A stretch of DNA of 64,000 bases from Actinomycetota bacterium (GTDB taxonomy: Bacteria > Actinomycetota > Acidimicrobiia > Acidimicrobiales > Ilumatobacteraceae): assembly GCA_009702045.1 (NCBI GenBank), contig WLIV01000016.1, forward strand, positions 1 to 64,000. Direction: 5' to 3'. The translations under genes were made by a program, and so were the position numbers. Below, in pieces: positions 1 through 64,000 of the stretch (within the stretch, counting starts at the first letter, position 1; each line of letters begins with the position of its first letter). The notes below the pieces were generated by a model that saw only the letters and a list, made by a program, of their open reading frames with translations, searched no databases and was not told where the DNA came from.

Positions 1-592
1 GCCGAACGCCGCTACATCGCCGCCGCCAGCGTCGCTGACCTCACCGATCAACCCGGCGAACTAGCCTTGCCCGCAGCACCCCGAACCTGACCAACAGCTT
101 CGAGGAACACACGAGCTTCTACACCACGCTCTGGGACGCAATCTGCCCATCGATTCGTACGGAAGAGTTGGACGCACTACACACCTCGCCGTTGATGCTG
201 GGCGGACGACAAAGCTGGACACCATCGCTGGCTACCGCTTTACGATCGCATTCGAGAACTCACGAAATGTCGACTATGTCACCGAGAAGCTCGTACAACC
301 ACTACGCGCCGGGTCCGTGCCGATCTACCGCGGTTCGCCGAACGTCCGCGACTTTCTTCCGACACGGCACTGCTGCATCATCGCTGACGACTTCGCATCC
401 CCGCAGGCACTCGCCGAGCACCTACTGGCGATGACCGACGACGAGTACTCGACCTACCATGAATGGCGGTCGAACGGTCCCTCCGCCGAGTTCGTCGAAC
501 GTATGAAACCATACGACGAGCATGTGTTCATCCGTATGGCACGAGCGGTGCGTGCCGTGCAGATCGGCCGCAGCGCAGAACGCGGCCGCTAG
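1..592 (+). pseudogene. GT10 alpha-1,3-fucosyltransferase-like gene, 5' truncated and apparently frameshifted
   Basis: The C-terminal half reads cleanly in one frame from 65 to the TAG at 590-592. It carries the GT10 signature: YRFTIAFENS, then DYVTEKL, then VPIYRGSP (233-340), which in the family form the GDP-fucose-binding core. That frame has a stop at 62-64 and no ATG or GTG before 317, and a start at 317 would cut off the core motif. Upstream, family-like residues seem to move to other frames (SFYTTLWDAI in the frame of 90-150; another frame stops at 88-90). One or two indels are therefore likely, either real decay or sequence error. The stop overlaps the convergent sdhB stop by 4 nt. 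The family normally decorates surface glycans with fucose; activity here is doubtful. Confidence 0.6.
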
Positions 593-1365
593 ATCTGGCT
601 GATCAGCGTGCGGTTCTTGACCTTCGCCCGGCGGAAGTCCTTGTGCATCATCGCGATGAAATCGATGCTGATGCTCTTCGGGCATGCCGCCTCGCACTCA
701 CCGTGGTTCGTGCACGAACCGAAGTACTCGTCCATCGTCTCGACCATCGCCTCGACACGGCTCCAGCGCTCGGCCTGACCCTGCGGCAGCAGGTTGAGGT
801 GGCTGACCTTGGCGGCGGTGAACAGGTTCGCCGCGCCGTTCGGACAGGCCGCCACGCAGGCACCGCAACCAATGCATTCGGCGGCGTCCATCGCCGCGTC
901 GGCGACGGGCTTAGGGATCGGGATGATGTTCGCGTCCGGCGCTCCACCGGTGGCAGCGGTGATGAAACCACCGGCCTCGACGATGCGGTCGAGCGGTGAA
1001 CGGTCGACCATCAGGTCTTTGAGGATCGGGAACGCTGTGGCGCGCCATGGCTCGACGACGATCGTGTCGCCGCTGGCGAACTTCCGCATGTGCAACTGAC
1101 ACGTTGCCGTACCGCGCTGCGGACCGTGGGCCTGGCCGTCGATCATCAGCGAACACGTACCGCAGATACCTTCGCGACAGTCGTGGTCGAAGGCGATTGC
1201 GTCCTGACCCTCGCCGATGAGTTGCTCGTTCAACACATCGAGCAACTCGAGGAACGAGGCCTCGTCGCTGATGCTGCCGACCAGGTAGCTCTCGAAACGG
1301 CCGCTGTCTGCAGGACCGTCCTGACGCCAGATCTTGAGGTTGAGGTTCTGGAGGTGATTACTCAC
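589..1365 (-). CDS. sdhB: Succinate dehydrogenase/fumarate reductase iron-sulfur subunit
   Basis: This 258-residue protein carries electrons from SdhA flavin to the membrane subunit. A plant-type [2Fe-2S] site is formed by Cys63, Cys68, Cys71 and Cys89. The C-terminal ferredoxin domain has [12 protein letters not shown] (Cys164 onward) and a second Cys group at 218-228 ([12 protein letters not shown]), as expected for the [4Fe-4S] and [3Fe-4S] clusters. The GTG start at 1365 lies in a GTGA overlap with the sdhA stop, implying translational coupling. A longer in-frame reading into sdhA is possible but would add residues foreign to the family. It is the last gene of sdhCAB and ends against the fucosyltransferase remnant. 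Confidence 0.95.
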
Positions 1366-3287
1366 TTGTAGCTCCGCTTCGCGAGGTGGATCGTCTCGAA
1401 CTCGAGTTCTTCCTTGTGACGGTTGGACTTCATCGGGTCGCCAGTGAACTCCCATGCGGCGACATGGGCGAAGTTGTCGTCGTCGCGCTGGGCTTCGCCT
1501 TCCTCGTCCTGGTATTCCGAACGGAAGTGACCGCCGCAGCTTTCGTTGCGCTCGAGCGCATCGCGACACATCAGCATGCCGAGCTGGAAGAAGTCGTCGA
1601 CACGACCGGCCTTCTCGAGCGTCTGGTTGACGCTGGACCCGGTACCGGTGACCCGCAGGTCGGTCTTGAACTCGTCGTACAGGGCCGGGATGTCGGTGAG
1701 TGCCTGCTGCAGACCCTCGGCCGAGCGCTCCATACCGCAGCGATCCCAGATGATCTTTCCGAGTTCGCGGTGGAAGTGGTCGGGCGACCGGGTGCCCTTG
1801 ATGTCGAGGAACGTCTGGAAGCGGCCGCGGGCTTCGTTCTCAGCCGTCTTGAACGCCTCGTGATCAGTGCCGGGCACTGGCTTGTTCAGCATCGGGGCGA
1901 GGTAGTTGCCAATGGTGTACGGCAACACGAAGTAGCCGTCGGCCAGACCCTGCATCAGGGCCGAGGCGCCGAGACGGTTCGCACCGTGGTCGGAGAAGTT
2001 GGCCTCACCCGCGGCATAGAGGCCGGGGATCGTGGTCATCAACTCGTAGTCGACCCACAGGCCGCCCATCGTGTAGTGGCTGGCCGGGTAGATGCGCATC
2101 GGAATGTCGTACGGGTTCTCGCCGGTGATGCGCTCGTACATGTCGAACAAGTTGCCGTAGCGCTCCTTGACGGTGTCCTTGCCGAGGCGGGAGATGGCTG
2201 CCGAGAAGTCGAGGTAGACACCGTTCTTCAGCGGGCCGACACCGCGGCCGCCATCGACGGCGCGCTTGGCGGCACGAGACGAGATGTCGCGAGGGGCCAG
2301 GTTGCCGAAGCTGGGGTACAGACGCTCGAGGTAGTAGTCGCGTTCGGCTTCGGGGATCTCGGCGGCCGCACGATTATCGCCGGCATTGAGCGGCACCCAC
2401 ACGCGACCGTCGTTGCGCAGCGACTCGCTCATCAGCGTCAGCTTCGACTGCGTGTCGTCGGCCTGCGGGATACAGGTGGGGTGGATCTGCGTGTAGCACG
2501 GGTTGGCGAAGTACGCACCCTTGCGGTGCGCACGCCATGCGGCCGTGACGTTGCAGTTCATTGCGTTCGTCGACAGGAAGAAGGCATTGCCGTAGCCGCC
2601 GGTGCACAGCACTGTGGCGTGGCCGGCGTGCGAACGCACTTCACCGGTGACGAGGTCGCGGGTGACGATGCCAGCGCAGCGGCCGTCGACGGTGACCGTG
2701 TCGACGAGCTCGACGCGGTTCCACAACTTGACGGTACCGAGGCCGATCTGGCGAGCGAGCTGCTGGTACGCGCCCAACAGCAGCTGCTGGCCGGTCTGGC
2801 CACGGGCGTAGAACGTGCGCTGCAACTGCGAGCCGCCGAAGCTACGAGTGTCCAGCAGCCCGCCATACTCGCGAGCGAACGGCACACCCTGGGCCACCAT
2901 CTGGTCGATGATGTTGACGCTGACCTGCGCGAGGCGGTGCACATTGCCCTCACGGGAGCGGAAGTCGCCGCCCTTGATGGTGTCGTAGAACAGACGGTGC
3001 ACGCTGTCGCCGTCGCCGCGATAGTTCTTGGCGGCGTTGATGCCGCCCTGCGCAGCGATGGAGTGCGCGCGACGCGGCGAGTCGTGGAACGTGAAGACCT
3101 CGACGTCGTAGCCCAGCTCGGCGAGCGATGCCGCCGCCGAAGCACCGGCCAGGCCGCTACCAACCACGAGCACCTTGAACTTGCGCTTGTTGTTCGGGTT
3201 GACCAACTTCATGTCGGCCTTGTAGTTGTCCCACTTGTCGGCGATCGAGCCGGCGGGGGTGTTGCTCTGGAGCAGCGAATCAGTCAT
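1362..3287 (-). CDS. sdhA: Succinate dehydrogenase/fumarate reductase flavoprotein subunit
   Basis: This 641-residue catalytic subunit interconverts succinate and fumarate. The FAD-binding [10 protein letters not shown] begins near residue 43. [12 protein letters not shown], with the histidine that carries covalent FAD in this family, begins at residue 75. The later [10 protein letters not shown] and [11 protein letters not shown] segments form the active-site and FAD-contact region. Length and sequence fit the long actinobacterial/Bacteroidetes-type enzyme that pairs with a single five-helix cytochrome b subunit. The ATG at 3287 is preceded by GGGAAG at a suitable distance and starts 5 nt after the sdhC stop. 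A GTG at 3296 overlapping the sdhC stop is an alternative. Confidence 0.95.
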
Positions 3288-3292
3288 CTCGT

Positions 3293-4066
3293 TCACTTCC
3301 CGACAATCCCGGCCAGAACGGCGATCGGGAACGACACATTGCCAACCACGATGATCGTGGCGAAGGCCACCGCGAGGTAGCGGCGCCATTCCTTGAACTT
3401 GGGGTTGTTCCAGCCCATCGACTGAAACAGGCTCCAGACACCGTGGTACAGGTGCGTGCCCAACGCGATGTTGGCCACGATGTACAGCACCGACACCGGT
3501 ACGCGCTCGAAGCTGCGCACGATGTTTCCGTACGCGTCGCCACGCACGAACGGGCCGTCGGCGGCCTTCGCTCCCGTGGCGTTCCACCAGCCCCACGTGA
3601 GGTCGGCGAGGTGCCAGAAGAGGAACAGGAGCACGATGACACCCGTCGCGCGCATGGTGCGGCTGGCGAAGTTTGCGATCTGATAGTCGCGCGGGCCCTG
3701 ATACTTGACCGAGCGGGCCTTGTGGTTCAGACGGGTGAGGCTGACTGCCGCATGCACGTGCAGGGCACCGGCCGTGAGGAGGCCACCCCGCATCAGCCAC
3801 AGGACGACGGTGCGCGGCATGATCGGCACGAGCAAGTTGCGAAGAAACTCGCCGTAGTCGTTGATGTGCTCGGCGCCCAGGTACATCTTCAGGTTGCCGA
3901 TCATGTGCACCAGCACGAAACCGAGCAGCATGATGCCGGTGATGGCCATCACGTACTTCTTGCCGACGGCCGTGTCGTAGAAGTCGAGCAGGAAGAACTT
4001 GCGGCGCTTCTTGGGTGTCGCCGCTGTGCCGGTGACCGGACCGCGGGACTGCATCGCTTGTGCCAT
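3293..4066 (-). CDS. sdhC: Succinate dehydrogenase cytochrome b subunit, type B
   Basis: This 257-residue membrane anchor of the Sdh complex has about five hydrophobic helices. Histidines suited to binding two b haems lie in or near them ([40 protein letters not shown]). It passes electrons between the SdhB iron-sulfur clusters and menaquinone or ubiquinone. A single fused anchor, with no separate SdhD, is the type-B arrangement and agrees with the gene order sdhC-sdhA-sdhB. A basic N-terminal stretch ([13 protein letters not shown]) precedes helix 1. The gene starts 217 bp from the divergent hppA start. Confidence 0.92.
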
Positions 4067-4103
4067 CGTGTGACGGCCTTTCGTCGTTGAGTGGGAGTCC
4101 TGT

Positions 4104-4117
4104 TGACACGAGTGTCA
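4104..4117. promoter_or_regulatory. Palindrome TGACAC-GA-GTGTCA between sdhC and hppA
   Basis: This is a perfect 6-bp inverted repeat with a 2-bp centre, lying 38 bp upstream of sdhC in the divergent sdhC/hppA spacer. It reads TGACA-N4-TGTCA, the same layout as the site at 23348-23361 and nearly that of 38757-38770. A dimeric repressor site is plausible. The leading TTGACA may also serve as a -35 box on the plus strand, so the evidence is suggestive only. Confidence 0.4.
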
Positions 4118-4272
4118 GCGACGAACGCTACAACGGCGCAGCCGCCGGAGAGAACTTCACTCTGGATCGGGAGGCCCGCGAAGGAAAACTTCCTCAGACC
4201 GCCGTCGACTCTCTACACTCTTCCCGCATTGCCCAACTCGCACGGTGGAACCCACCGCGCCCGAGACACCCT

Positions 4273-4276
4273 GGAG
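4273..4276 (+). promoter_or_regulatory. Ribosome binding site fixing the hppA start
   Basis: GGAG lies 7 nt before the GTG at 4284. It supports that codon over the in-frame GTG at 4245, which has no comparable Shine-Dalgarno sequence. Confidence 0.55.
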
Positions 4277-4283
4277 TTATCCG

Positions 4284-6587
<2,304 letters not shown>

Positions 6588-6605
6588 CGCTGCCAACAGC
6601 ACTCT

Positions 6606-6640
6606 GAAGGCCCGGGCCATGTGCCCGGGCCTTCGTGCTT
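6606..6640 (+). terminator. Rho-independent-type terminator after hppA
   Basis: A perfect 12-bp GC-rich stem (6606-6617 with 6623-6634) has a 5-nt loop. A weak T-rich run (GTGCTTTTC) follows, typical of actinobacterial terminators. Confidence 0.8.
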
Positions 6641-6648
6641 TTCGCCGC

Positions 6649-6654
6649 TAGCCT
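6649..6654 (+). promoter_or_regulatory. -10 box TAGCCT, leaderless start of the DedA gene
   Basis: TAGCCT ends 6 nt before the ATG at 6661 and no Shine-Dalgarno sequence intervenes. The transcript would start at or next to the start codon. Confidence 0.5.
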
Positions 6655-6660
6655 CGCCGG

Positions 6661-7287
6661 ATGCTCGGACTGCTGGACTTCGCGAACAAATGGGTGGAGA
6701 AGGGCGGCCTGATCGTGTTGGCCGCCATCGTCTTCGCCGAATCAGGTCTCCTCGTCGGCTTCTTCCTGCCCGGTGATTCGCTGCTGTTCTTCGGCGGCTT
6801 CCTGTCGTCCAGTGCCGGCGGACATCATCTGCCGGCACTCCCCTGGGTGGCGCTCACATGCGCCGTCGCCGCCATCGTCGGCGACCAGGTCGGCTACATG
6901 ATCGGCCACAAGCTGGGCCCGGCGCTGTTCAAGCGCGAAGAGAGTCGCTTCTTCCACCCGGACAACGTGAAGAAGGCTGAGGCGTTCTTCGCCAAGCACG
7001 GCTCGAAGACCATCATCCTCGCTCGCTTCGTGCCCATCGTGCGCACGTTCGTTCCCACCGTGGCCGGCGCCAGCAAGATGCACTACCGCACGTTCATCAC
7101 GTTCAACGTGATCGGTGGCGTGCTGTGGGGCGCTGGTATCACCACGCTCGGCTACTTCATGGGCGAGATCGATGTCGTGAAGAACAACATCGAGCTGGCT
7201 GCGATCGCCATCGTTGGCATCTCGGTGCTGCCCCTCGCGCTCGAGTTGATGAAGCACCGCAAGGCCGCCAAAACCGCGGCCGCCTGA
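6661..7287 (+). CDS. DedA/SNARE-associated family membrane protein
   Basis: This 208-residue polytopic protein matches the DedA family, whose members are implicated in lipid-carrier or phospholipid flipping and envelope homeostasis. The motif GFFLPGDSLLFFGGFL and the later ILARFVPIVRTFVPTVAGAS, with its conserved F-x-P-x-x-R, are both clear. There are about five hydrophobic segments and a Lys/Ala-rich C-terminal tail. It stands alone between the hppA terminator and a convergent DUF3097 gene. The substrate cannot be told from sequence; undecaprenyl phosphate is one known substrate in the family. Confidence 0.88.
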   Translation: MLGLLDFANKWVEKGGLIVLAAIVFAESGLLVGFFLPGDSLLFFGGFLSSSAGGHHLPALPWVALTCAVAAIVGDQVGYMIGHKLGPALFKREESRFFHPDNVKKAEAFFAKHGSKTIILARFVPIVRTFVPTVAGASKMHYRTFITFNVIGGVLWGAGITTLGYFMGEIDVVKNNIELAAIAIVGISVLPLALELMKHRKAAKTAAA

Positions 7288-7291
7288 CCCC

Positions 7292-7342
7292 GTCAAGTCG
7301 GCGGTGGCAGCAGACCAGTCCAGACCTGAACGCCGACTTGAC
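7292..7342. terminator. Long-loop inverted repeat between convergent genes
   Basis: A perfect 12-bp inverted repeat (7292-7303 with 7331-7342) has a 27-nt loop. It fills the gap between the DedA stop and the DUF3097 stop, so it may terminate transcription from both sides. Confidence 0.5.
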
Positions 7343-8148
7343 TACTGGGTGACGAAGTCGATGAGTTGTTCGACGGCGCCGACGAGTTCGGGGCGCAGGT
7401 CGGCGTAGGTGTGCACCGTGTTCCGCAGCCGCGGCCAGAACCCGGCAACGTCGGTGCCAAGGGCTGCGCACAGGCCCTCTTTCCACGGCACGCCGCGAGG
7501 CACATTCGGCCATTCCTGCAGACCCATCACGCGTGGCCACACACCGGCCCATACATCGATGAACGGATGGCCGGTGACGAGCACCCATGGCCCTGCGATC
7601 TGAGCGGCCAGGCGGGCCTCCTTGCTGCCGGTCACGAGGTGGTCGACGAGGATGCCAAGCCGCCGATCGGGGCCGGGACGGAACTCGGCAACCATCGCCA
7701 CAACGTCGTCGAGGCCGTGCATCGGCTCGACGACGATGCCTGCTTCGCGCAGGTCGTCACCCCATACGTGCTCCACCAGCTCGGCGTCGTGTTTGCCTTC
7801 CACCCAGATGCGACTGGCGGCAGCGAGTCGGGCACGGGCGGGCTTGGGGGCAGCGACCGACCCGCTGGCCGTGATCTTGGGTCCGGTCGAGGCGGGTGCT
7901 GGCGCAGGTCGAGTGAGCGTGACCGGTTTTCCGTCGATGAGGAACGTCCCAGGACGCATGACGAACTCGCGCTCGCGACCATTGCGGTCGCGCAGCGTGA
8001 CTGCACGCGCATCGACCTTCACCACGTCGCCGCAGAACCCACTCGACCGGTCCTCCACCAGCAGACCATGTACGGCAGCCACAATGCGGTACGCGGGCCC
8101 ACGCTTGGACTGTTCGAAATCGTCAAGGATGTCGCGGCCGTAACTCAT
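7342..8148 (-). CDS. DUF3097 family protein
   Basis: This 268-residue actinobacterial protein of unknown function begins MSYGRDILDD. An N-terminal beta-rich part is followed by an Ala/Pro linker near residues 80-100. The C-terminal part opens with RIWVEGKHDAELVEHVWG and contains GILVDHLVTGSKEA, resembling a TOPRIM-like acidic fold, as noted for DUF3097. The family is nearly restricted to Actinobacteria, which supports the taxonomic reading. The start lies 4 nt after the stop of the upstream gene (8153-8719), so the two are probably co-transcribed. No partner reveals a role. Confidence 0.85.
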   Translation of the reverse strand: MSYGRDILDDFEQSKRGPAYRIVAAVHGLLVEDRSSGFCGDVVKVDARAVTLRDRNGREREFVMRPGTFLIDGKPVTLTRPAPAPASTGPKITASGSVAAPKPARARLAAASRIWVEGKHDAELVEHVWGDDLREAGIVVEPMHGLDDVVAMVAEFRPGPDRRLGILVDHLVTGSKEARLAAQIAGPWVLVTGHPFIDVWAGVWPRVMGLQEWPNVPRGVPWKEGLCAALGTDVAGFWPRLRNTVHTYADLRPELVGAVEQLIDFVTQ

Positions 8149-8152
8149 CGCC

Positions 8153-8719
8153 CTACAAGGTAGGCGGCATCCACCCCGCGCGAGTGAGCATCACCAATGG
8201 GTCGGGCCACGACCCCTCACCCCACACGTGCAGTCGACGACCCGGCCCCTGGACACGCAAATCACCCTCGGTCAGCTCGATCACCGCATCGATTTCACCC
8301 GCCTGCTCATAGCCGTGCTGCACCGAATACGCCTCGCCAGCGGCGTACCACTCGATGTCGAACGTAACCGGCACCGGCGTACCGTACGGACGCACGACCG
8401 CATCGCAGGGGTCGTCGAGCAACACTCCATGCGCCTCGTTGCCGACGCTCCACTGGCCGAACGGGACGTCGCACATGTGATCGGCCCACATCTCCGGCGG
8501 CTTCAGTTCCAACCCGGCGCGGCGACCCGTGCCGCCGAGTTCCTCGATGTACACAAACGGTTGCCCACGCCGCCACAGGCCGGCGCGGTAATCGAATCGC
8601 TGACCACGCACGTGCAGGCCAACGAACAACCCGACCGTGGCATCAGCGCTCTGACCCCACCACCACCACGCCTCGGCGGCGGCACCGTGGTGTTCAAGTT
8701 CGTCGCGATCGGTGAACAC
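8153..8719 (-). CDS. Conserved hypothetical protein
   Basis: I do not recognise a named domain in this 188-residue protein. It is soluble and beta-rich, with many Trp and Tyr residues: AEAWWWWGQS near the N-terminus, DYRAGLWRRGQPFVYIEEL in the middle and HVWGEGSWPDPL near the end. Conserved-looking blocks such as ELKPPEMWADHMCDVPF and VTFDIEWYA suggest a lipocalin- or cyclase-like barrel, but that is a guess. The GTG start at 8719 is chosen because the frame upstream overlaps the divergent SCP2 gene, leaving only 12 bp between the starts. It is followed by DUF3097 with a 4-nt gap. Confidence 0.65.
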   Translation of the reverse strand: MFTDRDELEHHGAAAEAWWWWGQSADATVGLFVGLHVRGQRFDYRAGLWRRGQPFVYIEELGGTGRRAGLELKPPEMWADHMCDVPFGQWSVGNEAHGVLLDDPCDAVVRPYGTPVPVTFDIEWYAAGEAYSVQHGYEQAGEIDAVIELTEGDLRVQGPGRRLHVWGEGSWPDPLVMLTRAGWMPPTL

Positions 8720-8731
8720 GCGCGCCAGACT

Positions 8732-9130
8732 ATGGGCGTGATCCGATACCTCAGCCTCGAATGGCTCGATGCCCTCACGGCAGCGGTCGCTGCCAACGAC
8801 GAACTCCAGCGTCTGGCGAGCGAACACACGCTCGGCGTGACCCAGGCGGTGACCGACGGCCCGGAGGGCACCGTGGTGTACCACTTGCAAGTGGGCGACG
8901 GCACCGCCCGTTTCGGAGCTGGCAGCGCGTTCCCAGAAGACGTGCGTATGGAGCAGACGTGGGAAACCGCCGTTGGCGTGGCCACCGGCACGATCAACGC
9001 GCAGGAGGCGTTCATCAAGGGCCGCATCCTGCTCACCGGCGGCCAGCAGGTGCTGATGCAGAGCCAAGCAGTCTTTGCGGCGCTCGACGCAGTGTTCCGC
9101 ACGGTGCGCGAGCACACCGAGTACACCTGA
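8732..9130 (+). CDS. SCP2 sterol-binding domain protein
   Basis: This 132-residue single-domain protein resembles the SCP-2 sterol-transfer fold. Features are an N-terminal helix IRYLSLEWLDALTAA, a beta segment GTVVYHLQVGDGTARF, and the C-terminal helix pair AQEAFIKGRILLTGGQQVLMQ typical of SCP2-like proteins. Such proteins bind lipids or acyl-CoA. The ATG at 8732 is used; a GTG at 8738 would also work. It is followed 19 nt later by the Fpg-like gene. Its reading frame continues upstream, but that part lies antisense to the neighbouring gene and is rejected. Confidence 0.75.
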   Translation: MGVIRYLSLEWLDALTAAVAANDELQRLASEHTLGVTQAVTDGPEGTVVYHLQVGDGTARFGAGSAFPEDVRMEQTWETAVGVATGTINAQEAFIKGRILLTGGQQVLMQSQAVFAALDAVFRTVREHTEYT

Positions 9131-9149
9131 GCACCGAGGGCACCCGGAC

Positions 9150-9986
9150 ATGCCCGAACTTCCCGAGGTGCAGGCGCACGCCGAGCGGCTGACCGAGCAG
9201 TTCCGCGACGCAGTGCTGCAGAAGTTCGTGCTGTTCAACTTCACTGCGCTGAAGACGGTGCTGCCGCGATGTGAGGACGCGTACGGCAGTCCACTCCTCA
9301 GGGTGCACAGGCGTGGCAAGTACCTGCTGCTCGACTTCGGACCGATCCACTTCGTGGTCCACCTGATGCAGGCCGGCCGGTTGCTGGTGGACTCCGCCCA
9401 ATCAGCCAAGCCGCGCAACGGCCAGGCCCGTTTCGTGTTTGCCGACGGTCCGGCGCTATTGCTCACCGAAGCCGGGAGAGAGCGCCGGGCCGGTATCTGG
9501 TGTGTGGCCACGGCCGCACTCGACGGGCCACCACTCGACCAGCTCGGCCCTGACGTGCTCGATTACACCCCGACGATGCTCGCCACTGCGTTCGCAACCG
9601 ACAACATGCGCGTGCACGGGTTCCTGCGCAATCAGCATCACATCGCCGGGTTAGGCAGGATGCTGGCCAACGAGGTGTGTCACCGAGCGCGAGTATCGCC
9701 GTTCGCGATGACTGGGAAGCTCGGCGAAGTGGGTGCACGCGCTGTGCTGCAAGCAATCCACGACACCATCGACGAAGGCCTTGCATACGAACGCACCCGA
9801 CCTGACATGAGTTCGTCGGGCGACCGCCCCAGCCGCGTGCATCATCGCGTGGGGCAACCGTGTACCGAGTGCGGCGACGCAATCCGCTCGGTCAGCTACA
9901 GCGGATACACCGTGGCGTACTGCCCTACGTGCCAGACCGGCGGCAAGGTGCTCGCCGACAACACCACCAGCAAGTTCCTCAAGTAG
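9150..9986 (+). CDS. Fpg/Nei family DNA glycosylase-AP lyase
   Basis: This 278-residue base-excision repair enzyme has the catalytic N-terminus MPELPEV, where Pro1 of the mature protein attacks the damaged nucleotide and Glu2 assists. The domain includes the conserved Lys loop (RRGKYLLLDF). The H2TH region reads HHIAGLGRMLANEVCHRA instead of the usual AGIGN...DE form. A CxxC...CxxC zinc finger (CTECGD...CPTC) closes the protein near the C-terminus. The divergent H2TH places it outside classical MutM, nearer the actinobacterial Nei-like paralogues; the lesion preference is unknown. It ends in an 8-bp convergent overlap with the HTH gene. Confidence 0.88.
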   Translation: MPELPEVQAHAERLTEQFRDAVLQKFVLFNFTALKTVLPRCEDAYGSPLLRVHRRGKYLLLDFGPIHFVVHLMQAGRLLVDSAQSAKPRNGQARFVFADGPALLLTEAGRERRAGIWCVATAALDGPPLDQLGPDVLDYTPTMLATAFATDNMRVHGFLRNQHHIAGLGRMLANEVCHRARVSPFAMTGKLGEVGARAVLQAIHDTIDEGLAYERTRPDMSSSGDRPSRVHHRVGQPCTECGDAIRSVSYSGYTVAYCPTCQTGGKVLADNTTSKFLK

Positions 9987-10647
9987 TGCGGCGAGCCGCC
10001 GGCGCCGTCCGAACGGTGATGCGGCATCCACCCTTGCGTGGATCAGCCAGCTTCAGCCCCTCCACCACGACGCCGTCGTGCAGTTCGCAGATACCTTCCG
10101 CAAGCCCCAGGTGCAGATCGCACACCGTCTCTGGTCGCTCGACAGCGAGCGCTGCGAACGGGCAGTGTTTCAACACGATGTTGTGGACTGTCCCTTTCAC
10201 CCGCACCTGCGGCTGAAAGCCCAATCGCTCGGCCTCATCGCGCAGCGTCACAACCGCACCACCGGGCTGTGGTGAGACCTGCGCACCGGCGACTCGACCC
10301 GACTCGCGAGCGCTGAGTCCTGCTTGCACACCATGCGCCAGCATCCCTGCGAGGGCGCGGTACCTCGCCGCTTCGTCGAGTAGCTCGACCGCGCTGTACC
10401 CGGTGCGCGGGCGCCCACGACCGATGATCGGTAAGGGGGCGCCGCGCACGAGGCCAGCATCGAGCATCAGCGCGAGATGTTCGCGCACTGCGGTGTGGTG
10501 CATCGCCATTGCAGTCGCAAGATCTGCGGCCGTCAGCGGCGAGGTGGCACGTTGCAAGCGAGCCAGGATGTCGACCCTGCTGGGTGTGCTGAGTGCTTTC
10601 GCACGGAGGATTTCCGTACCTGGTGAGTGAATCGTTCGTGCCGCCAT
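9979..10647 (-). CDS. HTH transcriptional regulator with C-terminal cysteines, SufR-like
   Basis: This 222-residue regulator has an N-terminal winged helix (residues 15-85: KALSTPSRVDILARL, then AADLATAMAMHHTAVREHL). The C-terminal half carries Cys162, Cys176, Cys187 and Cys208 in HCPF, VCDLH, ICELH and GGCRI. SufR-like ArsR-type regulators use similar C-terminal cysteines to hold an iron-sulfur cluster. The gene directly follows nirK, so sensing nitric oxide, oxygen or nitrosative stress through a cluster is a reasonable inference. The ATG at 10647 has GAGGG upstream; an ATG at 10695 overlapping the nirK stop (ATGA) would add 16 residues. Confidence 0.78.
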   Translation of the reverse strand: MAARTIHSPGTEILRAKALSTPSRVDILARLQRATSPLTAADLATAMAMHHTAVREHLALMLDAGLVRGAPLPIIGRGRPRTGYSAVELLDEAARYRALAGMLAHGVQAGLSARESGRVAGAQVSPQPGGAVVTLRDEAERLGFQPQVRVKGTVHNIVLKHCPFAALAVERPETVCDLHLGLAEGICELHDGVVVEGLKLADPRKGGCRITVRTAPAARRTT

Positions 10648-10691
10648 ACGGGTGCACCCTCGCACATTGCGCTTCTCCCGAACGAGCGGGC

Positions 10692-12068
10692 TCAATGCCC
10701 GGTCAGTTTGCTGGTGTCGACATTCCCGACGGCGAAGAACCCAAGAGCGCCTTTCCCAGGATTGGCGAATTTGTGGGTGACGAAGGGGTAGAGGCCATCC
10801 TCGGCGAAGGTGAACTCGACGAACCCACCCTGTGCCGGTTGGAGATCGAGCACCTGCGACCCGCCGTGTGACGCATCGGGCTGCAGCAGGTACGCACCCT
10901 CCTTGAACACCGTGTCGAAGATGGTGCCGACAATGTGGAATGCCGAGTTCTCGTTCGGGCCGTCATCCACCACCCAGAGGCGGTAGCGCTGACCCGCCAC
11001 GACATGGATGGGGGCGAACTTGTACTGCGCAAAGTAGCCATTGAAGACAACGGCGTCGAACTGCTCGTTCATCATTTTCGTGAGATTGCCCGGTGCACCC
11101 TGGGCACCGAGGTACAGCTCGCTCTGGACGACCACGAACTCTTGAGTCACAGGTGCCAGGACGGGCGGGTCGATGATGATCGCGCCGTACATCCCGTTTC
11201 CGATGTGGTGCAATGCCGGCACCGTGCCGCAGTGGTACATGAACGCACCCGCGTAATCGGCCTGGAACTCGTACACCAGCGATTCACCGGGTTGGATGGT
11301 GCGCATCTCGTCGCTCCACGCGACCTTGCTGGCGTGGAAGTCGATCGAGTGGCCCATCGAGCCCTTGTTGGTCAGCGTGATGCGGAACGTGTCGCCCACC
11401 TTGCCGTGCAGGATTGGGCCGGGCACCTGACCATTGAAACTCCACATCTGCTGGGTGACGCCGGGGGCGACCTCCATGGTGGTCTCAACCGCGTCGAACG
11501 CAATCTCGTGCATCGTTCCCGGGAGGGCCGGGCCCAGTTGCGGGTCGCGACCTGTCCAACCCTCGGGCGGCATGGCCGTCCCGTCGATCTTGGCGGAAAC
11601 ATCAGCGGCCGCTGTCGCCGCGGACGCAGCGTCGACCGCACCGGTACCGCCCAGGACATGGACGGCCATCTTCATCCCCGCCTCCTTGTGACCCGCCACG
11701 GTGCACCACACTTCAGTGTCGGCGGTGAACGGTCCGATCTCCAGGTCGACCTTCTCGCCGGTCTTCATCGCTCCCAGGCCGTTCATTCCCATCACCTTGA
11801 AGTCGTGTGCGAGGGTGCCGGTGTTCGTGACATGCAGGGTCACCACCTTCCCAGCGGGTACGTCGATCGACGAGGGCGTCACCGAGATGTCAGCCAGGGT
11901 GACGTCGAAGTCGACGGCCCCGGTGGCTGCAGGTGCATCGGCCGATGCGGCGATGCCATCTGACCTGCCCGAGGCCATGGCGATTCCGACGACACCCATG
12001 ATCAGGCCGAGCACCCCGACGACGAAGGTGACCACCCACCAACCGTCACCCTTGCGTTCCTCCGACAT
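10692..12068 (-). CDS. nirK: Copper nitrite reductase with N-terminal tethered cupredoxin
   Basis: This 458-residue membrane-anchored enzyme should reduce nitrite to nitric oxide outside the membrane. A signal-anchor helix (residues 10-31) is followed by a cupredoxin domain with type-1 copper ligands His88, Cys122, His127 and Met132. Two further cupredoxin domains form the NirK core. Its type-1 ligands are His240, Cys280, His288 and Met293. The type-2 ligands are His245, His279 and His432, with catalytic Asp243 and a second active-site His378. The extra domain probably shuttles electrons within the protein. GGAGG lies 5 nt before the ATG. A Cys-rich HTH regulator follows; no other denitrification gene is nearby. 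Confidence 0.9.
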   Translation of the reverse strand: MSEERKGDGWWVVTFVVGVLGLIMGVVGIAMASGRSDGIAASADAPAATGAVDFDVTLADISVTPSSIDVPAGKVVTLHVTNTGTLAHDFKVMGMNGLGAMKTGEKVDLEIGPFTADTEVWCTVAGHKEAGMKMAVHVLGGTGAVDAASAATAAADVSAKIDGTAMPPEGWTGRDPQLGPALPGTMHEIAFDAVETTMEVAPGVTQQMWSFNGQVPGPILHGKVGDTFRITLTNKGSMGHSIDFHASKVAWSDEMRTIQPGESLVYEFQADYAGAFMYHCGTVPALHHIGNGMYGAIIIDPPVLAPVTQEFVVVQSELYLGAQGAPGNLTKMMNEQFDAVVFNGYFAQYKFAPIHVVAGQRYRLWVVDDGPNENSAFHIVGTIFDTVFKEGAYLLQPDASHGGSQVLDLQPAQGGFVEFTFAEDGLYPFVTHKFANPGKGALGFFAVGNVDTSKLTGH

Positions 12069-12177
12069 GACATCCTCCGCTTCCCATTTATTTCGGGTGA
12101 ATGCAGTTATTATTTCTTGGGCGAGCAGCCAGTGCGTAGGGGCAAAGGTCCCGCACCACCGCCAGGCCAGCACGCTC
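12069..12177. other. AT-rich nirK upstream region
   Basis: The spacer between divergent nirK and deoD contains an unusually AT-rich stretch (about 12083-12119). Read toward nirK it holds two GAAATAA elements 22 nt apart, about two helical turns, which may be a promoter or regulator site. No textbook FNR or NsrR palindrome is complete. Confidence 0.35.
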
Positions 12178-12183
12178 TACGCT
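12178..12183 (+). promoter_or_regulatory. -10 box TACGCT, leaderless start of deoD
   Basis: TACGCT ends 6 nt before the ATG at 12190 with no Shine-Dalgarno sequence between. Confidence 0.45.
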
Positions 12184-12189
12184 GGGCGC

Positions 12190-12903
12190 ATGCCGATCCA
12201 CATCCGCGCCGAAGCATCCGATTACGCGAGTGCCGTACTGGTGCCGGGCGACCCGCGCCGCGCCAAGTACATCGCCGAGACGTTCTTCGACCCGGGCGCA
12301 CGCCAGGTGAACGAGGAGCGCGGAGAACTCGGCTTCACCGGCACGTACAAGGGCAAGCCGATCAGCGTGCAGGCGGCTGGCATGGGATGTGCCAGCGCCG
12401 CGATCTACTACAGCGAACTGATCCAGTTGGGCGCCACGCGCCTCATCCGCGTCGGTACCGCCGGAGGTCTGGCCGACGGCCTACAGATGGCCGACACCGT
12501 GGTCGCGATGAGCGCCACGGCCGACGACCAGATCGTCAGCCAGCTCACCGACGGCGAGGCGCACTCGCCCACCGCCACCTACTCGCTCGTCGAGCGTGCC
12601 GTGCAGTTGTCGCGCGAGAAGGGCGCCCGCGTGCATGTCGGCCCGATCGTGTCGTCGGCGCTGTTCTACGACCGCCGCGAAGGCATCATGCAGCGCTGGA
12701 AGGACCGCGGTCACCTCGCCGTCGAGATGGAAGCCGCCGTGCTCTACACGCTCGGCGCACTGCACAAGATCGAGACGCTGTGCATCGCCACGATCAGCGA
12801 TCTCATCGCCAGTGAGCAGCAGGCGGTGCGCATCAGCGACGCCGAGCTGAAAGTGGGCGTCGATCGGATGATGGAAGTCGCCTGCGAGCTCGCCATCGGC
12901 TGA
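12190..12903 (+). CDS. deoD: Purine-nucleoside phosphorylase, DeoD type
   Basis: This 237-residue nucleoside phosphorylase of the hexameric PNP/UDP family splits nucleosides with phosphate to give the base and (deoxy)ribose-1-phosphate. The phosphate-binding VLVPGDPRRAKYIAETF near the N-terminus, LGFTGTYKGKPISV, the IRVGTAGGL loop and VEMEAA with the ribose-binding Glu are all in place. The C-terminal catalytic region reads ATISDLI, so the Asp needed for 6-oxo/6-aminopurines is present. It resembles DeoD more than uridine phosphorylase, but substrate preference needs assay. It is followed by a repeat element with a strong hairpin. Confidence 0.88.
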   Translation: MPIHIRAEASDYASAVLVPGDPRRAKYIAETFFDPGARQVNEERGELGFTGTYKGKPISVQAAGMGCASAAIYYSELIQLGATRLIRVGTAGGLADGLQMADTVVAMSATADDQIVSQLTDGEAHSPTATYSLVERAVQLSREKGARVHVGPIVSSALFYDRREGIMQRWKDRGHLAVEMEAAVLYTLGALHKIETLCIATISDLIASEQQAVRISDAELKVGVDRMMEVACELAIG

Positions 12904-12936
12904 GCCGGTCCCGAAATCTCGTCCCGAAAACGGCAA

Positions 12937-13018
12937 CTGGGAAGGATCCGTCCCGGAAACCGGAACTGATCCTTCCCAGACAGCCGGGTGGGAAGATTCC
13001 TTCCCAGAAGCCGATGCG
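12937..13018 (+). repeat. Dispersed intergenic palindromic repeat, copy 1
   Basis: This ~80-bp element is shared, in inverted orientation, with 61657-61738. It contains a perfect 12-bp inverted repeat (12937-12948 with 12968-12979, 19-nt loop) and a second 7-bp hairpin (12989-12995 with 13000-13006). It lies between the deoD and mdh stops, so it may also act as a terminator. Confidence 0.7.
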
Positions 13019-13032
13019 TTAGGTGAGTGGCG

Positions 13033-14019
<987 letters not shown>

Positions 14020-14077
14020 AGCTGGAATCGTAGGTCGCGACGGGGTCCGTCAGGAAGCCCGCGCGCTGCGAAGCCCG

Positions 14078-15988
14078 TCACACCGTGGGCAAGCCGAGCG
14101 CCTTCAGGATCACGTTGGTGTAGAAGATCTTGGTGGCGTCACCTTTGCCGCACGTGAGGTGCATGCCGTCCGAGCACAGCTTGGTGCCAGCCGACTCCTT
14201 GTCCCAGTCGATGAGCTTCACCGACGGGTACTTCAGCGGGATCGCGCGGATGACTGCGTTGTTGCCGGTGACCCATGCGGCATCGCCGTGCACGGTCATG
14301 AACCACACCTGCCCTGCGTCGGCGGGCACCTCGGCCATGATCGCATCAATTTGCGGCTGGCTGATCTGTGCGTTGTGACCCACCTGGATGACGATCACTG
14401 TGCCCGTGCCGATGACACCCTCGTTGCGGCGGTTCTTCACCGAGTTCTTCACACCCTCGGGGCCGAGACCCTCCTTGGCGAACGTGGAGATGCCGCCGGT
14501 CTCCATGTAGACGTACGCACCCTCCATCACCGACTCGCCGATGGCCACGTACTGCTTCGGCGGCAACTTGATGGTGGTCGTCGTGGTGTCACCCGGCAGC
14601 GTGGTGTCGCTGGCGCCATCGGTGGTGACCGGATCGGTGGTCTCGTTCACCAACGAGCAGCGCACCGAACCCACGCAGTGTGGGTCGGCCGACACCAGGC
14701 TGTACACCGCGGTGCCGAGGAGCGCGACGACGCTGAACGAGGCCAGCGCCTGCGCTCCACCACGGGTGAGCGAACGGCGCATCTGGCGGAACTGACCCGT
14801 ACGGATGGGGGTCTCGATGAAGCGATAACTGATCTCGGTGAGCGGCAGAGCGATGAGCATTGCGGCGATCACCTGTGCCACCGACATCTGCACGTTCGCC
14901 TGCTTGCGGATGATCTGGTAGATCGGCCAGTGGTACAGGTACAGGCCGTAGCTGCGCGTGCCGATCCAACGGAACAGTGGGTTGCCCAGTAACTGCCCCG
15001 TCGCCGCCAACTGGTGCGTGGCTGCGGCCACCAACAGCAGCGTCGCGACTCCGGTGATCAGGAACCCGCCGCGGAACAGCCACGGGTTGTAGATCGAGCC
15101 CGACGCCTTCGACAGGTACATCGTGCCCATCAGGTACACGAGCAGCACGAGCCCACCGAGCGCCAGCAGGTCGAGGAAACGGCCCTTCTGGCGCAGCGGT
15201 CCACGGATGACCGCCATTGGCCGCCACAGCATGGCGAACCCTGCGCCCAGCATCAGCCCACCGGCGCGTGAGAACGAGCCGAGGTACAGCATGTCGTTGA
15301 CGTTGATGTACTTGCCGCCCACCGACCAGCAGCCGGCGTGGAACTCCGCGTTGCACGACAGCGCCACTGGGCCACTCTGGAACAGCGCCGCGACGACGAG
15401 CGCGATGGCAACGCTGACGAGCAACAACTTGGCGCCGATCGAAGGCAGCCGACCCCGTGAACGGCGCAGCAGGAACACCATCACCAACGGCCACAGCAGG
15501 TAGAACTGCTCCTCCACCGCCAGCGACCACAGGTGGCGAAGCGGCACGAACGCCTCGCTGCTGCCGTACCCCTGACCGACGATGATCTGGTACCAGTTGC
15601 TGACGTAGAAGATGCCGCCCATGAAGTCGCCGCGGGTCTCTTCCCGGGCGATCGAGTAGAACGCGGCGATGTACACCGCGACCAGCGCCAGCAGTACGTA
15701 GAGGGCTGGCAGCAGACGTCGGAAACGACGGGTCCAGAACTGCGTGAGATCGACTCGCCCGGTACGTTCCTGCTCGCCGATGAGCAACAGCGTGATCAGG
15801 TACCCGGAGATGACGAAGAACACCTCGACACCAAGGAATCCACCGGGAAGCCAGTCGTGGTTGGCGTGATAGATCATCACACCGACGACGGCGAGCGCCC
15901 TCAGCCCGTCCAGACCGGGCAGGTACGGCACGCGACTGAGCGTCGCCGCGGTCGTGCCCTGAGGCATTCGGGAAGGGCGCGCCGACAT
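14078..15988 (-). CDS. OafA/YrhL-type membrane acyltransferase with C-terminal SGNH-like domain
   Basis: This 636-residue acyltransferase-3 protein has about ten N-terminal helices with the family motifs YLPGLDGLRALAV, FFVISGYLIT, FWTRRFRRLLPAL and HLWSLAVEEQFYLLWP. A Thr/Asp-rich linker near residue 450 leads to a periplasmic SGNH-like domain starting KQYVAIGESVMEG. The usual GDS block is GES here. Family members O-acetylate cell-surface sugars, with the SGNH domain completing transfer. A paralogue of the same architecture lies at 45213-47399. The gene is isolated between mdh and the aldehyde dehydrogenase. Confidence 0.88.
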   Translation of the reverse strand: MSARPSRMPQGTTAATLSRVPYLPGLDGLRALAVVGVMIYHANHDWLPGGFLGVEVFFVISGYLITLLLIGEQERTGRVDLTQFWTRRFRRLLPALYVLLALVAVYIAAFYSIAREETRGDFMGGIFYVSNWYQIIVGQGYGSSEAFVPLRHLWSLAVEEQFYLLWPLVMVFLLRRSRGRLPSIGAKLLLVSVAIALVVAALFQSGPVALSCNAEFHAGCWSVGGKYINVNDMLYLGSFSRAGGLMLGAGFAMLWRPMAVIRGPLRQKGRFLDLLALGGLVLLVYLMGTMYLSKASGSIYNPWLFRGGFLITGVATLLLVAAATHQLAATGQLLGNPLFRWIGTRSYGLYLYHWPIYQIIRKQANVQMSVAQVIAAMLIALPLTEISYRFIETPIRTGQFRQMRRSLTRGGAQALASFSVVALLGTAVYSLVSADPHCVGSVRCSLVNETTDPVTTDGASDTTLPGDTTTTTIKLPPKQYVAIGESVMEGAYVYMETGGISTFAKEGLGPEGVKNSVKNRRNEGVIGTGTVIVIQVGHNAQISQPQIDAIMAEVPADAGQVWFMTVHGDAAWVTGNNAVIRAIPLKYPSVKLIDWDKESAGTKLCSDGMHLTCGKGDATKIFYTNVILKALGLPTV

Positions 15989-16053
15989 TGGGTCAACAGT
16001 ATGGTGCCCCGAGGGGCCGCTTGCGAGGCGCTCTGGCCCCTCGCCACGCTGCG

Positions 16054-17469
<1,416 letters not shown>

Positions 17470-17547
17470 GGCCCAGAGGCTACGTCGCGCGGACAGCAGC
17501 GCGTACTAGCGGACGCCCCCTTCCCTCCCCCGGCATCCCCGGCATCC

Positions 17548-17646
17548 CTGTCTGTGTCGCGGCCTCGTGCATCAGAGATGGCGGTCAGACCCGCGACACA
17601 GAGCCGGGAACCGGGGGCCGAGAGGCCGGGCCGGTCGCCGGCGGGT
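17548..17646. repeat. 99-bp tandem repeat unit 1, GTCGCGG/CCGCGAC family
   Basis: This is the first of two nearly identical tandem units in the 17470-17817 spacer, the only gap over 300 bp in the window. It holds a perfect 12-bp inverted repeat (17551-17562 with 17591-17602, 28-nt loop). A related single element lies at 59985-60030. No gene is credible in the spacer. Confidence 0.75.
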
Positions 17647-17745
17647 CTGTCTGTGTCGCGGCCTCGTGCATCAGAGGTGGCGGTCAGACCCGCGACACAG
17701 AGCCGGGAACCGGGGGCCGAGGGGCTGGGCTGGGCTGGAGGGTCG
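17647..17745. repeat. 99-bp tandem repeat unit 2
   Basis: This unit matches the first at an offset of 99 nt, including the inverted repeat (17650-17661 with 17690-17701), then diverges and expands in its 3' part. Confidence 0.75.
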
Positions 17746-17748
17746 CCG

Positions 17749-17808
17749 GCGCGGGCCTGGGCGCGGGCCTGGGCGCGGGCCTGGGCGCGGGCCTGGGCGC
17801 GGGCCTGG
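17749..17808. repeat. 12-bp minisatellite, five units
   Basis: Five perfect head-to-tail copies of GCGCGGGCCTGG end 9 bp before the metF stop. Replication slippage should make the copy number variable. Confidence 0.85.
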
Positions 17809-17817
17809 GCGGAGGGG

Positions 17818-18678
17818 CTACGCGCGGAGGTTGAGGTTGGCGAAGATCTGACGCGTCGCCCAACTGCGGTTCAGCGTGTAGAAGTGCAGACCCGGAGCAC
17901 CGGCTTCGAGCAGGCGGGCGCACAACTCGGTGGCCAGTTCGACGCCGATCCGTTCACCTTCGTCGAGGTCGTCGCCAGCTTTCGACATCGCCTTCTGCAC
18001 CCACTCCGGTACTTCGGCGCCGCTCATGTGTGCCATGCGCGTCACCTGCCCGAGGTTGCTGATGGGCATGATGCCCGGCACGACCGGCTTGGTGGTGCCG
18101 AGGTCGGCGAGCTCGTCGACCATCTGCCGGTAGTGCTCGACGTCGAAGAAGAACTGCGTGATCGCGAAGTCGGCCCGCTGCAGTTTGTCGGCCAGGTGCC
18201 GTCGGTCGGTGAGGCGATCGGGCGAGCGAGGGTGCAGCTCGGGGTGCGCTGCCACGCCGACGGAGAACCCGCCGAACTCACGAATGTCGTCCACCAGCTC
18301 GCCGCTGAAGCGGTAGTCGCTGGGCACCGGATCGGCTCCATGAGCCGGTGGGTCGCCGCCCAGGGCGAGGATGTTCTCGACGTTCTCGGCCCGGTAGTCC
18401 ATCAGAATGTCGCGGATGTCGGCGCGGGTGTGGCCCTGACACGTGAGGTGCGCCATCGGGGCGATGGCGGTCTGTCGGCGTACCCAGCTCACCAGGTCGG
18501 CGGTCTTGGTGCGCGTGCTGCCACCAGCCCCGTAGGTGACGCTGACGAAGTCGGGCTGGAGGTCTTCCAGTTCGGAGATCGTGCGCCCGAGGCTGAGCCA
18601 GCCAGCCTCATGCTTGGGTGGGAAGAACTCGAAGGAGCATGTGCGCCCACCGGCGAGGAGATCGGAGATGCGTGCCAC
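17818..18678 (-). CDS. metF: Methylenetetrahydrofolate reductase
   Basis: This 286-residue flavoprotein TIM barrel reduces 5,10-methylene-THF to 5-methyl-THF for methionine synthesis. The N-terminal SFEFFPPK contains the catalytic Glu. VSVTYGAGGST, LTCQGH, ILALGGDPP and AITQFFFD follow in family order. The GTG at 18678 gives the normal length; its ribosome site is weak, and longer in-frame readings have no family support. It is divergent from the membrane protein at 18747 with only 68 bp between. No riboswitch is visible in that gap. Confidence 0.92.
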   Translation of the reverse strand: MARISDLLAGGRTCSFEFFPPKHEAGWLSLGRTISELEDLQPDFVSVTYGAGGSTRTKTADLVSWVRRQTAIAPMAHLTCQGHTRADIRDILMDYRAENVENILALGGDPPAHGADPVPSDYRFSGELVDDIREFGGFSVGVAAHPELHPRSPDRLTDRRHLADKLQRADFAITQFFFDVEHYRQMVDELADLGTTKPVVPGIMPISNLGQVTRMAHMSGAEVPEWVQKAMSKAGDDLDEGERIGVELATELCARLLEAGAPGLHFYTLNRSWATRQIFANLNLRA

Positions 18679-18746
18679 TTTCCACAGCTTGGCGCAGACC
18701 GCACCCGAACGCGTGCAAGTCTTTACAAAACACGTGGAGGTGTCAG

Positions 18747-19820
18747 ATGATCGAAGCGGACGGTCAGACGGTTGCCAGCGGCGAAATTGCCCCAGCACTG
18801 AGCACGCGCGTGCTCGACTGGCTGGGAACGGAGAGCGCCGAACGGCCTGCGCCCAGCCTGTTGGCGGCGTTCGCCGGCATCGGCGGCGTCATGTTGGGTC
18901 TCGGGCTGCTGATTGCCATCGTCGGCGAGAACGCCACTCGCAGCAAGTTCATCGGCGTCGGCGCGGCACTGATCGCTGTGGCGTGGGCCGCACGCAGTTT
19001 CGTCACCGTATCCGCAATCAAGTCGATGGCAGTGGGCGTGGCCTTGGTGGGCATCCCGGCGTTCAGCCTCGGCGCCACCGTCAGCAACGGCACCGACTCG
19101 TTCTGGACCGGTGCGCTACTCGCCGTCTTGTTCCTCGCTGCATGGGCCCTACCCGGGTTCAAGAACCGAAACCTGTTCCTCGCGTTGGGGGCCATCGCAC
19201 TCGTCGCATCCTTCGGCTCGCTCAGCGCTCGAGACAACAACGCATCTCAGATCGAGAAGTGCCAGACCTACATACAACAGGGTGACTTCGACAGCTTCGA
19301 CGCCAAGTGCCAGAACCTCTATGCATCTGACACGACCAACGGAGTGCTGCCCCTCAAGGTCACCGACAACATCGGCGAACAGGGCGCCATCTACCTGATC
19401 GGCGCGGCGCTGTTCTTGAGCCTCACGTGGTGGCTCGACCGACGTGGTCGTCGCGGCACCGCCACCGCCTTCGCCGCCGCGGGCCTCGTCACCGCTGTCA
19501 CGGGAACAGCCCTGCTGGCCAACAAGTTCGACGGGTCGTCAGGCGGCGTGTTCGTCACCATCGTCGGACTGATCGTCTGCATTGTCGGATCACATGGAGC
19601 GCGCCGCACCACCACATGGGCAGGGGCGCTGATGTCGTCGCTCGGCCTTGTCTGGGTCGTCGCCTGGGAATGGAAGCCCAAGTCGTCGTCGAGCACCGGT
19701 GGTGTCGCGATCACCGTCGGCCTGTTGCTCGTTGCTGTCGCGCTCGCTGCCGCCGCGATCAGGTCGGCTCAGCCCGTCGAGTCAGCGGAGTCGCCGTCAG
19801 CGGAGTCGCCGGGTCAGTGA
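18747..19820 (+). CDS. Polytopic membrane protein of unknown function
   Basis: I do not recognise a family for this 357-residue protein. It has about ten hydrophobic helices in two blocks. Between them is a soluble loop (roughly residues 165-215) containing two cysteines in EKCQTYIQQGDFDSFDAKC. The C-terminal tail repeats [14 protein letters not shown]. The ATG at 18747 has GGAGG 6 nt upstream, so the start is firm. It overlaps the convergent purH stop by 7 bp. Possible roles (sensor, envelope protein) cannot be narrowed by neighbours. Confidence 0.7.
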   Translation: MIEADGQTVASGEIAPALSTRVLDWLGTESAERPAPSLLAAFAGIGGVMLGLGLLIAIVGENATRSKFIGVGAALIAVAWAARSFVTVSAIKSMAVGVALVGIPAFSLGATVSNGTDSFWTGALLAVLFLAAWALPGFKNRNLFLALGAIALVASFGSLSARDNNASQIEKCQTYIQQGDFDSFDAKCQNLYASDTTNGVLPLKVTDNIGEQGAIYLIGAALFLSLTWWLDRRGRRGTATAFAAAGLVTAVTGTALLANKFDGSSGGVFVTIVGLIVCIVGSHGARRTTTWAGALMSSLGLVWVVAWEWKPKSSSSTGGVAITVGLLLVAVALAAAAIRSAQPVESAESPSAESPGQ

Positions 19821-21319
19821 CGGAAGTGCCGTTCTCCGGTGAACACCATGGCGATGCCATGTTCATCGGCGGCGGCGATCACCTCGGCGTCACGCACGCT
19901 GCCACCGGGCTGGATCACGGCCGTGATTCCCGCCGCAGCAGCGGCATCGAGGCCGTCGCGGAACGGGAAGAATGCGTCGCTCGCGCATACCCCGCCCACG
20001 GCCCGACCGGCCGAGCGGTCGGCGGCGATGCGCGCGCTGTCGAGACGGTTCTGCTGACCCGCACCGATACCGAACGCCTGACCATCCTTGGCGTAGACGA
20101 TGGCGTTGCTGCTGACCACCGCACATACCTGCCACGCAAACTCAAGGTCTCCCCACTGTTCGGGGGTGGGTTGTTCGGTAGTGACGACCTGCCAGGTCGA
20201 CCGGTTCGGCGAGACGGAGTCCACCTGCTGCACCAGCAGACCGCCATCGATCACGCGTAGGTCGAGTGCAGACCCTTTCGGTGCACCGGCGGACATCACC
20301 CGCAGGTTGCCCTTCTTGGCGAACACCTCGAGCGCCTCGGGCGCGTACGACGGGGCGACGACGACCTCCGTGAACACCGGGGCGAGCGCCTCAGCCAGCG
20401 CGACCGGCACAGGCCGGTTGAGCGCCACGATGCCACCGAACGCGCTGACCGGATCGCACGCGTTGGCCAGCACATAGGCCTCCTCGATGGTGTCGGCTAC
20501 GGCCACACCGCACGGGTTCGCGTGCTTCACGATCACGCATGCCGGACGGCCGAAGCGCTGCACCAGCTTCCACGCGGCCTCGGTGTCGTACAGGTTGAGG
20601 TAGCTCAGTTCCTTGCCTTGATGTTGCACTGCGGTGTCCCACCAACTGATGGCACCGGCCAAGCGGTAGCGGGCGCCCTGCTGGTGTGGGTTCTCGCCGT
20701 AGCGCAACGTCTGCGCGCGCTCGAGCGACAGGTGCAGACCGATCGGCAGTTCGTCCTTCGAGTCGGGTGACGGGGCATCGAACCAGTTTGCGATGGCGGC
20801 GTCGTATGCAGCGATCGTGGCGAACGCATCGCGGGCCAGGCGGCGACGAGTGCCCGACGACAACGCGCCGTTGTTCGTGATCTCGTCGAGCACGACTCCG
20901 TAGTCGGACGGGTTCACGACGACGCCGACGTGAGCGTGGTTCTTCGCGGCCGCACGCACCATCGCCGGGCCACCGATGTCGATCAGTTCAATGCTGGGGT
21001 TGCTGCTGAACGGGTACAGGTTGACGACGACCAGATCGATCGCCTCGATACCGTGCGCAGCCATGTCGGCCTGGTGCTCGGGCTTCGTGGGGTCGGCCAG
21101 CAGACCACCGTGCACCTTGGGGTGCAACGTGACCACGCGGTGATCGAGAATGGCCGGCAGCCCGGTGAGGTCGGCAAGGTCGGCGACCTCTAACCCGGCC
21201 TCAGAAATGGCCTTCGCGGTGCCACCGCTACTGACGATCCGCCACCCCGCGGAGCGCAGTCCGCGAGCCAGATCGACGATCCCGGATTTGTCATACACAG
21301 AGAGCAGCGCGATGGGCAT
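19814..21319 (-). CDS. purH: Bifunctional AICAR transformylase/IMP cyclohydrolase
   Basis: This 501-residue enzyme performs the last two steps of IMP synthesis. The N-terminal MGS-like cyclohydrolase domain opens [18 protein letters not shown] and contains [13 protein letters not shown] and VVVNLYPF. The larger transformylase domain includes [26 protein letters not shown] with the catalytic Lys-His, and the C-terminal DAFFPFRDG and [11 protein letters not shown]. The ATG at 21319 is preferred to a TTG at 21325. The gene is divergent from the proline-tailed membrane protein. Confidence 0.96.
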
Positions 21320-21422
21320 GGACAAAATGTACGTGGCCGCGCGAGGTGCGCGAGCGGTGTCTTAACAAGGTGTACGGTTCGGGATAACGGAGTCAGATTC
21401 AACAAACATCGGGAGGCATTCC

Positions 21423-21971
21423 GTGGACCTCAGCAAAATCAGCAAGGGCGGCCAGATCTACGCAGGAGCTGGACTCGTCTATTTCATTGCCTCGTTCCTA
21501 CCGTGGTACAAGATCGACATCCCGGCTGAGCTACAGGCGTTCATCGGCAAAGCCGATGTCAACGCCTGGGGCGACATCGGGTTCCTCTGGGGCAGCCTGT
21601 GGGCACTCGTCTTCCTCGCTGGCGCAGCGCTGGTCGTGCTGCCTGCGTTCGGCGTCAAGGTGCCGAAGCTTCCGGCGATCGCCTATCTCGCATCGGCCGC
21701 CGTCGCCAGTCTGTTCACCTTGTTGAAGCTGGTCATCGGCGAAGACGACCCGATCAAGGCCACCTACGGCATCTACCTCGCGACCCTCGCCACTCTGGGC
21801 GCCACATTCGGTGCCTTCCTGTTGTTCAAGGAGTCGGGCGGCTCGCTCGACGACCTGAAGGATCCGAACAAGATCAAGGCCAGCTTCGGTGGCGGTCACC
21901 CCGGTGGCAGCACGCCCCCGCCGCCGCCGCCCCCCGGTATGACGCCCCCGCCGCCGCCGCCGGCCGGCTGA
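21423..21971 (+). CDS. Four-helix membrane protein with proline-rich tail
   Basis: This 182-residue protein is of unknown function. About four hydrophobic segments alternate with short charged loops; the first loop holds FLPWYKIDIPAE. The last 30 residues are low-complexity Pro/Gly (two runs of six or seven prolines), a layout also seen in actinobacterial envelope proteins and sometimes a partner-binding tail. GGGAGG lies 7 nt before the GTG start at 21423. A perfect hairpin terminator follows at 21991-22020. No link with the neighbours is evident. Confidence 0.72.
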   Translation: MDLSKISKGGQIYAGAGLVYFIASFLPWYKIDIPAELQAFIGKADVNAWGDIGFLWGSLWALVFLAGAALVVLPAFGVKVPKLPAIAYLASAAVASLFTLLKLVIGEDDPIKATYGIYLATLATLGATFGAFLLFKESGGSLDDLKDPNKIKASFGGGHPGGSTPPPPPPPGMTPPPPPPAG

Positions 21972-21990
21972 GTACCCACATATTCCTCGA

Positions 21991-22020
21991 CAAGTGCCCC
22001 GCCGAGCGGCGGGGCACTTG
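21991..22020 (+). terminator. Hairpin terminator
   Basis: A perfect 13-bp stem (21991-22003 with 22008-22020) has a GAGC tetraloop and follows the proline-tailed membrane protein. Confidence 0.8.
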
Positions 22021-22106
22021 CGCGTTTGGACCGCAGCGAGTCGATGTACTACTGCGCAAGTGACCGCAGCCACGCTGACGCCCGAACACCCGATGAGCAG
22101 CACTGA

Positions 22107-22112
22107 TAGCGT
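22107..22112 (+). promoter_or_regulatory. -10 box TAGCGT, leaderless start of the Rieske oxygenase
   Basis: TAGCGT ends 6 nt before the GTG at 22119. No Shine-Dalgarno sequence is present. Confidence 0.5.
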
Positions 22113-22118
22113 CAACGC

Positions 22119-23333
22119 GTGACCTCCCCAACTTGGCAACGCCCCGGGTACGCCTTCGACCCTGCGGAGGTGCAGTCGCTACCCAACACGGCCTATGCCA
22201 GCCCCGAGGTGTTCGAGCGGGAGATGCAGCGTGCGTTCTCACCTGAGAATGGCCTGAAGTACGTCGGTCACGACATTCTGTTGCCGCTCGGTGGTCACCG
22301 CCGCAGCGACGGCGACGAGCGTCTGGTGCTCACCCGCGATGCGGACGGCGCCGTGCATCTGCTGGCCAACCTGTGCACCCACGCCTGCCGGCCGATCCTG
22401 AGCCATGACGAGCCGATCAACAAGCCGCGCTTGGCGTGCGAGTTCCACGACTGGTCGTTCCGCTCCGACGGTTCGCTGATCGGTGGGGCGAACTTCGACT
22501 TCGGACGCGGCGCCGCAGCCGAGGCACGGCGCGATGCGTTGAAACTTCCCAGCTTCGACTTGCTCAGCTGGCACGGTTTCCACTTCGCCGTCGACCCCGA
22601 TCAGCGCGATTCGTATGCTGCCGACCTGGCTCGTGTCGACTCCGACTTCGCCGAGCGCGACGTGGTCCACTGGCTCGACCTCGATGACTGCGTGTTGCAC
22701 TCGACCCACGACGACCGGTACCACGGCGACTGGAAAGCCTTCCTGGAGGTCTTCGGCGACTGCTACCACGTGCCGCCCTACCACCCCGGCCTGGCCTCGT
22801 TCGTGGACTGCAACTCGATCGAGTGGACGTTCGGCGAGAACTTCCACGCTCAGTTCCTCACGCTCTCCGACGAGCGCGGTACCAAGTCGGCGAAGTATGC
22901 GGAATGGGCCGAGGGCCTCGACACGTACTACGCCTTGCGCGGCGAGACCACACCGCGCATGGGCGTCGGCTGGGTCGGCGTCTACCCCAATCTCATGTTC
23001 GAGGTGTACAACGGGCTGCGCGTGTTGTCCGTGATCGTTCCGCTGGGTTTTGGCGAGTATCTCAACCGCGTGCACTACTGCGTGCCTGCTGACATGGAGA
23101 CGCTCGTTCCCGGCCTGGCGCAATCGATCGTCGACGCGTTCGAGGAAACCGTGCTGGAAGACCACGACCTCGTCGAACGTCGCCATGAAGGCATGGCCAC
23201 GGCGAGGTCACTCGGGCTCACGTTCGACAACTACAGCGCCAACCTCGGCGGGCTGGCGCTGGAAGCCGGTGTGTCGCACTTCCACGACTGGTGGAACCGC
23301 CGTGTCGGGACACCCGAACCGTCGATGAGCTGA
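22119..23333 (+). CDS. Rieske non-heme iron oxygenase, alpha subunit
   Basis: This 404-residue aromatic-ring-hydroxylating-type oxygenase has a Rieske [2Fe-2S] site formed by CTH (near residue 86) and CEFH (near residue 107). The catalytic mononuclear iron site is in EVFGDCYHVPPYH (near residues 210-223), with a carboxylate ligand expected in the C-terminal helix. The fold is complete. Related enzymes hydroxylate aromatics, choline-type amines, sterols or chlorophyll intermediates, so the substrate is open. No reductase or ferredoxin gene is adjacent. It opens the catabolic block. Confidence 0.88.
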   Translation: MTSPTWQRPGYAFDPAEVQSLPNTAYASPEVFEREMQRAFSPENGLKYVGHDILLPLGGHRRSDGDERLVLTRDADGAVHLLANLCTHACRPILSHDEPINKPRLACEFHDWSFRSDGSLIGGANFDFGRGAAAEARRDALKLPSFDLLSWHGFHFAVDPDQRDSYAADLARVDSDFAERDVVHWLDLDDCVLHSTHDDRYHGDWKAFLEVFGDCYHVPPYHPGLASFVDCNSIEWTFGENFHAQFLTLSDERGTKSAKYAEWAEGLDTYYALRGETTPRMGVGWVGVYPNLMFEVYNGLRVLSVIVPLGFGEYLNRVHYCVPADMETLVPGLAQSIVDAFEETVLEDHDLVERRHEGMATARSLGLTFDNYSANLGGLALEAGVSHFHDWWNRRVGTPEPSMS

Positions 23334-23347
23334 CCCATTCTGTAAGG

Positions 23348-23361
23348 TGACAAAAGTGTCA
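23348..23361. promoter_or_regulatory. Palindrome TGACA-AAAG-TGTCA upstream of the thiolase-like gene
   Basis: This is a perfect 5-bp inverted repeat with a 4-bp spacer, 49 bp before the 23411 start and just after the Rieske stop. It has the same layout as 4104-4117. A TetR- or MarR-type operator is plausible but unproven. Confidence 0.4.
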
Positions 23362-23410
23362 AGCGGCGGGGGCCGCCCACGCGGCACACCTTTGGAAGCG
23401 GGGAATGCGA

Positions 23411-24559
23411 ATGAGTGACCAACCACGGAGCGCGATCGTCGGGATCGGCCGCACGGCGTACACGCGCAACTCCGGGCGCACACCGCTGGCGATGGCCGTG
23501 GAGGCCGCTCGCGCCGCCTTCGACGATGCCGGCCTGCCCACCAGTGTGCTCGACGGCGTGACCTGCTTCCACACCATGGACTCGGCCTTCCCGATGGATG
23601 TGGCCCTGGCCCTCGGCACCACCGAGCTGGAGTTCTCGAACGCGATGTACGCGGGCGGCAACTCGGTGGCCGAGGTCGTGCGCACCGCGGCCGCGATGGT
23701 CGACACCGGCATCTGCAAGGCGGTGCTGGTGTACCGCTCGTTGAACGGTCGCTCGGGTGCCCGCTACGGCACGGTGGCCGGGCCGATCGAGGTGCCCGGC
23801 GAGATGCAGTTCTCTGCGCCGCACGGCTACATGCTGCCGCCGCAGTGGATTGCGATGTGGGCCTCGCGGCACCAGGCCGTCTACGGCAGCACCTGCGAAG
23901 ATCTCGGCCAGATCGCGATCACCCAGCGCGGGCACGCAGTGCCCAATGCGCACGCCATCAGCCGCACACCGATCACGATGGACGACTATCTCGCCGGCCG
24001 CTGGGTGAACGAACCGTTCCGAGTGTTCGACTGCGCCTACGAGGTCGACGGTGCCGTGGCACTGCTGATTGTGTCCACCGACCTGCTGCCCGACGTGAAG
24101 TCCGAACCGGTGTGGATGCTCGGCTCGTCGAACAGCCAGAGCGGTGTCGGGTGGGTGCAATGGGACGACCCGACCTCGATGTACTCACGTTCCGCCGGCC
24201 CGAAGATCTGGCAACGCACCGGTCTGAAACCATCCGATATCGACGTCGCGTGCATGTACGACTGCTTCACCTACACGGTGATGGCCACGATGGAGGACTT
24301 TGGGTTCTGCGAGAAGGGTCAGGTCGGTGAGTACTTCGCCAGTGGACGAGCCACCTACGGCGGCGACGTCGTGGTGAACCCCCACGGCGGCCTACTCTCC
24401 GAGGGTTACGTGCACGGCCTCAACCACCACTATGAGGCCGTGCTGCAGCTACGCGGTCAGGCCGGCGTGCGTCAGGTGCCCGACGCCAAGTTGGCGTTGG
24501 TCACTGCTGGCGCCGGCCCCTACGGCGGAGCCAATGTGCTCGGAAAGGACAAGCCGTGA
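23411..24559 (+). CDS. Thiolase-like lipid-transfer protein (Ltp2/SCP-x type), possible aldolase
   Basis: This 382-residue thiolase-fold protein lacks the classical nucleophilic Cys at the first active site; the segment reads MYAGGNSVAEVV. The C-terminal NPHGGLLSEGYVHG and TAGAGPYGGANVLG blocks are kept. Thiolase-like proteins with this loss and a DUF35 partner, such as Ltp2 with the ChsH2 DUF35 domain, act as retro-aldolases on steroid side-chain CoA esters. The next gene is a stand-alone DUF35 protein overlapping by 4 nt, which strongly suggests a complex. An ATG at 23405 is an alternative start. Confidence 0.85.
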   Translation: MSDQPRSAIVGIGRTAYTRNSGRTPLAMAVEAARAAFDDAGLPTSVLDGVTCFHTMDSAFPMDVALALGTTELEFSNAMYAGGNSVAEVVRTAAAMVDTGICKAVLVYRSLNGRSGARYGTVAGPIEVPGEMQFSAPHGYMLPPQWIAMWASRHQAVYGSTCEDLGQIAITQRGHAVPNAHAISRTPITMDDYLAGRWVNEPFRVFDCAYEVDGAVALLIVSTDLLPDVKSEPVWMLGSSNSQSGVGWVQWDDPTSMYSRSAGPKIWQRTGLKPSDIDVACMYDCFTYTVMATMEDFGFCEKGQVGEYFASGRATYGGDVVVNPHGGLLSEGYVHGLNHHYEAVLQLRGQAGVRQVPDAKLALVTAGAGPYGGANVLGKDKP

Positions 24560-24993
24560 GCGACACCCCCGCCGCCAGCGCAGACGACTGGCGCACCATC
24601 CCGCCGCAGCCGCTGCCCGATGTGGATTCCCAGGGCTACTGGGATGCGACAGCCGCCGGGCAGATCGCGATCGCTCGCTGTGCCGAGTGTCGCGCGTGGG
24701 TGCACCCACCCATCGAACGCTGCAGTGCATGTGGCGGCCCACTGGCGTTCGAGCAGATATCGGGCAACGGCGTGGTGAACTCGTTCATCATCATGCACCG
24801 CGCCTCCGTGCCGGGGCAGGGCGACGCACCGCACGCAATCGCGCTCATCGACCTCGACGACGCGCCGGGGGTACGTCTGACAGGACGCGTCACCGGCGAC
24901 CCGTCGCTCGTGCGTGTCGGCGACCGCGTCACCGCCCACCTCATCGACGTGGTCGGCGGCACCTACCGCATCCCGGAGTTCTCGCGCACCTGA
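24556..24993 (+). CDS. DUF35 zinc-ribbon/OB-fold acyl-CoA-binding-type partner
   Basis: This 145-residue protein has an N-terminal rubredoxin-like zinc ribbon (CAEC near residue 40, CSAC near residue 57) and a C-terminal OB fold (VVNSFIIMHR, AIALIDLDDAPGVRLTGRV). DUF35 proteins partner thiolase-like enzymes and help bind CoA substrates. The GTGA overlap with the preceding thiolase-like gene indicates equal, coupled translation. The gene converges on 24999-25781 with a 5-bp gap. Recognition is firm; the partner's reaction is inferred. Confidence 0.9.
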   Translation: MSDTPAASADDWRTIPPQPLPDVDSQGYWDATAAGQIAIARCAECRAWVHPPIERCSACGGPLAFEQISGNGVVNSFIIMHRASVPGQGDAPHAIALIDLDDAPGVRLTGRVTGDPSLVRVGDRVTAHLIDVVGGTYRIPEFSRT

Positions 24994-24998
24994 CCCGC

Positions 24999-25781
24999 TC
25001 AGCCCAGCGGCAGGTACACGAACGTCGACCTGATCGACATCACCGGTTCGCCGTTCACCGTGGCCTCCGTCGCGCTGACTGCAAACTGATTGCGAGCCGT
25101 GTCGAACAACTCCACGACGCGACCGGCCACCACTACCTCTGCCCCGTCAGGGACCGCGCCGTGGACCGTGGTTTCGATACCTGCATGGTGCCAATGCAAT
25201 GGAGATGCGAACTCGACGTTCTCGCGGAAGATCGCGTTGGCGGCGCTCCCCAACCATGCCGGGTGTGCCCAACGGTGGTCGCGCCAGAACGAACCATCGG
25301 CCATGTTCGGGGTCATCTCCAGGTCGCGATCGGCGAGGAACGTGAACCGGATCGGCGTCAGGACCAGACCGTCGAGTGCCTCACGAGTGTTCGGCACCTT
25401 GTGGCCGCGAGTGTGCGTGGGGTCGACGACCGCTGGCACAAGTGTTCCCCGACGACGAGCAGTGCCCGTCGCGTACACCACTCCGTCTACGTCGCTGATC
25501 GCGAACGCCATCTCGTCGGCGGTTATATCAACGTCGATCAGCAGGTCGAGACCGGCCGACAGGTGCGAGCGGAAACGCAGATCGAGTGCACCCTGCGTTG
25601 CCCACTCCTCGCCCCACTCCGCAACGGCGTACCGACTGAGCCAGGTCATGACCGTGACGCCCATGATGTGCTCGCCGTAGTCCTGCGACTCGGTCGAGCC
25701 GACGGGGAACTGACGCATACCGAAGTTCGTACTGGTGAAGTGGTGTTGCACCCGTACAGGATGCCTGATGATGCCCGTCAC
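24999..25781 (-). CDS. Probable double-hotdog acyl-CoA thioesterase or MaoC-like protein
   Basis: The family assignment of this 260-residue protein is tentative. Two similar halves resemble hotdog folds. The first (RVQHHFTSTNFGMRQ, then GVTVMTWLSRYAVAEWG) is followed by GVVYATGTARRRG. The second has ASPLHWHHAGIETTVHG and GRVVELFDTARNQFAVSATEA. Hotdog proteins hydrolyse or hydrate acyl-CoAs, which would suit this locus. The GTG start overlaps the stop of the upstream alpha/beta hydrolase by 4 nt, so the pair is one transcription unit. Confidence 0.6.
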   Translation of the reverse strand: MTGIIRHPVRVQHHFTSTNFGMRQFPVGSTESQDYGEHIMGVTVMTWLSRYAVAEWGEEWATQGALDLRFRSHLSAGLDLLIDVDITADEMAFAISDVDGVVYATGTARRRGTLVPAVVDPTHTRGHKVPNTREALDGLVLTPIRFTFLADRDLEMTPNMADGSFWRDHRWAHPAWLGSAANAIFRENVEFASPLHWHHAGIETTVHGAVPDGAEVVVAGRVVELFDTARNQFAVSATEATVNGEPVMSIRSTFVYLPLG

Positions 25782-27184
25782 GGAAGAGTGGCGGCCGCGG
25801 CCTGGGCCGCCAGCATCGCCTCGGCGACCCCACGCTCCAGCAACACGCCCTGCGCGAAGGCACGCTGCGCGGCGACGTGGTTGGCTGCGATGAACGTCGC
25901 TGCGTCGGGGTACAGACGTCGCAGCGTGGCCTCGTCGAACGGGATGCTGCTGCCGTTGAGGAACGCCGGGCCGACGATCCCGTTGACGCCCGAGTGCGCT
26001 GCCGTGGGGACATCCACTTGCGGCACGCGGATACCACCGAGTGCAATGCCCAGCGCGTCGCGATCGATCGTCGGGCCGACGCTGCCGACGCTGACGCTGA
26101 TCCGCGGCTGCACCGACGGCAGCACCCCTTCGTCCACCCAGCGGTGCAACTGCGCGAGGCAGGCGGCGGCCACTGGGCGCCACGACACTTCGTTCATCGG
26201 CGGCAGATCATTCGGGCCTTCGGGCATCGGCATCATCAGACCGTCGCGCATGATCTTGGCGATGATCGCGCCCATATCGGGCACCGTGGCGTGCGACGTG
26301 CCGGCGACCTCCCAGAAGCGATAGCCGCTGTCGTCGAGCTGACGACTGAACGCATGGGGCAGCGTTTCGCACTCCGAGTTGATCACGAACAACGGGATAC
26401 CGAGATCGCCGCGAAGCAGCGCCGGCTCCGGGTAGCGCTGCTCGACGGTGGAGTCGGGATCCGACATGTTCAGCGTGGCGTCGTCCTCCAGGCTGGACGG
26501 CATCCCGAAGTAGGTGAACAGCAACGCGGCGTCGAAGATGCGTTCCAGCGGTTGCACTGCGTTGAGGTACGTCGCCAGCCGACCGGCCGACTGCGACCCG
26601 CCGGCGGCGACGACGTTGCGCACCTGCAGACCCCGCAGCGGATCGACGCCCGACGACAGGCCAGGACGATCGGCCGTCACCAGCCGTGCCGCCTGGGAGA
26701 AGATGTCGTACGAGTAGCTGTCACCGGGTTGGTGCAGCGAGTCGTAGCGCTCGGGGTCCCACGAGGTGAGTGCCAACGACTGACCGGGGTGACCGTGCAC
26801 ACCGACGTGCTGTGCGGAGATGCCCACGTAGGCGAAACCCTGCTCCCATATCGCGTCGTCCTCCAGCGCCAGGATCTCGAACCCGGCCGAGACGTTCAGC
26901 CAGTCGACGATGACGGTGCCATTGAAGGCCGCCGGGTCGGTGGGCAGCACCACCAACATGCGGGTGGTGAACGCCGCCTCACCAGCACGTGCCGCGCCCC
27001 AGACACCGTCGAAACCCTTGTCGCCCACGTGCTCGTAGCGCACGGCCGTGCCAGCAACGAAGTACTCGTGCTCCTCGTAGCCGTAGCGGGTGAGCGGTTC
27101 GCCGACCTGGCCGAAGGGGTAACCCTTTGTGCCGCCGGCAATCGGGCCGCTGAGCTGCGGCAGCCGTCGCTGGTGTGTGGTCAT
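25778..27184 (-). CDS. Alpha/beta hydrolase domain-containing protein
   Basis: This 468-residue hydrolase resembles the Abhydrolase_10-type family. The nucleophile elbow is AAGGSQSAGRLATYLN near residue 200. An acidic residue near FVINSECETLPHA and the His in VAGTSHATVPD complete a probable triad. There is no clear signal peptide. GGGGGA lies 7 nt before the ATG. It is coupled to the hotdog-like gene downstream. In this setting it may cleave an ester or lactone of the pathway substrate, but no sequence feature names that compound. Confidence 0.8.
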   Translation of the reverse strand: MTTHQRRLPQLSGPIAGGTKGYPFGQVGEPLTRYGYEEHEYFVAGTAVRYEHVGDKGFDGVWGAARAGEAAFTTRMLVVLPTDPAAFNGTVIVDWLNVSAGFEILALEDDAIWEQGFAYVGISAQHVGVHGHPGQSLALTSWDPERYDSLHQPGDSYSYDIFSQAARLVTADRPGLSSGVDPLRGLQVRNVVAAGGSQSAGRLATYLNAVQPLERIFDAALLFTYFGMPSSLEDDATLNMSDPDSTVEQRYPEPALLRGDLGIPLFVINSECETLPHAFSRQLDDSGYRFWEVAGTSHATVPDMGAIIAKIMRDGLMMPMPEGPNDLPPMNEVSWRPVAAACLAQLHRWVDEGVLPSVQPRISVSVGSVGPTIDRDALGIALGGIRVPQVDVPTAAHSGVNGIVGPAFLNGSSIPFDEATLRRLYPDAATFIAANHVAAQRAFAQGVLLERGVAEAMLAAQAAAATLP

Positions 27185-27324
27185 GGCAGTTCCCCCAATG
27201 TCTCGAGCGTTCGGACCAGCCCCCGCTGTGTCCCTCGTTTCAACAGTGTAGAACAGCCCCTGCGGGTGGCAGCCATCAGCCCCGGCGGCTACCCGACACC
27301 ACGTTCCAGCGGGCGGCCCGCCCT

Positions 27325-27374
27325 CTATGTCAGCCACTTGACCGCGGCGCACGGTGGTCAAGCGGCTGACATAG
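27325..27374 (-). terminator. Long hairpin after the amidohydrolase gene
   Basis: An 18-bp stem with one mismatch (27325-27343 with 27356-27374) has a 12-nt loop and begins 18 nt beyond the amidohydrolase stop. Confidence 0.75.
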
Positions 27375-27392
27375 AAACCAAAGCTGGACAGA

Positions 27393-28649
27393 TCAGGCGG
27401 TGTGCGTCGCGGCGTAACGCTCGCGGTAGGCGGCCTTGGTGGTGGTGCGGGTGTCGACGTCGGTGGCCAGTGCACGCAATGCGCTCACCGTGGTCTGCTC
27501 GCGCGTCAGGTGCAGGAAGGGATCCCAGCGGTAGAAACGGCACGCGTTCTCCCACGTGAACTTGTGGATCAGCGCGTCGCTGATGTTGGCGTTGACGAAC
27601 TCCTCCATCAACACCTCCGGCGAGTTCGGCCAGGTGCTGTCCGAGTGCGGGTAATCGCACTCCCACGCCACGGTCTCTTCGCCCATGCGGTCGACGAGGC
27701 GCAGGTTGCTGGGCTCGGTGATGAAGCAGCCGAGGAAGTTCTTGCGCCAGATCTCCGTGGCCGACTGCGAGCCGATATCGAGGTGTGTCCACGACTGGTT
27801 CGTCATGTGGCGGTCCATACGGTCGAGCATGAACGGCACCCAACCGATGCCACCCTCGGAGAGCGCGATCTTCAGTTCGGGGAACTTGCGGAACGTGCCG
27901 CCGGTGACGAGGTCGGTGAAGCACACACCGGACAGCTGCGCGGCGAGCACGATCAGCTGGTCGGGCGGCGCACCCTCGGGGCGGCGCAGCAGGTTGAAGG
28001 CACCACCGATGTGCATCGAGAGCACGATCTGCAGACGCTCGGCAGCCTCGAACACGCTGTCCCAGTGATCGCCGTAGAAGCTGGGCAGTTCGTTGGCGTA
28101 CGGGGTCTCGGGGAACGTCACCGTGGTGCAACCCTTGGCGGCGATGCGCTCGAGTTCCAGCACGCAGGCATCGGTGTCCCACAGCGGCAGCACACCCATC
28201 GGGATGTAGCGGCCCGGGTACGAACCGGCGAGTTCGTCGATCTGCCAGTCGTTGTAGGCGGACACAGCGATGGCCGACAGCTGGCGGTCGGCCTTGCCCG
28301 CCAGCCACGCACCGGCGAAACCGGAGGACGTAGGGAAGTTGATCGAGGCGAGCGTGCCGTTGGCGTTCATGTCGCGAATGCGCTCGTGGATGTCGTAACA
28401 ACCGGGGCGCATGTCGGCATGACCCACCGGGTCGAAGTTCCACTCCTCACGCGGCCATGAGGCGACGGCGCCGAGACCGACAGTGCCCATCACTTCGCCC
28501 TGGAACTTCCAGGTGTCGACGCCGTTCTCGAGGCGCACGAACTGCGGGCCGTCCGCCTTGTACTTCTCCGGCATGTGCTTCTCGAACAGGTCGGGCGGCT
28601 CGATGATGTGGTCATCGATGCTCACCATGATCATGTCGTCGACGTTCAA
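27393..28649 (-). CDS. Amidohydrolase_2 family metal-dependent hydrolase/decarboxylase
   Basis: This 418-residue TIM-barrel enzyme is of the ACMSD-like amidohydrolase group. The N-terminal metal motif is SIDDHIIEPPDLF. Later metal and acid residues lie in LSMHIGG, ALSEGGIGWVPF and WECDYPHSDSTWPN. Members hydrolyse amides or decarboxylate aromatic acids. The start is a TTG at 28649, supported by AAGGAG 6 nt upstream; it reads LNVDDMIMVSIDDH, and downstream ATG codons lack such a site. It is divergent from the DUF2889 gene. Confidence 0.88.
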   Translation of the reverse strand: MNVDDMIMVSIDDHIIEPPDLFEKHMPEKYKADGPQFVRLENGVDTWKFQGEVMGTVGLGAVASWPREEWNFDPVGHADMRPGCYDIHERIRDMNANGTLASINFPTSSGFAGAWLAGKADRQLSAIAVSAYNDWQIDELAGSYPGRYIPMGVLPLWDTDACVLELERIAAKGCTTVTFPETPYANELPSFYGDHWDSVFEAAERLQIVLSMHIGGAFNLLRRPEGAPPDQLIVLAAQLSGVCFTDLVTGGTFRKFPELKIALSEGGIGWVPFMLDRMDRHMTNQSWTHLDIGSQSATEIWRKNFLGCFITEPSNLRLVDRMGEETVAWECDYPHSDSTWPNSPEVLMEEFVNANISDALIHKFTWENACRFYRWDPFLHLTREQTTVSALRALATDVDTRTTTKAAYRERYAATHTA

Positions 28650-28655
28650 CGCGTA

Positions 28656-28661
28656 CTCCTT
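28656..28661 (-). promoter_or_regulatory. Ribosome binding site fixing a TTG start
   Basis: AAGGAG (minus strand) stands 6 nt before TTG 28649-28647, the best Shine-Dalgarno match near the amidohydrolase gene. Confidence 0.7.
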
Positions 28662-28843
28662 CGTAGGTGACCTTCGTGGGTGAATCGTCAGGTGAACTAC
28701 GCCGCCCCAGCGGCAGTGAGCCCCCTGATGGGTGACAGTAATCAGCCATGACTCCCGCGTCCAGCAAAATCTGTCATGAACTGTCGAAATATTGACACGC
28801 GCGAGGCCACCGACCTGCGACGGCGGCCGGTGGTCCGGTCGTG

Positions 28844-28849
28844 TACGCT
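28844..28849 (+). promoter_or_regulatory. -10 box TACGCT before the leader ORF
   Basis: TACGCT lies 9 nt before the ATG of the short leader ORF at 28859, the same layout as other leaderless-type starts in the window. Confidence 0.4.
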
Positions 28850-28858
28850 CCGCCCCGA

Positions 28859-28903
28859 ATGAAAACGCCGTTCTCGGCGTGCGGCAGATGGGCCTTGCGA
28901 TGA
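28859..28903 (+). CDS. Possible 14-residue leader peptide
   Basis: This very short ORF reads MKTPFSACGRWALR. It follows a -10-like box by 9 nt and its TGA overlaps the ATG of the DUF2889 gene (ATGA at 28900-28903). A 6-bp hairpin (28865-28870 with 28875-28880) lies inside it. This may couple translation of the downstream gene, which otherwise has a weak ribosome site. It could equally be chance. Confidence 0.35.
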   Translation: MKTPFSACGRWALR

Positions 28904-29937
28904 CACACGACCACACCACCACCGCCGTCGCGATCGGTGAGCGACCGCTGCATCCGCGCCACGGGCTGCACGCGCCGCGAGCCTCTACCCCTGAGCGGCG
29001 GCCGAACTCGATTCGCCGCACGTACACGATCGACACAGTGCGCCCCGGCGACATCCTCGGCGAGATCGTGCAGACGGCGGTGCTCCGCGACCTACACACC
29101 GCCGCCGACGGCACCACCACGGTGTTGCAGACGGCTGAGGTCCACACCCAGATCGACTTTCAGGCGCACTTCGCCCTGCTGGAGATCACGTCGGATCCGC
29201 CGCGCGAACGGCTACATGAGTTGGTCGGCCGCTCGGTGTCCACCGGCTTTCGGGCCGCGGTGGCCGGCCTACTGCCCGACGATGTGGAGCAGGCCACCGC
29301 GCTCTACTCGTTGCTCGACGACCTTCCCGGTGCGGCGTTGGTCAGCGGCGTGGTGATCGGTGTCGCCGGCCGGATCAGCGATCTCCAACGCAGCGGCCCG
29401 AAATTGCAGATCGAGGGATTGTGCGCCGGCTTCCAGGCAGGCGGCTCGATCATGGTTGAGATCGATGCCGGCCACCATTCACCCACAGTCACCGGGCCGC
29501 AAGCGCCGTCATTGACCAACGACGACCCGCTCGCATGGCACGCGATGCGCTCGATGGGGCCCCACGACGCGCGGCGGTTGCGTCGTCTCGACGTACTGCC
29601 CGGCGCAACACCCGATGCTCCGGTGGAGGTGGAGGTCTACTTCCGCGACAGCCATGTAGATGAGCACGGCAGCGAGCGAGTGGTGCACGAGTACTCCGTC
29701 ACGGCACTCGTCGACCCGGCCAGCCAGACGGTCATCCGCTCATCGGCGGTCGCTCACTCGTTGCCGTGGCTGGAGTGCATCCAGGCCGAGGCCAGCGGCG
29801 ACCGCCTGGCTGGACGCCCGCTCCGCGGCCTCCGTCCCCACGTGCGTGAGGAACTGATCGGCATCACCACGTGCACGCATCTCAACGACACGCTGCGATC
29901 CATCGAGGACGTACGCGCGATCCTGCAGATGTTCTGA
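28900..29937 (+). CDS. DUF2889 domain protein
   Basis: This 345-residue protein has features of the DUF2889 family, often found near aromatic or steroid catabolic genes. The first part has IRRTYTIDTVRPGD, TAEVHTQIDFQ and LLEITSDPPRERLHELVGRSVSTGF. A second beta-rich part has RRLRRLDVLPG and VHEYSVTALVDPAS. The C-terminal half ends with ECIQAEASGDRLAGRPL and ITTCTHLNDTLRSIEDV, the latter resembling the family's conserved C-terminal block. No enzymatic residues are assigned. The ATG at 28900 is used because of the leader-ORF overlap; 28888 is an alternative. It is followed by a SnoaL-like gene. Confidence 0.7.
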   Translation: MTHDHTTTAVAIGERPLHPRHGLHAPRASTPERRPNSIRRTYTIDTVRPGDILGEIVQTAVLRDLHTAADGTTTVLQTAEVHTQIDFQAHFALLEITSDPPRERLHELVGRSVSTGFRAAVAGLLPDDVEQATALYSLLDDLPGAALVSGVVIGVAGRISDLQRSGPKLQIEGLCAGFQAGGSIMVEIDAGHHSPTVTGPQAPSLTNDDPLAWHAMRSMGPHDARRLRRLDVLPGATPDAPVEVEVYFRDSHVDEHGSERVVHEYSVTALVDPASQTVIRSSAVAHSLPWLECIQAEASGDRLAGRPLRGLRPHVREELIGITTCTHLNDTLRSIEDVRAILQMF

Positions 29938-29947
29938 GGAGGACAGC

Positions 29948-30280
29948 ATGGCGACGTGGTACGAGGACTACCTGCACGCATGGAACGAACGCGACGCCGA
30001 GCGAGTGGCGTCGTTCTTCGCCGAGGAGTTCGCCTTCGAGGACGTCGCTCTGGGCCACACGCTTGCCACCCGCGCCGAGATGCGCGCCTCGGCGGTCAGC
30101 ATGTTCGAACAGATGGGCGATATGCGCCTCGGCTACGTGGGCGGACACGAGTTCGGCGATCGCTATTACTACGAGTGGACGATGGAACCGATGGGCGGCC
30201 GCGGTGTCTCCGTCGGTCAACGGCGTGACGGCCTGGTGATCCACAACCGCGACTACTGGTGCATGCCCACGGCGCAGTGA
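29948..30280 (+). CDS. SnoaL-like/NTF2-fold protein
   Basis: This 110-residue single-domain protein has the NTF2-like pattern: an N-terminal helix with YEDYLHAWNERDAERVASFF, then FAFEDVALG, and later beta strands YYYEWTMEP and GLVIHNRDYW. The family includes polyketide cyclases, ketosteroid isomerases and dehydratases. The catalytic Asp of SnoaL is not certain here. GAGGAGG lies just before the ATG and overlaps the DUF2889 stop region, so the two genes form one operon. Confidence 0.75.
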   Translation: MATWYEDYLHAWNERDAERVASFFAEEFAFEDVALGHTLATRAEMRASAVSMFEQMGDMRLGYVGGHEFGDRYYYEWTMEPMGGRGVSVGQRRDGLVIHNRDYWCMPTAQ

Positions 30281-30308
30281 ACCCGACTGCCTCCCGGCGC
30301 GCTGGACG

Positions 30309-30782
30309 TCAGCCGGCGGCGGCAGCTTCGATCATTTCAATGGCCTGCTCCACCCGCCGGGCATGCATGACCTCTTCGCGACCGTTCTGACGTAACAGAC
30401 GGGCGATTTCCTCGTTCGGCTCGTTGTCCGCATAGGCCTGGTACATCGCCCCGCCATCGTGTTCGCCCTTGGCGACGCGAAGCAGGAACTTGGCACCGAT
30501 CGTCTCCGGCAACTCGAGTTCGTTACCGGTTCCGCGCTGCTCGGGCTGATACGGAGCACCCGTCCTGAGCGCGATCACCTCGATCAACCGCTCGCCGTGA
30601 ACGGCCTCTTCGCGCCCGTTCCGGCGGACCAACTCCGCCGCCTCTGCGTGGGCGATGCGATCGGCGATGGTGTTGTACAGCTGCTCGCCGTCGAACTCGA
30701 GGTGCATCAGCGAAACCAAGCCAGCGAGGTCGAGTGCCTCACCGGTCGCTGCTGCCGTGTAGGGGGAGTCGTTCGCAGTCAT
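30309..30782 (-). CDS. Ferritin-like diiron protein, rubrerythrin-type without rubredoxin domain
   Basis: This 157-residue four-helix protein has Glu/His pairs typical of a diiron bundle: LMHLEFDGEQLYN, GREEAVHGERL, AKGEHDGGAMY and GREEVMHARRVEQ. The two GREE...H segments are internally similar, showing an old duplication. No rubredoxin cysteines occur. Such proteins reduce peroxide or store iron. It sits as a single convergent gene inside the catabolic block. Confidence 0.75.
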   Translation of the reverse strand: MTANDSPYTAAATGEALDLAGLVSLMHLEFDGEQLYNTIADRIAHAEAAELVRRNGREEAVHGERLIEVIALRTGAPYQPEQRGTGNELELPETIGAKFLLRVAKGEHDGGAMYQAYADNEPNEEIARLLRQNGREEVMHARRVEQAIEMIEAAAAG

Positions 30783-30840
30783 CTGGGCACGTTAACGCCG
30801 AGGGCACCGACTGCCCGACCCGGCCAGCCCCGCACGCCGT

Positions 30841-30846
30841 TAGCGT
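30841..30846 (+). promoter_or_regulatory. -10 box TAGCGT, leaderless start of the LLM gene
   Basis: TAGCGT ends 7 nt before the GTG at 30854, with no Shine-Dalgarno sequence. Confidence 0.5.
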
Positions 30847-30853
30847 GCCGCCC

Positions 30854-31783
30854 GTGAAACTCCGCATCTTCACCGAGCCCCAACAGGGCGCCAGCTATTT
30901 CGACCTGCTCGCCGTGGCCCAACACTCGGAACGACTCGGCTTCGACGCCTTCTTCCGCAGCGACCACTTCGTCGCGATGGGCGACCGGGCACCGGTGTTG
31001 CCCGGGCCGTCGGACGCGTGGATCACGCTCGCGGGCATCGCTCGCGAGACGTCCACCATCCGCCTCGGCACGCTGGTGAACTCCTCCACGTTCCGCAACC
31101 CGGGCGTGCTTGCGGTGCAGATAGCCAACGTCGACTCGATGTCGAACGGTCGCGTCGAACTGGGCCTCGGCGCCGGCTGGTTCCTCGACGAGCACGAGGC
31201 TTACGGCATCCCGTTCCCTCCGCTCGGCGAACGCTTCGACCGCCTCGAGGAACAACTGGCGATCGTCACCGGACTGTGGGAGTCGCCGGCGGGCGCCACG
31301 TTCGACTTCACCGGCGCGCACTACCAGGTGCGCAACTCGCCTGCTCTGCCGAAGCCGGTGCAGAGCCCGTTGCCGATCATCATCGGTGGTGGCGGGGCGA
31401 AGCGCACACCGGCCCTCGCCGCCCGCTACGCCGCCGAGTTCAACCTGCCGTTCCAATCGCAGGAGCGTTTCACCGAACAGCGCGACCGGGTGCGCAGCGC
31501 GTGCGACGTGATCGGCCGCGATCCGGAGTCGCTGGCCTACTCGTGCGCGCTCATCGTCTGCATCGGCAAGGACGACGCCGAGCTCGCCCGCCGTGCCGAG
31601 TTCCTCGGCCGCGACGTGGAGGAACTGCGCCTCAATGGTCTGTGCGGCACACCCGCCGAAGCCATCGAGCGGTTGGCACAGTGGGCGGCACTCGGCGCCG
31701 AGCGTGTGTACCTGCAGGTACTCGACCTCGACGACCTCGAGCAACTCGATCTCATTGCCACCGAGGTCATGCCGCACGTGTGA
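30854..31783 (+). CDS. LLM-class (luciferase-like) F420-dependent oxidoreductase
   Basis: This 309-residue TIM-barrel oxidoreductase begins VKLRIFTEPQQGASYFDLL. Family hallmarks are RLGFDAFFRSDHF, RLGTLVNSSTFRNPGVLA and GRVELGLGAGWFLDEHEAYGIPFPP. The pattern fits the actinobacterial TIGR036xx F420-dependent groups, though FMN use cannot be excluded. Members reduce or oxidise ketones, alcohols and unsaturated intermediates. The GTG start is fixed by the leaderless promoter. It closes the catabolic block. Confidence 0.88.
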   Translation: MKLRIFTEPQQGASYFDLLAVAQHSERLGFDAFFRSDHFVAMGDRAPVLPGPSDAWITLAGIARETSTIRLGTLVNSSTFRNPGVLAVQIANVDSMSNGRVELGLGAGWFLDEHEAYGIPFPPLGERFDRLEEQLAIVTGLWESPAGATFDFTGAHYQVRNSPALPKPVQSPLPIIIGGGGAKRTPALAARYAAEFNLPFQSQERFTEQRDRVRSACDVIGRDPESLAYSCALIVCIGKDDAELARRAEFLGRDVEELRLNGLCGTPAEAIERLAQWAALGAERVYLQVLDLDDLEQLDLIATEVMPHV

Positions 31784-31836
31784 ATGGCAGTGCGCGATCA
31801 GTCGGTCGGCGGCCCCTGAGCCAGATGTCCTAGTAG

Positions 31837-31850
31837 CTGTCACGGGACAG
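31837..31850. promoter_or_regulatory. Inverted repeat CTGTC-ACGG-GACAG
   Basis: Perfect 5-bp arms with a 4-bp centre lie about 80 bp upstream of the surface-protein gene at 31926. The right-hand part (cacgggacaga) recurs just before that start. Confidence 0.3.
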
Positions 31851-31869
31851 ATAAGGCCTGGCTATCAAC

Positions 31870-31907
31870 TGTCAGTAATTGACCCTGCAATTGTCAAGAA
31901 TTGACCC
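31870..31907. promoter_or_regulatory. Tandem operator-like inverted repeats upstream of the surface protein
   Basis: Two GTCA...TGAC palindromes lie 22 bp apart, so they face the same side of the helix. They are 31871-31883 (GTCA, 5-nt centre) and 31893-31905 (GTCAA-GAA-TTGAC, perfect). They end about 20 bp before the ATG at 31926 and are good candidates for cooperative repressor binding. Confidence 0.4.
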
Positions 31908-31925
31908 ACATCACACGGGACAGAC

Positions 31926-32600
31926 ATGCAACGCAAGATCTCCGCGCTCATCGGAGCACCGCTCCTGGTGACCACGTTCCTCGGCTTCGGCTCCAGAAAC
32001 GTCGGTGCAGCCGATGCCGGCAAGGTCGACATCAAGGTCGAGACCAACTACGACTCCAGCGGTGGCGCCAACCAGGTGTGGGAAGCGAACAACGTCGCGA
32101 CCGACGGTGTGTGGCCCAACCAGCGCGAACTGCTCGGCAGCAATACCCCGACAGTGGACCAGAGCTACGGTGGCAGTGTCGACGTCGACATCGAGATTGG
32201 TGCCAACAACACCCAGATCTCGCTCTTCACGAGCTCCATTGCCTGTCTCGACCTGGTGAAGGTCACGCTCACGGGCGACATCTTCGGCACCCTCAGCACT
32301 TTTCGCGACGGCTTGTTCACCGGCTCTCCTGCCAACCTGGTGATCGACAACTCGACCCCCGGCACCGTGGTTCTCACCTGGACGGGCAGTGGCTGCACCT
32401 CATACCTCGCTGAGGGTGGCGAGAGCGTGTTCAACCTCACCGCTCCGGTGGCACCCACACCCACGACGGACGGCGCCGGCTCTGAGGGCATCCCGGCAAC
32501 TGGCTCGAACTCCGGTTCGGTGGCGCTGATCGCAGTGTTGACCCTGCTGGCCGGCGGTGCGCTGGTACTGACCACGCGTCGCCGCATGCACCACAGCTGA
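31926..32600 (+). CDS. Secreted surface protein with LPXTG-like sorting signal
   Basis: This 224-residue protein has an N-terminal signal peptide (MQRKISALIGAPLLVTTF, likely cut near AADA at 28-31). A beta-rich exported domain with two Cys (SSIACLDLV and GSGCTSYL) is followed by a Pro/Thr linker. The cell-wall sorting signal is IPATG at 189-193, a hydrophobic helix, then RRRMHHS. IPATG departs from canonical LPXTG but keeps the xPxTG core. A sortase should attach it to peptidoglycan; no sortase gene is in view. A strong terminator follows. Confidence 0.82.
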   Translation: MQRKISALIGAPLLVTTFLGFGSRNVGAADAGKVDIKVETNYDSSGGANQVWEANNVATDGVWPNQRELLGSNTPTVDQSYGGSVDVDIEIGANNTQISLFTSSIACLDLVKVTLTGDIFGTLSTFRDGLFTGSPANLVIDNSTPGTVVLTWTGSGCTSYLAEGGESVFNLTAPVAPTPTTDGAGSEGIPATGSNSGSVALIAVLTLLAGGALVLTTRRRMHHS

Positions 32601-32618
32601 CCAGTTCAGCTGAACAAA

Positions 32619-32654
32619 CAGAAGGGCCGCACCCCAACGGGTGCGGCCCTTCTG
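32619..32654. terminator. Bidirectional hairpin terminator
   Basis: A perfect 16-bp stem (32619-32634 with 32639-32654) with a CAAC loop lies between convergent genes. A second small palindrome (CAGCTGA...TCAGCTG, 32594-32612) covers the upstream stop codon. Confidence 0.88.
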
Positions 32655-32696
32655 CGCGTCACGGGTGCGATGTCCGCGCCTACGTTGCTACCGAGG

Positions 32697-33032
32697 TCAC
32701 AAATCGCCGAGCAGTGAGAAAAGACCACCAGGGCTGACCCGTGACGTGCGGTGCGCAGCGCACAACTTGATCAGACCGTTGGTCACTTCCACCACACCGC
32801 GCATGCTGAGCGCGCCGACCGTTTCGATGACGGCAGCCTCCTCGACCCCGAGTGCAGCAGCCATCGAGCTGATCGACATCAGCTCTGGTGCCCGCAGCAC
32901 TGCTCGGGCAACTTGCAGTTGCGCCTCCGGCAAGTCGAGCAAGTCGGAAATCGTGAAGGCCGGCGCGGCGGTTGCCGCTTCGGCCTGCTGGACCTGCTCG
33001 CCGATGCGACCGAACATCCCCTGCCCGCTCAT
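32697..33032 (-). CDS. Small winged-helix-like protein in the PrsW operon
   Basis: This 111-residue protein has an N-terminal Met/Gln-rich part (MSGQGMFGRIGEQVQQAE). It is followed by a helical domain resembling a winged helix: FTISDLLDLPEAQLQVARAV, MSISSMAAALGVEEAAVIETV, then the wing MRGVVEVTNGLIKL. It lacks any catalytic signature. Its ATG overlaps the zinc-ribbon gene stop (ATGA), so it is the third gene of a PrsW/zinc-ribbon/wHTH operon. It may be a regulator or a partner of the peptidase; I do not recognise a named family. Confidence 0.65.
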   Translation of the reverse strand: MSGQGMFGRIGEQVQQAEAATAAPAFTISDLLDLPEAQLQVARAVLRAPELMSISSMAAALGVEEAAVIETVGALSMRGVVEVTNGLIKLCAAHRTSRVSPGGLFSLLGDL

Positions 33033-33235
33033 GCCAGCTCCGGCATCGCAATGGGCTCGGGCTGCGGGCGACACACACCGCACCACAACGTGCCGGCGAC
33101 CACGATCGAGCGTGGTGGATCGGAACCGAAGATGGTGACGATGAATGGCAGGTTGGAGTGGTGCACCTGGCACACCCCCCGACCACAGAACTTGCACGTT
33201 CCGCGTGCGTGGTCGTCACATTGTGAACAGAGCAT
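33029..33235 (-). CDS. Small zinc-ribbon protein
   Basis: This 68-residue protein holds four paired Cys/His groups: CSQCDDH, CKFCGRGVCQVHH and CGVC. They could bind two zinc ions in a B-box or LIM-like arrangement. A short hydrophobic stretch (LPFIVTIFG) lies in the centre. The ATG shares its A with the PrsW stop (TGATG) and its stop overlaps the next start, so the three genes are tightly coupled. The function is unknown; a metal-dependent protein-protein adaptor is plausible. Confidence 0.65.
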   Translation of the reverse strand: MLCSQCDDHARGTCKFCGRGVCQVHHSNLPFIVTIFGSDPPRSIVVAGTLWCGVCRPQPEPIAMPELA

Positions 33236-34335
33236 CAGTCCTCCGCTTTCGCGTCAGTATGGGAACCGGTGGAGTCGGTCTCGGGGATCGCGAACCGGGC
33301 CCACATTCCGCTCGCCTCACGAACCGGCTCGGCCGATATCTCGGCACCACCGGCGACCGCGAGCGTCGCCCACACACCTGCCGATGATGGGTCGACCGGG
33401 AGGTGAGAACGTAGCCACATCATTGCGTGAAGTCCCAGCGCGCGGCGGTGTGCGTCGGCCGAGCGCTCCAGTTCCGCGAGCGCGGCGTCATCGATACGCG
33501 CGGTCGCGCGCCCGATGGCAATGCGCCGTTGCAACTCGATCAGTTGCTCTGCACGCTCGGCGGCGACCCCGCCGTAACGGGTCTCGAACACGTCGAGGAC
33601 GTCGACTCCTTGACGACCGCCAGCGAGCGCAGCTTGTTCACTGGCACTTGCACCACGGCGGGCAAGGTCGAGACGAGCCCATCGTGACGAGATCGGCATA
33701 CCGGTGGCCACGATCCCGGCAGCGACGAAGAACACCGCGACACCTGTGAGCGTGATGGCCAGCGCGTTGGGATGCCCCTGGCGAGTGAGTCGGTTGAAGC
33801 CGGAGTGCAGGCTCATCGCACAGGCCAACGCGGCCAACGTGCCCCCAATGCGGAACAGCACGCCTCGCGACCACGTGCCGACCAAGGCGGCACCGACAAT
33901 CGCAGTGCAACCGGCGTGCATGAGGTTCGTGGACGTCACCCTCGCCAGTGCCACGCTGAACCCATCGCCCGGGGCTGACCCGCTGAGGTACACCCAGTTC
34001 TCACGGATGGCAAAACCGGTTCCAGCGGCAAGGCCGAGCACGGCGCCATCGACGAACCATGAGCAGCGTCGGGACCAGGCAACCAGCGGGAGCAGCGACG
34101 ATTTCGCGATTTCTTCCATGATCGGGGCGCCGATGACGACCAGCGACGCGAAGCCGTAGTTGTGGTTCCAGCGGTCGTTGAAGCCGACGACCACCCACGT
34201 GGATCCGATACCCCAGGCGAGCGCAAGCACCACCAACGGCAGGGCCCGCAACCCGCCACGGCTCAGCATCCAGACCGCGGTCAGACAGCACAGCGGGATC
34301 GCGGTCGCAACCAGCGTGGCGAGATCGAACGTCAT
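33235..34335 (-). CDS. PrsW-family intramembrane metalloprotease-like protein
   Basis: This 366-residue protein has about eight N-terminal helices and a soluble C-terminal region (from about residue 225). The PrsW motifs are clear: APIMEEIAKSS (EExxK), AAGTGFAIRENWVYL, and MHAGCTAIVGAALVG with its His. Further family-like residues are in MSLHSGFN. PrsW-type proteases cut membrane proteins such as anti-sigma factors and belong to the Abi/CAAX-protease-like group. The C-terminal helical tail is an addition to the core. The ATG at 34335 is used; a TTG at 34341 is possible. It leads a three-gene operon. Confidence 0.85.
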   Translation of the reverse strand: MTFDLATLVATAIPLCCLTAVWMLSRGGLRALPLVVLALAWGIGSTWVVVGFNDRWNHNYGFASLVVIGAPIMEEIAKSSLLPLVAWSRRCSWFVDGAVLGLAAGTGFAIRENWVYLSGSAPGDGFSVALARVTSTNLMHAGCTAIVGAALVGTWSRGVLFRIGGTLAALACAMSLHSGFNRLTRQGHPNALAITLTGVAVFFVAAGIVATGMPISSRWARLDLARRGASASEQAALAGGRQGVDVLDVFETRYGGVAAERAEQLIELQRRIAIGRATARIDDAALAELERSADAHRRALGLHAMMWLRSHLPVDPSSAGVWATLAVAGGAEISAEPVREASGMWARFAIPETDSTGSHTDAKAED

Positions 34336-34482
34336 CAGCAACCGGCCTCAGCCGCGGTACCACCGACACGTGAACGAGGTCCAGGGCGAGCCACCACATA
34401 AGTGTGCCTGATGAACAGAGACAATTACCACTACTTCTGTCGCAAAAGCCCGACGACTACCAGCGCAGTCACCGCACGCAGG

Positions 34483-37400
34483 TCACGTCATGACCGCACC
34501 ACCCGGTGCTTCGACAGGCCGCCCGAACAGATAGCCCTGGGCCAGTTCGACGCCCAGACCCCGCAGGGTTTCGGCCTCGGCCTCGGCCTCGACGCCTTCG
34601 GCGATCAGGATCGTGCCAGTTGTCCTGGCGAAGTGGCACATTCCGCTGGTCAGCGCCTGGCGAACCGGATCCGCATCGATCCCACGAATCAGGCCGGCGT
34701 CAAGCTTCACCATGTCGGGTTGAAGTTCGAGAATGTGGCGAAGGCTGGCGAAGCCGGCACCCGCGTCGTCGACCGAGATTCTCGCCGGCGTACAACCCTG
34801 GATGGCCTCGCGCATCAACGGGTAGTCGCCGATCGGCAGGTGCTCCGTGAGTTCGATCACGATCGGCCGCGACGCGTCGGCGACCGTGCGAGCGGCGTGC
34901 CCGCTGAGCACCACCTCGGGTGAGAAGTTGACACTGAGCCACACGTCGGCGGGGAGGCCACGAGCGGCAACAAGGGCGGCTGCTACACACGCGGTCTCCA
35001 ATTCATCACCGAGCGCCAGCAGGTGGGCGTTGGCGAAGCACTGGTCGGGGGCGCTGTTGCCATCGAAGCGGGTGAGTGCCTCATAGCCGCGCACCCTGCC
35101 TGTTGCCAGGTCGACGACGGGCTGGAACACAGGGTGGAAACGCTGAGCATCGATGACGTCGCGGATCTCCGCCCGCTGCGCCTCACGTTGCTCGTGCTGT
35201 TCGGCCTGCGCTCCGAACAGCACACCGGCGAGCGACCCGAACTCAGCAAGTATCCCCAGCCGGGTCTGCATCCACTCCACCCCCACCGGCACCCGTGTGG
35301 CAACGGCGACGAGGCCGCCGACCTCGCCGCGCCACACGAGCGGGGCACAGCCGACAGCGGTGAATCCGTCGATGAGCAGGGCTTCGACCATCGCCAGGGT
35401 CAGCCAGCGCACCGACGACGGTGTGGCCCCGTCGACCGTCAGGGCGCTGACATCAGTCTTCTGGTTGAACCCATCGGGATACGGAATGCGAGTGCCTTCT
35501 CCCACCATTCTGCGCAGTGCTGTCGGTCCCCGGCACCCGATAGGAATGAGGTAGCCGCTCGGATCGGTCAGCAGCACGATCGCCGAATCGAAGCCGTCGA
35601 GGCCAACCACGGCCTCGCAGAACGAGTCAGCAGTCGCCTTGAGCTCGCCAGGCTGCACCCCGCTGACCATCTGGCGGACCGCCGCTCGATCGCTGCGCTC
35701 GCGGATCAGGTCGGCCTCGAGTCCGCGCGTGATGGAGAGGTCGTGTTTGACGGCAACATAGGCCATCGTCGTACCCGCCGCATCGTGGACTGGCGCGATC
35801 GTGGCGTCCTCCTCGTACACCTCACCGTTCTTGCGGCGGTTGATCAGCACCCCGTGCCACGGTCGCCCATTCAACAGATCAGCCCACAGACCCACGTAAA
35901 AAGCATGATCGTGCTGGCCGCTGCTGAAGAGACTCGGGTTCTGACCGACGAGTTCATCGAGCGAATAGCCCGACGCTGCGATCGCTGCCGGGTTGGCATA
36001 GATGATCGCCGGGGTTGGATCGGTCACCACAAAGGTCTCGGCCGCCTGGTCGATCGCCGTCGTCAGGAGTGACTGTCGGGCCACCGCCTGCAGGAGTTGC
36101 CCGGCGCGGCGAAGCCGTTGCAGCCCGAGAGCCAGCTGCGTTGCCAGCTCCTCCAGCTCGGCGATGGCCTGCCGGTCGAAGGCGTCCGTCTGCTCGGCGT
36201 AGACCCAGAGCGCACCGTCGATCGCTCCATCAACGGTGACCGGCACGCTGGTCGAGGAGCGGAGTCCGTCCGGCGCTGCCGCTGCCACACCCGCCAGGTC
36301 ACCGGCAGTGAGCACGTCGGTTCCCTCGGCATCGGCCCCCTGGCGGACATACCGGGCGAACTGATACCCGCCCTGCTCAACGATGACGGCGCAGATGTCG
36401 CCCAGCAACTCGCCCTCGTCCTGTGCGGTAGCCACCAGGGCATTCACGGCCGCCAGCAGCCGGTAGCGCCGCTCAGACTTGGCCAACGCTGCAACCGACG
36501 CGTGACGCTCCGTCACGTCACGCCATGTGTAGCTCAGGGCATCGCCGACCCTCACGGCGCGGATGTCGTAGCGACGCTCCGAGGCGAGAATCTCGTGCCA
36601 GTAGGAGTAGTCGTCGAGCACCAACGGCTGGCCGGACTCGACCACCGCAGAGTACATCGCGAGCAGTCCCGTCCCGGAGTGCCCTGGCAGCAGATTGAGC
36701 AACCGCGCTCCGACCAGTTGTTCACGCGTCATCCGGTTGTACTCGCACGCAGCGTCGTTGGCGTCGACATAGACGAAGTCGACGATCTGGTCGTTCTCGT
36801 CACGGATCGCATCCAGGAGCACGTGGGGATCGAGCAACGTATCGATCACCGCCCGCAGTTGCAGGTGGCTGGCATCCAGCCGCTCCTTGGCGACTTGTAG
36901 CTGCTGTTCGCCGCGAACCACCGCTTCCCGGGCGCGCAACACGCTGCTGCCGCCACCGGGTCGGGCGTCCTTCAACTCGTACATCACCGTGTCGGCCCGG
37001 CCCAACGCGTTCCAGAGATCCTCGCCAACCTCCCACTGGGTCAGGCCCACAGTCCAGCTGGTGTCGTTCGCCGCCCGCATCCGCGCGATCACGTTGTCGG
37101 CACCGGCGACAGTGGTGTGGGGGAGCACGACGGCGAACTCATCACCACCGATCCGACTCAGCAGATCGCCGTCGCGTAACACCTCCTGCCATTTTTGCGA
37201 CACCTCAACCAGCAACATGTCGCCAGCGTGGTGGCCGTGAGCGTCGTTGTACGCCTTGAACCGGTCCATGTCGATCATGCCGACAGTGACTGGGCTGCGG
37301 CTACGCGCGGACACGGCGGCAACCGCATGGAAGAGTTCGCTGAGCCCGTTGCGGTTAAGGGCACCGGTCAACGAATCACGTGTCGCTGCCGACCTCAGGT

Positions 37401-37950
37401 TCCCGACAAGGACCGACACCACACGAGCCACCACCACCAGGACGACCGCAGCGACGGCGAAGAAGAGCGGTGAGCCCGTTCGCGGGTTGAGCAACAAGGC
37501 GGTGCCATAGACCAGCAACGTCCAGATCACCATTGGCCACAGACGCTTCGGCGGCCGGTGGTACGCGGCAAACAGCACGAGGAGTACGAGCGACAATGCC
37601 CCCAGCACCTGCCCGGCATCCTGCGGCCGCTCCCCGACCACCAGACCCATGAGGGCGGCGGCAATCGCCAGGGACAGATCGAGCCCCCGTTCGCTCATCC
37701 AGGTGCGCGACGACCAGGTGAGGGCTGCCAACAGTACGAACGCAAGGCACATCGCTGCGTCGAACAGGCGGGGAGAACCCGCCGTTGTCGGAAACGCCAC
37801 GAATCCAAGCCGGAACAGCGCGATGAGTAGTTCGAGTTTGGCCAATAACGCGAATTCGGGCGGCGTTCCCAGCGCGAGGTGAGGCGAAGGTGGCCGCGCA
37901 CCCTTGCGGCGCGTCAACATCGCCAGACGTCGCACCGACACGGTTCCCAT
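34483..37950 (-). CDS. Multidomain c-di-GMP enzyme: membrane-GGDEF-PAS-GAF-PAS-GAF-EAL
   Basis: This 1155-residue signalling protein starts with about six membrane helices (30-185). It continues with a GGDEF domain with intact RIGGDEFAVV and an upstream RDGD inhibitory site five residues before it. Then come a PAS-like domain, a GAF domain (CAVIVEQGGYQFAR onward), a second PAS (TFVVTDPTPAIIYANPAA), a second GAF and a C-terminal EAL domain. The EAL domain keeps YEALTRF, VNFSPE, IELTEH, SVDDAGAGFASL, KLD and AEGVEAEAE, so both synthesis and hydrolysis of c-di-GMP are possible. Separating GGDEF from EAL by four sensor domains is unusual. A GTG at 37959 is an alternative start. Confidence 0.9.
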   Translation of the reverse strand: MGTVSVRRLAMLTRRKGARPPSPHLALGTPPEFALLAKLELLIALFRLGFVAFPTTAGSPRLFDAAMCLAFVLLAALTWSSRTWMSERGLDLSLAIAAALMGLVVGERPQDAGQVLGALSLVLLVLFAAYHRPPKRLWPMVIWTLLVYGTALLLNPRTGSPLFFAVAAVVLVVVARVVSVLVGNLRSAATRDSLTGALNRNGLSELFHAVAAVSARSRSPVTVGMIDMDRFKAYNDAHGHHAGDMLLVEVSQKWQEVLRDGDLLSRIGGDEFAVVLPHTTVAGADNVIARMRAANDTSWTVGLTQWEVGEDLWNALGRADTVMYELKDARPGGGSSVLRAREAVVRGEQQLQVAKERLDASHLQLRAVIDTLLDPHVLLDAIRDENDQIVDFVYVDANDAACEYNRMTREQLVGARLLNLLPGHSGTGLLAMYSAVVESGQPLVLDDYSYWHEILASERRYDIRAVRVGDALSYTWRDVTERHASVAALAKSERRYRLLAAVNALVATAQDEGELLGDICAVIVEQGGYQFARYVRQGADAEGTDVLTAGDLAGVAAAAPDGLRSSTSVPVTVDGAIDGALWVYAEQTDAFDRQAIAELEELATQLALGLQRLRRAGQLLQAVARQSLLTTAIDQAAETFVVTDPTPAIIYANPAAIAASGYSLDELVGQNPSLFSSGQHDHAFYVGLWADLLNGRPWHGVLINRRKNGEVYEEDATIAPVHDAAGTTMAYVAVKHDLSITRGLEADLIRERSDRAAVRQMVSGVQPGELKATADSFCEAVVGLDGFDSAIVLLTDPSGYLIPIGCRGPTALRRMVGEGTRIPYPDGFNQKTDVSALTVDGATPSSVRWLTLAMVEALLIDGFTAVGCAPLVWRGEVGGLVAVATRVPVGVEWMQTRLGILAEFGSLAGVLFGAQAEQHEQREAQRAEIRDVIDAQRFHPVFQPVVDLATGRVRGYEALTRFDGNSAPDQCFANAHLLALGDELETACVAAALVAARGLPADVWLSVNFSPEVVLSGHAARTVADASRPIVIELTEHLPIGDYPLMREAIQGCTPARISVDDAGAGFASLRHILELQPDMVKLDAGLIRGIDADPVRQALTSGMCHFARTTGTILIAEGVEAEAEAETLRGLGVELAQGYLFGRPVEAPGGAVMT

Positions 37951-38079
37951 CACAGTCACCCAAATTCAGCGGATTCATGCGCTCGGCGGCGCACTCACCT
38001 GGCCCTAGTTGATCGCGGGGCGGCCCACTTCGACAGGGGCCAACGTCACAGCCACCTGGCTGGGCGTGCCGGTCGCGCG

Positions 38080-38751
38080 TCAGCTGCCGTGGGCCTGTAC
38101 CAGCCGGGCGACGAGGACGAGCAGCACGAGCAGCGACAAACTCGTCTGGAGCATCATCGCAACCTTCACTCGGCGAGACACGACCGTCTCACTGGTGGGC
38201 CCGAAGGTTGCGTTGGTGTTGAACGAGATGAACGCGTAGTCGATCAGCTTTGGCCGCTGCAGATCCACGCCGCCTCGGCCGGGAAACACGAAGGCGCCGC
38301 CCGGCACGATGCCGTCGAGTAGCCAGTACCACCCCGTGAACACGGCAGCAATCGCGATGTAGGCCGCCCCTACGTCCGCAAGCCCCCACAGGTACTCGTC
38401 GTGGCGTACGCGTGCGGTGACGACGAGGGCCGCCACCGCAGCAATGGTTTGGACGGTCGCCACGATCAAGTACAGGATCAGAGCACGGTGCCGCAGGTGC
38501 TCTCGTCCAGAGATGCTCGCAACGATGACGACACCGATCGTTGCGATGAACGCGACAACCATCGCCACGTCGAGCCCATTGAGGATTCGGGTCGTGGTCG
38601 TGCTGAACACTGACCCATATTCGATGGCGACGCCAGACCCGAGATCCAGCAAGAACACCACGAGGGTGTAAAGCACCGTCGTTCGAGGCGTGTAGCAATC
38701 GGAGAGACCGCGTGGCTCCAACGCAGTTACGTGTGTCTCGCTCATTGGCAT
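38080..38751 (-). CDS. Membrane protein with degenerate potassium-channel-like pore
   Basis: This 223-residue protein has about six helices. The C-terminal pair flanks a loop FISFNTNATFGPTSETVVSRR, which lines up with the pore loop and following helix of two-helix K+ channels. The selectivity filter (usually TVGYG) is not intact. The N-terminal four helices resemble a voltage-sensor-like or DUF1345-like bundle. Whether it conducts ions is uncertain. It is divergent from the ClC gene with a 141-bp spacer, which may reflect joint control of ion balance. The ATG at 38751 or 38745 may be used. Confidence 0.6.
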   Translation of the reverse strand: MPMSETHVTALEPRGLSDCYTPRTTVLYTLVVFLLDLGSGVAIEYGSVFSTTTTRILNGLDVAMVVAFIATIGVVIVASISGREHLRHRALILYLIVATVQTIAAVAALVVTARVRHDEYLWGLADVGAAYIAIAAVFTGWYWLLDGIVPGGAFVFPGRGGVDLQRPKLIDYAFISFNTNATFGPTSETVVSRRVKVAMMLQTSLSLLVLLVLVARLVQAHGS

Positions 38752-38756
38752 CAGGA

Positions 38757-38770
38757 TGACACAGTTGTCC
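38757..38770. promoter_or_regulatory. Near-palindrome TGACA-CAGT-TGTCC
   Basis: The TGACA-N4-TGTC layout has one mismatch at the edge and lies directly upstream of the 38751 start. It matches the sites at 4104 and 23348. Confidence 0.3.
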
Positions 38771-38892
38771 GCCGCCAGAGCGACAACACTGGCAACTGCA
38801 TGTACTGTGCGGCCAATGAGCACCGCAACCTACGATGCATCGCTCTGCGAGGTTGAAGCGGTGACCAAGTCGTTGCGGGCGTCGGGTTGACA

Positions 38893-40197
38893 ATGAGAAC
38901 TGTCAGCGCTGCACTGTCCGCGCGTCGCAACGAGTTGAAGGCCATGGCAACCAGGTCGCACCAGGTCGTCACCCTCGCCGCCTGCACCGGGGCCGCGACC
39001 GGTCTGTTCGTTGCCGGCATGGAATGGTTGCTCGTCGACGGAATGATCGACCATGTTCTGCGACTGCGCCCATGGCTGATCGCGATCCTCCCCGGCATCG
39101 GCTTGTTCGTGGCGTTGTTGCTACGCCGATCAATCGATCCGCAGGCCACGTCAGCCACCGCGGATGAGTACTTGCACGCATTCCATGATGCGCACCACGA
39201 ACTTCGCTGGCGGCCGTTCGTCGCCCGCACGCTGGCGACGGTGGCCACGATCGGCTCCGGGGCACCGATGGGTCTCGAAGGTCCGTCGCTGTACAGCGGC
39301 GCCACGTTCGGCGACAGGCTGCAGCGCCAATTTCCCAAGACGTTCCAAGGATCGGATCGGCGGGTGCTGATGGTGTCGGGGGCGGCCGCAGCGGTGGCGG
39401 CGATCTTCAAAGCGCCCGCCACCGGTGCGGTGTTCGCGCTGGAGGTGCCCTACCACGACGACCTGGCCCGGCGGATGCTGTTACCGGCGCTCGTCGCCGC
39501 CGGCACCGGCTACCTCGCGTTCGTCGCAGTCAACGGCACCGAGGCACTCTTCCCGATCACCGGCAGTGTCGACTTCACGATCCGCGATGTCCTCGGCGCC
39601 GCCGGCATCGGCGTCGTCGCCGGGCTCGGCGCCCGTGCCTTCGCCAAGCTCCTGCGGATCGCCAAACACATCGCAACCTTCCGCCAGCCGATCCTGATCG
39701 TCGCGGCAGCTGGCAGTACGATCGCCGGCACCTACGCGCTCGGGCGCCTCCTGACCGGCGAGTCGCTGATGGTCACGTCGGGCTTCAACGTCGTGGTATG
39801 GGCGGCCGCACCGGGTCATTCGGTCCCCTTGCTCCTGGCGATCCTCGTGTTACGCAGCCTCGCCACATCAGCCGCTGTTGCCGGTGGCGGCGTCGGCGGC
39901 GTGTTCATCCCGCTGGTCGTCGGCGGCGCGCTGACCGGTGCGATCATCGGTAACGCCGTCCAGCGCGCCGACATCACCATGTTCATCGTCGTCGGTGTCG
40001 CCGCGTTCCTCGGCGCCGGCTACCGGGTTCCCCTGGCGGCCGTCATGTTCGTCGCCGAAACCACGGGCCGCCCATCGTTCATCGTGCCCGGCCTCTTCGC
40101 CGCGGTCGCCGCAGAGCTGATGATGGGAACCTCATCAGTGACCAAGTACCAACAGCCAGCCAACACACCGATCGAATACCGGAGTGCTCAACTCTGA
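38893..40197 (+). CDS. ClC-family chloride channel/antiporter
   Basis: This 434-residue ClC protein carries the anion-path motifs GSGAPMGLEGPSLYSG, which keeps the gating Glu, AAAVAAIFKAPATGAVFALE, and VAGGGVGGVFIPLVVGGALTG. About ten or more helices are visible. There is no C-terminal CBS pair, so it is a minimal ClC of the prokaryotic type. The internal proton-pathway Glu of antiporters could not be placed with confidence. The start is the ATG at 38893; a TTG at 38887 is in frame. Confidence 0.88.
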   Translation: MRTVSAALSARRNELKAMATRSHQVVTLAACTGAATGLFVAGMEWLLVDGMIDHVLRLRPWLIAILPGIGLFVALLLRRSIDPQATSATADEYLHAFHDAHHELRWRPFVARTLATVATIGSGAPMGLEGPSLYSGATFGDRLQRQFPKTFQGSDRRVLMVSGAAAAVAAIFKAPATGAVFALEVPYHDDLARRMLLPALVAAGTGYLAFVAVNGTEALFPITGSVDFTIRDVLGAAGIGVVAGLGARAFAKLLRIAKHIATFRQPILIVAAAGSTIAGTYALGRLLTGESLMVTSGFNVVVWAAAPGHSVPLLLAILVLRSLATSAAVAGGGVGGVFIPLVVGGALTGAIIGNAVQRADITMFIVVGVAAFLGAGYRVPLAAVMFVAETTGRPSFIVPGLFAAVAAELMMGTSSVTKYQQPANTPIEYRSAQL

Positions 40198-40479
40198 AGC
40201 GCTCGTAGTCGCACGAGCTGCCACGCCATCACTCGATGCGCAGGTCCGACACCGTCGCCAGCACCGTGTTCGGCCGGCACCTCGCCGCCACGAACTCCAC
40301 ATATCTGGCGAGCACCTCATCACGCCCAGACAGACCTAACGCAACCTCCAACGACGACGACATCCCGATCTCCGATCAGCAACAAAGCAGACCCTCGACG
40401 AGGGACCCCGCCAGCGTCGCTCGATTACCGGAATATCTACAGTTCGGCGTGGGGGTGGCGCAGCGAGTACCCATCAAGA
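40198..40479. other. Non-coding spacer, start of decayed accessory patch
   Basis: No credible gene is seen across about 290 bp after the ClC gene; the open frames lack family-like sequence. A 27-bp segment at 40422-40448 matches 41144-41170 at 22 of 27 positions. Confidence 0.4.
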
Positions 40480-40485
40480 TAAGTT
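40480..40485 (+). promoter_or_regulatory. -10 box TAAGTT, leaderless start of the toxin-like gene
   Basis: TAAGTT ends 6 nt before the GTG at 40492. Confidence 0.45.
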
Positions 40486-40491
40486 GACGTC

Positions 40492-40713
40492 GTGGAACCG
40501 GTGATCATCGGCAGCGCACGCAAACACGGCGTACATGACGACCACATCCTCCACGCCTACCGCCACCCGACACGAGTCCTTCAACTCGACGACCTCGTCA
40601 TGCTGATCGGCCCCAGTCAATCGGGCCAACTCCTTGAGATCGGCGTGAGCCGCGCCGAAGGAATCGACTTCATCATCCACGCCATGCCCGCACGGGCGAA
40701 GTTCATCAGGTGA
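40492..40713 (+). CDS. Predicted toxin of a toxin-antitoxin-like pair
   Basis: This 73-residue basic protein looks like a small RelE/BrnT-like fold: IIGSARKHGVHDDHILHAYRH, two beta strands (RVLQLDDLVMLIGP, LLEIGVSRAEGIDFIIHA) and a C-terminal MPARAKFIR. Basic and His residues are suited to RNase action, but no catalytic set is proven. The gene precedes and overlaps (GTGA) a HTH protein, the toxin-first order of BrnTA-type modules. The assignment is by size, order and resemblance only. Confidence 0.6.
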   Translation: MEPVIIGSARKHGVHDDHILHAYRHPTRVLQLDDLVMLIGPSQSGQLLEIGVSRAEGIDFIIHAMPARAKFIR

Positions 40714-40991
40714 CCACCATGCCCCGTTCGATCCAAGACGTCCTCGACCACGCCGACGAACTCGCCAAGCGCTTCGAAAACTTCGACCCGGATCACGCCG
40801 ACGAGATCCCCGTCGAGGAGTACCTCCTTCAGCGCGCCGTCGTCGCTCGCGCTCGCAGCGAACAGCAACTGATCGACACCGTGCTCAACGCCCGCACCGC
40901 CGGCCTGTCCTGGCAGAAGATCGGCACCCTCCTCGGCACCTCAGCCCAGGCTGCCCAACAGCGCTACGGCACCGCCGTCGAAGCCTCCTGA
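40710..40991 (+). CDS. Predicted antitoxin, HTH protein
   Basis: This 93-residue acidic protein has an N-terminal helical part rich in Asp and Glu (HADELAKRFENFDPDHADE). A C-terminal helix-turn-helix follows (GLSWQKIGTLLGTSAQAAQQRYG), typical of DNA-binding antitoxins that autoregulate. The GTG at 40710 overlaps the toxin stop; an ATG at 40719 is possible. Acidic partner after a basic toxin supports the module reading. Confidence 0.62.
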   Translation: MTTMPRSIQDVLDHADELAKRFENFDPDHADEIPVEEYLLQRAVVARARSEQQLIDTVLNARTAGLSWQKIGTLLGTSAQAAQQRYGTAVEAS

Positions 40992-41164
40992 CGGTTGTCG
41001 TTCTCATTGCGGTCGTTCTACTGGTGCGCCGCTTCGTACGCCGCGGCCGCACGCGCTCACAGCCCCACCAGGTTGACGATGTGGCCCCCGATCCGGGGCC
41101 GCCTCGTAGACACAATCACCCGAGTTACCGCGCGTGGGTGCGGCGATCACCGGAATCACCACAG
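40992..41164 (+). other. Remnant of a small membrane protein and short repeat
   Basis: One frame begins with a hydrophobic run (TVVVLIAVVLLVRRFVRRG) without a usable start codon, so it looks like a decayed gene. The 41144-41170 segment repeats 40422-40448 in the same orientation, bracketing the toxin-antitoxin-like pair. Confidence 0.35.
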
Positions 41165-41350
41165 TTAGGCACGCCGCAGCGCTCGGACAATTCCCGTGGT
41201 GGCCACGATGCTGACGATGGTCGCTAGGAACGGGATGCCGATGTACGAGTCACCGCCCATCGACATTGCGACGACGGGCAAGGCAGCGAGGCTCAGCAGA
41301 AGGAACAAGGCCGACAAGGCCAAGCCGAGCCAGAGCAGAACGTGCTTCAC
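41165..41350 (-). CDS. Small two-helix membrane protein
   Basis: This 61-residue protein starts MKHVLLWLGLALSALFLLL. It has a second hydrophobic segment (IGIPFLATIVSIVATTGIV) and a basic C-terminus (RALRRA). The GTG at 41350 gives a typical short membrane peptide. Its stop overlaps the 41144-41170 repeat copy. I do not recognise it; it could be an anchor or a small stress protein. Coding status is moderate because the patch around it is decayed. Confidence 0.45.
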   Translation of the reverse strand: MKHVLLWLGLALSALFLLLSLAALPVVAMSMGGDSYIGIPFLATIVSIVATTGIVRALRRA

Positions 41351-41469
41351 GCAGACGATCTTCCCACCTCTTCGATCGGGCATATCGGCAGTTCTTCGCT
41401 AGCGCAGCTTCGGCGCTGACACGTGGCTGTACCCCATCTCAACGCCAACATTGGTGAGAGGACCGGAGA

Positions 41470-41688
41470 GTGCCCTGGCCAACGTTCTGGAATGCGCTGT
41501 GTGGTGCCCTTGAAGGCCTCGACATCTGGAGCAGTGGAGATCGCACCGACATCGCGCTGATCGACCACGTCGCGTGCACTCCGGACTTGACCCTGACTGA
41601 TCTTGGTTGGTGGTCGAACGTCGTTGCCGGAACGCGGCTCTCTGATCACGCCGGCGTCTGGGTTGACGCCGAAGTCGTCCGCTCCTGA
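41470..41688 (+). pseudogene. C-terminal fragment of an endonuclease/exonuclease/phosphatase-family protein
   Basis: About 72 codons match only the end of the EEP fold. DIALIDHVACTPDL corresponds to the ...IDHIFVSP strand and RLSDHAGVWVDAEV to the catalytic SDH motif near the C-terminus. The N-terminal catalytic Asn/Glu part is absent upstream, so this is a truncated remnant. It supports gene decay in the 40198-41744 patch. Confidence 0.6.
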
Positions 41689-41744
41689 TTCCACTCACCC
41701 GCTCTCGTCTGAAGCCAACAGAGCCGATAACCCCAGCTAGATTG

Positions 41745-42953
41745 CTACTCGATGCGCATACCGGAGATCGCACGGGCGATCACCAGCTGTTGGATCTCCG
41801 ATGTCCCCTCGAAGATCGTGTGGATCTTGGCGTCGCGGTGCCAGCGCTCCACGGGGTACTCGCGGGTGTAGCCGTAGCCGCCGAGGATCTGGATCGCGTC
41901 TTCGGTGACACGCACGGCCACTTCGCTGGCCTTGTACTTGCTCATCGAGCCTTCGCCATTCTTGAAGCCGCCATTACGGGCCATCCAGGCGGCACGCCAG
42001 ATGAGCAGACGAGCGGCATCGATCTCCGTGGCCATGTTGGCCAGCTTGAACGCGATCGCCTGATGTTGCACGATCGGCTTGCCGAACGTCTTGCGCTCCT
42101 TCGCGTAGTCGAGCGCGAACTCGTAGGCCGCACGGGCGATGCCGAGCGCCTGTGCGCCCACGCTGGGCCGAGTGGCCTCGAACGTGCTCATCGCCGGCTG
42201 CTTCTCGCCACTGTGACCGCGTTCGCGGGCACGGGCCAGCTTGGCATCGAGCTTCTCCTTGCCACCGAGCAGGCAGCGACCGGGGATGCGGCAGTCGTCG
42301 AGCACCACTTCCGAGGTGTGCGATGCACGAATGCCGTGCTTCTTGTACTTCTGGCCCATGCTGAGGCCCTTGGTGCCGGGCGGAACGATGAAGCTGGCCT
42401 GACCACGGCCCTTCAGTTCCGGCTCGACCGCGGCGACCACGACGTGCACATCGGCGATACCACCGTTGGTGATCCAGGCCTTCGTGCCGTTCAGCACCCA
42501 CTCGTCGGTTGCCTCGTCGTAGACCGCACGCGTGCGCAACGACGACACGTCGCTGCCGGCGTCGGGTTCGCTGACGCAGAACGCGCCCAGCTGCACCTTC
42601 TTGGCGTCGCCATAACACTGCGGCACCCATTCCATGACCTGCTCAGGCGTGCCGTTGCCGCTGATCCCGGCGGCGGCCAGGGCCGAGCCCATGATCGCCA
42701 TACCGATGCCAGCGTCGCCCCAGAACAGCTCCTCGATGGCAACCGGCAGCGTCAGCCCGCTCGTATCGCTCATCGCGTTCATCAGGAACTCCCAGCCGTA
42801 CAGACCGATCTCAGCGGCCTGCTGCACGATCGGGTGCGGGAACTCCTCACGCTCGTCCCACTCGTGGGCCGCGGGCCGGATGACCTGGTCAGCGAAGTCG
42901 TGGACCCACTTCTGGATCTGCAGTTGGTCGTCGTTCAGCGCGAAGTCGGCCAT
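41745..42953 (-). CDS. Acyl-CoA dehydrogenase
   Basis: This 402-residue FAD enzyme oxidises acyl-CoA to enoyl-CoA. It shows FCVSEPDAGSDVSSLRTRA, WITNGGIADVHVVVA, TFGKPIVQHQAIAFKLANMA and the C-terminal ILGGYGYTREYPVERWHRDAK. It ends with the catalytic region IFEGTSEIQQLVIARAI. The substrate chain length cannot be read from sequence. GAGAGGG precedes the ATG at 42953, which is preferred to upstream in-frame starts. The gene is isolated, followed by the decayed patch. Confidence 0.93.
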   Translation of the reverse strand: MADFALNDDQLQIQKWVHDFADQVIRPAAHEWDEREEFPHPIVQQAAEIGLYGWEFLMNAMSDTSGLTLPVAIEELFWGDAGIGMAIMGSALAAAGISGNGTPEQVMEWVPQCYGDAKKVQLGAFCVSEPDAGSDVSSLRTRAVYDEATDEWVLNGTKAWITNGGIADVHVVVAAVEPELKGRGQASFIVPPGTKGLSMGQKYKKHGIRASHTSEVVLDDCRIPGRCLLGGKEKLDAKLARARERGHSGEKQPAMSTFEATRPSVGAQALGIARAAYEFALDYAKERKTFGKPIVQHQAIAFKLANMATEIDAARLLIWRAAWMARNGGFKNGEGSMSKYKASEVAVRVTEDAIQILGGYGYTREYPVERWHRDAKIHTIFEGTSEIQQLVIARAISGMRIE

Positions 42954-43103
42954 GTCGGAAGCACCCTCTCGGAGGTGTGGGGGTTGGGGGACGGTTGCCG
43001 GCGACAACGCCGACAGCAAGTTACTGACGGGTAACCATAGCGACCCGTTCGCTGGATTGTCCAGTATGCGAAAGTAGGCAAGGTTCGATCCTGGGGAGCG
43101 GCA

Positions 43104-45191
43104 ATGCAGCGGACAATAGGGCGCAAGCTCGTGGCGGCAATGGGTGCGGCGCTGGTGTTGATGGCCGCGTGCAGCGACGACAAGAGTGCGACATCGTCGT
43201 CGATCGTCGTTGCCCCCACCGACACCGCCCCGCCTGGGGTCGTGCAGGTAGAAGCCGACGCAGCCACGAAGGCCGCCGTGCAGGCCGAGGTCGATACTTC
43301 CGGACCCGGGTGCGACTCACTCGACACGACCCGCTGTCTACTGCCGTTCCCCAGCAACGCGTACACCGTCGAAGACCCCGTCTCCCCCACCCACGTACGC
43401 GTCAGCTTCCCCGCCGCGGGCATGCCGGTCAACGACAAGGGTGTGGCCATCGACCCGACGGAATGGAACCGCAACGACGGCTTCAGCCCGAACACACCGA
43501 TCCTGGTGTACCTGCCGGACCTTGACGCAACGAACTCGAATCTGCCCAGCTGGACCGACATCGGCGCCTCGCTGTCACCCGAGTCCACGGTGGTGCTGCT
43601 CGATGTCACCACCGGTGCCCGAATCCCGCTGTGGGCTGAACTCGATGCACATGCGGCCAAGGACGAGGATCGTCTGCTCACCATCCGGCCGGCGATCAGC
43701 CTGCCCGAGGGCCACACGTTCGCCGTCGGGCTGCGCGGCATGTTGAACCACGATCGCGGGTTCATCGAACCCAGCGCGACGTTCCGCGCGTTCCGCGACA
43801 AGCTCCTCACAGGCATCGAGGAGATCGAGTTCCGCCGTGCCGTGATGGAAGACGCCATCGGCGCGTTGGAGAAGGCCGGCGTCGCCCGCGCGGATCTGCA
43901 ACTGGCGTGGAGCTTCACCGTCGCCAGCACCGAGAACATCAGCGGCCGCATGCTGCACATCCGCGACGAGGCCGTCGCAGCACTCGGCGACAAGGCCCCC
44001 GCCTTCCACATCATCTCCACCGAGAAGAACACCCACGACAAGGTCGCGCTGCAGATCAGCGGCACCTTCGACGTGCCCAACTACCTCACCGGCGACGGCG
44101 GCCCGGGCACCACGTTCAACTACACCAGCACCGACATCGACGCACTGCCGGCGCAGAACGGCATCGTGCACGTGCCATTCCTCTGCAACGTCAGCACGGC
44201 CACGATGAACGGCAACGCGCCGGCGCACGTCGTGGAGTACGGCCACGGTCTGCTCGGTGGACGCGACGAGATCAACGCCGGCAACGTGCGCGACTTCGCC
44301 AACGACAACAACATCCTGTTCTGCGCCACCAACTGGGCCGGCATGAGCGAGGACGACGTCGGCAACGCTGCCGCGACGCTGGCCAACTTCGGTCAGTTCA
44401 ACACGATGGCCGACCGCCTGCAGCAGGGTGTGCTCAACCAGATCTACCTCGGCCGGCTGATGACGCGGTTCAACGGTCTCAGCAGCGAAGCGTCCCTGAA
44501 GCGGGCCGACGGTGGCCCCCTGTTCGACACTGGCCACCTCGACTACGACGGCAACAGTCAGGGCGGGATCATGGGTCTGATGCTGGCAGCGGTGTCGCCC
44601 GATATCGAGCGCGCCGTCCTGGGTGTGCCCGGCATGAACTACAGCCTGCTGCTGCCACGCTCGGTCGACTTCGACACGTACGAGGCCGTGTTCCTGCCCG
44701 CCTACCCGAACGACCTCGACCGTGTTCTGATCCTCGGCATCACGCAGATGTTGTGGGACCGTGGCGAGGGTGCCGGGTATGTGCAGCACCTCACCTCCAA
44801 CCCGTACGCAGGAACCAGCGCGAAGACCGTGCTCCTCGATGTCGCCTTTGGTGATCATCAGGTCACCCCGCTGTCGGCACTGGTGGAAGCGCGAACGCTG
44901 GGCCTCACCATCCATCGGCCGGTGGCTGCCGATGGTCGCTGGGCGGAGACGGACGCTGGCTACGGGCTAGAGAGCACCGTCTATCCCAGCACGGGTTCGG
45001 CGATCATCATCTGGGACTCGGGCATGACGGCGATGCCACTGGAGAACCTCGCCCCGCGTGACGGCGACGACTCGCACGAAGACCCGCGAGCCGATGCCCA
45101 GGTGCAACGGCAGAAGGCTTCGTTCCTCTTCAACGACACGCTCATCGACGTGTGTGGTGGTGCGGCATGCACCGCCGCCCACCGTGCCTGA
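43104..45191 (+). CDS. Large lipoprotein with alpha/beta-hydrolase features
   Basis: This 695-residue exported lipoprotein has the lipobox LMAAC, with Cys23 at the mature N-terminus. An Ala/Thr linker precedes a beta-rich domain (LPFPSNAYTVEDPV, IPLWAELDAHA). The C-terminal half has an elbow YDGNSQGGIMGLMLAAVSP resembling a lipase Gly-x-Ser-x-Gly (NSQGG), and a later VAFGDHQVTPLSA that may supply the acid and His. It probably acts as an esterase/lipase outside the cell. GGGGAG lies 6 nt before the ATG. The domain structure was not recognised as a named family. Confidence 0.68.
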   Translation: MQRTIGRKLVAAMGAALVLMAACSDDKSATSSSIVVAPTDTAPPGVVQVEADAATKAAVQAEVDTSGPGCDSLDTTRCLLPFPSNAYTVEDPVSPTHVRVSFPAAGMPVNDKGVAIDPTEWNRNDGFSPNTPILVYLPDLDATNSNLPSWTDIGASLSPESTVVLLDVTTGARIPLWAELDAHAAKDEDRLLTIRPAISLPEGHTFAVGLRGMLNHDRGFIEPSATFRAFRDKLLTGIEEIEFRRAVMEDAIGALEKAGVARADLQLAWSFTVASTENISGRMLHIRDEAVAALGDKAPAFHIISTEKNTHDKVALQISGTFDVPNYLTGDGGPGTTFNYTSTDIDALPAQNGIVHVPFLCNVSTATMNGNAPAHVVEYGHGLLGGRDEINAGNVRDFANDNNILFCATNWAGMSEDDVGNAAATLANFGQFNTMADRLQQGVLNQIYLGRLMTRFNGLSSEASLKRADGGPLFDTGHLDYDGNSQGGIMGLMLAAVSPDIERAVLGVPGMNYSLLLPRSVDFDTYEAVFLPAYPNDLDRVLILGITQMLWDRGEGAGYVQHLTSNPYAGTSAKTVLLDVAFGDHQVTPLSALVEARTLGLTIHRPVAADGRWAETDAGYGLESTVYPSTGSAIIIWDSGMTAMPLENLAPRDGDDSHEDPRADAQVQRQKASFLFNDTLIDVCGGAACTAAHRA

Positions 45192-45212
45192 GCACGGCTC
45201 ACCTGCGCCGGG

Positions 45213-47399
45213 TCAGCCGACGGGGATGCGCAGCAGCGATTGTGCGATCGTTTCGAAGGTGAGCTTCGCACCGGGCTTGTAGGCGTGCACCCCATCCCAG
45301 CGATAGCCCAGATCGTTGGCGATCGCCTCGTTCGTGCAGTAGTCCTGCGGGCCGGCGACGAACGTTGTGGTCGTCGGGTTCTTGGCCGCGACAGCCTTCA
45401 ACAACTCGTTCACATGGGCCACGCGCTGGTCGTTCGCCCGCTCCGGCAGCGCGGGCGTGCCAGCGCCCTTCACATCCTTGGGACGCATGCACGGAACCTC
45501 CAGCAGCGCCACCTTCACACCGATCGCCGACAACGCGTCGATCCCCTGTTGCACGCCGTCGGTGAAGCGCTGATCGACCGTCGGGCTGTCGAAGGCCACG
45601 ACCTGACCACCCAACTTCACGTCGAACACATCCCATGCGCCGATCACCACCAGTGCCACCTCGGCATTCGCTTTCTGCGCCGCCGAGGCCCACTTGGTCT
45701 CCCACCCGGCGCAATCGGTGAACGACCGCGTGAAGCCTTGGGTGGACACCGCGGTGCCGCCGCTGTAGACGCTGCAGCCCTGGAGGGAACCGTTGCCGAT
45801 GGTGAACGTGGACGCGATGCCGTCGGGCAGGTTCTTCGCCAGCGCGTGAGCCGTGGAGTCGCCCACGATCACCACCCGACGCGGCAGCGTCGCGGCCGTG
45901 ACCGGCACCGGTGTGGTGCTGCTCGTGGACGAGGTGCTCTGGCCGACGACGCCGGTGTCGGTACCGGGCACGGTGGAGTTGTCGCTGGTGGTTGTGGTGT
46001 CGGCCGCGGTGGCATTCGGGTCGAAGACGACGCCGGTGCTGTTGTCCTGCGCGGCGTCGAACACCTTGTCGGCCGAGCCGAAGAACACCACCAACGATCC
46101 GGCCAGCACCACTGTCGTGACACCGATACAGCCGGTGATCAACGACCAGTCGCGCCGCTCACGGTTGTTCCACCAGCGGCCCAGCAGACCCGTGCGGATC
46201 GGTGTCTCCACATAGCGATAGCTGGCCTCGCTGACGGGCACAGTCAGCACGGCCGCCAGCAGGAACTTGCTGGTGGAGCCGGTGTAGGCATCGCAGATCC
46301 GCATGATCGGCCAGCTCCACAGGTACAGACCGTACGAGCGCTTGCCGATCTCCACCATCGGCCGCGCGCTGAACACCTTGCGGGCGCCGAATGCCCACGG
46401 GTGCACGACGACGGCCACCAGCACCGCCGAGGCGATGGTCACCATCGGCAGCATCCACAGATACGTGGAGTCCTCGGCGACGTGACCCATGAAGAACCCC
46501 GCGAGGAGCACCACCACCGCTCCCACGGCGGCCATGTCGAGCACGTTGGCGGCGTTGCCCTTCGGCTTCGACGTCACCTGCCACGGCCTCCACAGGAATG
46601 CCATCGCGGCACCGAGCAGCAGACCGCTCGAGCGTGTGATCGTCGACAGATAGAGGAAGTTGACGTGGTCGACGCGCTGCATCGACAGACGGAACGGGTT
46701 GAAGAACTGCGTGGGCCAACTTGCGCTCGCCGCGATGGCGGTGCCGACCATCACCGTGAGCGAGACGACGACCAACACGCGGCCGCGACGCTTGTCGCTC
46801 GCTCGGCCGCGATTGATGGCGAGGAACACCAGCGGCCAGATCGCGTACCACTGCTCTTCCACGGCCAGGCTCCACAGGTGGCGGAACAGTGTGGGAGTGC
46901 CCGAGAAGTAGGCGACCTTGCTGAAGACCTGACCCCAGTTGGCGAGATAGAAGACGCCCCACGGGTAGTCGTGGCGCAGTTGCGAATGCTGTTCCGCCGA
47001 ACCCCAGAACGCGGCCCACACACCGACCGCGAGCAGCACGGCGAACAGCGCCGGTAGCAGCCGACGGAAGCGGCGCAGCCAGAACGCGCGGAGCGCGATC
47101 GCCGACGTCTTGTCGCGCTCCTCGATCAGTAGCGATGTGATCAGGAATCCGGAGACGACGAAGAACACCTCGACGCCGAAGAATCCACCATGCATCCAGG
47201 TGAACCCAGCGTGATACAGGATCACCGCGATGACCGACATCGCACGGATGCCGTCGAGGCTGGGTTGGTACCCCATCCGCGGTGCCGCTCCTTTGCGCGA
47301 CACACCTGCGGCCGGGGTCGGCGCCACGTCCCGTGACGACACGGGTTGTTCGAACTTCAACAGGCGTTCGAGCGCGGGGTGATCCTGGGGGTCGGCCAC
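45213..47399 (-). CDS. OafA/YrhL-type membrane acyltransferase with SGNH domain (paralogue)
   Basis: This 728-residue protein has the same plan as 14078-15988. An N-terminal cytosolic tail is followed by YQPSLDGIRAMSV, FFGVEVFFVVSGFLITSLL, FWLRRFRRLLPAL and HLWSLAVEEQWYAIWP over about ten helices. A Thr/Ser-rich linker leads to an SGNH domain starting RRVVIVGDSTAHALAKNL, with a proper GDS, and a late DGVHAYKPG (D-x-x-H). It should acylate surface glycans. The start is uncertain (GTG at 47399 or TTG at 47408). The MFS gene lies 22 nt upstream. Confidence 0.85.
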   Translation of the reverse strand: MADPQDHPALERLLKFEQPVSSRDVAPTPAAGVSRKGAAPRMGYQPSLDGIRAMSVIAVILYHAGFTWMHGGFFGVEVFFVVSGFLITSLLIEERDKTSAIALRAFWLRRFRRLLPALFAVLLAVGVWAAFWGSAEQHSQLRHDYPWGVFYLANWGQVFSKVAYFSGTPTLFRHLWSLAVEEQWYAIWPLVFLAINRGRASDKRRGRVLVVVSLTVMVGTAIAASASWPTQFFNPFRLSMQRVDHVNFLYLSTITRSSGLLLGAAMAFLWRPWQVTSKPKGNAANVLDMAAVGAVVVLLAGFFMGHVAEDSTYLWMLPMVTIASAVLVAVVVHPWAFGARKVFSARPMVEIGKRSYGLYLWSWPIMRICDAYTGSTSKFLLAAVLTVPVSEASYRYVETPIRTGLLGRWWNNRERRDWSLITGCIGVTTVVLAGSLVVFFGSADKVFDAAQDNSTGVVFDPNATAADTTTTSDNSTVPGTDTGVVGQSTSSTSSTTPVPVTAATLPRRVVIVGDSTAHALAKNLPDGIASTFTIGNGSLQGCSVYSGGTAVSTQGFTRSFTDCAGWETKWASAAQKANAEVALVVIGAWDVFDVKLGGQVVAFDSPTVDQRFTDGVQQGIDALSAIGVKVALLEVPCMRPKDVKGAGTPALPERANDQRVAHVNELLKAVAAKNPTTTTFVAGPQDYCTNEAIANDLGYRWDGVHAYKPGAKLTFETIAQSLLRIPVG

Positions 47400-47421
47400 G
47401 GGTGACAAGTCTCGCAGGTGG

Positions 47422-48621
47422 TCAGGCCGCGTCGGGGTTCACATGCACGGGCGGCACGCTGGTCGCCGAGCGGTGCATCCCCCACACCAACACCAGGCAC
47501 AGCGCCATCGCAGTGACGGCAGCACCGGCGACCATCGGACTCCACACACCGATGCGGTCGAACGCCGAACCGGCCAACGGCGGGCCGAGCACACGACCGA
47601 CGGCGTACGACGACTGTTGGTAGCCCATCGCCTCGCCACGGCGTTCGGGGGGTGCGGCGTGGTTGACCATCTCGGTCAGCGACGGCGATGCCACGCCCTG
47701 GCCAACCGATAGGACCAGCAACCCGATGATCAGCAGAGCCCACGACTTCGATGCGCCGACGACCGCGAGACCGATCACGACCAGCACCAGCGCCATCGGG
47801 TAGAGGCGACCCGCGGGCACCTTCGCCGCCAGTCGACCGAAGCCGCCGCCCTGCACTGCCACGAGCACCAGGCCGATCCCGAGGAACACACCGGCCGAGG
47901 AACCCTCGGTGAGTGAGAAGCGGACGCTGCCGAACAACGAGAACGTGGCTTCGAATGCAGTGAACGCAAACGTGCCGAGGAAGCCGATGATGGCGAGACG
48001 GCGCATGATTGGCAGACGCGGCGCCTTTGGCCCCTTGGTCCGCGGCGTATGGCTGACCCTGGTCTCCGGCAAGCGGATCATCGCTGCGACAGCGTTCACC
48101 GTGGCGAGTGCTGCGGCCACGTAGAACGGAACATGCGGTCCGCCCAGCGCAGCAAGGCCACCGATCGCCGGGCCGAACACGAAGCCGATGCCGAATGCAG
48201 CACCGAGCATGCCCACCAGTTTGGGTCGTTGCTCGGGCGTCGCCATGTCGGCGACGGCCGCCTGCGCGACCGACAGGCTGGCCCCGCTGGCGCCGTCGAT
48301 CGCGCGACCGAGAAACAGCACCCACAACGCACCAGCTGCTCCGGTGACGAAACTACCGACGGCGGTACCCAACAGCGAGATGATGATCACCGGCTTACGG
48401 CCGATGCGATCGCTGAGTCGACCGAGCAATGGCGCAGCAACCAACTGCGCCAGCGAGAACGTCGCGAACATCCAGCCAACGGCGTAGCCCGAGGCACCGT
48501 ACCGCTTGGCGTAGACGCCCAGGATCGGCACCACGATGCCGAAGCCGACGAGGTCGAGCGCCACCGTGAACCAGATGGTCATGTACCCCTTGGGCAGTGG
48601 GGCGCGCTCAGGCTTCGACAC
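47422..48621 (-). CDS. MFS transporter, multidrug/TetA-like
   Basis: This 399-residue major-facilitator protein has 12 helices. The A-motif is GRLSDRIGRKPVIIIS after helix 2. The helix-5 region (AAFGIGFVFGPAIGGLAAL) is typical of drug/H+ antiporters. SPSLTEMVNHAAPPERRGEAMGYQQSSYAVGRVLGP is the matching second-half motif. The GTG start is at 48621. It lies just upstream of the acyltransferase on the same strand, so the two may be co-expressed. The substrate is unknown. Confidence 0.88.
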   Translation of the reverse strand: MSKPERAPLPKGYMTIWFTVALDLVGFGIVVPILGVYAKRYGASGYAVGWMFATFSLAQLVAAPLLGRLSDRIGRKPVIIISLLGTAVGSFVTGAAGALWVLFLGRAIDGASGASLSVAQAAVADMATPEQRPKLVGMLGAAFGIGFVFGPAIGGLAALGGPHVPFYVAAALATVNAVAAMIRLPETRVSHTPRTKGPKAPRLPIMRRLAIIGFLGTFAFTAFEATFSLFGSVRFSLTEGSSAGVFLGIGLVLVAVQGGGFGRLAAKVPAGRLYPMALVLVVIGLAVVGASKSWALLIIGLLVLSVGQGVASPSLTEMVNHAAPPERRGEAMGYQQSSYAVGRVLGPPLAGSAFDRIGVWSPMVAGAAVTAMALCLVLVWGMHRSATSVPPVHVNPDAA

Positions 48622-48661
48622 GAGTCACCGTTCTATCTGACTCCCGCTGCCCCCGCTTCAC

Positions 48662-48706
48662 CGTTTGAAGGGTTTTCCGTGCTGCGCACGGGAAAGCCTT
48701 CAAACG
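48662..48706 (-). terminator. Hairpin after cysS
   Basis: A long stem pairs CGTTTGAAGG (48662-48671) with CCTTCAAACG (48697-48706). The inner part TTTTCCGTG/CACGGGAAA pairs imperfectly. It begins 8 nt beyond the cysS stop. Confidence 0.75.
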
Positions 48707-48713
48707 CGACGGG

Positions 48714-50069
48714 TCAGCGGCGCAGGGTGGTACCGGACTTGGAGGTTTCGACAGTCCAGCCGGCGTCCTGCAACTCCGCACGCAGGACGTCGGCGGCAGC
48801 GAAGTCCTTCGCCGCACGAGCAGCATCGAGCGCCGCCGCTTTGGCGGCCATGTCGGCGGGTACCTCGCCACCAGCGTTCAGCACCAGGCCGAACGCTGTG
48901 CAGATCTCGTGCACCGCGGCCACCAACCCCGGCACTTCGCCGCTACCGGCATCGAGGCCGGCATTTGCGCGACGAACGGTGTCGAACAGGAGCGCGGTGG
49001 CGGCCGGCGTGTCGAGGTCGTCGTCCATCCGCTCGCGAAAGCGGGCGAGGACATCGGCATCAGGCGCAGCCGCGGCCACACCCGAGGTGCGCGCCGCGTA
49101 CGAGTCGAGACCCGCCAGCGACTTCACCGAGGCGTCGATGTTGTCCTGACCAACGCTGACCGGGCCGCGGTAGTGCGACTGCAACAACAACATGCGATAC
49201 GCACGCGGGTCGTAGTGCTCCATCAGGTCCAGCAGGTTGGCCACGTTGCCGAGGCTCTTGGACATCTTCTCGCCCTCGGCATCGACCACGAAGCCGTTGT
49301 GCATCCAGTGGTTGGCGAAGCGTTTGCCCAGAGCGACGGCCTGTGCGCGTTCGTTCTCGTGGTGCGGGAACTTGAGGTCCATACCACCGCAGTGCAGATC
49401 GAAACCCTCACCGAGAATGTCGAGGCTCATGACTACACACTCGCTGTGCCAACCCGGGCGGCCATCACCCCATGGTGCCGACCACGACGGTTCACCGGGC
49501 TTGGACAGCTTCCACAACGCGAAGTCGGCCGGGTGCCGTTTATGTTCGGCGCCGAACACCTCTCGGTCGCTACCGCCTTCGAGTAGATCGTTGAGGTGCT
49601 GGTTCACGAGCAGCCCGTAATCGTCGACCGAGTCGACGCTGAGGTACACCCCATCGACAGTGATGTAGGCGCGATCGGTGCGGATCAGTTCGGCGATCAT
49701 CGCCACCATCTGCTCGACGTAGTCGGTGGCATGCGGTACATCGGTGGGGCGCTGGACATTCAGCTTGCCCATCGCCTGGAACCAGACGGCCTCGCACTTG
49801 TGGGTGATCTCTTCCCACGGGCGGCCTTCACGTGCGGCCCGGTCGATGATCTTGTCGTCGATGTCGGTGATGTTGCTGACCAGCCGGACGTGCAGACCGC
49901 ACCACTCGAGGTAGCGGCGCATCACGTCGTACACCAGCGTGGCGCGGCCATGCCCGAGGTGCGGCGGGCCGTACACGGTGGGACCACACAGGTACACGCT
50001 CACCGTGCCGGGCTCGCGCAGGGCAAGCTCACGTACCCCTCTGGTGGCGGTGTCGTACAGGTGCAACAT
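48714..50069 (-). CDS. cysS: Cysteinyl-tRNA synthetase
   Basis: This 451-residue class I synthetase loads cysteine on tRNA-Cys. The zinc Cys and HIGH motif lie in YLCGPTVYGPPHLGHGRA. GWHSECVVMS and LHCGGMDLKFPHHENERAQ supply further zinc ligands. KMSKSLGN is intact near residue 268. The anticodon-binding C-terminus ends with GWTVE. Length is normal. The related MshC enzyme of mycothiol synthesis is shorter; this protein keeps the CysRS pattern. It is divergent from valS with 83 bp between starts. Confidence 0.9.
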   Translation of the reverse strand: MLHLYDTATRGVRELALREPGTVSVYLCGPTVYGPPHLGHGRATLVYDVMRRYLEWCGLHVRLVSNITDIDDKIIDRAAREGRPWEEITHKCEAVWFQAMGKLNVQRPTDVPHATDYVEQMVAMIAELIRTDRAYITVDGVYLSVDSVDDYGLLVNQHLNDLLEGGSDREVFGAEHKRHPADFALWKLSKPGEPSWSAPWGDGRPGWHSECVVMSLDILGEGFDLHCGGMDLKFPHHENERAQAVALGKRFANHWMHNGFVVDAEGEKMSKSLGNVANLLDLMEHYDPRAYRMLLLQSHYRGPVSVGQDNIDASVKSLAGLDSYAARTSGVAAAAPDADVLARFRERMDDDLDTPAATALLFDTVRRANAGLDAGSGEVPGLVAAVHEICTAFGLVLNAGGEVPADMAAKAAALDAARAAKDFAAADVLRAELQDAGWTVETSKSGTTLRR

Positions 50070-50137
50070 GGTCTCAGAGCCTACGGCGACCCGCCAACCA
50101 GACCCCAAGCAGCAGGGAACCGTTTCCGGCCAGCAGG

Positions 50138-50143
50138 TAGCCT
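50138..50143 (+). promoter_or_regulatory. -10 box TAGCCT before valS
   Basis: TAGCCT ends 9 nt before the ATG at 50153; an in-frame GTG starts directly after the box. Confidence 0.45.
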
Positions 50144-50152
50144 GTGCGGGCC

Positions 50153-52711
50153 ATGTCTGCGAACACGAACACACCTGACAAGCCGTCACTGGACGGTATC
50201 GAGGACCGCTGGATGCAGCAGTGGGAGGCCGACGCCACCTACCGCTTCGACCGCACGGCCACCAGGGACGGCGTGTTCGCGATCGACACTCCCCCGCCAA
50301 CGGTGAGCGGCTCGCTGCACATCGGCCACGTGTTCAGCTACACGCACACCGACACCATCGCCCGCTTCCAGCGGATGACCGGCAAGGCCGTGTTCTACCC
50401 CATCGGTTGGGACGACAACGGTTTGGCCACCGAGCGCCGCGTGCAGAACTTCACCGGTGTGCGTTGCGATCCGTCGCTGCCGCAGGATCCCGCCTTCGCT
50501 GCGCCGTTCCACGGCGACGTGCCCAAGGACCACCGCGCCGTTCCCGTCAGCCGCCCCAACTTCGTGGAGTTGTGCCGCGAGATCACGCACCTCGACGAGC
50601 AGGCGTTCGAGCACCTGTTCCGTCGCCTCGGCCTGTCGGTCGACTGGACGTTGCTCTACACCACCATCGGCGACCGCGCCCGCACGGTCAGCCAGCGCGC
50701 GTTCCTGCGCAACCTGGCCCGCGGCGAGGCCTACCAGCAGGACGCACCCACGCTGTACGACATCGACGAGCGCACCGCCGTCGCCCAGGCGGAAATGGAG
50801 GACCGCGAGGTTCCCGGCGCGTACCACAAGCTTGCGTTCCACCCCACCGACGGTGGCGAAGACTTGCTGATCGAGACCACCCGCCCCGAGCTGCTGGCCA
50901 GCTGTGTGGCGATGGTGGCGCACCCCGACGACCCGCGCTATCAGCCGTTGTTCGGCACCACCGTGCGCACACCGCTGTTCGAGGTGGAGGTGCCGATCCT
51001 GGCCCACCACCTGGCCGACCCTGAGAAGGGCACCGGCATCGCGATGATCTGTACGTTCGGCGACATCACCGACGTCACGTGGTGGCGCGAACTGAACCTG
51101 CCGTCACGTGCGCTGCTGGGTTTCGACGGCAGGTTCCACACCGACTGCCCCGACTGGATCACCACCGTTGCCGGTCAGGACGCATACACCGCGATGGCCG
51201 GTCTGGCGCCGAAGCAGGCACAGAAGAAGGTCGTCGAACTGCTGCAGGCCAGCGGCGAAATGCTCGGCGATGCCCGCCCGATCACCCACCCCGTGAAGTT
51301 CTACGAACGCGGCACCCGCCCGCTGGAGATCGTCGCCACCCGCCAGTGGTACATCCGCAACGGCGGCCGAGGCAACGAACTGCGCGAGGCACTCGTGGCC
51401 CGCGGGCAAGAGCTGGAATGGCACCCGCCGTACATGCAGCACCGCTACGACAACTGGGTGGGCGGCCTCAACGGCGACTGGCTGATCAGCCGCCAGCGGT
51501 TCTTCGGTGTGCCGATTCCGCTGTGGTATCGCCTCGATGCCGACGGGCTGCCGCTGTACGACCAGGTGCTGATCCCCAGTGAAGACCGCTTGCCGGTCGA
51601 CCCCAGCACCGACTGTCCGGACGGGTTCACCAACGACCAGCGCGGTGTGCCCGGTGGCTTCACCGGCGACCCCGACGTGATGGACACATGGGCCACCAGT
51701 TCGCTCACACCGCACATCGCCGGTGAATGGGAAGCCGAGCAGGGCGACCTGTTCGACCGCGTGTTCCCGATGGACATGCGCCCCCAGGGTCACGACATCA
51801 TCCGCACCTGGCTGTTCAGCACGATGGTGCGCAGCCACCACGAGCACGGTTGCCCGCCGTGGCGTCACGCTGCGTTGTCGGGCTGGATCCTCGATCCCGA
51901 CCGCAAGAAGATGTCGAAGAGCAAGGGCAACACGGTCACCCCGTTGCATCTGCTCGAGCAGTACGGCACCGACGCCGTGCGCTACTGGGCGGCCAGTGGG
52001 CGCCCCGGTGTCGACACCGCATTCGACGAAGGTCAGATGAAGATCGGCCGCAAGCTGGCGACGAAGCTGCTGAACGCGAGCAAGTTCGTGCTCGGTTTCG
52101 GTGAGCCCCCTGCTGGTGCGGCACCCACCGAGGACATCGACCTGGCGATGCTCGCCAGGCTGGACGGTGTCGTCGGCGAGGCCACCACGGCGTTCGCCGG
52201 ATTCGACTACGCGCGTGCGCTGGAAGCGGCCGAGGGGTTCTTCTGGTGGTTCTGCGACGACTACGTGGAACTGGTGAAGGGTCGCGCCTACGGCACACAT
52301 GGCGAGGCGCTCGCCGCGTCCGCGCAGGTTGCACTGCGCACCGCACTGCACGTCATCCATCGTCTGTTCGCCCCGTTCATCCCGTTCGTCACCGAAGAGG
52401 TGTGGTCGTGGTGGCAGCCGGGTTCGGTGCACGCGCAGTCGTGGCCAGCCGTCGGCGGCACCGCCACCGGCGATGCCTCCCTGATTGACCCCGTGTGCGA
52501 GGTGCTCGCCGGAGTGCGCCGAGCCAAGACCGAGGCCAAGTCCAGCCAGAAGGCCGCCGTGTCGTTGTTGGTGGTCACCGCTCTGGCAGGATCCCACGCC
52601 GCGATCGAGGCCGGGCGCATCGATCTGTGCGATGCAGGCACCATCACCGAACTCCGAGTGCTGACAGGTGATGCACTCACGTGCGACGTCACCCTGGCAC
52701 CGGCCGAGTGA
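50153..52711 (+). CDS. valS: Valyl-tRNA synthetase, archaeal-type
   Basis: This 852-residue class I synthetase has HIGH as TVSGSLHIGHVFSYT, a CP1 editing domain (TTRPELLASCVAMVAHPDD) and KMSKSKGN after RKKM. The marker GWDDNGLATERRVQN belongs to the shorter ValRS group shared with archaea and some bacteria, not the classical bacterial ValS. The anticodon-binding region follows, and the C-terminal coiled coil of bacterial ValS is missing, as expected. Housekeeping role. No second valS is in this window. Confidence 0.95.
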   Translation: MSANTNTPDKPSLDGIEDRWMQQWEADATYRFDRTATRDGVFAIDTPPPTVSGSLHIGHVFSYTHTDTIARFQRMTGKAVFYPIGWDDNGLATERRVQNFTGVRCDPSLPQDPAFAAPFHGDVPKDHRAVPVSRPNFVELCREITHLDEQAFEHLFRRLGLSVDWTLLYTTIGDRARTVSQRAFLRNLARGEAYQQDAPTLYDIDERTAVAQAEMEDREVPGAYHKLAFHPTDGGEDLLIETTRPELLASCVAMVAHPDDPRYQPLFGTTVRTPLFEVEVPILAHHLADPEKGTGIAMICTFGDITDVTWWRELNLPSRALLGFDGRFHTDCPDWITTVAGQDAYTAMAGLAPKQAQKKVVELLQASGEMLGDARPITHPVKFYERGTRPLEIVATRQWYIRNGGRGNELREALVARGQELEWHPPYMQHRYDNWVGGLNGDWLISRQRFFGVPIPLWYRLDADGLPLYDQVLIPSEDRLPVDPSTDCPDGFTNDQRGVPGGFTGDPDVMDTWATSSLTPHIAGEWEAEQGDLFDRVFPMDMRPQGHDIIRTWLFSTMVRSHHEHGCPPWRHAALSGWILDPDRKKMSKSKGNTVTPLHLLEQYGTDAVRYWAASGRPGVDTAFDEGQMKIGRKLATKLLNASKFVLGFGEPPAGAAPTEDIDLAMLARLDGVVGEATTAFAGFDYARALEAAEGFFWWFCDDYVELVKGRAYGTHGEALAASAQVALRTALHVIHRLFAPFIPFVTEEVWSWWQPGSVHAQSWPAVGGTATGDASLIDPVCEVLAGVRRAKTEAKSSQKAAVSLLVVTALAGSHAAIEAGRIDLCDAGTITELRVLTGDALTCDVTLAPAE

Positions 52712-52719
52712 CGGACCGA

Positions 52720-52725
52720 TAGGTT
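52720..52725 (+). promoter_or_regulatory. -10 box TAGGTT, leaderless start of the YkuD-like gene
   Basis: TAGGTT ends 6 nt before the ATG at 52732 and follows the valS stop by 8 nt. Confidence 0.45.
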
Positions 52726-52731
52726 TCCGCC

Positions 52732-53289
52732 ATGCGTCGACTCCTTCTACCGGTCCTCTGCTACGCACTCGTCGCGGGGCTGGCGCTCGCGCCCACAGCG
52801 CAGGCCGACACCCAACCGATCAGTGCTGCGGATGCAACCGGTGCCTCCATCGAGCGGGGCACCGTCCTGCAGGTGCACACCACGCTGGCCAACCCCGACC
52901 CGGGAACCGGTCGGCGGGCGGTCTACTCGATCTCACAGCAGCATGTCTGGGTCTTCGATGCCACCGATCAACTCGTCCGCGAGTTCCCCATTTCGGGTCG
53001 GCTCGATCAGCCGGCCACCGGCACATTCCAGGTGTTCTCGAAGTCGATGTACACCTGCAGCAGCAGGCACCCCGACACGTGCATGCGCTACATGATCCGC
53101 TTCACCAAGGGTCCGCTGGGCGACAACATCGGATTCCACGAGATCCCCGTGCGTCGCGGCAAACCCGTGCAGACCTACGCCGAGCTCGGGCAACCGATCT
53201 CCGACGGTTGTTTGCGTGAGACGACTGCCGACGCGCAGTTCATGTGGAAGTGGGCGTCGATCGGCACCACCGTCATCGTCATTCCCTGA
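52732..53289 (+). CDS. YkuD-like L,D-transpeptidase with altered active-site motif
   Basis: This 185-residue exported protein has a signal peptide cut near residue 25 (ALAPTAQA). The YkuD-like core has QQHVWVFDATDQLVREFPISG, then the upstream His136 (IGFHEIP), and finally S157-D158-G159-C160-L-R. The usual motif is SHGC[IVL]R, so Cys160 is kept but the second His is Asp. Family members cross-link peptidoglycan through L,D bonds. With His136 present, activity may remain, but it is uncertain. Four-Cys content (three near 109-117) is also notable. Confidence 0.8.
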   Translation: MRRLLLPVLCYALVAGLALAPTAQADTQPISAADATGASIERGTVLQVHTTLANPDPGTGRRAVYSISQQHVWVFDATDQLVREFPISGRLDQPATGTFQVFSKSMYTCSSRHPDTCMRYMIRFTKGPLGDNIGFHEIPVRRGKPVQTYAELGQPISDGCLRETTADAQFMWKWASIGTTVIVIP

Positions 53290-53312
53290 CGACGCCCGGT
53301 TCACGCGCTGGG

Positions 53313-54155
53313 TCAGTCAGCTTCGCGCTGACGCTTCGTGGGTGCTTGCAAGCGGCCTGCCTCGAACGCTTCGAGCGTGAGTCGCCGCCACTTCGCAGTC
53401 ACTTGGTCCTGTGTGCCGGGGCGCGACGCGACGGTGATGTGGAACACCACCCGCTCGTCGCCAATCGAGGCGACACCCGCCAGCCGAGGCGCGCCCAGGA
53501 TCAGGTCGCCCATCTCCGGTAGTTCCGTCAGCGCCGTGCACAGCGCTTCGATCGCAGCTTCAGCGGTGGCCATCGGCATTCGCCGCGACACCTCGACATC
53601 GAGGCGCGTGACGTTGGACTTCGACAGGTTGCCAACGCGGGCAACACCGCCGTGCGGTACGTACCACGCCGTGCCGAAGCCATCACGCAGCCGCACCGAT
53701 CGCAACGTGATGCGCTCGACGGTGCCCGACGCCAAACCCAGGTCGACCTCGTCGCCGACGCCGTACTGATCCTCTGCCAGTACGAAGAGACCGGCGATCA
53801 TGTCGCGCACCATGGTCTGGGCACCGAAGGCCACCGCACCACCGACGACGGTGGCCGTGGCGACAAAGGCGCCGATGTTGATTCCCACTTCACCGATGAT
53901 GAAGATGGTCGCCACCGACCAGATGACACCGACCAGCGCACCGCGAAGCGCTGACGCGACCGCACCCTGACGGGCCTCAGCGCGGCCACGATCGCTGCCC
54001 GGGAGATCGAGTACCCGCTTCAACACACGCTTGATCACACGGCGGACGACGAACGTCAACACGACCGCGACAAGGATGCCTACTGCAACCCTTGTGGGCG
54101 TGAGGAGATGGAGCTTGGCGAGTCGTTGAACCCAGAGCGGCTGTGTGGCGAGCAC
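53313..54155 (-). CDS. MscS-family small-conductance mechanosensitive channel
   Basis: This 280-residue channel has an N-terminal helix (AVGILVAVVLTFVV), a central helix pair and the pore-lining TM3 (GAFVATATVVGGAVAFGAQTMVRDMIAGLFVL). The MscS beta domain follows (GDEVDLGLASGTVERITLRSVRLRDGFG). The C-terminal alpha/beta domain ends the protein. It releases osmolytes under hypo-osmotic shock. The GTG start at 54155 gives a short, MscS-core-only protein. It is divergent from the LCP genes. Confidence 0.9.
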   Translation of the reverse strand: MLATQPLWVQRLAKLHLLTPTRVAVGILVAVVLTFVVRRVIKRVLKRVLDLPGSDRGRAEARQGAVASALRGALVGVIWSVATIFIIGEVGINIGAFVATATVVGGAVAFGAQTMVRDMIAGLFVLAEDQYGVGDEVDLGLASGTVERITLRSVRLRDGFGTAWYVPHGGVARVGNLSKSNVTRLDVEVSRRMPMATAEAAIEALCTALTELPEMGDLILGAPRLAGVASIGDERVVFHITVASRPGTQDQVTAKWRRLTLEAFEAGRLQAPTKRQREAD

Positions 54156-54220
54156 CGCGAGAGAATACCGCGCTCGCCATCAGCGTGAAGGGCCGACCCC
54201 CGCACTGGTGGGCGGGCGGC

Positions 54221-54226
54221 TAGCCT
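54221..54226 (+). promoter_or_regulatory. -10 box TAGCCT before the first LCP gene
   Basis: TAGCCT ends 10 nt before the ATG at 54237; the bases after it resemble those before the second LCP gene. Confidence 0.4.
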
Positions 54227-54236
54227 TGCAGCCGCC

Positions 54237-55508
54237 ATGCGGACGTTCCCCACCGATCCGTCGCAGCCAGATGAATCGTCATACCGGCCGCGCCACACCC
54301 CAGCTCAATTCGCCGTCCTCGCGTTGAACGTCTTGGTCGTAGTTGCATGTCTCGGCGGTGCCGTTGCGCTGCTCTACGGCAAGAACGAACTCGATGGTCG
54401 GCTGCAGACCGCAAAGGTGCAGGTGCAGGTCACCACCGCTAGCACCGCACCGGGTTCCACCGCCCCTGGCGACACCACCGGGCCGACGGGGCCGCCCGAA
54501 ACGTTCCCGGTGGCCGACCCGGCAGCACAGAACTTCCTCATCACCGGCTCGGATGCGAACGCGTGCAACGACCCGAACTCACCGTGGGCGGGCGCCACCG
54601 TCGGTCGCGACGCGTTCGGTAGCCGCAGCGACACGATCATGGTGATGCGTGTCGACCCCACCACGCGCGCCGCCGCAGTGCTGTCGTTTCCCCGCGACTT
54701 GTGGGTGAAGATCCCCGGCCACGGCAAGAACAAGATCAACTCGGCGTACGTCAAGGACGACTACACGCTGCTCGCGAACACCATCTACAACAACTTCGGC
54801 ATCAAGATCGATCACTATGTCCAGGTCGACTTCTGCGCCTTCAAACGCATCGTCGACGCCGTGGGCGGCGTGGGCGTTCCGTTCGCGACGCCAGTCGTCG
54901 ACAAGAACATCGGTCTCAACATTGCAACAGCCGGCTGCCACACGTTCAGTGGCGATGAGGCATTGGCCTACGTGCGGTCGCGGCACCTCAAGTCGATCGA
55001 CGCCAATGGTCAGACCCACGAGGATGGATTTGCCGATCTCGCTCGCATCTCCCGTCAGCAGGACTTCCTGCGACGAGTACTGCGCAAGGCACTGGACAAG
55101 GGCTTGTTCGACGCCAAGGTCGCCCGCGGACTGCTCACCACACTGCAGAGCGACATCGTCACCGAACAAGGTTTCACTGTCGACGACATGCTGAAGTTTG
55201 CCGGCGTGATGCACGACGTTGCCCCCGAGAGCATCCACACCTACCAAGTCGATTCGACGGGCAAGATGCAAGGGCAGTACGCCGTGCAGGTCTACGTACA
55301 GAGCAAAGCGATGACCGCAATCCTTGCCATCTTCCAGGGTTCGGCAACGCTCATCGGCGCGCCGGAGCAAGCAGCGCCCACCAGCAGCACCGTCGACGGT
55401 GGGCTCCAGGTGACGACGACGACTGCCGCCCCTGCACCCGGTGTCACGCAGCCGGCCGACAACACCGTGGGGCAGATCGTCCCCGACAAGAACATCGTCT
55501 GCAGCTAA
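54237..55508 (+). CDS. LytR-CpsA-Psr (LCP) cell-wall glycopolymer ligase, copy 1
   Basis: This 423-residue LCP protein has one N-terminal membrane helix (FAVLALNVLVVVACLGGAVA). A Thr/Pro linker leads to the LCP domain: NFLITGSDANAC, the polyprenyl-phosphate-binding SRSDTIMVMRVDP and SFPRDLWVKIPG, then NKINSAYVKDDYTLL and AYVRSRHLK. LCP enzymes move teichoic-acid-like or arabinogalactan polymers from lipid carriers to peptidoglycan. The next gene is a same-length paralogue in the same orientation. An acidic/Thr-rich tail ends with CS. Confidence 0.92.
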   Translation: MRTFPTDPSQPDESSYRPRHTPAQFAVLALNVLVVVACLGGAVALLYGKNELDGRLQTAKVQVQVTTASTAPGSTAPGDTTGPTGPPETFPVADPAAQNFLITGSDANACNDPNSPWAGATVGRDAFGSRSDTIMVMRVDPTTRAAAVLSFPRDLWVKIPGHGKNKINSAYVKDDYTLLANTIYNNFGIKIDHYVQVDFCAFKRIVDAVGGVGVPFATPVVDKNIGLNIATAGCHTFSGDEALAYVRSRHLKSIDANGQTHEDGFADLARISRQQDFLRRVLRKALDKGLFDAKVARGLLTTLQSDIVTEQGFTVDDMLKFAGVMHDVAPESIHTYQVDSTGKMQGQYAVQVYVQSKAMTAILAIFQGSATLIGAPEQAAPTSSTVDGGLQVTTTTAAPAPGVTQPADNTVGQIVPDKNIVCS

Positions 55509-55560
55509 CTGCGCGACGGTCCTCGGCCGCTCCCGACTCCAGCCTGAGCAGGCTGCCCGG

Positions 55561-55566
55561 TAACCT
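55561..55566 (+). promoter_or_regulatory. -10 box TAACCT before the second LCP gene
   Basis: TAACCT ends 9 nt before the ATG at 55576. Confidence 0.4.
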
Positions 55567-55575
55567 ACTGCAGCC

Positions 55576-56847
55576 ATGGAACCGACCCCAGCCGAGCCAA
55601 AGCGCACGCCGCGGCACACCACCAGCCAGCGGGTAGTACTGACGCTCAACATCGTCGTCGTGCTCGCCTGTCTCGTCGGCGCCGCAGCGCTCATCTACGG
55701 CAAGGATCAGCTCGACGGCAGGTTGCAGACCGACAAAGTCGCCGTGCAAACCACGGTGCAGACAGTGCCAGCCACGCAGGTCAGCACTGACGACACCGGC
55801 AACGCCACCACAAGCCAGGCACCCGACGCCACATTCCCTCCCGCCGACCCAGCCGCCCAGAACTTCCTGATCACTGGCTCTGATGCGAACGCCTGCGTCG
55901 AACCCAACTCGCCGTGGGCAGGTGCCGCCGACCCCTCCCGGGCCAACATCGGCAGCCGCAGCGACACGATCATGGTGATGCGCGTCGACCCCAGCACACA
56001 CGCCGCAGCAATCCTGTCGTTCCCCCGCGACCTGTGGGTGAAGATTCCAGGTAAGGGCAAGAACCGCATCAACGCCGCTTACGTCAAGGACGACTACACG
56101 CTGCTGCAGCAGACCTTGTACGACAACTTCGGTGTCGTCATCGATCATTACATCCAGGTCGACTTCTGCGCGTTCAAGCGCATCGTCGACGGCGTGGGTG
56201 GCGTGGCCGTACCGTTCGACCACCCGATCGTCGACCGCAACGTCGGCATCGATGTCGCACCTGCTGCAGGCGAGACGCTTCCGTTCTGCCACACGTTCAG
56301 CGGCGACGAAGCCCTCGCCTACGCACGCTCACGTCACCTCAAGTGGGTCGACACGAACGGCAAGGTGCACGAGGACCGTGCTGCCGACTTCGGTCGCATC
56401 TCGCGCCAGCAGGATTTCCTGCGGAGAGTGCTGAAGACGGCATTGAAGAAGGGTCTGTTCGATCCCGCTGTGGCGCGAGCCCTCATCGCGTCGCTACAGA
56501 ACGACATCGTCACCGAGCAAGGCTTCACGGTCGACGACATGCTGCGCTTCGCCGGCGTCATGCGCGATGTCGCCCCCGACACGATCCGCACCTATCAGGT
56601 GGACAGTGTCGGCTCCACACAGGGAGGCAGCTCCGTGCGCTTGCCGCAGATCGCAGGCAAGAACATGAAGGCGATTCTTGCGATCTTCCAGGGCAAGGCT
56701 CCACTGGCCGGCGCTCCCGACCAAGTGTTCGACACCACTACGACCGGACCTGGCACGACCGGACCTGGCAGCACCACCACGATCGCGGGCACACCGCTGG
56801 AGAACGGCGTCGGCGACATCCTGCCGCCGAAGAACGTCGACTGCTGA
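55576..56847 (+). CDS. LytR-CpsA-Psr (LCP) cell-wall glycopolymer ligase, copy 2
   Basis: This 423-residue tandem duplicate of the previous gene has the same N-terminal helix (VVLTLNIVVVLACLVGAAAL) and the same LCP core. Shared blocks are NFLITGSDANAC, SRSDTIMVMRVDP and SFPRDLWVKIPG; the mid-domain insert ETLPFCHTF and the divergent linker and tail set it apart. Both copies keep the arginines that bind the lipid pyrophosphate, so both should work, perhaps on different glycopolymers. It ends exactly at the stop of the convergent VWA gene. Confidence 0.92.
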   Translation: MEPTPAEPKRTPRHTTSQRVVLTLNIVVVLACLVGAAALIYGKDQLDGRLQTDKVAVQTTVQTVPATQVSTDDTGNATTSQAPDATFPPADPAAQNFLITGSDANACVEPNSPWAGAADPSRANIGSRSDTIMVMRVDPSTHAAAILSFPRDLWVKIPGKGKNRINAAYVKDDYTLLQQTLYDNFGVVIDHYIQVDFCAFKRIVDGVGGVAVPFDHPIVDRNVGIDVAPAAGETLPFCHTFSGDEALAYARSRHLKWVDTNGKVHEDRAADFGRISRQQDFLRRVLKTALKKGLFDPAVARALIASLQNDIVTEQGFTVDDMLRFAGVMRDVAPDTIRTYQVDSVGSTQGGSSVRLPQIAGKNMKAILAIFQGKAPLAGAPDQVFDTTTTGPGTTGPGSTTTIAGTPLENGVGDILPPKNVDC

Positions 56848-57738
56848 TCACGCTCGTTCGAGCGCTCGCGACACCACCTCGGCCACCGCCGACGGACCCG
56901 ACACGGTCAGACACCTGGCACCGCACCGGGTGGCGAACGCGAACGCCTCGGCGCAGTCCTCTTCCGGGGCAATGATCACCAACTCGTCGAGCGCCTGTGC
57001 TGCGACCATCGGGTCGCCGTCGACCGTGGAGCGACAATCGCTCAACAGCACCGCAACCTTGCGCCCAGCATGGCTACGTGCCAGTTGTTCGCCAGCGGCA
57101 CGCAAGGCCGAGGCAAGATCCGTCGTGCCGAAACCGCGCAGCGACAGGATGTCGGTGACGACGGCGTCACCAGGTTTCGGCGTGAGTTGGCTCTTGGCGA
57201 CCACCACGTCCTTGCCGAACGCAAGCACGCTGTAGTCGGTCGGCGACCGAGTGGCCACAGCCGCAGCAGCGAGCGCTGCAGTGGCAAGCGGGCGCCCACC
57301 CATTGAACCGCTGCGGTCCAACATCAGACACATCGCAGTGGACGGGCGCACCCACCCGCGGATGCGGAGTCGATCGGCGTCGATCGCGCCGGCACGACCC
57401 TCGATGATGGCGTCGATGCTGGCGTCGATGTCGAGGTCGCCGCCGTCGGGTCGATACGGCAGCGCCCGTAGACGGCCGATACCCCGCGAGCGCGTCGGCC
57501 CGCGCTGGGCGATGTCGAAGAACAACCTGCCGGCCAACTGCCGAGCGAGTGTCCGCAACCGTTCATCGGTAGCGCCCACCAGGTCGGCCAACAGCGCGAG
57601 CGTCCCGTCAGGATCCGCTGCCATTGCCCCCGACAACTCGTCTTCGTCCAGTTCCCCCACCTCGGGTGAGATCTGCTCGAAGCCCGGGTGCTGCGCCAAC
57701 TCGCGCCGCGAAGTACTTCGTCGCTTCGCTCTGGCCAC
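56848..57738 (-). CDS. VWA-domain protein partner of MoxR
   Basis: This 296-residue protein has a basic N-terminal helix (RAKRRSTSRREL) and an acidic N-domain. A von Willebrand A domain follows, with MIDAS residues D141-R-S143-G-S145 (CLMLDRSGSMGG) and the later TDLASALRAAGEQ. VWA proteins pair with MoxR AAA+ ATPases to remodel or load metal/cofactor enzymes. The gene is third in the ADH-moxR-vwa unit, 44 bp after moxR. A GTG at 57738 is used; GGAGG overlaps it. Confidence 0.85.
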   Translation of the reverse strand: MARAKRRSTSRRELAQHPGFEQISPEVGELDEDELSGAMAADPDGTLALLADLVGATDERLRTLARQLAGRLFFDIAQRGPTRSRGIGRLRALPYRPDGGDLDIDASIDAIIEGRAGAIDADRLRIRGWVRPSTAMCLMLDRSGSMGGRPLATAALAAAAVATRSPTDYSVLAFGKDVVVAKSQLTPKPGDAVVTDILSLRGFGTTDLASALRAAGEQLARSHAGRKVAVLLSDCRSTVDGDPMVAAQALDELVIIAPEEDCAEAFAFATRCGARCLTVSGPSAVAEVVSRALERA

Positions 57739-57782
57739 CTCCGCATCGGCATCGTTGCCCTCCTTGGCCCGCGGCGGCGACG

Positions 57783-58718
57783 TCAGCGAACGGGAGTCGC
57801 CCCCGTCGGGGCGTTCTCTTTTCCCGACGCGTCATCGGGTTCCGAGACGTCACTGTCGACGAACACTTGCTGCCACAGCTCACGCACGATGTCCTCGGCC
57901 GTGCGCGCACAACCCTCGCGAAGGCGCAGCCGACCGCTCAACGCCACGAGTCCGGCATCGAGGCCCACACCGCGATGATGCGCCGGCAACCCGCGCATCT
58001 CGCCGAGCGTGCGGGCCACAGCGGCGGTATCGATCGCGCCGCGCACGGACGAACCGATGCGCACATCGGGATGGGTGCGACTGCGACGCACGACCTCCAC
58101 GACGTTGGTCAGCCAACCGTCGTGAAGCTCTGCGCCGGGCAGCGCCGCGCGCACGATCGCCACCTCATCGGGTGCGTCCTGGTAGTCGACCGCCAGGCGG
58201 CACACTCGGTCGTATACGGCGCTGCTGATCCGTGCCGTGCCGATCGCGTCGAATGGGTTCATCGCTGCCACGAGACGAAAACCGGATGCTGCCGCTACCC
58301 GACCCAGACGGGGAACATGCAACTCGCGTTCGCTCATCACCGTGATGAGCACGTTCAACGTCTCCTCAGGGATGCGGTTGATCTCCTCGATGTACAACAA
58401 CGAACCGTCGCGCATGGCCGTGACCAGCGCGCCGTCCTCGAACACCGCAGGGTCGTAGCCATCGGTGAGTACACGGGCCGGATCGAAGTGGCCGACCAGA
58501 CGCGCCGGGGTCAACTCGGCGTTGCCTTCGACGAACTCGAACCCCAGACCGAGTTCATCAGCGACGGCACGCAACAGCGTGCTCTTGCCCGTCCCTGGTG
58601 GGCCTTCCAGCAGCACGTGCCGGTTGGCAGCGAGTGCGGCGACGACGAGTTCGATCTCGCGGGCGCGCCCCACCACCCTGCCCAGCACGCGCTGGACGAG
58701 GGCAGCGGCGGCGCTCAT
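57783..58718 (-). CDS. MoxR-family AAA+ ATPase
   Basis: This 311-residue ATPase has Walker A GPPGTGKST (residues 39-47), Walker B in DGSLLYIEEINRIPEE, and the MoxR signature around VMSERELHVPRLG. Such ATPases act as chaperones for insertion of metals or cofactors, with a VWA partner. It starts 10 nt after the alcohol dehydrogenase stop, and the VWA gene follows, so the three form one operon beside the mycofactocin genes. The client is inferred to be the dehydrogenase. Confidence 0.9.
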   Translation of the reverse strand: MSAAAALVQRVLGRVVGRAREIELVVAALAANRHVLLEGPPGTGKSTLLRAVADELGLGFEFVEGNAELTPARLVGHFDPARVLTDGYDPAVFEDGALVTAMRDGSLLYIEEINRIPEETLNVLITVMSERELHVPRLGRVAAASGFRLVAAMNPFDAIGTARISSAVYDRVCRLAVDYQDAPDEVAIVRAALPGAELHDGWLTNVVEVVRRSRTHPDVRIGSSVRGAIDTAAVARTLGEMRGLPAHHRGVGLDAGLVALSGRLRLREGCARTAEDIVRELWQQVFVDSDVSEPDDASGKENAPTGATPVR

Positions 58719-58728
58719 CGGTGACGAA

Positions 58729-59850
58729 TCAGTGCTCGTAGATGAGCACGCCGCGGATGTTCTTGCCGGCGTACATATCGGCGTAGCCCTGGTTGATCCC
58801 TTCGAGCGGGTAGGTCGTGGTGACCATGCCGTCGAGGTCGAGCTGACCGCGGGTGTACAGCTCCATCAGCTTGGGGATGTCGTGGCGCGGGTTACCGCTG
58901 CCGAAGATGGAGCCGACGAGCGACTTCTCCAGCAGGGTGAGCAGCGATGCCGGGATGGCGATGCTCTGCTCGCTGGTGGGGTGGATGTTGGTGACGACGA
59001 TCTTGCTGCGCTTGGCACCCAACCAGAACGCCTGACCGAGGGCCTCACTGCTGCCCACACCCATCGTCATGATCACCTTGTCGTAGCCACGGTTCCAGGT
59101 GACGGCTTCGAGCTGACCGAGGGCCTCCTCGATCGACGATGCAGTGTGTGTGGCACCGAAGTCCATCGCCTTCTCGCGCTTGAACTCGATCGGGTCGATG
59201 GCCGTGACGACGCTGGCACCGGCCAGCTTGGCGCCCTGCACGGCGCTGGCGCCGATGCCGCCGATGCCGACCACCGCGACCATGTCGCCTGGCTGCACGT
59301 CGGCCGCGTAGACCGCGGAACCCCAGCCGGTGACTACTCCACAGCCGAGCAGGCAGGCCTTGTCGAGCGGCCACTCGGGGTTGATCTTCACGCAGCTGGC
59401 CTCGTTCACGACCGTGTGGTGCGAGAACGTGCCCAGGCCGCCCACGGCGAGGCGCAGATCCTGGCCCTTGGCATGGTGACGGGAGGTGCCATCGGAGATC
59501 TGGTAACCGCTGATGCCGTTGAGATCGCACAGGTTGCTGTGCCCACTGGAGCACGACGGGCAGCGCCCGCAGGCCGGCACGAATGCGAACACGACATGGT
59601 CGCCGGGGGCGACGGAGTACACGCCCGGGCCAACTTCCAGCACGATGCCCGCGCCCTCATGGCCACCGATGACCGGCGGCTCGGGCGTGACGCCTGCAAG
59701 GTCGCCGGTGACGATGTGCTCGTCGCTGTGGCACATACCGCTGGCCACCATCTTCACCAGCACTTCACCAGCCTTGGGCGGATCGAGCTCGATCTCCTCG
59801 ATCACCCACGGAGTGTTGCGCTCCCAGAGAACTGCTGCCTTCGTCTTCAC
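58729..59850 (-). CDS. NDMA-type, mycofactocin-dependent alcohol dehydrogenase
   Basis: This 373-residue zinc MDR enzyme has catalytic zinc ligands Cys40 and His64-Glu65 (MVASGMCHSDEH, IGGHEGAG). The structural zinc site is Cys94, Cys97, Cys100 and Cys108. The NAD Rossmann motif is VVGIGGIGASAVQGA. The sequence matches the group whose NADH is not exchangeable and needs mycofactocin as external electron acceptor (NDMA-dependent in vitro). It is divergent from mftABC, 266 bp apart, and heads a moxR-vwa operon. The GTG/ATG choice is clear: MKTKAAVL. Confidence 0.92.
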   Translation of the reverse strand: MKTKAAVLWERNTPWVIEEIELDPPKAGEVLVKMVASGMCHSDEHIVTGDLAGVTPEPPVIGGHEGAGIVLEVGPGVYSVAPGDHVVFAFVPACGRCPSCSSGHSNLCDLNGISGYQISDGTSRHHAKGQDLRLAVGGLGTFSHHTVVNEASCVKINPEWPLDKACLLGCGVVTGWGSAVYAADVQPGDMVAVVGIGGIGASAVQGAKLAGASVVTAIDPIEFKREKAMDFGATHTASSIEEALGQLEAVTWNRGYDKVIMTMGVGSSEALGQAFWLGAKRSKIVVTNIHPTSEQSIAIPASLLTLLEKSLVGSIFGSGNPRHDIPKLMELYTRGQLDLDGMVTTTYPLEGINQGYADMYAGKNIRGVLIYEH

Positions 59851-59880
59851 CGGTGTACCCCCACGGGATGTCGTGACTGT

Positions 59881-59899
59881 CGTGTCGAAATCGTGTCGA
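59881..59899. promoter_or_regulatory. Direct repeats CGTGTCGA upstream of the dehydrogenase
   Basis: Two exact 8-bp copies (59881-59888, 59892-59899) lie 11 bp apart, one helical turn. They are about 30-50 bp upstream of the dehydrogenase start, a likely regulator site. Confidence 0.35.
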
Positions 59900-59984
59900 C
59901 CGCGCGCAGGTTACCCGTCGGTCACCACCCGAGTCGCACCGTGGGGACCTCCTTCACCCGGCTACATCCTTCCAGTCGCCATTC

Positions 59985-60030
59985 ATGTCGCGGGACCCAC
60001 CGCAGGATTGCGGTCACACCCGCGACGCGA
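59985..60030. repeat. GTCGCGG/CCGCGAC repeat, single copy
   Basis: An 8-bp inverted repeat (59987-59994 with 60019-60026) shares GCGGTCANACCCGCGAC with both 99-bp units at 17548-17745. It lies in the dehydrogenase/mftA spacer. Confidence 0.55.
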
Positions 60031-60103
60031 GGGGGAATCGGCGCGGCGAACTCGGCTGGATTGGCATCGCACTCGCGCTCTACAAAATCCAAGTGCGGCC
60101 CGC

Positions 60104-60109
60104 TAGTCT
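60104..60109 (+). promoter_or_regulatory. -10 box TAGTCT, leaderless start of mftA
   Basis: TAGTCT ends 7 nt before the ATG at 60117, the probable promoter of mftABC. Confidence 0.5.
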
Positions 60110-60116
60110 CGGCGGA

Positions 60117-60218
60117 ATGGAGAACGAGATCGTCGACACCACCGCCGAGTCCATCGAGATAGAGGAAGAGCTGTTGGTGGAGGAAATCTCTATCGACGGC
60201 ATGTGCGGTGTCTACTGA
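60117..60218 (+). CDS. mftA: Mycofactocin precursor peptide MftA
   Basis: This 33-residue peptide has an acidic leader (EIEEELLVEEIS) and the invariant C-terminus IDGMCGVY. Val32 and Tyr33 are the residues that MftC decarboxylates and cross-links to form the redox cofactor. The leader binds MftB. The ORF overlaps mftB by 11 nt. It is small enough to be missed by many gene finders; the C-terminal signature makes the call firm. Confidence 0.95.
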   Translation: MENEIVDTTAESIEIEEELLVEEISIDGMCGVY

Positions 60219-60513
60219 GCTGAGCGCTCACCCGCTGCCCGACGACCTGCTCACCCGGTCGCTCGAGCTGCATCCGCAGGTCGCGCTGCGCCCTGAACCG
60301 TTCGGCGCGCTGGCCTACCACTACGGCAACCGTCGCCTGGTGTTCCTGAAGCACCCCGACATGGTCAAGGTCGCTCGCGAGCTCGCCAACCACGCAACTC
60401 TCGCCGACACCCTGGCGGCATGTGCGGTCGACCGCACTCGTTGGCCGTCGTTCTCGAAGGCCTTCGCCTCACTCCAACACTCCGACGTCGTTCGGGAAAG
60501 GGTCGCTCCGTGA
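60208..60513 (+). CDS. mftB: Mycofactocin precursor-binding protein MftB (RRE/PqqD-like)
   Basis: This 101-residue protein has a PqqD-like RiPP-recognition domain: SLELHPQVALRPEPFGALAYHYGNRRLVFL in the family order, then a helical part (DMVKVARELANHATLADTLAAC). It holds the MftA leader and presents it to MftC. It overlaps mftA by 11 nt and mftC by a GTGA overlap, so the three are translated as one coupled unit. A short C-terminal tail (SDVVRERVAP) follows. Confidence 0.93.
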   Translation: MSTELSAHPLPDDLLTRSLELHPQVALRPEPFGALAYHYGNRRLVFLKHPDMVKVARELANHATLADTLAACAVDRTRWPSFSKAFASLQHSDVVRERVAP

Positions 60514-61652
60514 GCGTCGAATCTCTCGTCAGCCAGTTGAAGACCGGGCTCGACGCCCCGATCTGTCTCACGTGGGAACTCACCTACGCGTGCAACCTGC
60601 AGTGCGTGCACTGCCTCTCATCGTCCGGTCAGCGCGATGAGCGCGAGCTCAGCACCGCCGAGGCCAAGGGAGTGCTCGACCAACTCCGCGACCTACAGGT
60701 CTTCTACATCAACATCGGTGGTGGCGAACCGATGGTGCGCCGCGACTTCTTCGAGATCGTCGAGCACTCGATCGGCAACGGCATCGGCGTGAAGTTCTCC
60801 ACCAACGGTGCGTTCATCGATGCTGAGAAGGCCCGCCGCCTCGCCTCGATGGACTACCTCGACATCCAGATCAGCCTCGACGGTGTCGATGCCGCCACCA
60901 ACGACGCCGTCCGCGGCATCGGCAGCTACGACATGGCGCGACGGGCGATGGACAACCTCGCCGCGGCCAACTTCGGACCGTTCAAGATCAGCGTCGTCGC
61001 CACTCGCCACAACGTGCCGCAGCTCGACCGCTTCAAGGAGCTAGCCGACTCATATGGCGCGCAGCTGCGACTGACCCGCCTGCGCCCCAGCGGCCGCGGC
61101 GTCGATACGTGGGACGATCTACACCCGACCAACGCCCAGCAACGCGAGATTTACCACTGGCTGATGGCCAACGGCGAGAACGTGCTCACGGGCGATTCGT
61201 TCTTCCACCTCAACGCACTCGGTGATTCGCTGCCCGGCCTCAACATGTGCGGTGCAGGGCGAGTGGTGTGTCTCGTCGATCCCGTCGGCGATGTGTACGC
61301 GTGCCCGTTCGTGATCCATGGCGATTTCAAGGCTGGCAATGTGCGCGACGAGGGCGGATTCGCGAAGGTGTGGCGCGAGTCCGATCTGTTCCGCGAGCTG
61401 CGCGAACCACAGTCGGCTGGCGCCTGCGCGAGTTGCGGTGCGTTCGATGCCTGCCAAGGCGGGTGTATGGCCGCCAAGTTCTTCACCGGATTGCCGCTCG
61501 ACGGCCCCGACCCGGAGTGCGTGGCCGGCGACGGCGAGGTGGCACTCGCCGAACTGGGCGCTCAGTCAGCGTCGACCCCGGTGAGTGTCAGCTTCAAGCC
61601 GCGCCCCACCCCCGACCACACCAAGCCCGCCCGCACCCCCGTCCCCGCGTAA
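60510..61652 (+). CDS. mftC: Mycofactocin radical SAM maturase MftC
   Basis: This 380-residue radical SAM-SPASM enzyme decarboxylates the C-terminal Tyr of MftA and cross-links it to Val. The radical SAM motif is Cys28-xxx-Cys32-xx-Cys35 (YACNLQCVHC), with GGGEP at 70-74. Auxiliary clusters are held by Cys247, Cys254, Cys265, Cys306, Cys309, Cys315, Cys319 and Cys337. The C-terminal tail (from about 355) is Pro-rich and not part of the core. The GTG start overlaps mftB. mftD, E and F do not follow directly. Confidence 0.95.
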   Translation: MSVESLVSQLKTGLDAPICLTWELTYACNLQCVHCLSSSGQRDERELSTAEAKGVLDQLRDLQVFYINIGGGEPMVRRDFFEIVEHSIGNGIGVKFSTNGAFIDAEKARRLASMDYLDIQISLDGVDAATNDAVRGIGSYDMARRAMDNLAAANFGPFKISVVATRHNVPQLDRFKELADSYGAQLRLTRLRPSGRGVDTWDDLHPTNAQQREIYHWLMANGENVLTGDSFFHLNALGDSLPGLNMCGAGRVVCLVDPVGDVYACPFVIHGDFKAGNVRDEGGFAKVWRESDLFRELREPQSAGACASCGAFDACQGGCMAAKFFTGLPLDGPDPECVAGDGEVALAELGAQSASTPVSVSFKPRPTPDHTKPARTPVPA

Positions 61653-61656
61653 TCGC

Positions 61657-61738
61657 CGCCGGTTTCTGGGAAGAAGTTGTCCCAAGTCGGCTTCTGCGAA
61701 GGATGAGTCCCGGTTTCCGGGGGACCACGGCTTCCCAG
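61657..61738 (-). repeat. Dispersed intergenic palindromic repeat, copy 2
   Basis: On the minus strand this reads like 12937-13018, sharing TGGGAAG, the CGGAAACCGG core, ATCCTTC, CAGA and TTCCCAGAA blocks in order. It lies between mftC and plsY. Its hairpin (TTCTGGGAAG with CTTCCCAGAA) may end mftABC transcription. Confidence 0.7.
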
Positions 61739-61857
61739 AACGTGCAGCGAGCGGGGCGCGCAACACCGCAGAGGGGCCCAAGGGGACACAGTTCCGCAGC
61801 GGCACACGCTCTAAGGTGGCCCACACCGCCATGGGCCGCGTACGGAAAGGGGGCGGG

Positions 61858-62445
61858 ATGATCTGGCTGTTCCTGCTGCCTGCCTACGCGCTCGGCACGT
61901 TCCCGAGTGCGGTGATGATCGCCCGCGGCAAGGGTGTCGACATCACCAAAGTCGGCTCTGGCAACCCCGGCGCATCGAACATTTCGCGTACATTCGGTAA
62001 GCCGTGGGGTGTGCTCGTCTTCGTGCTCGATGGGTTGAAGGGCATGATTCCGGCGGCGGTCGGCATCTGGTTGATCGACGACCGGCCGGTCGCCTACGGC
62101 ATGGTCGTCGCCGCCATCCTGGGCCACATGTTCCCACTCACCCGTCGGCTTCGTGGCGGCAAAGGTGTGGCCACCATGGCCGGTGCGGCCTTCGTGCTGC
62201 AGCCCATCGTGGCGCCGCTCCTCGCCGTGCTCTGGTACACCTCGTTGAAGGTCTCCAAGAAGGCATCCGTCGCCTCGATCGTCGTGATGGTCGGACTGCC
62301 CGTCGGCACGGCCCTCAAGGGCGCCCCCGGTTGGGAGATCGCGACGCTCGCGGCGATCAACGCCCTGGTGATGGTGCGCCACACCGAGAACATCAAGCGG
62401 CTCCTCGACGGAACCGAGCTGTCGGCGAAGCGACCGAACTCGTAG
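61858..62445 (+). CDS. plsY: Glycerol-3-phosphate acyltransferase PlsY
   Basis: This 195-residue membrane acyltransferase makes lysophosphatidate from acyl-phosphate and glycerol-3-phosphate. The PlsY motifs are KVGSGNPGASNISRTFGK, LGHMFPLTRRLRGGKGVATMAG and the C-terminal NALVMVRHTENIKRLLDG. The ATG at 61858 follows a G-rich ribosome site. An upstream ATG at 61831 lies 13 nt after TAAGGT. Its place between mftC and the OYE gene is unusual; it may simply be a neighbour or may provide lipid for membrane-linked redox enzymes. Confidence 0.9.
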   Translation: MIWLFLLPAYALGTFPSAVMIARGKGVDITKVGSGNPGASNISRTFGKPWGVLVFVLDGLKGMIPAAVGIWLIDDRPVAYGMVVAAILGHMFPLTRRLRGGKGVATMAGAAFVLQPIVAPLLAVLWYTSLKVSKKASVASIVVMVGLPVGTALKGAPGWEIATLAAINALVMVRHTENIKRLLDGTELSAKRPNS

Positions 62446-62451
62446 CCCGGA

Positions 62452-62457
62452 TAGCGT
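62452..62457 (+). promoter_or_regulatory. -10 box TAGCGT before a small ORF
   Basis: TAGCGT ends 8 nt before the ATG at 62466, the leaderless-type layout. Confidence 0.4.
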
Positions 62458-62465
62458 CACGGCCC

Positions 62466-62588
62466 ATGACCGCCACCGATCGCGAACACCTTTTCGCTGC
62501 GCAGGCCGCCGTCATGCCACAGTTCAACGAGTACGTGAAGTCCGCGGGCGACCGGGTGATCTCGGTGCTCTGCCTCACCAGGAAGTAA
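62466..62588 (+). CDS. Small protein of unknown function upstream of the OYE gene
   Basis: This 40-residue ORF reads MTATDREHLFAAQAAVMP and ends with RVISVLCLTRK. It has no recognised domain. A leaderless-type -10 box stands 8 nt upstream, and its stop lies 7 nt before the OYE start, which argues for real translation. It could be a leader or small partner, or only a spacer ORF. No ribosome site or repeat marks it. Confidence 0.4.
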   Translation: MTATDREHLFAAQAAVMPQFNEYVKSAGDRVISVLCLTRK

Positions 62589-62595
62589 CTCCGCC

Positions 62596-64000
62596 ATGCG
62601 TCTGCTCGAACCGATCACCCTGGGTGCCGCCACGGCACCGAATCGAGTGATGTTCGGGCCGCACGTCACCAACCTCGGTGCGCTCGACCGCACCTTCACC
62701 GCCCGCCACACCGCCTACTACGAACGACGCGCTCGGGGTGGCTGTGGCGTGGTGGTGGTCGAGGCCGCGAGCGTCCACGACAGCGACTGGCCCTACGAGC
62801 GCGCCCCCTTGGCATCGCGGGCGGCTGAAGGTTGGGCCGAGATTGCCACCGCGGTACATGCGCACGGCTCATTGATGATCGCCGGCATCGACCACGCCGG
62901 TGGTCAGGGCAGCAGCGCATACCACCAGCGCGAGCTGTGGGCTCCCAGCCGGGTACCAGAGGTGAACTCGCGCGAGGTGCCCAAATGGATGGAGGCCGAC
63001 GACATCGCTGCGGTCGTCGCCGGGTTCGCCAGCGCTGCCAAGCTCGCCGTCGACAGCGGGTGCGACGGGGTCGAGATCAATGCCGGACAGCACAGCCTGG
63101 TGCGTCAGTTCCTGTCCGGACTCACTAACCAACGCGGCGATGAGTGGGGTCAGGATCGCGGACTCTTCGCTCGCCAGGTGATCGGGGCCGTGCGCGGCGC
63201 CATCGGCACCGCCGTCGTCGGCCTGCGCCTGTCCTGCGACGAACTGGCGCCGTGGGCGGGCATCACCCCGGAGATGGCCCCCGAGATCGCCATCGCGCTC
63301 GTGGGAGCAGGACTCGACTACGTGGTGGTCGTACGTGGCTCGATCTTCTCTGCCGAGAAGACCCGTCCAGATTTCCACGAACCGGCCGGCTTCAACATCG
63401 ATCTGTGCCGCGCGGTGAAGGCAGCACTGCCCGAGACTCCCGTCTTCCTGCAGGGCTCCGTCGTCGACTGGGGTCAGGCCGAATGGGCGCTCGGCGAGGG
63501 GGTGTGCGACGGCGTGGAGATGACCCGCGCGCAGGTTGCCGACCCCGACCTCGTCGCCAAACTCATCAGCGGGCAAGCGCAGCGCATCCGTCCGTGCCTG
63601 CGCTGCAACCAGACCTGTCAGGTGCGCGACGGTCGCAGCCCGGTGGTCACCTGTGTGGGCGAACCCAGCAGCGGTCGTGAGACCGAAGACCCCGACTGGT
63701 ACGCAGCCACGGCTCGCCCGCGCGACGTACTCGTCGTCGGTGCCGGTGTCGCCGGACTCGAAGCCGCCCGCGTGGCAGCGGCCCGCGGCCACCGTGTGCG
63801 GGTCGTCGAACGCAGCCAACGAGTCGGCGGTGTCGCAGCCATCACCGGACCTGGGGCACCGCTGGTTGAGTGGCTTGCCGCCGAATGCGCGGCCGCCGGC
63901 CTCGCGATCGAGTTCGACGCCGACGAGCGCAGCGCCCGCCCGGGCGAACTGATCATCCAGGCCACCGGCGCCGTACACGGTCGCCGCGCATATGCAATCG
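62596..64000 (+). CDS. Mycofactocin-associated OYE/FadH-type flavin oxidoreductase, 3' partial
   Basis: The frame is open from the ATG at 62596 to the window end (468 codons). The OYE barrel has LLEPITLGAATAPNRVMFGP, VVVEAASVHDSDWPYERAPLA, INAGQHSLVRQFLSGLTNQR and LQGSVVDW. A Cys cluster for a [4Fe-4S] centre is CLRCNQTC (near residues 334-341) plus Cys353. Then a pyridine-nucleotide/FAD Rossmann domain opens DVLVVGAGVAGLEAA (near 377). The family (2,4-dienoyl-CoA reductase-like) includes the mycofactocin-linked OYE group. It may move electrons between NAD(P)H, FMN and the cofactor. Confidence 0.88.
   Translation, partial: MRLLEPITLGAATAPNRVMFGPHVTNLGALDRTFTARHTAYYERRARGGCGVVVVEAASVHDSDWPYERAPLASRAAEGWAEIATAVHAHGSLMIAGIDHAGGQGSSAYHQRELWAPSRVPEVNSREVPKWMEADDIAAVVAGFASAAKLAVDSGCDGVEINAGQHSLVRQFLSGLTNQRGDEWGQDRGLFARQVIGAVRGAIGTAVVGLRLSCDELAPWAGITPEMAPEIAIALVGAGLDYVVVVRGSIFSAEKTRPDFHEPAGFNIDLCRAVKAALPETPVFLQGSVVDWGQAEWALGEGVCDGVEMTRAQVADPDLVAKLISGQAQRIRPCLRCNQTCQVRDGRSPVVTCVGEPSSGRETEDPDWYAATARPRDVLVVGAGVAGLEAARVAAARGHRVRVVERSQRVGGVAAITGPGAPLVEWLAAECAAAGLAIEFDADERSARPGELIIQATGAVHGRRAYAI

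Follow-up and report, generated by a model that had tools for sequence, protein, structure and literature searches.

What do a MoxR-type ATPase and a VWA protein do behind a mycofactocin-dependent dehydrogenase, and how is the VWA protein made? The question is raised by the window, i.e. the whole 64,000-nucleotide stretch of actinobacterial contig WLIV01000016.1 analyzed here. The initial annotation had placed an alcohol dehydrogenase (ADH), a MoxR and a VWA gene in a single operon, with mftABC divergent from it, and profile matches and coordinates bear this arrangement out. The features are as follows.

58729..59850, minus strand: NDMA-dependent (mycofactocin-type) ADH, first gene of the operon (TIGR03989, 503 bits, cut-off 440).
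57783..58718, minus strand: MoxR-type AAA+ ATPase, zero-frame product of 311 aa (Pfam AAA_5 and AAA_3 above cut-off).
57819..57825, minus strand: slippery heptamer G_GGA_AAA, in phase with the MoxR frame.
57799..57812, minus strand: stem-loop GCCCC-GACG-GGGGC, candidate frameshift stimulator, 6 nt 3' of the heptamer.
57783..57785, minus strand: TGA, zero-frame stop of MoxR.
56848..57819, minus strand: −1 frame that starts at the slippery site and ends at the stop of VWA, open through VWA and with no start codon upstream of the VWA homology.
56848..57738, minus strand: VWA open frame counted from a GTG (Pfam VWA_CoxE above cut-off).
60117..60218, plus strand: mftA, the mycofactocin precursor (C-terminal end IDGMCGVY, read from the sequence).
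60208..60513, plus strand: mftB (TIGR03967, 93 bits, cut-off 33).
60510..61652, plus strand: mftC (TIGR03962, 616 bits, cut-off 265; GTG start set by eye).

By coordinates, the ADH and MoxR genes are 10 nt apart and the MoxR and VWA genes 44 nt apart; the neighborhood in the window comprises the ADH, mftABC, plsY, and LCP genes. From family knowledge, we take TIGR03989 enzymes to be zinc-type ADHs that hold a non-exchangeable NAD(H) and use mycofactocin. It is doubtful that VWA has its own start at 57738, and the GTG there is probably not the true one, because the VWA frame continues upstream to overlap the 3' end of moxR, where a conserved slippery site precedes it. Arithmetic from the −1 frame gives a MoxR-VWA fusion of 623 aa in the window.

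The junction between moxR and vwa was compared across 120 loci, of which L189 and L190 were dropped because their contigs end before vwa. The remaining 118, counted with two pairs that look like duplicate loci (L200/L250 and L220/L240), fall into 50 junctions with G_GGA_AAA, 8 with U_UUU_UUC, 37 with an in-frame UGA, 13 fusions, 8 in the −1 frame with neither heptamer, and 2 that are broken. Thus 58 of 66 junctions of the −1 type carry G_GGA_AAA (the window included) or U_UUU_UUC in phase with moxR, and the chance expectation for an in-phase GGGAAAA is 0.0014 per 85 nt. The G_GGA_AAA class, with vwa in the −1 frame, mostly has a GC stem behind the heptamer: a stem of at least 5 pairs lies 5–8 nt behind it in 44/50 cases, vs 21.5% of 2000 random places. 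Downstream of the heptamer the fold energy does not stand out (mean z −0.74), and in a 50-nt fold of the window an alternative structure is lower in energy than the stem-loop listed above. Frames 0, +1, and −1 are taken by 37, 1, and 65 MoxR-VWA junctions vs 17, 41, and 34 dehydrogenase-MoxR controls, under a rule that counts 15 loci as fused (L216 and L253 included) where stricter sorting leaves 13.

No start codon of the −1 frame precedes the VWA homology in 47 of the 58 frameshift-type junctions. Such frames are often open upstream in this DNA, and an open upstream frame was dropped as evidence by itself, as 83 of 92 controls have one too. MoxR tails were also considered as peptide motifs, with GK within the last 30 residues in 37/40 proteins of the ADH type and a PG end in 23/29 of the SDR type. 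This reading was rejected: the codons GGA AAA are used in all 30 fitting ADH tails (of 40), and the signal therefore sits in the nucleic acid and not in the peptide. These candidate recoding signals, read from the junction sequences, are new and were not seen in the initial annotation. A search of viral contigs for the exact junction motif matched two records, and neither stretch had a match to the query proteins.

In the in-frame class, vwa lies behind a single stop codon that is UGA in 37 of 37 loci and is followed by AGR in 36 of them, AGR making up 4.4% of Arg codons overall. The peptide R-x-V-x-A-D-S-P is kept right behind the UGA despite varied codons, and most of these loci have no start codon between the two. 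Selenocysteine at the UGA was tried as well: when the aligned 45 nt from the UGA onward were folded, no pairs formed, but column shuffles had none either, which makes this a weak argument against it. The 13 remaining fusions are natural, single-frame MoxR-VWA proteins, and in three of these loci a further MoxR gene adjoins the fused one.

Could MoxR and VWA instead be ordinary proteins, each translated from a start of its own, with the conserved junction acting in RNA stability, processing, or regulation and the pair still serving the dehydrogenase? Public records list two genes, the GTG at 57738 stands at the start of the VWA homology, and upstream starts are present in 11/58 junctions; common open frames and unremarkable folding energy also suit this explanation. 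However, the strict phase of the heptamer, the frame bias, the frozen synonymous codons, the peptide kept directly behind the UGA, mostly with no intervening start, and the 13 direct fusions all argue against it, and we consider it unlikely, though the strongest of the alternatives.

We surveyed how often the ADH-moxR-vwa arrangement co-occurs with mft genes, and the linkage proposed in the initial annotation is present in many genomes. Among 198 genomes of the class (Acidimicrobiia), 24 have both VWA and mftC, none has VWA only, 13 have mftC only, and 161 have neither (Fisher 7e-22, with kinship uncorrected); in 21 of the 24 VWA-positive genomes, the gene lies near a TIGR03989-type ADH on the same strand. 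A second set of 80 named loci was chosen solely by MoxR similarity. VWA directly follows MoxR in 77 of the 80, and among the 77 clear of a contig edge, a mycofactocin-type dehydrogenase stands directly upstream in 60 (28 zinc-type ADHs and 32 SDRs), is present without being adjacent in 5, and is not found nearby in 12. On plasmids, close MoxR relatives among the matches listed are two Rhodococcus records (47%), with the next at 29%; two of the latter were inspected and adjoin DUF58 genes.

The pair is no general requirement, since no such MoxR was found at E <= 1e-60 in 26 of 52 mftC-positive genomes of the phylum, and since the genome from which the window comes carries five TIGR03971 SDRs on other contigs. 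For example, 14 of 14 mftC genomes in family f70 are without this MoxR, and 13 of these carry 1–16 TIGR03971 SDRs.

Which enzyme, then, is the client? The same MoxR-VWA forms a sister clade that lies behind TIGR03971-type SDRs, so that the partners have two unrelated folds (ADH and SDR). In a tree built quickly under LG+G4, whose outgroup branches are long and which is limited to MoxR of 270–360 aa and so leaves out most fused ones (including L207), there is one partner change among rows labeled ADH or SDR; counting all labels gives 5 changes for ADH and 9 for SDR, because rows with no adjacent dehydrogenase sit in between. The region of VWA that diverges most between partner classes is its N-terminus (11% identity vs 29% in the core, L214, L218, and L176 left out). 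No residue signature parts the 66 linked from the 23 unlinked TIGR03989-like ADHs, in that no column has one residue at more than 85% in the linked and less than 45% in the unlinked. The linkage at these loci and the single partner change on the tree make the dehydrogenase a likely client of MoxR-VWA.

A second alternative, that the pair acts in the biosynthesis of mycofactocin or on this cofactor and not on the dehydrogenase, draws on gene order: an mft biosynthesis gene lies within the stretch in 34/80 named loci, the pair is flanked by mftC and mftD in L159 and three loci of family f58 (L248, L249, and L251), and in three genomes of family f3 it precedes and adjoins mftE and is not behind an ADH. 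Against this, half of the 52 mftC genomes of the phylum manage without the pair, the MoxR clades track the fold of the dehydrogenase, the operon of genome G002 is intact 2.7 Mb from mftC, and in the Rhodococcus plasmid stretches examined SDRs are present and none of the genes is annotated as belonging to mft biosynthesis; this alternative appears distinctly improbable.

The initial annotation had also suggested that MoxR-VWA inserts or exchanges NAD, mycofactocin, or zinc in the dehydrogenase. Service to the dehydrogenase is supported by the partner-specific MoxR clades; zinc insertion is unlikely as a general role, because the sister clade stands behind TIGR03971 SDRs. Zinc insertion into the ADH, which would suit a presumed zinc-type enzyme and the VWA_CoxE match of the VWA protein, is thus very improbable, as the SDRs to our knowledge need no zinc and have no zinc site. 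Its models would be CoxDE and NorQD, the latter required for iron insertion according to the available parts of PMC13036017 and PMC9976466. MoxR-VWA may possibly load or exchange NAD or mycofactocin. Recombinant mycobacterial SDRs bind NAD with no added cofactor in the available part of PMC5264612, and the first loading may therefore proceed unaided.

The predicted structures resemble known AAA+/VWA systems. The MoxR model (pLDDT 91.5) has NorQ and then CbbQ as its top Foldseek matches, with 23–25% identity to NorQ in the structure alignment, and its Walker A (GPPGTGKS-type), EE (Walker B), and N-P (sensor) motifs are invariant in 35 sequences. For the VWA model, the best Foldseek match is NorD (235–274 aligned columns), where VIA-align instead puts plain VWA domains on top; its MIDAS (D141-S143-S145-T206-D234) is intact and invariant in 30 sequences. 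Residues 89–130 of the model form a strand-helix-strand ahead of the VWA core, which we take as a putative "finger."

Both predicted folds thus appear similar to those of NorQD and CbbQO. NorQ and NorD share with the pair the order of AAA+ gene then VWA gene and the MIDAS, but they serve another client among other genes (nitric oxide reductase, with iron insertion), they are separate genes, and NorD has a large N-terminal domain where the VWA here has about 80 residues. One locus (L258) has a NorQ-type pair. CbbQ and CbbO, the rubisco activase that frees a blocked enzyme, likewise combine a MoxR fold with a MIDAS-bearing VWA; CbbO differs in its roughly 770 residues and its client, and the available part of PMC4660213 describes no recoding. 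In chlD, an AAA+/VWA gene of Mg/Co-chelatase, frameshifting yields two products from one message (PMC9227772, available part), but these are chelatase subunits and the slippery sites are AT-rich, in contrast to the zero-frame product here, usually MoxR alone, and to the proposed UGA readthrough. CoxD/CoxE of CO dehydrogenase maturation also pair MoxR with a VWA_CoxE-type protein, as judged by the Pfam match; no CO dehydrogenase gene was recognized beside the pair in the window.

The mycofactocin system (mftABCDEF, with TIGR03971 and TIGR03989 nicotinoproteins) shares the gene neighborhood and the dehydrogenase families. The terms "ATPase," "AAA," and "von Willebrand" are absent from PMC3023750, "MoxR" from PMC11778925, and "ATPase" from the available part of PMC5264612. 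Among the matches listed from open-licence literature, older frameshift catalogues lying outside the search, we found no description of MoxR or VWA with mycofactocin, nicotinoproteins, or frameshifting. One listed paper, PMC8191103, on Mycobacterium chelonae prophages, contains both "mycofactocin" and "MoxR," and PMC10520049 has Frankia MoxR-like and carveol dehydrogenase genes under distant locus tags and not as a pair.

Taken as a whole, the explanation we favor, and hold to be somewhat better than evenly balanced, is a dedicated remodeller for mycofactocin dehydrogenases whose VWA part is made by programmed recoding. It builds on the established genes, linkage, partner-specific clades, sequence signals, and predicted folds. 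MoxR-VWA would be an AAA+/VWA remodelling machine dedicated to mycofactocin-dependent nicotinoprotein dehydrogenases, with VWA produced in living cells as a C-terminal extension of MoxR. The route may differ by class: most SDR-class loci would use UGA readthrough, −1 frameshifting would serve the ADH class together with a Pseudonocardia-like part of the SDR class, and still other loci have the two genes plainly fused. A single message would give much MoxR and little MoxR-VWA, which fits about one VWA per hexamer. We infer a MoxR ring plugged by VWA, whose MIDAS would grip the dehydrogenase as NorD and CbbO do with their own clients, and the likeliest action would be an opening of the closed NAD(H) site that lets the cofactor be loaded, exchanged, or cleared. 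We incline, by a similarly slight degree, to see this as an undescribed activase for nicotinoproteins of two unrelated folds, with the AAA+:VWA ratio set by recoding and the junction solved in at least four ways (G_GGA_AAA, U_UUU_UUC, UGA readthrough in GGN-UGA-AGR, and fusion).

If true, frameshifting, readthrough, and fusion would be interchangeable answers to one need, a fixed AAA+:VWA ratio, and the junction would offer a model of the way in which a ring machine acquires a single adaptor, recoding setting the copy number of the VWA part. Nicotinoproteins bury their NAD, and the replacement of a dead or wrong cofactor would become testable with a dedicated remodeller. Among its actinobacterial carriers, the MoxR-VWA pair could also serve to mark mycofactocin enzymes.

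The initial annotation had proposed an ADH-MoxR-VWA row with divergent mftABC, and this layout is confirmed by family matches and coordinates:

58729-59850, minus strand: zinc-type mycofactocin-type dehydrogenase (ADH; TIGR03989, 503 bits against a cut-off of 440 bits)
57783-58718, minus strand, as the ADH: MoxR, an AAA_5/AAA_3 protein
56848-57738, minus strand, as the ADH: von Willebrand-type protein (VWA; VWA_CoxE match)
60117-61652, divergent from ADH-MoxR-VWA: mftA, mftB and mftC

The window has a single ADH before MoxR, whereas many relatives carry a tandem TIGR03989-like pair (loci L100-L103, L106, L197, L199, L203, L205, L208, and L211). Two similar LytR-CpsA-Psr family genes lie in tandem at 54237-56847, the second convergent with VWA and abutting its stop at the neighbouring base. 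The plsY gene (61585-62445) is immediately 3' of mftC, and is also close to it in several related genomes. The same genome carries mftE on contig C16 and thus has mftA, B, C, and E, despite no TIGR03966 (mftD) match at E <= 1e-60 (top score 26.6 bits). At that threshold mftD is also missing from G047, G067, G157, G118, G091, G130, and G197, i.e. from this genome and 7 others among the 37 mftC genomes of the class, where a different enzyme may handle the step.

Surveying ADH-moxR-vwa with mft genes in actinobacteria reveals that the linkage recurs across the class and beyond. Among 198 Acidimicrobiia genomes, VWA (E <= 1e-10) is found in 24, mftC in 37, and TIGR03989 above cut-off in 38. All 24 VWA genomes have mftC, compared with 13 of the remaining 174 (Fisher 7e-22, kinship uncorrected). 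Twenty of the 24 have a same-strand TIGR03989 ADH upstream of VWA at a distance of about 1 kb, the length of one MoxR. In genome G123 the ADH lies 376 nt downstream, and an additional VWA match there is on a contig without ADH. The other three (G019, G079, and G141) have no TIGR03989 ADH near VWA, and mftE follows VWA immediately; this MoxR-VWA-mftE order without adjoining ADH is seen in family f3 (G019:C20, G079:C2, G141:C53; L019/L020-type loci). Overall, 26 of 58 TIGR03989 genes above cut-off are linked to the pair, and in G002 the operon and mftC are 2.7 Mb apart.

Beyond the class, we scanned named genomes with the MoxR alignment and retained the best 80 loci among the matches listed. VWA follows MoxR in 77/80 of these, an mft gene or mft-type dehydrogenase occurs within the stretch examined in 70/80, and an mft biosynthesis gene in 34/80. 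Three loci are at contig edges; among the other 77, classified by BLAST score, the dehydrogenase directly upstream of MoxR is an SDR in 32 and an ADH in 28, five have a dehydrogenase that is not adjacent, and 12 have neither type. All SDRs checked (6/6) pass TIGR03971 and both ADHs checked (2/2) pass TIGR03989. Plasmid matches to MoxR at E <= 1e-20 are limited to two Rhodococcus records (47%): R. qingshengii has a mycofactocin-coupled SDR and MoxR overlapping by 4 nt, with VWA next, and in R. ruber such SDRs lie on both sides of MoxR-VWA. An NCBIfam search at 1e-20 with the Rhodococcus MoxR and VWA gave no match. The linkage of MoxR-VWA to mycofactocin-type dehydrogenases is firm.

The pair is not universal. 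Across 396 phylum genomes, MoxR of this type (E <= 1e-60) is present in 31, of which 26 have mftC (Fisher 1.6e-21, kinship uncorrected); the five others comprise three weak matches (G227, G238, and G478) and two genomes that are 89% and 87% complete (G356 and G518, respectively). Half of the mftC genomes (26/52) lack this MoxR, including 14/14 in family f70, presumably mycobacteria, 13 of which carry 1-16 TIGR03971 SDRs each (E <= 1e-85). Mycofactocin and its enzymes can therefore function without the pair.

Partner specificity of the MoxR clades is also firm. Of the 105 rows in the MoxR tree, the 47 labelled ADH are separated from the 32 labelled SDR by a single partner change. Modestobacter and Geodermatophilus have loci in both classes, as does assembly JAPLAT01 (SDR-type L186, and L207, assigned ADH-type by best match and outside the tree), so the split is not explained by species history alone. 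VWA identity between classes is 11% over residues 1-57 (41% and 22% within classes) and 29% in the core (52% and 62% within), which would fit an N-terminus that reads client identity.

Predicted models (pLDDT 90.6 for VWA, 91.5 for MoxR) have NorD and NorQ, respectively, as top Foldseek matches, with CbbQ also among the leading MoxR matches. VIA-align ranks plain VWA domains first (Z about 17-19), so the NorD likeness is based on Foldseek and the element preceding the VWA core. The VWA metal site (MIDAS) is invariant in 30 sequences. In NorQD, as described in PMC13036017, VWA sits at the ring's C-terminal opening and extends a finger into the pore; the same position would be suitable for a VWA fused to the end of one MoxR.

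Such a fusion could arise by recoding at the moxR/vwa junction. Pattern-fitting ADH-type MoxR tails have frozen synonymous bases (GGA AAA 30/30, GCC 28/30, GGG 26/30) because a DNA element lies there, close to the moxR 3' end: GGGAAAAG, 5 free bases, GCCCC, 4 bases, GGGGC. No other match to this pattern occurs in the window allowing up to 2 mismatches, and 100 shuffles gave none. Of 120 loci inspected, 118 have tandem moxR and vwa. With vwa in the -1 frame, 50/118 have an in-phase G_GGA_AAA, 8 an in-phase U_UUU_UUC, and 8 neither, although two of the latter (L218 and L252) have in-phase A-run heptamers. Another 37 have vwa in frame with MoxR after a single UGA, 13 are one open frame, and two (L216 and L247) are broken.

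Three single-frame fusions (L191, L245, and L246, the last two extending past the stretch examined) adjoin an extra MoxR: tandem MoxR genes lie behind mycofactocin-type SDRs and the second is fused in frame to VWA. Here, gene duplication may substitute for recoding. L207 is fused in frame yet keeps GGGAAAAG, where a -1 slip would reach TAG five codons on, the mirror of the usual arrangement. The distant pair at L218 (4941-6799, a MAG labelled Thermincola) has A_AAA_AAG in phase ahead of the MoxR stop, next to MttB-like and dimethylamine-methyltransferase-like genes and a B12-binding protein; it is perhaps the same sort of machine serving another enzyme.

Several observations make the recoding signals strong evidence at the sequence level. 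A stem of at least 5 pairs starts 5-8 nt past the heptamer in 44/50 junctions, against a background of 21.5% at 2000 positions drawn at random from these loci; some stems have altered sequence with pairing retained (e.g. CCCACC/GGTGGG). In-phase GGGAAAA is expected by chance 0.0014 times per 85 nt, and 47/58 junctions have no -1 frame start codon upstream of VWA homology. After UGA, the next codon is AGR in 36/37 junctions (AGR accounts for 4.4% of the arginine codons of MoxR at these loci), and R-x-V-x-A-D-S-P is conserved with varied codons. MoxR to VWA frames 0/+1/-1 number 37/1/65, with 15 further junctions being one frame by the rule of that count, compared with 17/41/34 from dehydrogenase to MoxR. 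Against recoding, upstream frames are also open in 83/92 controls, and folding energy past the heptamer is unremarkable (mean z -0.74; window -0.1). The closest precedent, as described in PMC9227772, is the frameshifted chlD, another AAA+/VWA gene.

We hypothesize that MoxR-VWA acts on the dehydrogenase. CbbQO is described as releasing blocked rubisco (PMC4660213) and NorQD as opening nitric oxide reductase for iron (PMC9976466), both modelled with one VWA partner per hexamer (PMC4660213, PMC9976466). Mycofactocin SDRs are described as covering NAD, whose release would require a large conformational change (PMC5264612). In our reading, a MoxR-VWA machine would open mycofactocin dehydrogenases, with the supply of VWA kept low through recoding.

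The ADH and SDR folds have NAD and mycofactocin in common, and zinc not. From this family knowledge, the aim of MoxR-VWA would be the cofactor, not the metal.
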